Source: Hyphomicrobiales bacterium (lineage in GTDB: Bacteria; Pseudomonadota; Alphaproteobacteria; Rhizobiales; Methyloligellaceae). Taken from it: DNA of 32,521 nucleotides. Of this stretch, positions 1 to 32,521 are shown one piece after another. Under the pieces are notes generated by a model, which was not told the DNA's origin, made no database searches, and saw only the letters and a program-made list of their open reading frames with translations. The DNA lies in the NCBI GenBank assembly GCA_003228955.1, contig QIGN01000030.1, positions 1 to 32,521 on the forward strand. Direction: 5' to 3'. The position numbers and the translations under genes were made by a program. Positions within the stretch are counted from its first letter, which is position 1; the number at the start of each line of letters is the position of its first letter.

Positions 1-324
1 GAAATCGTCTTCGGGAAGCTGGCGCTGATGGTGCGCGGAAATACGCTCATGGGCGAATTCGAGCGCCTTGCGGGTTTCCGTATCCACCATTGCGACCGCC
101 GCATCGATTTCATCGTCGCCGACACGAAGGCTTAACCGGCGCAAATCCACATCGTCAAAGCGCTTGCTTAACTCAACAAGCGCCTCGTCGCCGCGCGCGC
201 GCACGTCGCCGATGATGGCGCGCACGGCAGTATCCACGTCTTCGGAAACCTCGCGCTTGACCGCCAGCAACGCCGAGAACCGTGTCTCGAAGTCGTCCGC
301 CGCGGTGTCCAGCCGCATAACCAT
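1..324 (-). CDS. hisD: Histidinol dehydrogenase, N-terminal part (runs off window)
   Basis: The first 108 codons of an open frame that continues past the left edge, so no stop codon is visible. The protein begins MVMRLDTAADDF and continues with a DVRARGDEALVELSKRFD stretch, typical of the N-terminus of histidinol dehydrogenase. That enzyme is the zinc- and NAD-dependent last step of histidine synthesis, about 430 residues in full. The ATG at 324 has a GAGGA ribosome site about 9 nt upstream, which overlaps the stop codon of the DUF2948 gene, so the two are probably translationally coupled. The order murA, DUF2948, hisD is the usual one in Hyphomicrobiales and supports the call. The catalytic half lies outside the window and cannot be checked. 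Confidence 0.88.
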   Translation of the reverse strand, partial: MVMRLDTAADDFETRFSALLAVKREVSEDVDTAVRAIIGDVRARGDEALVELSKRFDDVDLRRLSLRVGDDEIDAAVAMVDTETRKALEFAHERISAHHQRQLPEDDF

Positions 325-336
325 TTTGAATATTCC

Positions 337-804
337 TCAGCTTTCGCCAGCATCGTTGTGTTCGGGCTTCATTTTGGTCTTCCAGACCGGCCCCAGATCA
401 CGCATCTCCGCCTCGATGCACTCGACGTGAAGGCGGATGGCTGCATCACCGGCGAACACAAGCGTTACAAATCCTTCGGGTTTGTCTTCCGCCTCGAACT
501 GCATCGCGAGTAGCTCCAGCACGGCGCTCTTCGCATTCTGCTCCATCCCCTGAAGCTGTACGCCCAGCACCCGCTCAAATCGCAAGGCGCTGCGGCGGCG
601 GCGAAAGCCTTTTTTGCGCGTGGCCTTCCCGCCGCTCGCGCTTTCCCAGTCAAAGCGGTTGGCGATCATCGCAAAGCGCTTTTCCGCCGGAACGAAGGCA
701 ATGTCCGCGACACGCAGAACGGCGTCCTGAAGATGGGCGGACAGAACCTGCAGGTCCTGCTCGTCCAGCGCCAGCAGTTTCAACGGCTGCACGGAGTCGA
801 CCAA
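337..804 (-). CDS. DUF2948 family protein
   Basis: 155-residue protein with the opening PLKLLALDEQDLQVLSAHLQDAV, characteristic of the DUF2948 family of Alphaproteobacteria; function unknown. There is no signal peptide or membrane segment, so it is presumably cytosolic. Length matches the family. The frame opens with TTG at 804, preceded by GAGGA with about 7 nt spacing; an in-frame GTG at 792 is the alternative start. It sits between murA and hisD, only 12 nt from hisD, and is probably cotranscribed with it. Confidence 0.85.
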   Translation of the reverse strand: MVDSVQPLKLLALDEQDLQVLSAHLQDAVLRVADIAFVPAEKRFAMIANRFDWESASGGKATRKKGFRRRRSALRFERVLGVQLQGMEQNAKSAVLELLAMQFEAEDKPEGFVTLVFAGDAAIRLHVECIEAEMRDLGPVWKTKMKPEHNDAGES

Positions 805-909
805 ATCGAAATCCTCAAGTTAATCTCGGGCACTTGATCTGCCCGGTTCGCGCCTGTGATAGCGGTGGAGAGGCATTCTGGCAACGGCTGCGGGGGACTA
901 ACAGTCCGG

Positions 910-2199
910 TCAGGCCGACAGGCGCTCGATTTGCGCGCCGCAGCGGCTGAGCTTTTCCTCGATCCGCTCAAATCCCCGGTCCAGGTGATAGACCCGGTTG
1001 ATGACGGTTTCGCCCTCGGCGGCGAGACCGGCGATCACCAGCGAGACCGAAGCGCGCAGGTCGGTCGCCATGACCTGCGCCCCGTGCAGGCCCTTGACGC
1101 CGGCCACGCGCGCCAGATCCCCATCAAGGTCAATCTGCGCACCGAGACGCGCCAGCTCCTGCACATGCATGAAGCGGTTTTCGAATATGGTCTCGCGGAT
1201 GTCCGAGGTGCCGTCCGCCAGCGACATCAGGGCCATCAACTGCGCCTGCATGTCAGTGGGAAAGCCCGGGAAGGGCTGCGTCTCGACCTTCACCGGATTG
1301 AGCCCCGAACCATTGCGCGCAACGCGTATGCCCTTGTTGGTGACGGTGATTTCAACACCGGCCTCGCGCAGGACATCGAGCACGGATTCCAGCAGATCGG
1401 CGCGTGCATTGTCGAGCAGCACATCGCCGCCTGTCGCCGCCACGGCCATGGCGTAGGTGCCGGTCTCGATCCGGTCCGGCAGCACGGCGTGCACCGCGCC
1501 TTTCAGCTCATTGGCGCCCTGAATGAGCAGCGTCGATGTTCCAATTCCTTCAATCTTCGCGCCCATCTTGACGAGGCATTCGGCGACATCTCCGATCTCG
1601 GGCTCGCGCGCGGCATTCTCTATAATGCTCTCGCCCTTTGCGAGGGCGGCGGCCATCAGGGCGTTATGGGTGGCGCCGACAGAGACCTTGGGAAACTCAA
1701 TGCGTCCTCCGGCGAGGCCGCCCGGCGCCCTGGCAAGCACATAGCCGCCCTCCAGATCGATCTGCGCACCCAGTGAGCGCAAGGCTTCGAGATGCAGATC
1801 AACCGGACGCGTACCGATGGCGCAGCCCCCGGGAAGAGACACCTTCGCCTCGCCCATGCGCGCCACCAGCGGACCCAGCACCCAGAAACTCGCGCGCATA
1901 CGCGACACCATTTCGTATGGGGCGAGCGTATCGACAATTTCCCCGGCGGTGAGCCTGAACGTCTGGCCCGAATTGGCCGCCTGACCCGAACGCTTTCCCG
2001 CAATCGCCAGATCGACGCCGTGATTGCCGAGGATGCGCCCCAGCTGCACCACGTCCGCCAGCTGGGGAACATTTTCCAGGGTCAGTGTCTCTGAGGTGAG
2101 CAGGCTGGCGATCATCAGCGGCAGCGCCGCGTTTTTCGCGCCGCTGATGGGGATGGTGCCTTCCAGCCGCGTTCCGCCAATAATCCGAATTCTGTCCAT
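910..2199 (-). CDS. murA: UDP-N-acetylglucosamine 1-carboxyvinyltransferase
   Basis: MurA transfers enolpyruvate from phosphoenolpyruvate to UDP-GlcNAc, the first committed step of peptidoglycan synthesis in the cytosol. The 429-residue product has the usual length. It shows the SGAKNAALP motif with Lys22-Asn23 and the active-site loop [11 protein letters not shown] with the catalytic Cys at residue 126. Because this is Cys rather than Asp, the enzyme should be the fosfomycin-sensitive form (established knowledge, not tested here). The chosen ATG at 2199 (MDRIRIIGG) matches the family start; an in-frame start 13 codons earlier would add a non-homologous extension. DUF2948 and hisD lie downstream on the same strand, and a small basic protein gene lies upstream. 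Confidence 0.97.
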
Positions 2200-2324
2200 G
2201 ATACGCCGCCAATTCTTCTGTGATACACCGGCCACCAACCTGCCTGCCGCGAGTTTATACCGTGATGTACACGGGCGGCCAGACCGGCGGCAACCTGCAT
2301 TTGAGACAATCGTTAAATACGCAC

Positions 2325-2483
2325 CTAATCCGGCTGCTTCGTGACCTGTGCGTTGGAAGCCTTCCCAGCTTGCGTGCCGCGCGCGCGGACCTTGCGGCGT
2401 TTCAGGTTGGCGCGAAGTTCAGCGGCGAGCCTTGCTTTGCGCCCGGCGCCAGCTTCGCTTTTTTCCTTTCCGGTATTCGCCAC
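2325..2483 (-). CDS. Small basic protein upstream of murA
   Basis: A 52-codon frame starting at GTG 2483 and ending at TAG 2325. The product is strongly basic and centres on [20 protein letters not shown] short protein with this LRANLKRRK-type core is, as I recall, commonly found just before murA in Hyphomicrobiales; its function is unknown. An in-frame TAG lies 7 codons upstream of the GTG, so no earlier start is possible and no in-frame ATG precedes the core. The ribosome site is weak. The Arg/Lys content suggests nucleic-acid or ribosome binding, but that is inference. It lies 125 nt upstream of murA on the same strand. Confidence 0.6.
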
Positions 2484-2501
2484 AAATACACCCGGATTGG
2501 T

Positions 2502-2612
2502 CTAGGGACTGTTGAGATTCATGTTTTGATGGAATCAAAACCGCGATCTAATTTTTAGTTTATGCGTATCATTTGTCCGATAACCGGTTCCCGCTTGTCG
2601 GTGATACGCACT
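2502..2612. repeat. RIME-like palindromic intergenic repeat, copy 1
   Basis: About 92 nt (2521-2612) match 21079-21170 with roughly 9 differences. Two hairpins are visible: GTTTTGAT-gga-ATCAAAAC, and an outer pair GCGTATCA/TGATACGC enclosing a CCGATAA-type inner arm. The layout resembles the short intergenic mosaic elements described in rhizobia. In this copy the outermost CTAG stem has decayed. It lies between the FecR gene end and the small gene upstream of murA, so it may overlap the latter's promoter. Confidence 0.75.
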
Positions 2613-2680
2613 GGGGTCGGGATCGACTAATAATTTGCACGATGCCGCGTTTGAAACGCAAATCAGTGTCTTGGTTGGGA

Positions 2681-3439
2681 TTACCTGTCGTAGTTAATAT
2701 TGCCGCTATTCTGGCTTCCACCACCTGCAGGCGGAGGAGGAGGTTCAGGGAATGCTGCTTCGACATTTCTGCTGTCCAGCGCGTCGTTGAGCAGATCGCG
2801 CTGCTCTCCCAGAGGATTGTCGGTATCGAGAATGAAATCCTGGCCGCTCTCGATATCGAGTGTCCGCCCGGTCCACGGGGCCGGCCCCGTGATAACCCCG
2901 GCGCTTGAAATGGTGATGTATTGGCCGGCCCCCAGTGTGACCGTTGTCCCGTCGGCGCTCGTCACAATGACCGACCCCTCCACAATAACCAGAAGAAGGC
3001 TGCCGTCGGGGCTCACATAGCCTTCGACAATGGTGCCACGCAGGCCAATCGAGGCCACGGGCGTCTTGATCCTGTAGCTTCCCGGCCTTGCGGACCCGGA
3101 TACGAAACGGAAGGCCCCTTGCGCGACATTGATGATGATATCCCCGGTCTTGCGGCTCGAATTATAGACAAAGCGGTCGAGGGTCAGCCTTGCGCTGGCG
3201 CCTATCGTCAGGCTGGTCTCGTCACGGAACAGAAGCTGGGCGGAACTCGCGACGCCCGTGGTGATGACTTCATTTTGAAAAACCCCGGCGCCGACTTTGA
3301 TGACCCGGTTGCTCCCGGCAGCCGATCCGCTCACCTCATTCTTTACCACCGACGCCACGCCGATGCGTTGAGCCATAGCCTGCCCGCCCGCGAGCACCAG
3401 CCCGAAAATCATTACAAGAAAGGTCGCGATACGCAGCAT
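2681..3439 (-). CDS. Secreted FecR-domain protein
   Basis: 252 residues. A signal peptide (residues 1-23, cleavage after AMA) is followed by a FecR-type domain at about residues 40-190. That domain includes the family's characteristic RIKTPVASIGLRGT and VVEGSV-like strands. The C-terminus is a low-complexity acidic and proline/glycine-rich tail (PEPPPPPAGGG). No transmembrane helix follows the signal peptide and there is no lipobox Cys, so it is probably a soluble periplasmic or exported protein rather than a classical FecR anti-sigma signal transducer. No ECF sigma gene is adjacent. The start ATG overlaps the stop of the upstream TPR/barrel gene (TGATG), which indicates tight coupling. Confidence 0.82.
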   Translation of the reverse strand: MLRIATFLVMIFGLVLAGGQAMAQRIGVASVVKNEVSGSAAGSNRVIKVGAGVFQNEVITTGVASSAQLLFRDETSLTIGASARLTLDRFVYNSSRKTGDIIINVAQGAFRFVSGSARPGSYRIKTPVASIGLRGTIVEGYVSPDGSLLLVIVEGSVIVTSADGTTVTLGAGQYITISSAGVITGPAPWTGRTLDIESGQDFILDTDNPLGEQRDLLNDALDSRNVEAAFPEPPPPPAGGGSQNSGNINYDR

Positions 3440-4608
3440 CAGAATTTCCTCACCGTTGAGACCGAGACAACATGATTGTCGAAATCCTCAAGAGGGTCGT
3501 TGGAATCGTTGGTTTCATAGCGGTAGTCCATCCGCAAATCGAATTTCGAGCCGCGTATTTTCGGCACCAGCACATGCGCAGACGGTGTCAGCATCAAATC
3601 CGAACGGTTTTTGGTGCCGAAAGCGACATTCTGGTCGTAGTCACGCAGAAAAACACCAAAGCCAGCGCCAAGAATGACGCGCTTGCCGGCCACCGGTTTG
3701 TAATAAACCACCCGGCCGCCATATTCGATGAAATCGCCGGGAAACAATGCGCTCTGGAATACCCGTACCGGCCCGTTGCCGCCGGGCTCGGAATATTGGA
3801 AGCGCGGCAGAAAATAGAGCGCATCGCCCTGTTTGAACCGGCTTGTGAACAGGAATCGCCCGTCAATCTGCACAATCAGCCCGTCGTCACTATCAAAACT
3901 GGAATTGCTGTTTCGGTATTTGACGGTCGTAGTGACCGATTGCCCATTGCCCTTGTTGCGCCGCTCCAGGGAAACGCGAACGAGACCGTCCTGATAAAGC
4001 CAATCGTCATCAAGCCACGCCGCCGCCGCGCCCGGCGCAATATGCAACTTGGTTTTCTTGCCTATATCGAAGACCGGACCCGAAAGGATCGAAAGATAGG
4101 CGTCGCTCAGATCGTCCTGGTCAAAAAGTACATGGCCGCCGGCCCGGCCCAGCGTGCGCCAGCGCCGCCCCGCAAGCGAGCGCTCGTCATACATCAGCAG
4201 GCTCGCATCGAGCGAAACATCGCTGTCATGTTCCGCATCGCTGCCGCGCACCTGGCGCGGATTCGTTTCAAAGGTTGTGCCGGTGGTGAGCGTGAAGGCG
4301 GTGACTCTGGGCTGCAAAGCAATTTTGGCTTTTTTGTAGGCGCGCCTCACCTCGCGATTCTGAGGATCACGCGCCAGCACCCGCTCGTATGCCGCCAGTG
4401 CTTTTCGGGTCTCGCCCTTGGCAATGGCCAGTTCCGCATAGCGCAAATTGAGCGCCGGGTCGTCGGGATTGGAAAGAAGCTGCTCGAATATGGCCGCCAT
4501 TTCGTCGGCAAACACCGCGCCCGGCATCGCGACGAGCGCTACCGCGGCAACGGCAAGCGCGCGCCAAAATCCGGCAAACCTGTTGTTTCTGTTGCGCATT
4601 TTATACAT
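3439..4608 (-). CDS. TPR and outer-membrane beta-barrel protein
   Basis: 389 residues. There is a signal sequence (about 1-35, ending near VFA), tetratricopeptide-like helices at about 36-110 (LRYAELAIAKGETRKALAAYERVLARDP in two segments), and a beta-rich region with alternating aromatic strands from about 110 to the end. The final residue is Phe (VRKF), as in many barrels assembled by the BAM complex. The N-terminal TPR plus C-terminal barrel resembles Slam/DUF560-type proteins, which move proteins to the surface, but I cannot confirm membership. It is the first gene of a two-gene operon with the FecR protein. The start is ATG 4608; a second in-frame ATG lies three codons further on. Confidence 0.75.
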   Translation of the reverse strand: MYKMRNRNNRFAGFWRALAVAAVALVAMPGAVFADEMAAIFEQLLSNPDDPALNLRYAELAIAKGETRKALAAYERVLARDPQNREVRRAYKKAKIALQPRVTAFTLTTGTTFETNPRQVRGSDAEHDSDVSLDASLLMYDERSLAGRRWRTLGRAGGHVLFDQDDLSDAYLSILSGPVFDIGKKTKLHIAPGAAAAWLDDDWLYQDGLVRVSLERRNKGNGQSVTTTVKYRNSNSSFDSDDGLIVQIDGRFLFTSRFKQGDALYFLPRFQYSEPGGNGPVRVFQSALFPGDFIEYGGRVVYYKPVAGKRVILGAGFGVFLRDYDQNVAFGTKNRSDLMLTPSAHVLVPKIRGSKFDLRMDYRYETNDSNDPLEDFDNHVVSVSTVRKF

Positions 4609-4959
4609 TCAAACCGCCGTCAGCGCCTGTTTTTCATACCGGATCATACGACACCACCCTCCCACGAGACGGACCATTCAACAGGAGATAGGGTGCACAA
4701 CCCCCAGTTTCACGCCCCTGAGCGAATATAATTCATATTTAAAGCGCGGTAGAGTGCCATGTTGCCGTCAGAATTGCGACATTGGGAAGGGAAAAGCGAC
4801 TGAATTGGGTGGTTTTTTCCGCGGATGTGACCCAACTGCAACAAGCGCGAAACAGAGTCGCAATCCCGCGCGCGCATCACCCGTCTTCACAGCTTGCACG
4901 CCGTGGGCCGCTATGGCAGTGTCGCCGCGGCTGATCCGGCCCATCGGTATGGCCAAAAA
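4609..4959. other. Intergenic region before the TPR/FecR operon
   Basis: About 350 nt between the minus-strand TPR/barrel gene and the plus-strand tRNA. It should hold the promoters of both. I see no convincing protein-coding frame, and no clear -35/-10 pair or operator that I would commit to. Confidence 0.5.
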
Positions 4960-5034
4960 GCCGCCGTAGCTCAGTGGTAGAGCGCACCCTTGGTAAGGGT
5001 GAGGTCGTGAGTTCGATTCTCCCCGGCGGCACCA
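4960..5034 (+). tRNA. tRNA-Thr (anticodon GGT)
   Basis: Complete cloverleaf. The acceptor stem GCCGCCG (4960-4966) pairs with CGGCGGC (5024-5030). The anticodon stem CACCC/GGGTG encloses the loop TTGGTAA with anticodon GGT, and the T-arm GTTCGATTC is present. The discriminator base is A (5031), and the terminal CCA (5032-5034) is encoded in the DNA. It lies convergent with mscL. Confidence 0.97.
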
Positions 5035-5090
5035 TTTCCTCATATGACGAATTGATGTCCGCCGGCGGGCTTTATTCAGCCGTGCGCCGC

Positions 5091-5507
5091 CTACCGCCTC
5101 ACCAGCGCGTCGCGGATTTCTTCCAGCAGTTGCACCTCGCGCGGCGGATCTTCCGGTTCGGAGGGGGCTTCTTCCTCTTTTTTCTTGAGGGTGTTCATGC
5201 CCTTGATCAGCATAAACAGGGCGAAGGCCACGATCGCAAAACTGATGATTGCGTTGATGAACAGGCCGATATTGAGAGTTGCCGCGCCTGCGTCCCTGGC
5301 CGCTTTCAGCGTCGCAAAATCTCCCCCGCTCAGGGTGATGAACACATTGGAAAAATCGACGCCGCCGGTGATGAACCCGACCATTGGCATCATGATGTCG
5401 CCGACCAGCGACTTGACGATGGATGTGAACGCGGCCCCGATGACAATGCCGACAGCCATATCGACAACGTTGCCGCGCATGGCGAATTCCTTGAATTCCT
5501 TGAGCAT
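5091..5507 (-). CDS. mscL: Large-conductance mechanosensitive channel
   Basis: MscL forms a homopentameric pore in the inner membrane that opens under high membrane tension, releasing solutes during hypo-osmotic shock. The 138-residue product starts [20 protein letters not shown], the family's amphipathic N-terminus and gating segment. Two transmembrane helices follow (about 15-45 and 78-103), with a periplasmic loop between them and a charged C-terminal helix ([12 protein letters not shown]). Length is normal. It is transcribed divergently from the hybrid kinase gene and appears monocistronic. Confidence 0.97.
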
Positions 5508-5713
5508 AGAAGGCCCCTCTCCCTAACTGTTGCAAGCCCGCCTTTACCGGCTGTGCCGCGTGATGTCAAAAGGTCAATGGAGTTTGAGATGGCGGGGGGC
5601 GAAAAAGGCTCAATCCGGCCAGGAATGTCCGCCATAAACCATCCCTGCCCTGCGGGACTCGCCCGGCGCGCCAACACTCTGTAAGCTCGGCAGGTTAAGT
5701 TGGCGAGAAGCGC

Positions 5714-8700
5714 ATGATTGACGGCTGGATCATTATAACGGCGGCCCTGGCGTATCTGGGCTTTCTGTTCATGGTCGCCTATTTCGGCGACCGTCACGCG
5801 CGGACCAGGAAGTCGATCGGCGGCCGCCCCTATATCTACGCCTTTTCGCTCGCGGTCTACTGCACCTCGTGGACGTTTTTCGGCAGCGTCGGCCTGTCCG
5901 CAACCACGGGCTTCAATTTCATCCCCGTCTATCTTGGGCCGATCATCATGTTCTCCGTGGGCTGGCCGCTGATCCTGCGCATCATTCGCCTGTCCAAGAC
6001 CCAGAACATTACCTCCATCGCGGATTTTATCGCCGCGCGCTACGGCAAGAATCCGACGCTGGCGGCCCTCGTCACCGTGATCGCGGTGCTCGGGACGCTG
6101 CCCTATATCGCCTTGCAGCTCAAAGCCGTGGCGGAATCCGTGACCACGCTCATCGGCCCGGTTGGCGTGGTGCCCAATCTGCCGGCATTCGCCGCGCCCC
6201 TCGGCGACATCGCCTTCATCGTGGCGGTTCTCATGGCCGCGTTCGCCATCCTGTTCGGTACGCGCCATATCGACGCCACCGAGCATCAGGAAGGATTGAT
6301 GCTGGCCATCGCCACCGAGTCCGTGGTGAAAATCCTGGCGTTTCTGCTGGTCGGAGCCTACATCACATTCGAGATGTTCGGCGGCATCGGCCAGCTGATC
6401 GAGCGCGCCTCGCAAAGTCCCGAAATTCGGGAACTCTTTACCAGCGGATTCAATGGCGGCGCCTGGATCACCGTGACCTTCCTGTCCATGGTCTGCATTA
6501 TCCTGCTGCCGCGCCAGTTCCATGTGGCGGTGGTGGAGAACAATTCCGAATACGAAGTCCGCCGCGCGGCCTGGCTGTTCCCGCTCTACCTCGTCGCCAT
6601 CAATTTGTTCGTGATCCCGATTGCGGTCGCGGGTCTGCTCACATTTCCCGACCAGGAAGTGTCGGGTGACATGTTCGTGCTGGCCCTGCCGCTATCGGCG
6701 GGAAACCAGTTCGTAACGCTTGCCGCCTTTATCGGCGGGCTTTCGGCGGCGACCGCCATGGTTATTGTCGCCACGGTGGCGCTGTCGATCATGGTCTCGA
6801 ATGATCTCGTCGTGCCGCTGCTCCTGCGCCGCCGCCTGCTGGATGTCACCGAGCGCGAGGATGTCGGCACCCTGCTCCTCAATATCCGCCGCTCCGCCAT
6901 ATTCGGCATTCTCATCCTCGGATACATGTTCTACCGGATGATCGGCGACACCGTCGCTCTGGCTTCGATTGGACTGTTGTCCTTTTCCGCCATCGCGCAA
7001 TTCGCGCCGGCTTTCTTCGGCGGTCTGGTCTGGCGCCGGGCAACCGCCCGCGGCGCCATTGCCGGCATCCTCGCCGGGTTTGCCGTCTGGGCCTACACCC
7101 TGCTCCTGCCCGCCTTCGTCAATTCCGGTCTGCTCCCCGGCGACATTCTTGTGAACGGGCCGTTCGGCATTCACATGCTGCGGCCGCAGGCACTGTTCAA
7201 TCTGGCGCTTGAGCCCATTCCGCACGGTGTTTTCTGGACCATGCTGTTCAACATCTCCGCCTATGTCGGCGTATCTCTCACCAAAGAGCCGGAACCAATC
7301 GAGCGCCTGCAGGCAAACCTGTTCATCCAGGACGAACTGGTGCGCCCGCAAACGCCGGCTTTCCGCCTGTGGCGGACTTCGATCACGGTGGAAGAGTTGC
7401 AGAACACCGCCGGGCGCTATGTGGGTGAGGAACGCGCGCAGCGTTCCTTCAAGGAATACGCTTCCAGCCGGACGGAGGAGCTGCATCCCAAGGCCGAAGC
7501 CGATATCCATCTGCTGCGCTACACCGAGCATCTTCTGGCCAGCTCCATCGGCACCGCCTCGTCCCGGCTTGTTCTGTCCCTGCTGCTGCGCCGGCGCGCC
7601 GTGGGCGTGAAATCCGCGCAAAAGCTTCTGGACGATGCGTCCGAAGCCATCCAGTACAACCGCGATCTGCTGCAATCCGCGCTCGACCAGGTGCGCCAGG
7701 GCATTTCGGTGTTCGACAAGGATATGCGGCTCATCACCTGGAACAGGCAGTTTCGCGAAATTCTCAACCTGCCGCCGGAATTCGGCCGGGTCGGTGTGCC
7801 GCTCGACGAAATTATCCGCTACAACGCGGAGCATGGCGATCTGGGCCCGGGCAATGTCGAAGAGCTGGTATCCGACCGCATCCGAAAATACGCCGTCACC
7901 CAGGAAACCTTCCAGGAGCGCCTGATCAGCGGGGGGCATGTGGTCGAGGTTCGCACCAACTCCATGCCCCAGGGCGGCATCGTGACTACCTATACCGACA
8001 TCACCGACCGGGTTGAGGCCGCCGAGGCCCTGGCCCGGGCCAACGAGAATCTGGAGCGGCGGGTTCGCGAAAGAACCGCGGAGTTGACCAAGGTGAACCG
8101 TGAACTGGGTAAAGCCAAGGCCAAGGCCGATGACGCCAATCTCGGCAAGACCCGGTTCCTGGCCGCCGCCAGCCACGACATCCTGCAGCCCCTGAATGCG
8201 GCCCGCCTCTATACCACCAGCCTGGTGGAGCGCAAGCGGCGCGGCGAGGAGGGCAAACTCATCCGCAATGTCGATGCCTCGCTTGAGGCGGTCGAGGAAA
8301 TCCTGGGCACATTGCTCGATATTTCCCGGCTCGATACCGGCGCCATGAAGCCCGAAATCAGCGTCTTCCCGCTCGCCGATCTGCTGATGCAGCTCAAACT
8401 TGAATTCGCACCCATGGCGAGGGACAGGGGTCTTGAGCTGCGCGTCCATGGAACAAGCCTGTCGGTGCGTTCGGACCGGCGCCTGTTGCGGCGGGTTCTG
8501 CAAAACCTGATCTCGAATGCGATCAAGTACAGCGATAGCGGCCGCGTGGTGATCGGGTGCCGGCGGCGGCAGGGCCGGCGCCTTGAGGTCCAGATTTGCG
8601 ACACCGGCCCGGGCATTCCAAAAGCCGATCACAAGCTCATATTCAAGGAATTTCAGCGGCTGGACACCAACACCATCGATACCCCCGGCCTCGGGCTGGG

Positions 8701-9241
8701 ACTGTCGATCGTTGAGCGTATCGCCCGTATGCTCGACCACCGTATCACGCTCAGTTCACAGCCCGGAAGCGGTTCGATATTTTCCCTCATGCTGCCGGTT
8801 GCAAAGCCGCGAGCGGCGCGGCGAACCTCGGCCAGGCGTGAGGGCATCAACCAGATTTCCGGTTGCATGGTGCTGTGCGTAGATAATGAGCCGGCAATCC
8901 TGGAAGGGATGGAATCCCTGCTATCGGGGTGGGATTGCGGTGTTCTGAAAGCGACCTGCACAAGTGAAGCCCTGGCCCAGATACGCACCAGTTCCCGGAT
9001 GCCGGAAATAATACTGGCTGACTATCATCTTGATGATGAAACCGGGATAACCGCAATTAAGGCGATCCGGACCGAATTGGGATTTGACGTTCCGGCGGTG
9101 GTGATTACCGCCGACCGTTCGCCCGAAGTACAGGAGCTGGTTCGCGTTGAAGGGCTGCAACTGCTGCGCAAACCACTGCGTCCCGCCGCCCTGCGCGCGA
9201 TCATGGCGCAATCGCGCATCCGCCAGGCGGCGGCTGAATAG
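5714..9241 (+). CDS. Hybrid sensor histidine kinase with SLC5-type transporter domain (CrbS-like)
   Basis: 1175 residues. Residues 1 to about 520 form a multi-helix sodium:solute-symporter-like module. A PAS domain follows (about 655-770, ending in TYTDITDRVEA), then a coiled linker. The HisKA domain carries the phosphoacceptor His821 in AAASHDILQPL. The ATPase domain has the N-box QNLISNAIKYS and the glycine motifs DTGPGIP and GLGLGLS. A C-terminal receiver domain carries the probable phosphoacceptor Asp1103 (LADYHLDD). This architecture matches the CrbS/CbrA-type kinases; CrbS with the NarL-type regulator CrbR controls acetyl-CoA synthetase and acetate uptake in Vibrio. Here a LuxR-type regulator lies convergently downstream and a symporter operon follows, which fits that role. 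The ligand is inferred. Confidence 0.9.
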   Translation: MIDGWIIITAALAYLGFLFMVAYFGDRHARTRKSIGGRPYIYAFSLAVYCTSWTFFGSVGLSATTGFNFIPVYLGPIIMFSVGWPLILRIIRLSKTQNITSIADFIAARYGKNPTLAALVTVIAVLGTLPYIALQLKAVAESVTTLIGPVGVVPNLPAFAAPLGDIAFIVAVLMAAFAILFGTRHIDATEHQEGLMLAIATESVVKILAFLLVGAYITFEMFGGIGQLIERASQSPEIRELFTSGFNGGAWITVTFLSMVCIILLPRQFHVAVVENNSEYEVRRAAWLFPLYLVAINLFVIPIAVAGLLTFPDQEVSGDMFVLALPLSAGNQFVTLAAFIGGLSAATAMVIVATVALSIMVSNDLVVPLLLRRRLLDVTEREDVGTLLLNIRRSAIFGILILGYMFYRMIGDTVALASIGLLSFSAIAQFAPAFFGGLVWRRATARGAIAGILAGFAVWAYTLLLPAFVNSGLLPGDILVNGPFGIHMLRPQALFNLALEPIPHGVFWTMLFNISAYVGVSLTKEPEPIERLQANLFIQDELVRPQTPAFRLWRTSITVEELQNTAGRYVGEERAQRSFKEYASSRTEELHPKAEADIHLLRYTEHLLASSIGTASSRLVLSLLLRRRAVGVKSAQKLLDDASEAIQYNRDLLQSALDQVRQGISVFDKDMRLITWNRQFREILNLPPEFGRVGVPLDEIIRYNAEHGDLGPGNVEELVSDRIRKYAVTQETFQERLISGGHVVEVRTNSMPQGGIVTTYTDITDRVEAAEALARANENLERRVRERTAELTKVNRELGKAKAKADDANLGKTRFLAAASHDILQPLNAARLYTTSLVERKRRGEEGKLIRNVDASLEAVEEILGTLLDISRLDTGAMKPEISVFPLADLLMQLKLEFAPMARDRGLELRVHGTSLSVRSDRRLLRRVLQNLISNAIKYSDSGRVVIGCRRRQGRRLEVQICDTGPGIPKADHKLIFKEFQRLDTNTIDTPGLGLGLSIVERIARMLDHRITLSSQPGSGSIFSLMLPVAKPRAARRTSARREGINQISGCMVLCVDNEPAILEGMESLLSGWDCGVLKATCTSEALAQIRTSSRMPEIILADYHLDDETGITAIKAIRTELGFDVPAVVITADRSPEVQELVRVEGLQLLRKPLRPAALRAIMAQSRIRQAAAE

Positions 9242-9262
9242 CCAAGGTGCTGGCATATATTT

Positions 9263-9380
9263 AAGTAAGCCAGGCCACCCGCTCCCCCGTGCGCGGGCCA
9301 CCCCCTGAGTGTACCCTTGGGGTGGTTGGGCAAGGGGGAGCGGGTGGCCTGGTTTCGGTTTCATCGAAACCGCTCTGAAG
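9263..9380. repeat. Long-stem palindromic repeat, copy 1
   Basis: A perfect 19-bp inverted repeat, 9270-9288 (CCAGGCCACCCGCTCCCCC) pairing with 9334-9352. An inner CCACCCC/GGGGTGG pair (9298-9304 with 9319-9325) and a second small hairpin CGGTTTC-atc-GAAACCG follow. It fills the gap between the convergent kinase and regulator genes, where it could act as a bidirectional terminator. Closely similar sequence recurs at 30488-30590 and, as a half copy, at 32440-32460. Confidence 0.85.
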
Positions 9381-9404
9381 AACGATCCACCAGGAATTCC
9401 GGGA

Positions 9405-10064
9405 TCAAACCGGGCTGCTGCGCCACTCCTGCCCTTCAATCTTGTTTACCGCAATCACCGCCTGGGTGCGGCTGTCGACACCGAGCTTTTGCAGGATCGC
9501 CGACACATGAGCCTTGATGGTCGCCTCCGATACGCTCAGCTTGTAGGCAATCTGCTTGTTGAGCAGGCCCTCGCTCAACATCATCAGAACGCGCACCTGT
9601 TGCGGGGTCAGCGTCGCCAGCCGCGCAACCAGATCGGCGGTTTCGCCGTCGCCGGTCTCGCCCAGATCAATTTCCGGGGGCGTCCAGACGCCGCCTTCGA
9701 GCACATTCTTGACGGCATCGCGGATGACCTCCACCGGCAGGGATTTGGGAATAAAACCCGAAGCGCCGAATTCGATACAGCGCCGGATGGCGGACGGGTC
9801 TTCGGTCGCCGATACCACAACCACCGGTATTTCAGGATACTGTGCGCGCAGATACATCAGGCCGGAAAACCCCTTGACGCCAGGCATGGCCAGATCGAGC
9901 AGCACCAGGTCGGTCTCCGAACTGGCCTCAAGGGCGCCGGACAGACCATCGAGCGATCCGGCCTCGGATATGTTCAGGTCGCTGAATCTGCCACTCAGCG
10001 CCTGGCGCAGCGCGTCCCTGAACAGCGGATGGTCGTCGACAATAATGATACTGTATGCGGCCAT
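9405..10064 (-). CDS. LuxR/NarL-family response regulator (CrbR-like)
   Basis: 219 residues. The N-terminal receiver domain (about 3-120) has the acidic pair Asp10-Asp11, the phosphoacceptor Asp57 (LLDLAMPG) and the switch Ser/Lys positions. The C-terminal LuxR-type helix-turn-helix (about 150-205) has LTPQQVRVLMMLSEGLLNKQIA and the recognition region SEATIKAHVSAILQKLGV. The ATG at 10064 is preceded by AAAGG at good spacing; longer in-frame starts upstream lack a ribosome site. It is convergent with the transporter-kinase gene and divergent from the symporter operon. It is therefore the likely output partner of that kinase and regulator of the symporter, by analogy with CrbS/CrbR. Confidence 0.9.
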   Translation of the reverse strand: MAAYSIIIVDDHPLFRDALRQALSGRFSDLNISEAGSLDGLSGALEASSETDLVLLDLAMPGVKGFSGLMYLRAQYPEIPVVVVSATEDPSAIRRCIEFGASGFIPKSLPVEVIRDAVKNVLEGGVWTPPEIDLGETGDGETADLVARLATLTPQQVRVLMMLSEGLLNKQIAYKLSVSEATIKAHVSAILQKLGVDSRTQAVIAVNKIEGQEWRSSPV

Positions 10065-10214
10065 CGTCCGGCCTTTCATTTTCAACTGCGGAAGCTTTCC
10101 CGACAGATCGGCCAGTTCCGTTTCCCCAACCCGCAGGTGGCGCCGCCAGTGTAGTTCGAAAAATCGAGTGGATTCAATGGGCCAATGGGCCTGCACCCGC
10201 GTGCCGCCACGCGC

Positions 10215-10229
10215 GGCGCATTATGCGCC
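10215..10229. promoter_or_regulatory. Palindrome in the divergent regulator/symporter intergenic region
   Basis: GGCGCAT-T-ATGCGCC is a 7-bp perfect dyad around one base, about 115 nt before the DUF4212 start and 150 nt before the regulator start. LuxR/NarL-type regulators bind such short inverted repeats, so this is a candidate operator for the adjacent regulator. No second copy was found nearby, so the assignment is tentative. Confidence 0.3.
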
Positions 10230-10344
10230 CGGCAGGCTGTCCGAGACGCAATAATTCTGAAGGCTTTGCATCTGGCGGCAAGACTGCTAACCCTCACCCG
10301 CTGGCCTTTGAACGGGCAGTCTGGACAAGCCGGGGAGGGTCGCC

Positions 10345-10605
10345 ATGATCGACGAGGAGCAGCGTCCGCGCTACTGGCGCCATACGCTGTTTTTGGCTGT
10401 TGGTATGACTGCGGTTATCCTGTTCAGCGCCATTTTGTTGCCGCTGTTCGCGGTTGAACTCAATGAAACGACCCTGCTTGGTTTTCCCCTCGGCTACTAT
10501 CTTGCCGCGCAAGGCATCGTGATTGTGCTCATTGTCGCCGTCTATTGGGCCGGAAGCCGCCAGGCCAGGACAGACGCCAGGTTCGGCGCTACCGAGGATA
10601 TGTAG
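10345..10605 (+). CDS. DUF4212 sodium/substrate symporter small subunit
   Basis: 86 residues with two transmembrane helices (about 13-37 and 47-68). The short N-terminus YWRHTLFL and the motif GFPLGYYLAAQG are typical of the DUF4212/TIGR03647 family. These small subunits accompany a large sodium:solute symporter, which follows 14 nt downstream. A strong GGGAGGG ribosome site precedes the ATG. Substrates of characterised or predicted relatives are acetate or other short-chain carboxylates; the substrate here is unknown. Confidence 0.9.
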   Translation: MIDEEQRPRYWRHTLFLAVGMTAVILFSAILLPLFAVELNETTLLGFPLGYYLAAQGIVIVLIVAVYWAGSRQARTDARFGATEDM

Positions 10606-10619
10606 GGTCAGCGAAAATA

Positions 10620-12542
10620 ATGTCCTTGCAAAGCCAATACCGCCCCCTGAACCCCCGCCTGGGCACCCACTACGCCATTTTTGCAAGCGCCTTCATCGCG
10701 CTGCTGCTTATCCTGGCGCTGCTGGAGCAGCTTGGCGCCCGCAATTTGTGGCTGAGCCACACCATGATTGTGGTCCCGCTGTTTCTTTACCTGAACGTGG
10801 CCATCCTGACCCGCACTCTGGATTTGCACGAGTTTTTTTCCGCAAGCCGCCGGATTCCGCCGGTCTTTGGCGGCCTTGCCCTGTCGGTCACGGCGATCGG
10901 CGGCGTCGGGCTGTTCGCCTTTACAGGCTCCCTGTTTCTGATCGGGTTCGATGCGCTTGCACTGGCGATCGGCTGGATTGCGGGCTTCGCACTGGCCGCC
11001 ATTCTGTTTGTTCCCTATTTGCGCAAATGCGGAGCCTACACGCTTCCCGGTTTCTTCCGCCTGCGGTTTGACAGCCCGCTGCTCGGGGCCGCCGCCGGAC
11101 TTCTGCTGCTGCCGCCGATTGCCATGCTGCTGGCCGCGGAACTGCGGATTGGCGCCTTCGTCACCTCCCTGTTCGCATCGATTTCATTCGACCTGGCGGT
11201 GATCGGCGGCGCGGGAATGATCATTCTGACGCTGGTTCTCGGCGGGCTGCGCTCGCTCACCTGGACGCAGAGCGTCCAGTATCTGGTCGTCTTGTCCGGA
11301 TTGCTGGTGCCGCTCGTGGTGGCCTCCGTACAGGAGACCAACCTGCCTTTGCCGCAACTGACCTATGGCGGCCTGCTGGCGGATATCTCGAGCGATGAGC
11401 TGGCCCAGGGCACGACGCCCTCCAATCCCGCGCCCTTGCTGGCGGGGCTTCCCGGCGAACGGCCCGAACCGGCCACCAAACCGTTTCTGCAGGCCTTCGG
11501 AGCCTTTACGAGGTCTGACTTTATCCTGCTGATGCTGTGCATCCTGGCGGGAACCGCGGCCATGCCAAGCCTGCTGCTCAGGGCGGGCACCGCCACCCAT
11601 ACGCTGCAATCGCGGCGTCTGATGGGTTGGGGCACGCTGTTTCTCGGCCTGTTCCTTGTTACCGCGCCAGCATACGCCGTCTTCACAAAATATCTGATCC
11701 TGGAGCAGGTTGTGGGGACGCCCCTTGCCGGTTTTCCTGGCTGGATCAATGGATTGCGCGATGCGGGGCTGGCGAATTTCACCGACGGGAATGGCGACGG
11801 CGTGATCAGCGCGGGCGAACTTCTCATGTCGCGCGACGGGGTTGCCCTGTCGCTGCCGATCGTAGCGGGCCTGCCTTTCATCCTCGTCGTATTTGCCGCA
11901 ACGGCGGGCATCGCGGCGACGCTGGGGGCGGGCGCGGCCCATGCCTATGCGGCCGGAGCCACCATCAGCAATGACCTTTATCACGGGTTCATTCACCGCG
12001 CGGCGACGCCCGGCAGGCGATTGATCGTCGCACGCCTTGCCATGGCTCTCATGGCCATTGGCGCGGCATGGTACACGACGGTAAACGATTTCGACGTCCT
12101 GCGCGCGGCGATTCTGGCGCTCTCCCTGACAGGCGCGGCATTTTTTCCCGCGCTCCTCCTGTCGATCTGGTGGAAGCGCACGACCAAATGGGGCGCGCTG
12201 GCCGCCATGCTGTCCGGAGCCGGGATCGCGGCCACGCATATGTATTTGCAAACCTCGGGAATCGGGTTCCTCTGGCCGGGCATGAATGGCATGCTGGCTG
12301 CTGTTCTCGGCGTCCCCGCCGGGCTCATTACCGGGATCGCGGTGAGTCTGGCCACGCCGAAACCATCGCTGGAGATTGCCGCGCTTGCCGACGACATGCG
12401 CGACCCGAGCGGCGAGGCTTTGCTCGACAAGTCCCTGCGGCTGGCGCCCTCGCGAAGCAAGCCAGAATTGCCGATGACCGCACTCCCGCCGCCCGCCGCG
12501 CGCACAGAAAACACCACAGAAAAGACTGATGCCGCGACATAA
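10620..12542 (+). CDS. Sodium:solute symporter large subunit (VC_2705/ActP-like)
   Basis: 640 residues. A multi-helix SLC5-type transporter (about 13 membrane segments through residue 590) is followed by a hydrophilic tail. The helix containing SASRRIPPVFGGLALSVTAIGG and the late GAGAAHAYAAGATISNDLYHGF segment match the VC_2705-type (TIGR03648) partner of DUF4212 proteins. Residues 389-400, DGNGDGVISAGE, form a perfect EF-hand loop pattern in an extramembrane region. The ATG at 10620 (MSLQSQYRPL) is preferred over an in-frame start 25 codons earlier that overlaps the DUF4212 gene. The gene's end overlaps pip by 14 nt. It probably imports acetate or a related acid with sodium and is likely controlled by the adjacent two-component pair. 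Confidence 0.88.
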   Translation: MSLQSQYRPLNPRLGTHYAIFASAFIALLLILALLEQLGARNLWLSHTMIVVPLFLYLNVAILTRTLDLHEFFSASRRIPPVFGGLALSVTAIGGVGLFAFTGSLFLIGFDALALAIGWIAGFALAAILFVPYLRKCGAYTLPGFFRLRFDSPLLGAAAGLLLLPPIAMLLAAELRIGAFVTSLFASISFDLAVIGGAGMIILTLVLGGLRSLTWTQSVQYLVVLSGLLVPLVVASVQETNLPLPQLTYGGLLADISSDELAQGTTPSNPAPLLAGLPGERPEPATKPFLQAFGAFTRSDFILLMLCILAGTAAMPSLLLRAGTATHTLQSRRLMGWGTLFLGLFLVTAPAYAVFTKYLILEQVVGTPLAGFPGWINGLRDAGLANFTDGNGDGVISAGELLMSRDGVALSLPIVAGLPFILVVFAATAGIAATLGAGAAHAYAAGATISNDLYHGFIHRAATPGRRLIVARLAMALMAIGAAWYTTVNDFDVLRAAILALSLTGAAFFPALLLSIWWKRTTKWGALAAMLSGAGIAATHMYLQTSGIGFLWPGMNGMLAAVLGVPAGLITGIAVSLATPKPSLEIAALADDMRDPSGEALLDKSLRLAPSRSKPELPMTALPPPAARTENTTEKTDAAT

Positions 12543-13491
12543 GCTCTACCCTGTGATCGAGCCCTTTAACAGCGGACGGCTGAAGGTCTCGAAGCTTCAC
12601 GACATCTATTTCGAGGAATGCGGCAATCCTGAAGGCGTACCCGCTCTCATGATTCATGGCGGTCCGGGGGGCGGATCGAACCCGACCATGCGCCGCTATC
12701 ACGACCCCGATCACTATCGCATCATTCTGCTCGACCAGCGCGGCTGCGGGCGCTCAACGCCCCATGCGGAACTCGAAGAGAACACCACCTGGGACCTGGT
12801 GGCCGACATGGAGCGCCTGCGCGAACATCTGGGGCTGGAGCGCTGGCAACTGCTCGGCGGCTCCTGGGGGTCGACCCTGGCTCTGGCCTATGCGCAAACC
12901 CATGCCGAACGCGTGAGCGCATTGGTCCTGCGCGGCATCTTTACGCTCCGCCGCCGTGAACTTGAATGGTTTTACCAGGAGGGGTGCAGCTGGATGTACC
13001 CCGACGCCTTCGAGGCTTTCCTCGCACCCATCCCGCAAGACGAACGCCATGACATGATCGGCGCCTATTACAAACGGCTCACGAGTTCCGACCGGGGCGC
13101 GCAGCTCGAAGCCGCAAAGGCCTGGAGCGTATGGGAAGGCACCACGCTTTCCCTGCTCCATGACGAAACCCGCGTGAAGAGTTTCGGAGCGGGCGGCTTC
13201 GCCCTCGCCTTCGCGCGCATCGAATGCCACTATTTCATGCATGGCGGCTTTTTCGAGCGGGACGATCAGCTGATCGCCAATGCGCATCTTTTGCGCGACA
13301 TCCCCGGCATCATCGTCCATGGCCGCTATGACGTGGTGACCCCGCTCAGGACCGCATGGGAACTGGCGAAGGCCTGGCCGCGGGCGGAGCTGAAAATCGT
13401 CCCCGACTCAGGTCATGCCATGACCGAGCCGGGGATTGTTCATGAACTGGTGAGCGCGACACGGAAATTCGGCCCGGGTGCGGCTGCCTGA
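12529..13491 (+). CDS. pip: Proline iminopeptidase
   Basis: 320 residues, normal for the family. This alpha/beta-hydrolase (peptidase S33) removes N-terminal proline from peptides in the cytosol. The oxyanion motif HGGPGGG, the RIILLDQRGCGRS strand, the nucleophile elbow GGSWGS (catalytic Ser), the Asp in GRYDVVTP and the His in DSGHAMTEPG are all present. The start overlaps the symporter stop by 14 nt in another frame, suggesting cotranscription. A functional link with the symporter is not evident. Confidence 0.95.
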   Translation: MPRHKLYPVIEPFNSGRLKVSKLHDIYFEECGNPEGVPALMIHGGPGGGSNPTMRRYHDPDHYRIILLDQRGCGRSTPHAELEENTTWDLVADMERLREHLGLERWQLLGGSWGSTLALAYAQTHAERVSALVLRGIFTLRRRELEWFYQEGCSWMYPDAFEAFLAPIPQDERHDMIGAYYKRLTSSDRGAQLEAAKAWSVWEGTTLSLLHDETRVKSFGAGGFALAFARIECHYFMHGGFFERDDQLIANAHLLRDIPGIIVHGRYDVVTPLRTAWELAKAWPRAELKIVPDSGHAMTEPGIVHELVSATRKFGPGAAA

Positions 13492-13595
13492 GGGGTCACT
13501 GATTGGTTGCGGGGGGAAAGCGGATATGGCCCGCGCCATGCCCGATATCCGCAAATGACCTGGAGCGGAAGTCTCAAATCCAAGAATACAGGAGA

Positions 13596-13910
13596 TCAGC
13601 GGTTGGCCAGATGGTTCAAATAGTCGAGGAATGGCTCGCCTTCGTATTCTATATGGTTGGAGACCGGATTTGTCCGAATTCCGTCGAAGAACCGGTCAAG
13701 GACAGTCTCGCGCTCGTGCTTGAGGGGTAGATCGCAGTAGCACAACTCACTCCACTGGACATGTCCGTCGCTGGTTACGACCGCCCGCTTCATAGAGGCG
13801 ATGATTTCCGATCCATCGGGCTTCTGTCTCGCCACGGTGCCATCTCCCAAAATTTGCCAAAACTCAGACGCTTTCTCAGGTCGGAATGTCGCTTTAACTT
13901 CGTAGATCAT
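13596..13910 (-). CDS. Conserved hypothetical protein
   Basis: 104 residues starting MIYEVKATFRPEKASEFWQIL, with no signal peptide or membrane segment. It contains a VVTSDGHVQWSELCYCDLPLKHER region and a final FLDYLNHLA. I do not recognise a named family; the compact alpha/beta pattern and conserved-looking Cys pair (CYC) are all that can be said. ATG 13910 has a GGAAA site upstream; an alternative ATG lies four codons earlier. A small inverted repeat TTGTC-tgat-GACAA (13923-13936) covers the region just upstream. The gene is transcribed away from the alternative oxidase gene, and this stretch looks less GC-rich than its surroundings. Confidence 0.65.
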   Translation of the reverse strand: MIYEVKATFRPEKASEFWQILGDGTVARQKPDGSEIIASMKRAVVTSDGHVQWSELCYCDLPLKHERETVLDRFFDGIRTNPVSNHIEYEGEPFLDYLNHLANR

Positions 13911-14123
13911 TTGAATTTCCATTTGTCTGATGACAATTGAGAATGTCAGGAGTCTGCGATAAAGCAGGCTAAGAGCCAAGAAGTTTTGCTTATTGGGCTT
14001 GTTTTGACGTGCCGGTCAGATGGCATGTTCGTCTCTCCCTGACACAGGGTCGTTTGGGGCTCCGAACCCGGCGGCGCAGAATGACGGGTATTTATGAGTC
14101 CATGACCTAAACCCCAAGCACGA

Positions 14124-14182
14124 TGACGTCACTTATCCTAGATAGATGGACAGCTGCTCATGTAACATGCTCATATCCATGA
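14124..14182 (+). promoter_or_regulatory. Cluster of short palindromes upstream of the alternative oxidase gene
   Basis: Three dyads lie in the 75 nt before the oxidase start: TGACGTCA (14124-14131), CATGT-a-ACATG (14159-14169), and CTCAT-atcc-ATGAG (14169-14182). Bacterial oxidases of this type are often inducible, for example by nitric oxide. No known operator (NsrR or FNR) is matched, so the regulator is unknown. The downstream ribosome site GAGGAGG is strong. Confidence 0.3.
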
Positions 14183-14195
14183 GGAGGACAGAGCG

Positions 14196-14873
14196 ATGGC
14201 GAGCGAGCAGAAAAAGCCTGGGACCAACCAGATTCAATCCCATCACGAGCCAGCCGATTTCGGTGACCGGATCGCTTTTGGTTTCGTGAGGGGCCTCCGT
14301 TTTGTCGCTGATCGCTTTTTCGCGAAGCGTTATGGACACCGCGCCGTGGTGCTGGAAACGGTTGCCGCAGTGCCGGGCATGGTCGGCGGATTGTTGCAAC
14401 ATCTAAAAGCATTGCGCCATATCCGAGATGACGAAGGATGGATCCGCGAGCTACTGGATGAAGCGGAAAATGAGCGAATGCACCTCATGACCTTCATTCA
14501 GATCGCCCAGCCGACAGCTTTTGAACGCTTTATCGTCATGACCACTCAGGCGGTGTTCTATAACTTCTATTTTTTCCTCTACCTGTTCGCACCAAAAGTT
14601 GCACATCGGGTGGTTGGTTATTTCGAGGAAGAGGCCGTTACGAGTTACACCCAATATCTTGATGAAATCGACACCGGTGGACATGAAAATGTCCCCGCTC
14701 CTCAGATCGCAATCGATTACTGGAACCTGGCGGCGGACGCCCGGCTGCGGGATGTAATCTTGGTCGTGCGAGAGGATGAAGCCGGCCACCGTGACCGCAA
14801 CCACCACTTTGCTGATGCGCTTAAGAGGGGTGATCCCCCGATGAAGGCCCCCGATTCCCAGGCGGCGGAGTAA
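14196..14873 (+). CDS. aox: Alternative oxidase (diiron ubiquinol oxidase)
   Basis: 225 residues. The enzyme oxidises ubiquinol and reduces oxygen to water at the inner membrane without pumping protons, and resists cyanide and nitric oxide. The diiron ligand motifs are all present: Glu54 in LETVA, Glu93 and His96 in NERMH, the Glu144-146 cluster in EEEAVTSY, and Glu195 and His198 in DEAGH. A hydrophobic segment at about 113-133 fits membrane-surface attachment. It is short compared with plant and fungal forms, as expected without a mitochondrial targeting peptide. Strong ribosome site GAGGAGG. Such genes are patchily distributed in bacteria, and the less GC-rich flank hints at acquisition by transfer. 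Confidence 0.95.
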   Translation: MASEQKKPGTNQIQSHHEPADFGDRIAFGFVRGLRFVADRFFAKRYGHRAVVLETVAAVPGMVGGLLQHLKALRHIRDDEGWIRELLDEAENERMHLMTFIQIAQPTAFERFIVMTTQAVFYNFYFFLYLFAPKVAHRVVGYFEEEAVTSYTQYLDEIDTGGHENVPAPQIAIDYWNLAADARLRDVILVVREDEAGHRDRNHHFADALKRGDPPMKAPDSQAAE

Positions 14874-15058
14874 CGCCTCGCACGAGCATTGAGTAGACGT
14901 GGACTCTGGTCGATCGTTTCCCGCTTTTCCTCAACGGTTGAAGGCTGCTTATGGCACAAGGCAGACTCTTTGGGTTACCTCCCCCCATGTCCGCTTTCAG
15001 AGGTAAAACGGGCACTCTCCGGGGGCAGTTCTGCCGATATGCAAATTGGTACACGCCC

Positions 15059-15496
15059 CTAACCCAACGCGCCGGTAAACGTCAGCACAACCCGCCTGCG
15101 GTGGGGCGCATCGCGATGTTCCACCAGGTAAAGGCCCTGCCAGGTGCCGAGCGCAAGTGCGCCCTGCCGCACCGGGATCGAGAGGCTTGTCGAGGTGACC
15201 ATCGACTTGATGTGGGCGGGCATGTCGTCGCTGCCCTCGGTTGAATGCCGGTAGGGGTGATCACGCGGGGCGAGGCTGTCCAGCGCGTCGGCCAGGTCGC
15301 GCAGCACATCGGGGTCGGCGTTTTCCTGAATTGTCAGCGACGCGGAGGTATGGGCGATGAAGACGCTTAGCAGCCCGTCTCCCGCCCCTTCCGCGCCAAG
15401 CCACGCCGAGACTTCTCGCGTTATGTCGGTGAAGCCGGGCCCGTGTGTTTCGAATGTGAGCGTATGGGTTTTCTGCTGAACCGGGTGCGCGGTCAT
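15059..15496 (-). CDS. yjbQ: YjbQ/UPF0047 family protein
   Basis: 145 residues, typical for UPF0047. The family signature regions are visible: FTDITREVSAWL, the HTSASLTIQENADPDVLRD helix, and the C-terminal GTWQGLYLVEHRD with conserved His. Family members have weak thiamine-phosphate synthase activity in E. coli; the physiological role is unsettled. It is probably cytosolic. The periplasmic coiled-coil gene lies 16 nt downstream of its opposite end on the same strand, so the two may share a transcript. Confidence 0.92.
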   Translation of the reverse strand: MTAHPVQQKTHTLTFETHGPGFTDITREVSAWLGAEGAGDGLLSVFIAHTSASLTIQENADPDVLRDLADALDSLAPRDHPYRHSTEGSDDMPAHIKSMVTSTSLSIPVRQGALALGTWQGLYLVEHRDAPHRRRVVLTFTGALG

Positions 15497-15512
15497 CGCT
15501 TGCGGGTCCGCC

Positions 15513-15950
15513 TCAAAGTTGTTTCTCCTGTTTGTCTTCGCGCGGCGGCTCTATCAGCGCCTTTAACTCGCGCATCATCTTTTCAAGAAAACTCCTGAAC
15601 TCCGCGACCTCGCGGTCATTGGGAAGCCGCCACCCGGGAGTTTTCCCCTCCGGATCAACTTCGCCGCCCCCGTCGCCGGGCTTGCCGAGTTCCACCCGCA
15701 GCCGCCGGTTCTCGGCATTCAGGCGGTTGATTTCATTTTCCAGCGCAATCCGGTCGTCGGGAACGCTCGCGCATGTCCAGTTGCCGGAAACGTTTGAGCA
15801 CACGGAAACCTCGCCGGTCTGCGTATCGAGGCGCAACATGCCCTCGCCCGCCGGCGTCATGGTGTAGCGGCCGGGCGCCGCCTCCTGCGCCAACGCGGGA
15901 AACGCGATGAGAGTGGCCAGCACAACCCCTGAAAAACGGAATATACGCAT
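15513..15950 (-). CDS. Periplasmic coiled-coil protein, unknown
   Basis: 145 residues. A signal peptide (1-21, cleavage after ALA) is followed by a small domain with two Cys (VCSNVSGNWTCASV, likely a disulfide) and a coiled-coil segment (ALENEINRLNAENRRLRVEL). The C-terminus is charged and helical. No named family is recognised; similar secreted proteins occur in Alphaproteobacteria. The ATG at 15950 is chosen because it gives the signal peptide; an upstream in-frame start adds 70 unrelated residues. Confidence 0.7.
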   Translation of the reverse strand: MRIFRFSGVVLATLIAFPALAQEAAPGRYTMTPAGEGMLRLDTQTGEVSVCSNVSGNWTCASVPDDRIALENEINRLNAENRRLRVELGKPGDGGGEVDPEGKTPGWRLPNDREVAEFRSFLEKMMRELKALIEPPREDKQEKQL

Positions 15951-16196
15951 TTTCTCAATTCTCCCGCTGGTCCCGCCGCCCCGCATCGTGACCCAGACCG
16001 GCACGGTATTTAACCTAATATTTACTGTCTGCTGAAACCGTGTGCACTGACAAGTCCACCTTGTAATGCGTAACGGACATTTACGCGATTGCCCAGCGCG
16101 AACGCCGGGCAGTCCGGCCGAGTTTGCCTCTTTGCCAATGCCCCGAAAGATGGGCGGCAATGCGGCATTCCCGGCACAGGGCCCTGCGGAGCTGGA

Positions 16197-19088
16197 ATGA
16201 CCAAAGAATCAGATTTGCGCGGCGGAGCACCTGGCAAGACTCTCGATCCGGGCGGCAATTCACCGGAACGCGCTTCACCGCCGTCTAAAATCCGTATGAA
16301 CATGCCGGATCGCGGCTCCACCGGCCCGGAACGGAGCGGCGCCGGCGAGGGCGGCGAATCCCAGGAAAGCATTGAGCGTTTGCTGCTCAAACTCATGGGC
16401 CGCCTTGATGACAATGACCGCCACTATGGCCAGGCCCTCGACAATCTGAATGGCCGCCTCAACACGCTGTCGCAGCGCGCCCAATCCGCCAGCACCGCCA
16501 GCCCCGCCGGGTCCGCCGCCGCACTGGAGCGCGTACACGAACAGGCCTCGTCCCTGGCAGCCCAGGTCAATGACGCGGGCGCCGCGCGCAGGGCTCAGCA
16601 ATCCTCGCCAATACGCGATCCCGAACAACGCCTTGGCACATTCTCCAACCCCCTCGAGGGGGGCATTCCTCCTGGCGCCGGCGCAGCGGTCAATGACGAT
16701 TTCGCGGATGTAACGCAGCGTCTGGAACGTTCTCTGGAGGAGGGCGCACCGGCAAGCGGGCTCGATACGCTTACAAGCCGCATGGACGACCTGGCGCGCC
16801 AAATGGATTCCGCGCTGGCGTCCAGGAGCGATCCCGGGACCCTGCGATCGATCGAAGCCCGGCTTGAAGAACTCGCGCGCGGATTTGCCAGCGCTCAGCA
16901 AAACTATGCTCGCATCGAGGGTATTGAAAGCCAATTGCAGAGCCTGATGAACTGGACCCAGTCAGCAAATGCCCCGGCGGCCGATGGCAATATGTATGCC
17001 CGCCTCGACGCCATCGAGCGCGCGCTGCAAGAGCTCAACGACAATGCCCGCGAGATGGACGGCCATACCGGCAGCACGCTTGCGGCCCTGAACGAAGCGG
17101 TGGAGTCCGCCCCATCGCGCGGTGGATACCCCGGCGAAGAAGTTCAAATCGAAATCGGGGAAACGGATCCGCCTCAGGCCGCGAGCGGGGAATATGCCGA
17201 TGTCTGGATAAACGAAGCCCAGCAATTGAATGCGAACCCCGAGCCGGCCCGCTCCCGGTCCCGGTCCCGGTCCGCGCGCGCGCCGGACAACCTTGGCGCC
17301 GGTATTCCCGACTATCAGCCCGAACCGGCGGCATCGCCCGAACCGCACGCCCCGGAGCGGCGCGGAGGAAAGTCCGGCCGCCGCGCTCAATTGCAGGACC
17401 GCCTTGAGCCGGCTTATGAAGAAGAGAATGATTTTATTGCGTCCGCGCGCCGCGCCGCCGCCGCCGCCGCCGCGCAGGCGCCCGAACCTGAAATCACAGG
17501 GTATCGCACACCCCGCGCGGGACCGGTTCCGGTTGAGCCGGCCGAGTCCGCTCCTTCGGGGAGGACGCGCCCGCGCCCGTTTTTCGTTGCGGCGGCAATT
17601 GGTCTTCTGCTGGTAAGCGCCGGAATTCTTTTCGGGCAATTGAGAAACCAACCGGCGGCGGAGGCTACTGGCCCGGTCCCGCTGGCAGCGCCTCAGTCAT
17701 CCGTACCCGCACCGACGACCCCGGCGGACGCCGCGGATAAACGGACCTCGGCGCCCGCGCCGGTTACCGGAGGCGAGAAACTCCATGCGCAGCCGATGGC
17801 GCCCGGACAACGCGCCCCCGGCAACGCTGAACGCGCCGCATCGGGCGCAAGCCCCGCAACCGCGCCCGCAACGCGCGCCAGTTTCCCTGCACCGCCTCCC
17901 GCAGGCGAACCTCTGCCCCTCCTTCAGCCGCAACAACCCCTTTCGACATCCACACTCCTCGCCGCTTTGTCTCAACCGGCCGGCCGGGACCTGCCGCCGG
18001 GCGTCAAGGTAACAATAACAGAGCCGACTGAGCCTTCGCCCGCAACTCGCGCACGCACAGCTGCGCCCGCCCTGGTCCCGCCTGCCGCGTATGGATCGCG
18101 TCCCGGCCTGCTGGCGCCGCCAAAACGCGCGCCTGCGGCGCCAGGCGATCACGCCAAAGCGCAAACCCAGCCCACCGACAGTGCTCCGGCCGGAAGGACG
18201 TCGCAACCGATGCCGTCACGCAGCGCGGCGATGCCGCCGCTCAGGATTGGCCCGCTGTCCTTGCGCACGGCCGCCGCGCGCGGGAATCCGGCGGCGCAGG
18301 TTGAAGTCGCCTCGCGCTTCGCCAAGGGCGCTGGAGTTGCCAAGAACCTGAAAAAAGCCGCCGAATGGTATGGCCGCGCCGCCGCCCAGGGCTTTGCACC
18401 GGCGCAATACCGCCTCGCCGCACTGCACGAACGCGGGCAGGGAGTGAAGAAGGATATCGCCGTGGCGCGGTCCTGGTACCGGCGCGCCGCCGAGCTTGGA
18501 AATATCCGGGCAATGCATAATCTGGCCGTACTTCATACCCGCGCCAAGCCCGGCAGCCCCGATTACATCGCGGCGAAGAACTGGTTCCTTGAAGCGGCGA
18601 GCCGCGGTCTGGCCGATAGCCAGTACAATCTGGGGGTTCTTTATGAAAGCGGGCTGGGGGTAAGGAAGAATGCCGCTGAAGCCTATAAGTGGTTCACGCT
18701 GGCCGCGCGCCAGGGCGACGGCGAAGCGCGCAAAAGGCGCGAAATCATACGCCCGAACCTGCCCGCCCGTTCGCTGTCGGCAGTCGAGCAGACTCTCAAG
18801 CGCTGGAAGCCTGTCAAATCGGCAGAGGCGGCAAACAGGACCGGACAGCCGCGCGGCGGCTGGCAAAACGCCAAGCTGCCACATGCCGTGAACAGCGCCC
18901 CTCCAGCTACCGTCGCGCGGGCACAGAAACTGCTCAACCAGCTTGGCTACGACGCCGGAGTGCCAGACGGAAAACTCGGCCCTCAAACCCTTGCCGCAAT
19001 CCGCCGGTTTGAAATCCGCACCGGCGCCGCGAAATCCGGCAGGGTAACGCCAGAGCTGTTGAAACAGCTCGGCGCGTTGAGCAGCTAG
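16197..19088 (+). CDS. PodJ-like polar scaffold with Sel1 repeats and peptidoglycan-binding domain
   Basis: 963 residues. The cytoplasmic N-terminal part (1-460) has coiled-coil stretches and a low-complexity region with an Arg-Ser run and an Ala run. A single transmembrane helix lies at about 462-482. A proline/alanine-rich periplasmic linker follows, then three or four Sel1 repeats (about 690-850), and a C-terminal PG_binding_1 domain (about 907-960, with LNQLGYDAGVPDGKLGPQT). This order and total length resemble Caulobacter PodJ (974 residues), which organises the cell pole. The call is by architecture only. ATG 16197 follows a GGAG site; the longer frame upstream looks non-coding. The runs (CCCGGT x3 at 17254, GCC x6 at 17454) are in frame and would change length without shifting frame. 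Confidence 0.75.
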   Translation: MTKESDLRGGAPGKTLDPGGNSPERASPPSKIRMNMPDRGSTGPERSGAGEGGESQESIERLLLKLMGRLDDNDRHYGQALDNLNGRLNTLSQRAQSASTASPAGSAAALERVHEQASSLAAQVNDAGAARRAQQSSPIRDPEQRLGTFSNPLEGGIPPGAGAAVNDDFADVTQRLERSLEEGAPASGLDTLTSRMDDLARQMDSALASRSDPGTLRSIEARLEELARGFASAQQNYARIEGIESQLQSLMNWTQSANAPAADGNMYARLDAIERALQELNDNAREMDGHTGSTLAALNEAVESAPSRGGYPGEEVQIEIGETDPPQAASGEYADVWINEAQQLNANPEPARSRSRSRSARAPDNLGAGIPDYQPEPAASPEPHAPERRGGKSGRRAQLQDRLEPAYEEENDFIASARRAAAAAAAQAPEPEITGYRTPRAGPVPVEPAESAPSGRTRPRPFFVAAAIGLLLVSAGILFGQLRNQPAAEATGPVPLAAPQSSVPAPTTPADAADKRTSAPAPVTGGEKLHAQPMAPGQRAPGNAERAASGASPATAPATRASFPAPPPAGEPLPLLQPQQPLSTSTLLAALSQPAGRDLPPGVKVTITEPTEPSPATRARTAAPALVPPAAYGSRPGLLAPPKRAPAAPGDHAKAQTQPTDSAPAGRTSQPMPSRSAAMPPLRIGPLSLRTAAARGNPAAQVEVASRFAKGAGVAKNLKKAAEWYGRAAAQGFAPAQYRLAALHERGQGVKKDIAVARSWYRRAAELGNIRAMHNLAVLHTRAKPGSPDYIAAKNWFLEAASRGLADSQYNLGVLYESGLGVRKNAAEAYKWFTLAARQGDGEARKRREIIRPNLPARSLSAVEQTLKRWKPVKSAEAANRTGQPRGGWQNAKLPHAVNSAPPATVARAQKLLNQLGYDAGVPDGKLGPQTLAAIRRFEIRTGAAKSGRVTPELLKQLGALSS

Positions 19089-19191
19089 CATACGGGCATG
19101 GTAAAACAGCGTGCCGCAGGCCAGATTTTCCCATGATCCTCCAGCCCAGGCGCTTTGTTTCGAAAAATAGCACAGCACTGCAATCGAACCA

Positions 19192-19220
19192 TTGACTTAT
19201 GCGCACACCGGGCGTTTAAG
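19192..19220 (+). promoter_or_regulatory. Sigma-70-like promoter for the tauE operon
   Basis: TTGACT (19192-19197) and TTTAAG (19215-19220) are separated by exactly 17 nt, about 120 nt upstream of the TauE start codon. The fit to the housekeeping consensus is good at -35 and moderate at -10. Confidence 0.35.
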
Positions 19221-19340
19221 AAGCATCTGCCAGACATGGCTTGCCGGAAATTTCATGGCGGGCATTTCATGATTTGACACCCGGTTTTCGTGAACTTCCG
19301 CGCCCTGGACACGATTGTCCAAAATCGCAGATACCTTTCG

Positions 19341-20273
19341 ATGTTTGATATCTATCTTCCAATCGCCGGAATGTCGGTGAACCTCCTTGTCATTCTGGGC
19401 ATGGGAGGTGGGGTTGGATTTCTGTCCGGCATGTTCGGTGTCGGCGGCGGGTTTTTGATGACGCCGCTGCTCATCTTCTCCGGCATCCCGCCCGCCGTCG
19501 CCGTCGCCACCGAGGCCAACCAGATCGTCGCCTCGTCCGTATCGGGCGCGCTGGCGCAGTGGCGGCGCGGCAATGTCGACATCAAGATGGGCACAATTCT
19601 GCTGCTGGGCGGCATGGCCGGCGCCGTCTTCGGGGTCCAACTCGTCAAATTGCTGCGCGAAGTCGGTCAGGTCGATCTCATGATTTCGCTCAGCTATGTC
19701 ACTTTTTTAGGGATAATCGGCTCGCTGATGCTGATCGAAAGCCTGCGCGCCATACGCCGCGCCAGGGCCGGCAACCCTATCCCCGCACGCAGGCCCGGCC
19801 AGCACAACTGGATTCACGGACTGCCCTTCAAGATGCGGTTCAAGCGCTCCAAGCTGTATATCAGCGCCATACCTCCGCTGTTGATCGGTATCTTTGTCGG
19901 CGTGCTCGCGGCCATCATGGGCGTCGGCGGCGGTTTTATCATGGTCCCGGCAATGATTTATCTCCTTCGGGTGCCCACGAGCGTCGTGGTCGGGACCTCT
20001 TTGTTCCAGATTATTTTCGTCACCGCCCTGGTCACCATCCTGCATTCCGCGACCAACCAGACCGTCGACGTTCTGCTGGCGCTGGTGCTGATGATCGGCG
20101 GTGTTATCGGGGCGCAGTTCGGCGTGCGCGCGGGCCAGAAACTCAAGGGCGAGCAACTGCGCGCCCTGCTGGCCATGATGGTGCTGGGCGTCAGCCTGCG
20201 CCTCGCATTCGATCTTGTGGTCGAGCCGGACGAATTGTTTTCCATCGGCCCGGCATTCGGGGGGAATCAATGA
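19341..20273 (+). CDS. TauE/SafE family membrane transporter
   Basis: 310 residues with about eight transmembrane helices in two halves, each with the glycine-rich family motif: SGMFGVGGGFLMTPLLI and AIMGVGGGFIMVPAMIY. The family exports sulfite, sulfonate-derived or organic anions across the inner membrane; the substrate here is unknown. ATG 19341 (MFDIYLPIAGMS) matches the start of close alphaproteobacterial relatives; an in-frame GTG 17 codons earlier is possible. The stop overlaps the TIGR02186 start by 4 nt (ATGA), so the pair is an operon, an association common in this class. Confidence 0.92.
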   Translation: MFDIYLPIAGMSVNLLVILGMGGGVGFLSGMFGVGGGFLMTPLLIFSGIPPAVAVATEANQIVASSVSGALAQWRRGNVDIKMGTILLLGGMAGAVFGVQLVKLLREVGQVDLMISLSYVTFLGIIGSLMLIESLRAIRRARAGNPIPARRPGQHNWIHGLPFKMRFKRSKLYISAIPPLLIGIFVGVLAAIMGVGGGFIMVPAMIYLLRVPTSVVVGTSLFQIIFVTALVTILHSATNQTVDVLLALVLMIGGVIGAQFGVRAGQKLKGEQLRALLAMMVLGVSLRLAFDLVVEPDELFSIGPAFGGNQ

Positions 20274-21070
20274 GCGCACGCGGAACCTTGATCGCGCTGA
20301 AGGCCATCGCCTGGATATGGGCAGCGCTCACCAGCTCCGCGGCGCTGGCGGCCGGCGAGCAGATCGAATCCGACATCTCATCGCGCAATATCGCCATCGA
20401 ATCAAATTTCACCGGTGAGCGCATCGTCATTTTCGGCACCATAGAGAAGGCCAAACACGCAGAATTCGAGATCTCGCCTTACGACATTATCGTGGTAATT
20501 CGCGGCCCCGAAGGACCGGTTGTGACCCGCCGCAAGGCGCGGGTGGCCGGCATCTGGATCAACCGGGATTCCCACACTTTCAAGAGTGTGCCCGGCTATT
20601 ATGCGGTGCTCGCCACGCGCGATCTCAAGGCCGTTGCCAAACCGGATATACTCAACGCCAACGGGATCGGGTTCCAGAGCCTCGAATTCACAACCTTCGG
20701 GGTGCAGAACAACGCCGCCCTGGACGCGGGGCTGAATGCATTCAGATCCGCCGCCGTCAGGATAAAGCAAAAAGACGGCTTGTATCTCTACGATCCCAAA
20801 GGCGTCAAATTTGTCGGCCGGAGCCTGTTCCGCGCGACGGTCGATCTTCCCGCCAACGTGCCCGTCGGCGCCTATGCAACGGATGTCTATCTGCTGCGCG
20901 ATGGCAAGGTGCTGAGCCACAACCGCTCCAATCTCACGATCGACAAACAGGGCTTTGAGCGTTTCGTGTACTCCGCCGCCTTCGACTACCCGCTGCTCTA
21001 CGGCATCATCGCGGTCATCATCGCGGTCACCGCCGGACTGCTCGCCTCGGCGCTCTCGCGGCGGGACTAG
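20270..21070 (+). CDS. TIGR02186 family membrane-anchored periplasmic protein
   Basis: 266 residues. A signal peptide (1-27, cleavage near ALAA), a beta-rich periplasmic domain (about 30-230), and one C-terminal transmembrane helix (about 243-262) ending in ALSRRD. Matches the TIGR02186 family found next to TauE-type transporters in Alphaproteobacteria; the molecular role is unknown, perhaps an accessory subunit of the transporter. The ATGA overlap with tauE fixes the start. Its last 46 codons recur at 22481-22621, and its stop codon forms the first bases of a RIME-like repeat. Confidence 0.9.
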   Translation: MSARGTLIALKAIAWIWAALTSSAALAAGEQIESDISSRNIAIESNFTGERIVIFGTIEKAKHAEFEISPYDIIVVIRGPEGPVVTRRKARVAGIWINRDSHTFKSVPGYYAVLATRDLKAVAKPDILNANGIGFQSLEFTTFGVQNNAALDAGLNAFRSAAVRIKQKDGLYLYDPKGVKFVGRSLFRATVDLPANVPVGAYATDVYLLRDGKVLSHNRSNLTIDKQGFERFVYSAAFDYPLLYGIIAVIIAVTAGLLASALSRRD

Positions 21071-21172
21071 ATCGCTTCATGTTTTGATGGAATCAAAACC
21101 GCGATCTAGCTCTTTGTTTATGCGTATCATTTTTCCGATAACCGGTACCCACTTATCGGTGATACGCTCTAG
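21067..21172. repeat. RIME-like palindromic intergenic repeat, copy 2
   Basis: The more complete copy. The outer stem CTAGATCGC (21067-21075) pairs with GCGATCTAG (21101-21109) around the inner hairpin GTTTTGAT-gga-ATCAAAAC. A second hairpin follows, with outer arms GCGTATCA and TGATACGC and inner arms CCGATAA and TTATCGG. The element's first bases include the stop codon of the TIGR02186 gene. It is about 90 percent identical to the copy at 2521-2612. Confidence 0.8.
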
Positions 21173-21205
21173 GCGCTGTTCGCATAAATGAGGCGTGAAC
21201 GGCAG

Positions 21206-22354
21206 CTATTTCAGCGGTTCCATGATCTCGCGCGGTCCAAGCTTGATCGTCAGGCGCAGACTCGTTTTCGCGGAGAAGGCGCCATCGCTGCCGATGCGCG
21301 TGCCAACCTGTCCGCCTGCTCCTAACACAGTAGTACCCACAGTAACGTCGACCTGATTGTAGGCCATCTCGGGCACGTAGGAATAATATTCATATTCGCT
21401 TTTCAGCGAGAGCATCGCACGTGCGCCAATCCGTTTGCTGGTCTCCAGCACAAGGCCGCCAATGAAAGCGGTATCGGTTCGGGATAGAGACAATGCGCTG
21501 CTGGCAGTAAAGCCACTCTGGGTGACCGAATTGTCGTCAACTATCCGCCCCGAATAGTCCGTATCGGCGTAATAGACGCCACCGCGCAAAAGAAACGAGG
21601 ACCGCAGGCCCAGCCCGCTTGTTACGCCGGATAGAAACGGCAGGGTATAGTCTCCGCCCCATGCGGCATAGGCGCCATAGTAGCGCGTGTCGAGATCCTC
21701 GGTATATGTCGCGGGTCCAACTACAGGGTTATTCGACAAAAATGAAACATCGAGATCCTGGTCGATGCCGCGAATGTCCGCGCCAAGCGTGAAAGTCCGC
21801 CGTTTCGGCGCGCGGGTAACGCCCATAACTTCCGGTGTGAGGTTCCAGCGCGATTCCAGCGACACGCCCCATTGGTCCACATCGCGCTCGGCATCTGAAG
21901 CATACGTACGGCCGACAATATTGGCGGTACTGCTTGAATTAAGAACCGCTGGGTCGGGGTCGAAAAGCGGAAACAATCGGCAATTCTGTCCCGCTGCAGT
22001 GGTGATGCAGGTGGCAGAATCCTTGTCGTCGATATTCGCCCAGAAACCACCGAGCGAGAGCGTCTTGTTCGCTCCGAACGGAACGGCGATCGAACCGTTC
22101 ACGTTCCAGCCGATTTCGTCACCGAAATCGTCGGAAAATTTGAAATCCTCCAACTGGGAGAATGGCGCCGCTGATGAATGGCGCGCTATGAGCGACGGCA
22201 CATCGGGCAGGGTCAGGATCGCCGTGCCGCCGCCGACGGAGACCGTCGTGTTGCCGACCTGCATGGACCCGGATTCCTGGGCCTGAGCGGCAGGCGAAAA
22301 TGCCGTCAGCGCGGCGAGCGCGGCTCCCGCGAAGAGGTATCTGCAAACTGTCAT
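21206..22354 (-). CDS. Outer-membrane beta-barrel protein
   Basis: 382 residues. A signal peptide (1-25, cleavage after AQA) is followed by many amphipathic beta strands rich in Tyr, Gly and Ser, such as LDTRYYGAYAAWGGDYTLP and SLKSEYEYYSYVP. Two Cys (TCITTAAGQNCRLF) lie in what is probably an external loop and may form a disulfide. The protein ends in PLK rather than an aromatic residue, unusual for a BAM substrate. No named family is recognised. The gene is oriented opposite to the TauE operon. Together with a RIME-like repeat it forms the segment bracketed by the duplicated TIGR02186 gene end, so it may have arrived as a cassette. A good GGGGGG ribosome site precedes the ATG. Confidence 0.75.
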   Translation of the reverse strand: MTVCRYLFAGAALAALTAFSPAAQAQESGSMQVGNTTVSVGGGTAILTLPDVPSLIARHSSAAPFSQLEDFKFSDDFGDEIGWNVNGSIAVPFGANKTLSLGGFWANIDDKDSATCITTAAGQNCRLFPLFDPDPAVLNSSSTANIVGRTYASDAERDVDQWGVSLESRWNLTPEVMGVTRAPKRRTFTLGADIRGIDQDLDVSFLSNNPVVGPATYTEDLDTRYYGAYAAWGGDYTLPFLSGVTSGLGLRSSFLLRGGVYYADTDYSGRIVDDNSVTQSGFTASSALSLSRTDTAFIGGLVLETSKRIGARAMLSLKSEYEYYSYVPEMAYNQVDVTVGTTVLGAGGQVGTRIGSDGAFSAKTSLRLTIKLGPREIMEPLK

Positions 22355-22480
22355 TAATTGCCCCCCAGCAGGCAGTTGCCCTTGTCAGTATTCAATATAT
22401 TTTGGGCACTCACGTCCGTTTTTGCAAGTCATTTCACCCGAGCCGGACGCAATTGCGCAAAGCTGTGGCGATTCCACCAC

Positions 22481-22621
22481 AATCTCACGATCAGCAAGCA
22501 GGGTTTTGAGCGTTTCGTGTATTCCGCCGCCTTCGACCATCCGTTGCTCTACGGCATCATCGCGGTCATCATCGCCGTCACCGCCGGACTGCTCGCATCG
22601 GCGCTCTCGCGGCGCGATTAG
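22481..22621 (+). pseudogene. Truncated duplicate of the TIGR02186 gene 3' end
   Basis: 46 sense codons plus TAG, aligned without gaps to 20930-21070. Of 141 nt, 12 differ; eight changed codons are synonymous and only two change the residue (D to S, Y to H). It encodes the C-terminal membrane anchor only. The excess of silent changes indicates that both copies evolved as functional coding sequence before this one was cut, so it came from a diverged allele or paralogue rather than from recent copying. An open frame extends back to 22358, but that part has no similarity to the family. Confidence 0.85.
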
Positions 22622-22651
22622 GCCGCTGCAAACCAGGCCGGCATCACCGTT

Positions 22652-22906
22652 TCAGCCGCCAGGAAGCACCCGAATGCTTTGACCGCCGGGGCCGCGCGCA
22701 AAAACCTGATCCTGCATTCCTTCCTGACCACCGGAAATGTCCGCGGGCTGGTCCCGTTCCAGCTCCTTGAGATATTTTTTCGCCGCTCTCAGGGCCGCGT
22801 CCTCGGTTCTGTATTTTCCCTGGATCGGGTAGCTGTGACCCGCGAATGTATCCCACCCCTCAATGAACCACTCGCCGCGCCAACTGAACAGCCAGTCAAG
22901 AAACAT
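22652..22906 (-). CDS. Small conserved hypothetical protein
   Basis: 84 residues, MFLDWLFSWRGEWFIEGWDTF at the start, then a GKYRTEDAALRAAKKYLKELE helix and a Gly/Gln-rich tail. There is no signal peptide; the Trp-rich N-terminus might associate with the membrane surface. I do not recognise a named family. Codon use resembles the neighbours and the frame is clean. It lies downstream of pdeM on the same strand, with a 68-nt gap. Confidence 0.65.
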   Translation of the reverse strand: MFLDWLFSWRGEWFIEGWDTFAGHSYPIQGKYRTEDAALRAAKKYLKELERDQPADISGGQEGMQDQVFARGPGGQSIRVLPGG

Positions 22907-22974
22907 TCGATTAAGCCCCGGTTTGATGGCTCACGGCGTATCAGTTTTGTCGGGGCGCAAGTCAGCGCCGCGCG

Positions 22975-23727
22975 CTAATCGCTTAGCAATTGCGTCTTCG
23001 AAACGGGATAAACGTCCCTCTTCCCCAGCATCCAGACATGAAAATCACCGCCCGGAAACAAATCCGCGAACGCCTTGTCGAGCACATTCAGCCCGCCCGC
23101 ATAGGCGCCGAAGGCCGGGATCACCAGCCGGTCGCCGTTTGAGATGAAGCATTTGCGGCGCACGGTTGCACCGCGGCGGGTGAGCCGGGCGGCCGGGTGC
23201 AGGTGGCCCGCGATTTCGTGGGTTTTCGCGCCGCCTGCCGGCTCGTGCTGAAATTTCATGCCGTCCAGCGTCAGCGCCGGACACACCCTGCCGCCAAGCC
23301 AGTCGGGCAGCGCGGGATCATGGTTGCCGGTGATCCAGTACCATTCACGTCCCTGGCGCAGGATGCACAGGCGCTCACGGTCCTTTTTGCGCAACCGCTC
23401 CGCAGCGCGGGCATCGTGAAAGCTGTCCCCGAGCGCAATGACCCTGTCCGGATCGAAACGGTCAATGAGGCCTGCAAGCCGGCGCAAAGTGGAGCGCGTA
23501 TCGTAAGGGGGCAGCAGCTGGTCCTTCCCGGCGGCGGCAGAGCCTTTCTCCAGATGCAGATCGGACACGATGAGCGTTTTCTGCTCGGGCCAGTAGAGGA
23601 CGCCCGACGCATCGGTTGAAAAATGCTTGCCGCACACGAGAATGTCCGCGCCGCGCTCCCCGTAGAGCGGGAGCGGGGCCTCGAACCCAAGCGTGGGCTG
23701 GGTGGGTACAGTCTTTCTAGCCGCCAC
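22975..23727 (-). CDS. pdeM: Ligase-associated DNA damage response endonuclease PdeM
   Basis: 250 residues of the calcineurin-like metallophosphoesterase family, with the metal-binding motifs SDLHLEKG, ALGDSFHD, GNHDP and HEIAGHLHP in order. PdeM is normally encoded with an Lhr-type DEXH helicase, an ATP-dependent ligase and an exonuclease thought to act in DNA repair. The GTG at 23727 is preferred because AGGAGG (23737-23742) lies 9 nt upstream; the frame can also open at TTG 23745. It overlaps the end of the helicase remnant, preserving the ancestral operon junction. The enzyme looks intact although its helicase partner is broken here. Confidence 0.9.
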   Translation of the reverse strand: MAARKTVPTQPTLGFEAPLPLYGERGADILVCGKHFSTDASGVLYWPEQKTLIVSDLHLEKGSAAAGKDQLLPPYDTRSTLRRLAGLIDRFDPDRVIALGDSFHDARAAERLRKKDRERLCILRQGREWYWITGNHDPALPDWLGGRVCPALTLDGMKFQHEPAGGAKTHEIAGHLHPAARLTRRGATVRRKCFISNGDRLVIPAFGAYAGGLNVLDKAFADLFPGGDFHVWMLGKRDVYPVSKTQLLSD

Positions 23728-24007
23728 GCCGCATGGCCTCCTCAATCAGTTGAACCGCCGCCTCGCGCATCGCACCCTCGCGCGCTTCCGCGTGGTCCGG
23801 TTCTCGTCCGATTTCCAGCATGACCGGCGCCGCGAGCGTTGAAACTCTGTTCAGCGCATTATGCCTGATTCGCCCCTCTATCCGCTCAAGGAATTTTCCG
23901 AGCCGTGAAATACCGGGCAACCCAGTGGCCGCATCGGCCCACGCGGCGCGCGGAAGCACGCGGCCCGGTTCATGGCTCCCGAGTACGTCGTAAATAAGGT
24001 CGGAGGA
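23717..24007 (-). pseudogene. C-terminal remnant of ligase-associated DEXH helicase (lhr-type)
   Basis: 97 codons ending in TAG, reading SSDLIYDVLGSHEPGRVLPRA at the start and later RIRHNALNRVSTLAAPVMLEIG. This matches the extreme C-terminus of the roughly 800-residue Lhr-type helicase that accompanies PdeM. The frame extends to an ATG at 24064, but the additional 19 residues do not resemble the helicase. All motor domains are absent and the flanking DNA leads into an unrelated gene on the other strand, so about 85-90 percent of the gene has been lost. The overlap with pdeM is retained. Confidence 0.8.
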
Positions 24008-24123
24008 CACCGGTGACCCGCCACCGGGACTTTTCCCTTGAAGCCTGCGGTCGCGTTCCCACATTCAATATGTTAGGTCTGTGTACTTGGCGCAGTGCGC
24101 GCGACTCGAAACTAAGGAGTAAC

Positions 24124-24432
24124 ATGATGGAGCGGTTTCTTGGCGGCAGTCCGGGCGTGGTTCTTATTCGCCTGTCCGTTATTTCGCTCATTGTCGGCAT
24201 TTTGCTGTCGGCGCTGGGCCTGAGCCCCTATGACATCATCAACTCCATCAGAACGCTCGCCCAGCGCATTTACGATATGGGCTTCGACGCGGTTGAATGG
24301 ATATTCCGCTACTTCCTGCTCGGCGCCGTTGTGGTGTTGCCGATCTGGCTGATCGCCCGGCTGGTCAAGATGACGGGCAAGCGCTCCAGCGCGGGTTCGC
24401 TTCATTCCTCCTCGCGTAACGCCGGACAATGA
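24124..24432 (+). CDS. DUF6460-type small membrane protein
   Basis: 102 residues with two transmembrane helices (about 12-35 and 58-82) around a connecting stretch SPYDIINSIRTLAQRIYDMGFDA in two parts, typical of a short alphaproteobacterial inner-membrane family (DUF6460). Function unknown. ATG 24124 has AAGGAG six nt upstream; a second ATG follows directly. It lies 22 nt before the MATE gene and is probably cotranscribed with it. Confidence 0.8.
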   Translation: MMERFLGGSPGVVLIRLSVISLIVGILLSALGLSPYDIINSIRTLAQRIYDMGFDAVEWIFRYFLLGAVVVLPIWLIARLVKMTGKRSSAGSLHSSSRNAGQ

Positions 24433-24454
24433 ACGCACGCGCGGCGATCATCCG

Positions 24455-25810
24455 GTGACGCCCCCGGCCGCCGCCGGGGACAAGCGCAAGACAGACCGGC
24501 TCGGGCACGCCCATGTACTGGCCATCGCCGTCCCCATCGTCCTCGCCAATGTGACGACGCCGCTGATCGGCCTGGTTGACACCGCCATACTCGGTCAACT
24601 CGGTGACCCGCATTATATCGGCGGCGTCGCCATCGCCGCGATGATCTTCAACCTGCTCTACTGGGCCTTCGCTTTTCTTCGCATGGGCACGACGGGGCTG
24701 ACGGCGCAGGCCGAGGGCAGAGGTGATTCAAGGGAAATTGGCGCCACGCTGATGCGCGCCCTGCTCATCGCCGCCATTGCGGGCGTGGCGCTCATCATTC
24801 TCCAACGGCCCATCTCGGCGCTTTCATTCGCGCTGCTCAACGGCTCGCAGGCCGTGGAGGCCAGCGCCTCGGCCTATTTCGATATCCGCATCTGGGGGGC
24901 GCCCGCCGCGCTCGCCAATTTCGCCTTTCTCGGCTGGTTCATCGGCATGGGCCGGGCGCGCACCGCGCTGGTGCTGCAATTGCTGCTGAACGGAACCAAC
25001 GCCATCCTCGACGCCTGGTTCGTGCTCGGGCTGGGTTATGGGGTCGAGGGCGTCGCCTATGGCACGCTCATTTCCGAAACCCTCGCGGCCGGCACCGGCG
25101 CATGGCTTGCCCTGGGCATCGTGAAGCAGCAGGGCATCCGTTTCGAGTTGCCGCGCATTCTCGATGCGCCCGCACTACGCCGGACGCTCAATGTCAATCG
25201 CGACATCATGATCCGCACCGTTGGCGTGATTGTCGCCTTCACATGGTTCACCGCCAAATCGGCTGAAGCAGGCGACGTGATCCTCGCCGCCAACGCCGTG
25301 CTCATTACGCTGACCCATGTGGCCGCCTATTTTCTCGACGGGTTTGCCTTCGCGGCCGAAACCCTGGTGGGCCAGGCCATCGGCGCGAAACGCATCGCCC
25401 GTTTTCGCGACGCGGTGCGCCTCTCCACCCTGTGGGCCATTATATTCAGCACTCTGGCCAGCGCGGTTTTCTGGTTCGGCGGCGGCGTCATCATCAATGT
25501 GCTGACGGTCAACGAAGAGGTGCGCGCCGCGGCGCGGGTTTATCTCATCTGGGCCGCGCTGGCGCCAGTTATCGGCGTCATGGCCTATCAGCTCGATGGC
25601 ATTTTCATTGGCGCGACGCGCACCGCCGAAATGCGCAACATGATGCTGCTCTCGCTCGCCGCGTTCCTTGTGGCGTGGATGACGCTGACGCCGCTTTACG
25701 GCAATCACGGGCTGTGGGCGGCGCTGGCCATCTTCCTGAGCCTGCGAGGGCTGACGCTGGGCTTGCGTTATCCCGCGCTGGTGCGCGCGGCTTTTCCCGA
25801 AGTGCGGTAG
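24455..25810 (+). CDS. MATE family efflux transporter (DinF-like)
   Basis: 451 residues with about 12 transmembrane helices in two homologous halves, the usual MATE size. The opening AIAVPIVLANVTTPLIGLVD and GGVAIAAMIFNLLYWAFAFLR stretches resemble the DinF branch. Such proteins export cationic drugs or metabolites using proton or sodium gradients; the substrate cannot be deduced. The start is GTG 24455; no in-frame ATG is available upstream. A hairpin follows 39 nt after the stop. Confidence 0.93.
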   Translation: MTPPAAAGDKRKTDRLGHAHVLAIAVPIVLANVTTPLIGLVDTAILGQLGDPHYIGGVAIAAMIFNLLYWAFAFLRMGTTGLTAQAEGRGDSREIGATLMRALLIAAIAGVALIILQRPISALSFALLNGSQAVEASASAYFDIRIWGAPAALANFAFLGWFIGMGRARTALVLQLLLNGTNAILDAWFVLGLGYGVEGVAYGTLISETLAAGTGAWLALGIVKQQGIRFELPRILDAPALRRTLNVNRDIMIRTVGVIVAFTWFTAKSAEAGDVILAANAVLITLTHVAAYFLDGFAFAAETLVGQAIGAKRIARFRDAVRLSTLWAIIFSTLASAVFWFGGGVIINVLTVNEEVRAAARVYLIWAALAPVIGVMAYQLDGIFIGATRTAEMRNMMLLSLAAFLVAWMTLTPLYGNHGLWAALAIFLSLRGLTLGLRYPALVRAAFPEVR

Positions 25811-25848
25811 GGCAACCAATCCAGTTCGAATAATCCTATATGAAAACA

Positions 25849-25874
25849 GGCTGAACCGCGGTGGGCGGTCAGCC
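25849..25874 (+). terminator. Hairpin after the MATE gene
   Basis: GGCTGAACCGC and GCGGTCAGCC form a stem with one bulged base and a short loop, beginning 39 nt past the MATE stop. There is no T-run after it, so it is a terminator-like hairpin rather than a canonical intrinsic terminator. Confidence 0.45.
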
Positions 25875-25921
25875 TAGACAGGTGTCCCGGCACGGCCTTT
25901 AACCGGTCGGTTTCTATTCCC

Positions 25922-25939
25922 CATGTGCCGCATCACATG
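25922..25939. promoter_or_regulatory. Palindrome CATGTG-N6-CACATG
   Basis: A perfect 6-bp inverted repeat separated by six bases, one base before the FNR-type box. The half-sites resemble those read by CRP/FNR-superfamily regulators, but the spacing is shorter than the classical CRP site. It could be a second regulator site for the downstream operon. Confidence 0.35.
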
Positions 25940-25940
25940 T

Positions 25941-25982
25941 TTGACGCAGATCAATGCATGCCGGCGCCAATGGGCGTTTAAA
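25941..25982 (+). promoter_or_regulatory. FNR/FixK-type box and promoter of the membrane-protein operon
   Basis: TTGACGCAGATCAA (25941-25954) matches the TTGAT-N4-ATCAA consensus at 9 of 10 positions. If it sits at the usual class II position centred at -41.5, transcription starts near 25989 and the -10 hexamer should lie at 25977-25982; TTTAAA is found exactly there. The first gene starts at 26046. This predicts activation under low oxygen (FNR/FnrN/FixK) or by a related Nnr/Dnr-type regulator. Confidence 0.65.
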
Positions 25983-26045
25983 AAACTCATCAAGGAAGAT
26001 TGCCACAGAAATTGCAGGTGCAAATTCGAAAAGTGAGGCGATGAT

Positions 26046-26552
26046 ATGCTTCCTCGAAAGTACAGCATTCCCAGATTCGCAAACCCGACCCGCATGTGGT
26101 CCGCCGGGGCGACAGCGGGTCTTGCCGGCGGCGCCGTCGAGATTTCCTGGATAGCAATTTACCAAAATCTCTCCGGCGGCAACGCAGCAACTGTAGCCGC
26201 CGGTGTCACTCAGTCGCTGTTTCCGGAGCTTGCGACAACGGCTGCCGCGGTGCCCCTAGGTATCGCCATACATTTGGGGCTCGCGATCCTGCTTGGAATT
26301 GCGCTCGCCGTTTTCGTCCATTCACTGTTGCCACGTTCGGCCCCGGCGGTGCTTGAGCCTGTTGCCGTGATCGGACTGCTAATTGGCATCTGGGTAATAA
26401 ATTTCTTCCTCATATTGCCGGTGATCAATCCCGCATTCGTCACGCTCGTACCCTACGCGGCGAGCTTGACCTCCAAGTTGCTTTTCGGAGTCGCGGCGGC
26501 GCTGGCATTAAAGCTCTTTGACGGCCCCCTACCCTTCGCCGGGCAGGAGTAG
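26046..26552 (+). CDS. Unknown four-helix membrane protein (first of trio)
   Basis: 168 residues with about four predicted transmembrane helices (17-40, 66-93, 106-126, 140-158). Helix 1 is Ala/Gly-rich (AGATAGLAGGAVEISWIAIY) with an embedded Glu, and helix 2 carries His76. I do not recognise a family. It is the first gene after the FNR-type box, with GAGG seven nt before the ATG. Two more small membrane proteins follow at 15- and 18-nt gaps, so the three probably act together at the inner membrane. The stretch is less GC-rich than the surrounding chromosome. Confidence 0.75.
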   Translation: MLPRKYSIPRFANPTRMWSAGATAGLAGGAVEISWIAIYQNLSGGNAATVAAGVTQSLFPELATTAAAVPLGIAIHLGLAILLGIALAVFVHSLLPRSAPAVLEPVAVIGLLIGIWVINFFLILPVINPAFVTLVPYAASLTSKLLFGVAAALALKLFDGPLPFAGQE

Positions 26553-26567
26553 AGAAGGAGATATGAA

Positions 26568-27026
26568 ATGTCCAAGGAACTGATTTTATTGCTCCACCCG
26601 ACTTTCGGAGTTCTTGCGATGATCGCCGCGGTATGGGTGTTCGTCGAGGCGCTGAACGCGAGCGATGCGAACATCGCCAGGCTTCGCGGCGCGAGCGTGC
26701 TTTCGGCCATCCTGATGTGGCTTGCCTACATCGTGGGAGGCTACTGGTACGTGGTATTTTACGGCGGCGACAAGGCGCTTATCAAAGCCGGTCCGTGGCC
26801 TTTCGCGCACAGCTTCTTCATGGAGACCAAGGAGCACGTGTTTTTCATGCTTCTCCTGCTCGCCATGTTTCTGCCCATCGCTGCTTACGGCGATGTCGTG
26901 AAGAAAAAGGTGACGCGAAATCTGGTCCTGTGGACCTCCGCGCTGGTGGTCCTCATTGGTCTCGCCATGGAAGGCGCGGGCGCATTTATCAGCATGGGCG
27001 TCAAAGTCGCCCTGACTGCCAGTTAG
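26568..27026 (+). CDS. Unknown four-helix membrane protein with conserved-looking His (second of trio)
   Basis: 152 residues with four predicted transmembrane helices (about 5-27, 42-63, 89-108, 119-145). His10 lies near the start of helix 1 (LLLHPTFGVLAMI). His81 and His90 flank the entry to helix 3 (PFAHSFFMETKEHVFF). Paired His at helix ends in a four-helix protein is a pattern seen in b-type cytochromes, but heme binding is only a possibility. No named family is recognised. The ribosome site GAAGGAGATATGAA is close to ideal, suggesting high expression. Confidence 0.78.
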   Translation: MSKELILLLHPTFGVLAMIAAVWVFVEALNASDANIARLRGASVLSAILMWLAYIVGGYWYVVFYGGDKALIKAGPWPFAHSFFMETKEHVFFMLLLLAMFLPIAAYGDVVKKKVTRNLVLWTSALVVLIGLAMEGAGAFISMGVKVALTAS

Positions 27027-27044
27027 ATGAAAGGAGCAGGGACT

Positions 27045-27365
27045 ATGGCCAAGGATCAAACGATTGCGGATGATACCGTCAGCGCCAAAGTGGCCGGATA
27101 CGGTGTTTCCTATGCCATCACCAGCATTTTGAGCGCACTCCTCGTCATGCTCAAGGAAACCAATGAGAGTGTGATGGGAGCTCTGGTTTCAATCACCGGG
27201 CACCATTGGATCACGCAGGGTCTCCTGAATGTGGTCCTGTTCGTTGTGCTCGGCGCTTTGCTAAGCCGTCGTGAAAAGGGCATGAGCGGCAACGCACTCA
27301 TCTCGACAGTTGTCGGCGCGACCGTCCTGAGCGGACTGATTGTCGCCGGGTTCTTCATTCTTTGA
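27045..27365 (+). CDS. Unknown three-helix membrane protein (third of trio)
   Basis: 106 residues with about three predicted transmembrane helices (14-33, 57-78, 86-106). A His-His-Trp (GHHWITQ) lies just before helix 2. The last helix runs to the C-terminus (GFFIL). No named family is recognised. ATG 27045 (MAKDQTIAD) is preferred because AAAGGAG lies 8 nt upstream; an ATG six codons earlier is possible. A stable hairpin follows 19 nt after the stop. Confidence 0.75.
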   Translation: MAKDQTIADDTVSAKVAGYGVSYAITSILSALLVMLKETNESVMGALVSITGHHWITQGLLNVVLFVVLGALLSRREKGMSGNALISTVVGATVLSGLIVAGFFIL

Positions 27366-27384
27366 GGAACGCGTATGGCGGCAG

Positions 27385-27409
27385 GGGCGCCCTCCTGAGG
27401 GGGGCGCCC
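27385..27409. terminator. GC-rich hairpin between convergent genes
   Basis: GGGCGCCCTCC (27385-27395) and GGGGGGCGCCC (27399-27409) form an 11-bp stem with one T-G wobble and a three-base loop. It sits between the end of the membrane trio and the end of the TPR gene and could stop transcription from both sides. There is no T-run. Confidence 0.6.
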
Positions 27410-27441
27410 TCCTGTGAGGGCGATCCAGGGTATGAACGCGG

Positions 27442-28287
27442 CTACTCGGCGCCCGCCAATCGCTTGAGCTCCACTTCCGCACCCGTGTATTCGTAAAAAC
27501 GTTTGACTCCGGTACCGATAACTTTCCTGAAATACGCAATGGCGGTCTTTTTATCTCCGCTTACGAGGAAATACTGGCCGATGTAGAAATAGGCCTCGGC
27601 CTCGCGTTCCCGCCGTTCACCCCGCTTCCCGTTCCTGGCCGATTCCAGCACCTGTTCGGGGGTGATTTTGCCAAGATAAAGCAGGGCCGCATTGTAAATC
27701 CAATGTCCCTTTTTCGCGCTTTTGAAATAGCCCGCGAGTTCTGCTTTGGGGTCCTGACCCGTCCGGGCGCGCGCCAGGTACAGCCACAGCATGGGATACA
27801 CATGCGGCGGTTTTATTTTCAACCGGCTTTCGAATCTCTCGGCGGCCTTGGAATATTCACCCTGATAATAATATGCCCGCCCCATGTTCGTGTAGGCGAA
27901 TGCAAGATCCGGCTTGAGCTCGAGAGCGGAGCCGTAATCCGAGATGGCCCGGTCATAAAGCCCCTTTTTCGCAAAAACGAGAGCCCGGCCGTTCAGCGCT
28001 TCGGCCAGTTTGGGGTTTAGCTTCAATGCCGTGGAGAAATCGGAAGTGGCCTGGTCGTAAAGACCCTGTTCGCGGTACGTGTCGCCCCGCTTCACATAGA
28101 CCCCGGTCAATGCCGCGCCGTCTAGATGACCGGACTTGATGGCCTGGGTGTACAGCCCGGCCGCTTCGCTAAACGCGCCGTCGTGAAGCGCTTTGTCTCC
28201 GGCCTTCACGTCGGCGCGGACTTCCGCCTGGGCCGGTGCGGCCCCAGCGAGGATGGAAACGGCGATGATCAATAGTGCATATTTCAT
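27442..28287 (-). CDS. Periplasmic TPR-repeat protein
   Basis: 281 residues. A signal peptide (1-21, cleavage after AQA) is followed by about five TPR units from residue 25 to 170, for example AYTNMGRAYYYQGEYSKAAERF. Two further helical repeats follow near the C-terminus (EAYFYIGQYFLVSGDKKTAIAYF). The layout resembles NlpI-type periplasmic TPR adaptors, but there is no lipobox Cys. It probably binds partner proteins in the periplasm; the partner is unknown. ATG 28287 has an AGGAAAG site; an upstream in-frame start would add 42 residues and bury the signal peptide. Confidence 0.82.
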   Translation of the reverse strand: MKYALLIIAVSILAGAAPAQAEVRADVKAGDKALHDGAFSEAAGLYTQAIKSGHLDGAALTGVYVKRGDTYREQGLYDQATSDFSTALKLNPKLAEALNGRALVFAKKGLYDRAISDYGSALELKPDLAFAYTNMGRAYYYQGEYSKAAERFESRLKIKPPHVYPMLWLYLARARTGQDPKAELAGYFKSAKKGHWIYNAALLYLGKITPEQVLESARNGKRGERREREAEAYFYIGQYFLVSGDKKTAIAYFRKVIGTGVKRFYEYTGAEVELKRLAGAE

Positions 28288-28480
28288 GACTGAACTTTCC
28301 TGAATGTTATTCCCCGGTTGGATCCTGAAACCGGCGCCGGCAATAGGTGAACCGGACTGATCGCTATTTTGACACAGGCTGGCGCGGCATGGCTGAACTT
28401 CCCGTGACTGCATGACAATACCCTAACCAGCTTATCCAGCCCCGAAGAGCATGGTTTTTCCGTCTTGGCAACACACAGGC

Positions 28481-29461
28481 CTACCCCCAAAGCGCCCCTT
28501 CGGCTGGATGAATGAGGCTACCTTCAAAGCGCATCGGTGGCTCCCGGTCCCTGTCCAGCAGAAGCGGCCCGTCCAGATCGACGATACTTACCCCCTGCGC
28601 AACGAGTACCGCCGGTGCCATGGACAGCGATGTGGCCAGCATACACCCGACCATGACACCGAACCCGGCCGCCTCCGCGTCCCGTTTCAGCGCCAGCGCT
28701 TCGGTGAGGCCTCCGGTTTTGTCCAACTTGATATTCACAATGTCATAGCGCCCCTTCAGCGCGGGGAGCGACGCGCGGTCGTGACAGGCTTCGTCGGCGC
28801 ACACCGGCACCGGGCGTGTCATTTCACCAAGCGCCGCATCGTCTCCCGCCGGCAGGGGCTGCTCGATCATCTTCACCCCGAGGCGCGCCAGTTCTGGCGC
28901 AAGCTCGGAAAAGTTCTCGAGCGACCAGCCCTCATTGGCGTCGACGATGAGATCGGCTTGCCCCACGCCCTCGCGCACGGCGCGCACGCGTTCCAGATCG
29001 CCGGGTCCGGCGAGTTTCAGCTTGAGCAGAGGCCTCATCGAATGGGCTTTCGCCGCCGTGCGCATGGCGTCCGGCGTATCCAGTGAGAGCGTATAGGCGG
29101 TCGTAAGCGGTTCCGGGGCGGGCAAGCCCGCCAGCTCCCAGACCCGTTTGCCCTTGCGTTTCGCCTCCAGGTCCCAAAAAGCGCAATCGAGCGCATTGCG
29201 CGCGGCTCCCGCCGGCAGCGCCTCCTGCAACTCTTCGCGCGTCAGCCCCGAAGAAATTGCTCCGCCAAGGCTTTCGATCTGCTCATGGACGCTTTCCATG
29301 CTCTCGCCATAGCGGGCATAGGGGACGCATTCGCCGCGGCCGCGGTGATCGCCGTCGACAAGTTCCGCGACGATCACTTCTACCTCGGTTCGGCTGCCGC
29401 GCGAAATGGTGAAGGCGCCGCGCACCGGCCAGGTCTCGGAGCGGACTTCCAGCGTCACCAT
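28481..29461 (-). CDS. dgcA: N-acetyl-D-glutamate racemase DgcA (enolase superfamily)
   Basis: 326 residues of the mandelate-racemase/enolase superfamily. The acid-base Lys of LLKLKL, the metal ligands in DANEGW, EQPLP and ADEACH, and the second acid-base Lys in NIKLDKTGG are all visible. Sequence alone would also allow L-Ala-D/L-Glu dipeptide epimerase. The adjacent DUF1611/DgcN gene favours the DgcN-DgcA route, in which D-glutamate is N-acetylated and then racemised to N-acetyl-L-glutamate. ATG 29461 overlaps the dgcN stop (TGATG); a GTG one codon earlier is also possible. Cytosolic. Confidence 0.87.
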   Translation of the reverse strand: MVTLEVRSETWPVRGAFTISRGSRTEVEVIVAELVDGDHRGRGECVPYARYGESMESVHEQIESLGGAISSGLTREELQEALPAGAARNALDCAFWDLEAKRKGKRVWELAGLPAPEPLTTAYTLSLDTPDAMRTAAKAHSMRPLLKLKLAGPGDLERVRAVREGVGQADLIVDANEGWSLENFSELAPELARLGVKMIEQPLPAGDDAALGEMTRPVPVCADEACHDRASLPALKGRYDIVNIKLDKTGGLTEALALKRDAEAAGFGVMVGCMLATSLSMAPAVLVAQGVSIVDLDGPLLLDRDREPPMRFEGSLIHPAEGALWG

Positions 29462-30459
29462 CACTCCAGATTATCGACTATTGGCTGAACCCCGGTCCTC
29501 ACCGGGTCGGCGGCGGGCAGCCCCAGACGCGTTGCTGTTTTTTCAAGGAAAGCGAGGGCTTCGTCCTCTTCAAGCCGGGAGGTGTCGATTGATACGCCCA
29601 CGAACCGGACCTTCGGATTTGTCAGCGACGCCACTTTGAGGTTGGCCTCCATGCAGTCTTCGAGTTCGGGCAGCGGGTAATGCGGCAGCCCGCGCATATG
29701 GGTGCGGGTCGGCTCATGGCACAGAATGAGCGCATCGGCCTGCGCGCCGTGCAGCAGCCCGGTCGAGACCCCCGCATAGGAGGCGTGGAACAGCGATCCC
29801 TGCCCTTCCACGATGTCCCAGTGGTCCGCGTCGTTGGCGGGCGCAATGACCTCGATGGCGCCGGAGATGAAATCGGCGACCACCGCGTCCACCGAGACGC
29901 CCTCGCCGGTGATCAGAATGCCGGTCTGGCCCGTCGCGCGGAATGTCGCCTTGCGGTCCTGTTTGTGCATCTCGCGCTCGATCGCGAGGGCGGTATACAT
30001 CTTGCCGCAGGAGCAGTCCGTTCCCACGGGAAGCAGACGTTTGCCTTCGCGCTTTTCGCCCGACCCCACGGGGAAAGTTTCGCTCGGGTGGCGCACGTCG
30101 AAGATGTTGCGCCCGAAATGTTCCGCCGCCTCGCGGAGCTCCGGCACGTCGATGAGACGGTTGTGCAGGCCCGCCGCGAGATCAAGGTCCGCCTCCAGCG
30201 CTTCGCGCAGCACACCGGCCCAGGCTTTCGAGATCAGCCCGCCGCGATTGGCGACGCCGGCCACCAGCGTGCGCGCGCCGGCCTCGCGGGCCTCATTGAT
30301 CGTCATGTCCTTCAGTCCGACATCCGCCTTGCAGCCCTTCAGGCGCAACTGTCCGACGCAATTGTCCGGGCGCCAGTCCCTGATGCCCTGCGCCGTCTTG
30401 GCGGCGAGCTGATCGCCCGCGTCGCCCAGAAACAGAAGATAGGGCTTTTTGAGTTTCAT
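29461..30459 (-). CDS. dgcN: D-glutamate N-acetyltransferase DgcN (DUF1611 family)
   Basis: 332 residues matching the DUF1611 family. Features include the opening PYLLFLGDAGDQLAAKTAQG, a P-loop-like segment PVGTDCSCGKMYTALAIE in the middle, and DIVEGQGSLFHASYAG. DgcN acetylates D-glutamate in the recently described D-glutamate catabolic pathway, and DgcA follows with overlapping stop/start codons. The ATG at 30459 gives the family start. A palindromic repeat lies directly upstream, so the promoter must lie within or next to that element, or transcription must read through from pyrD-arsC. Confidence 0.87.
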   Translation of the reverse strand: MKLKKPYLLFLGDAGDQLAAKTAQGIRDWRPDNCVGQLRLKGCKADVGLKDMTINEAREAGARTLVAGVANRGGLISKAWAGVLREALEADLDLAAGLHNRLIDVPELREAAEHFGRNIFDVRHPSETFPVGSGEKREGKRLLPVGTDCSCGKMYTALAIEREMHKQDRKATFRATGQTGILITGEGVSVDAVVADFISGAIEVIAPANDADHWDIVEGQGSLFHASYAGVSTGLLHGAQADALILCHEPTRTHMRGLPHYPLPELEDCMEANLKVASLTNPKVRFVGVSIDTSRLEEDEALAFLEKTATRLGLPAADPVRTGVQPIVDNLE

Positions 30460-30487
30460 TGATGCACCCTTTTTAGCGGGCCCTTAA

Positions 30488-30590
30488 CCACCCGCTCCCC
30501 CTTGCCCAACCACCCCAAGGGTACCATTGCGGGGTGGTTGGGCAAGGGGGAGCGGGTGGCCGGGCTTTGCGGGGTTTCATGGAAAACCGC
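30488..30590. repeat. Long-stem palindromic repeat, copy 2
   Basis: A perfect 29-bp inverted repeat: 30488-30516 pairs with 30531-30559 around a 14-nt loop. The arms begin CCACCCGCTCCCCCTTGCCC. A smaller GGTTT/AAACC hairpin follows, as in copy 1 at 9263-9380. It lies between the arsC stop and the dgcN start, so it can act as terminator of the DUF952-pyrD-arsC unit. Confidence 0.9.
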
Positions 30591-30592
30591 CT

Positions 30593-30940
30593 CTACAAAA
30601 TATCGAGAATGTTCTCCGTCGGGCGGCCAACAGCGGCCTTTTCGCCATTCACAACGATGGGCCGCTCGATCAGGATCGGATGGCCCACCAAGGCGGTGAT
30701 GAGCGCCGTATCGGAGAGGCTCTTGTCCGCCAGCTCCAGCTGTTTGTAAATTTTCTCGCCCCGGCGCAGGACATCGCGCGGACCAAGCCCCAGTTTGGTT
30801 AGGATTTCCCGGAACTCCTCCGCGCTCGGCGGGGTCTCAAGGTAATCCACGACTTTTGGCTCGATGCCGCGCCCGCGCAAAAAGTTCAGAGCCGCGCGCG
30901 ATTTGGAGCAGCGGGGGTTATGCAGAATGGTGACGGTCAT
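30593..30940 (-). CDS. arsC: Arsenate reductase (glutaredoxin type)
   Basis: 115 residues with a thioredoxin-like fold. The active-site motif HNPRCSKSR has Cys11, and the later LITALVGHPILIERPIVV segment holds conserved Arg and Pro. ArsC reduces arsenate to arsenite using glutathione and glutaredoxin in the cytosol. Without an ars operon around it, a more general YfgD-like role is possible. The start overlaps the pyrD stop by 4 nt (ATGA), so it is translated from the pyrD message. Confidence 0.9.
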   Translation of the reverse strand: MTVTILHNPRCSKSRAALNFLRGRGIEPKVVDYLETPPSAEEFREILTKLGLGPRDVLRRGEKIYKQLELADKSLSDTALITALVGHPILIERPIVVNGEKAAVGRPTENILDIL

Positions 30941-32043
30941 GATTGTTTTCTCTCTGTTGGTTCCTTTGCCGCCCAGCTTTCCGCTTTTTTGCCGACGAGC
31001 CCGGCAATAGAGGCGACGCCTGCGCGCTCAACGCCCGCGATCAGGGCTTTTTTTATCCCGGCGACAAGACCCGGACCTTCATAGACAAGCCCCGTATAAA
31101 GCTGGATCAGCGATGCACCCGCCTCGATCTTGCCCAGCGCCGCGTTACCGGAGTCGATACCGCCGACGCCGATGAGCGGGATTTGACCCTGGGTCAGCAC
31201 ATATACTTTTCCCAGCAGCCTTGTCGAGGGCGCATAGAGGGGCGCGCCGGATAATCCGCCGGTTTCGTTAATATGTTCGCGGCCCCTGAGACCGGAGCGG
31301 TCAATTGTGGTGTTGGAGACAAGTATGCCGTCTACGCCATGCGCCACCAGTCTCTCGCAGATGGGAGCGATATCATCTTCCGCGATGTCGGGAGAAATTT
31401 TTACGGTAATCGGCCGCGAGGGCACGCCCGCCTGAACAAGGGCGTCGCGTTTCTCCATCAGCCGCGCCAGCAGGGCGTCGAGCTCGCCCGGCGCCTGGAG
31501 ATCGCGCAGGCCCGGCGTGTTGGGGGACGAAATATTGACGGTGAGATAGTCCGCCACGGGAGAGAAAGTTTCCAGCCCGGCCACATAGTCGCCCTGCCTG
31601 TCCCCGGTGTCCTTGTTGTAGCCGATATTGACGCCGACGATGCCGCTGGATTTGCGCCGGGAGAGCCGCGCCAATGCGCGCGCGTGGCCTTCATTGTTGA
31701 AGCCAAGCCGGTTTATCATCGCGCCATCGCCGGTGAGCCGGAAGACGCGCGGGCGCGGGTTGCCCGTTTGCGGGCGCGGGGTGAGCGTGCCCACTTCCGC
31801 GAATCCGAAGCCCGAACCCAGAATGGCTTGCCATACCCGGGCGTCCTTGTCGAACCCGGCCGCGATCCCGACAGGATTGGGGAAATCCAGCCCCCAGATT
31901 TTTTGCTCCAGCCGCTTGTCGTCGCTCTCCAGCTGGCGCGGATAAAGCCCCGCTTCCAGCGCCTTCAGCGTCACCTCATGCGCGTGCTCGGGATCGAGCG
32001 CACGCAGAAACGGCAGGGCCAGATCGGCAAGGGCTGAAATCAT
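30937..32043 (-). CDS. pyrD: Dihydroorotate dehydrogenase (quinone), class 2
   Basis: 368 residues. PyrD oxidises dihydroorotate to orotate in pyrimidine synthesis, passing electrons via FMN to the quinone pool at the inner membrane. The N-terminal helical extension (LADLALPFLRALDPEHAH) marks class 2. GLDFPNPVGIAAGFDKD, the catalytic-Ser region NISSPNTPGL, and the FMN-phosphate motif GVGGIDSG are present. The ATG at 32043 overlaps the DUF952 stop by 4 nt (ATGA); the longer frame upstream is out-of-frame reading of the DUF952 gene. Order DUF952, pyrD, arsC forms one operon. Confidence 0.97.
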   Translation of the reverse strand: MISALADLALPFLRALDPEHAHEVTLKALEAGLYPRQLESDDKRLEQKIWGLDFPNPVGIAAGFDKDARVWQAILGSGFGFAEVGTLTPRPQTGNPRPRVFRLTGDGAMINRLGFNNEGHARALARLSRRKSSGIVGVNIGYNKDTGDRQGDYVAGLETFSPVADYLTVNISSPNTPGLRDLQAPGELDALLARLMEKRDALVQAGVPSRPITVKISPDIAEDDIAPICERLVAHGVDGILVSNTTIDRSGLRGREHINETGGLSGAPLYAPSTRLLGKVYVLTQGQIPLIGVGGIDSGNAALGKIEAGASLIQLYTGLVYEGPGLVAGIKKALIAGVERAGVASIAGLVGKKAESWAAKEPTERKQS

Positions 32044-32390
32044 GACAACACCCCTTGCGGAAACAGATGCGCGCCATCGGGCCCAAGCGGAAGGTCTTGA
32101 GCTGACAGGACGGCGCTCATCGCCAGAGACCCATAGAGATGCGGAAACAAAACCCCGCCCCGAGAGGGCTCCCATTTGAGCGCATCGCCAAGCGCCGCCG
32201 CATCGACCGCAACGAGCAGTAGATCGTCCTGGCCGGCAAAATGCCTCGCCGCCGTTTCGGCAACCTGCGCCGCGGTGGAAAAATGGATATAACCATCGCG
32301 CAAATCAACCGGCGCGCCCGCAAAGGCACCCTTCCCGACGGCTTGGCGCCAAGCGTCGCCCGGGCAAATTTTATAGAGAGTTTCAGACAT
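32040..32390 (-). CDS. DUF952 family protein
   Basis: 116 residues starting MSETLYKICPGDAW, with the family features DGYIHFSTAAQVAETA and, near the C-terminus, VLFPHLYGSL. Function is unknown; DUF952 proteins have a small alpha/beta fold related to glutathione-dependent or ADP-ribosyl-like folds in some predictions, which is not evidence of activity here. ATG 32390 gives the family start; an in-frame start 16 codons upstream adds unrelated residues. Overlaps pyrD by 4 nt. Confidence 0.9.
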   Translation of the reverse strand: MSETLYKICPGDAWRQAVGKGAFAGAPVDLRDGYIHFSTAAQVAETAARHFAGQDDLLLVAVDAAALGDALKWEPSRGGVLFPHLYGSLAMSAVLSAQDLPLGPDGAHLFPQGVLS

Positions 32391-32439
32391 GATGCTCGAT
32401 CCGGTGGCGCACATTAGCGCGTTTTTGAAATAATCCAAG

Positions 32440-32460
32440 CCACCCGTTCCCCCTTGCCCA
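32440..32460. repeat. Half copy of the long-stem palindromic repeat
   Basis: 21 nt matching the left arm of the repeat at 30488 except for one base (C to T). The right arm does not follow; the sequence diverges at once after 32460. It lies upstream of DUF952, about 50 nt before the start codon. Confidence 0.6.
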
Positions 32461-32521
32461 TGAAGTCAACAAGGGCCGGATTGCGATGAATCGAAAAGCG
32501 TGACATTTTAGGCTGAAATTC

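Follow-up and report, generated by a model that had tools for sequence, protein, structure and literature searches.

The question raised by this locus is what three small membrane proteins, encoded one after another behind a putative oxygen-responsive promoter, may do. The locus lies in the window, which here means the whole stretch of 32,521 nucleotides analysed. The initial annotation had read it as an FNR/FixK-controlled operon of proteins with no recognisable family, which would form an unnamed inner-membrane unit induced by low oxygen or nitric oxide. The features of the locus, and what each assignment is based on, are as follows.

25941-25954, + strand: FNR/FnrL/FixK-type box TTGACGCAGATCAA; sequence match, conserved in relatives, identical, on the other strand, to a ChIP-supported Rhodobacter capsulatus FnrL site
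25977-25982, + strand: -10-like hexamer TTTAAA, 22 nt past the box; class II geometry
26046-26552, + strand: protein 1 (P0001), 168 aa, multi-helix membrane protein, accessory and upstream of the pair; predicted
26555-26560, + strand: AAGGAG ribosome-binding site of protein 2; sequence
26568-27026, + strand: protein 2 (P0002), 152 aa, four-helix membrane protein; homologues, alignment and model
27030-27036, + strand: AAAGGAG ribosome-binding site of protein 3; sequence
27045-27365, + strand: protein 3 (P0003), 106 aa, approximately three membrane helices; homologues, alignment and model
27384-27410, + strand: closing hairpin with a 12-bp G+C stem, without a T-run; folding

Operon layout and probable FNR-type control

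The gene arrangement was confirmed as first described, with three adjacent genes, the two ribosome-binding sites and small intergenic gaps of 15 nt (genes 1 and 2) and 18 nt (genes 2 and 3). Since homologues occur in many phyla, the three ORFs were regarded as real genes. The ATG after AAAGGAG gives protein 3 its 106 aa; an alternative start at 27027, which gives 112 aa, is possible. The hairpin that had been said to close the operon proved to be real, the region 27363-27440 folding at -40.7 kcal/mol (z -2.8). Lacking a T-run, it does not qualify as a canonical intrinsic terminator, and the intrinsic-terminator listing contained none at this position. The genes beside the operon encode MatE, a TPR protein and an enolase-superfamily enzyme. 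The MatE gene, 5' of the operon, is conserved within the genus, and the similarity of relatives to the window ends at the MatE end. Dispersed direct repeats were also seen in the window, one of 151 nt (20929-21079 and 22480-22630, 90% identical) and one of 111 nt (2505-2615 and 21063-21173, 86% identical); pieces of them match a sister genome locus (L189) as well, and they may belong to a genus-wide repeat element.

The box and the TTTAAA hexamer were found exactly where they had been reported, with 32 bp from centre to centre, as in class II promoters (-41.5 / -9.5). TTGACGCAGATCAA is the sole TTGA-N6-TCAA site within the whole window. In the shuffled window, 0.22 sites were expected and at least one site occurred in 21 of 100 shuffles; one such box in the window, taken alone, is not significant. 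The box of the window is significant because it is conserved across related loci. A recurrence of TTGA-N6-TCAA upstream of related loci was indeed observed, a perfect box lying within 300 bp 5' of the first gene in 10 of 66 non-redundant loci, compared with a shuffled mean of 0.44 and a maximum of 4 (the first-gene starts of L021, L022 and L023 were placed manually). The region 5' of protein 1 aligned poorly among the relatives apart from the box, which was perfect in L020, L021, L022, L023 and L040. Moreover, a -10-like hexamer was located exactly 22 nt past the box in the window (TTTAAA), L020 (TATAGA), L022 (TATATA) and L023 (TATAGA). All 10 box-bearing loci belong to Proteobacteria; among them are Marinobacterium, a gammaproteobacterium (L024 and L025, the latter from M. 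rhizophilum DSM 18822), and Collimonas, a betaproteobacterium (L046, strain OK242). Among the 66 loci, no perfect FNR box was present near the operon outside Proteobacteria; therefore, low-oxygen control of the pair of proteins 2 and 3 is not universal. In the upstream regions from Verrucomicrobia, delta-type bacteria, Kaiserbacteria, Sulfurimonas and Bacillota, ribosome-binding sites were seen and no common operator.

On the other strand, the same 14-mer (TTGATCTGCGTCAA) is an FnrL recognition sequence of R. capsulatus, which has ChIP-seq and RNA-seq support; in the part of that study cited here, ccpA and speB1 are listed with this 14-mer, and ccpA was activated 3.8-fold (PMC4634722). The genome of the window (about 3 Mb, 194 contigs) contains 42 TTGA-N6-TCAA sites, compared with 18 for the reversed control pattern. 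It also encodes a four-Cys FnrL (G000:C131) with C-x2-C-x7-C plus a fourth Cys. One box adjoins the fnrL gene itself, and another lies just 5' of a hemN-like gene; such gene names were read from the sequence, with the exception of the HTH_Crp_2 match. FNR-type boxes were also noticed near Sco-like and RegB-like genes of the same genome (G000:C108, around 4941 and 7847; L092). FNR/FixK-type control of the operon, as the initial annotation had proposed, is strongly supported, because the box and its -10 spacing are conserved in relatives, the site is identical to an R. capsulatus FnrL site, and FnrL and its boxes are present in the genome.

Distribution of the pair and its accessory protein

When 84,980 species genomes were scanned for protein 2 by a pattern-based method, 67 loci were obtained, and a further search gave 2 more copies, which were duplicates of loci among the 67. 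A single-sequence search placed protein 3 after protein 2 in 68 of the 69 loci; with a profile it was found in all 69, the Heimdallarchaeota copy being truncated by its contig end. Proteins 2 and 3 are thus neighbours in each of the 67 distinct loci. The pair is carried by Alpha-, Beta- and Gammaproteobacteria, delta-type bacteria, Campylobacterota, Verrucomicrobia, Bacillota, Neomarinimicrobiota, Kaiserbacteria and one Heimdallarchaeota bin. Some of these carriers are bins from metagenomes and may be misassigned. The pair is rare: among 385 evenly sampled alphaproteobacterial genomes, proteins 2 and 3 occurred in the same 2, with one extra marginal partial match for protein 3. Within the genus, the pair was found besides the window only in G007, elsewhere in the genome and beside a Crp/Fnr-type regulator. 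In the tree, most phyla were grouped, and the Proteobacteria and delta groups were split. The patchy occurrence and the changing location suggest that the pair has been horizontally transferred. A plasmid search gave no match, and a literature search on the genus bin found nothing. In L109 (G103), a second alphaproteobacterium with the pair, the genes sit between NifX-like and ZIP-like genes, with no FNR box within the 3.3 kb examined.

Protein 1 was found only directly 5' of the pair, in the window and in nine other loci, one of which is a duplicate. It is restricted to some Proteobacteria and occurred in one of the 385 alphaproteobacterial genomes, which is one of the two pair carriers. Since protein 1 is only ever beside the pair, we regard the pair as the unit and protein 1 as an addition. 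The unnamed inner-membrane unit first suggested for all three proteins therefore holds for proteins 2 and 3, which are adjacent in all lineages, but not as a universal trio. The conserved residues of protein 1 are E32, H76, N119 and K144, and its model (pLDDT 87, pTM 0.79) matched nothing in the PDB above Z 5 by Foldseek/VIA, the best being Z 4.9 (3.2 A, 105 residues).

In Kaiserbacteria and related bins, another membrane protein of 164-191 aa precedes the pair (L079 4478-4972, with equivalents in L080-L085); one such protein gave no Pfam match. ApbE or flavodoxin-like genes lie near the pair in some of these bins. When the neighbours of the pair were clustered, the recurrent ones were lineage-specific only. 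A secreted-looking protein of 243-283 aa adjoins the pair in nine loci, mostly of Verrucomicrobia (e.g. L039 5828-6610), and the one tested had no Pfam match.

Conserved residues and candidate functions

That the proteins belong to no recognisable family was upheld: neither the three proteins nor their alignments gave a credible match in Pfam, NCBIfam, PHROGs, PADLOC or the PDB sequences, and no homologue of known function was found for the pair. Proteins 2 and 3 were modelled by AF2 as one chain, the in-frame TAG between the genes being read as Gly within a short linker; 22 other loci were read through likewise, as a modelling device that implies no readthrough. The single-chain model (pLDDT 90, pTM 0.61) shows four helices in protein 2 and about three in protein 3. 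Foldseek/VIA returned generic helical-bundle matches only, and a structure search of a viral library gave nothing significant.

The conserved His residues noticed at the outset are real in the 70-row alignment. In protein 2, H10, I72, H81, M85, E86, K88, E89, H90 and G138 are identical in all 70 rows, and Y61 is also listed among the invariant residues. In protein 3, H54 is kept in 70 of 70 rows, W55 in 69 and H53 in 67, and E38 and K37 are nearly invariant. By their numbering, the invariant polar residues of protein 2 lie on one membrane side, at the start of helices 1 and 3 and the end of helices 2 and 4. The K+R content favours a periplasmic location of this side, because it is higher in loops 1-2 (2.65) and 3-4 (3.09) than in the N-terminus (0.25), loop 2-3 (2.05) and the C-terminus (1.40). 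By charge, the topology of protein 3 is ambiguous. A pair keeping the same histidines across such distant microbes points to a membrane unit, so far uncharacterised, that would bind a metal or heme, and a redox or transport unit would be plausible from these sequences.

The reading that we tentatively prefer, at a little short of an even chance, is an FnrL-induced inner-membrane pair in which a His-liganded metal or heme would serve redox or metal-related work when oxygen is low. It was chosen because the structure matches are generic, HemJ kinship was not found, NosZ is sparse among the carriers and metal-related neighbours recur. The three genes would form one operon, which the O2-sensing FnrL would turn on at low oxygen by acting from the class II promoter. 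Proteins 2 and 3 would form an obligate inner-membrane complex, with protein 1 as a probable accessory subunit of the proteobacterial version. The invariant His, Glu, Lys and Met residues at the helix ends, presumably on the periplasmic side, would most likely bind a cofactor, either a b-type heme or a copper/iron ion, and the complex would take part in electron transfer or in the handling of metals when oxygen is scarce. A broader statement, that the pair is the core of an undescribed membrane metallo- or hemoprotein complex which has spread horizontally across bacteria and into one archaeal bin, acts in periplasmic redox and came to be FNR-controlled in Proteobacteria, we hold to be rather doubtful. 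Kaiserbacteria are not known to have a respiratory chain, and a purely respiratory role fits poorly since they carry the pair.

The pair may instead be a small unit for copper/iron transport or resistance and not an electron carrier, with low oxygen being relevant through the changed redox state of the metals (Cu(I), Fe(II)). The invariant H81-x3-M85-x4-H90 of protein 2 would suit such a unit, as may the neighbours in several loci: a P-type ATPase with an HMA domain and a cupredoxin near the pair in L028 (L029 is similar), a P-type ATPase and a multicopper oxidase in L076, VIT1 in L024, Metal_resist in L032, ChrB in L036 and, by sequence reading only, VIT1 in L025, an Nramp-like gene in L055 and the ZIP-like gene of L109. 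However, the neighbourhoods vary widely, and no metal gene adjoins the operon of the window; we consider this function unlikely. The conserved His, Glu and Lys could alternatively be catalytic or lie in an ion path. An ion or proton path or a transporter without a cofactor would account for the charged residues conserved in the helices, including the four of protein 1, but the three invariant His of protein 2 and the HHW of protein 3 exceed, in our judgement, what such a path usually needs, and the structure searches matched no transporter fold, so that we regard it as quite unlikely.

Nnr/Dnr regulators likewise use boxes of the TTGA-N6-TCAA type, and BMS3Bbin10, a member of the genus, carries NosZ and has a gene for a Crp/Fnr-type regulator divergent to the pair; both observations are compatible with an accessory of denitrification or nitric-oxide metabolism under an Nnr/Dnr-type regulator. 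Nevertheless, only 11 of the 50 carrier genomes contained NosZ, and no Pfam or NCBIfam model, Nnr/Nor accessory families included, was credibly matched. Denitrification therefore does not appear to be the common theme, a denitrification-only role of the pair is not supported, and the wider accessory role is very unlikely. Likewise, the nitric-oxide induction in the initial annotation received no support, the FnrL found being of the O2-sensing Cys type. Protein 2 recalls HemJ in the His of helix 1 and the Lys of helix 3. A distant HemJ/DUF2269/SirB-type four-helix heme-binding enzyme would have the size and layout of protein 2, and three members gave weak SirB matches (best E 0.003); however, profile comparison with HemJ, SirB and DUF2269 gave a probability of 0.2-0.6%, compared with 42-81% when those three were matched with each other, which makes such kinship highly improbable.

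The His-liganded cofactor pair thus preferred is a two-gene membrane module without a family name, whose histidines are shared by carriers as distant as Proteobacteria, Verrucomicrobia, Bacillota and Kaiserbacteria. Since its low-oxygen switch can be tested and some carriers are in culture (Marinobacterium, Collimonas and Chelativorans), it offers a concrete entry to a low-oxygen function.

Comparison with known systems

Cytochrome oxidase subunit III was the commonest membrane fold matched by the model of proteins 2 and 3 in Foldseek (e.g. 7q21_E and 6wti_C, prob 0.97-0.99); however, these matches had E values of 0.55-0.83 (0.3-0.8 in the test of this fold), which are not significant, and four-helix bundles match widely. 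By VIA, the model aligned with 9qef_J at Z 11.6 (3.4 A, 136 residues), a score tied with those of unrelated helical bundles. HemJ (PF03653), DUF2269 (PF10027) and SirB (PF04247) share the four-helix size with protein 2; unlike them, protein 2 is always accompanied by protein 3, and no profile similarity links them. NnrS/NnrU and FixS/FixH-type proteins are small accessory membrane proteins under FNR-type control, and the operon proteins gave no Pfam match to any of these. The operon of the window also resembles the FnrL/FNR regulon operons of Alphaproteobacteria, with which it shares the class II spacing and a four-Cys FnrL in the genome. Its box is identical to an FnrL recognition sequence of R. 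capsulatus, whereas its proteins are none of the FnrL targets named in the cited part of that study (PMC4634722).
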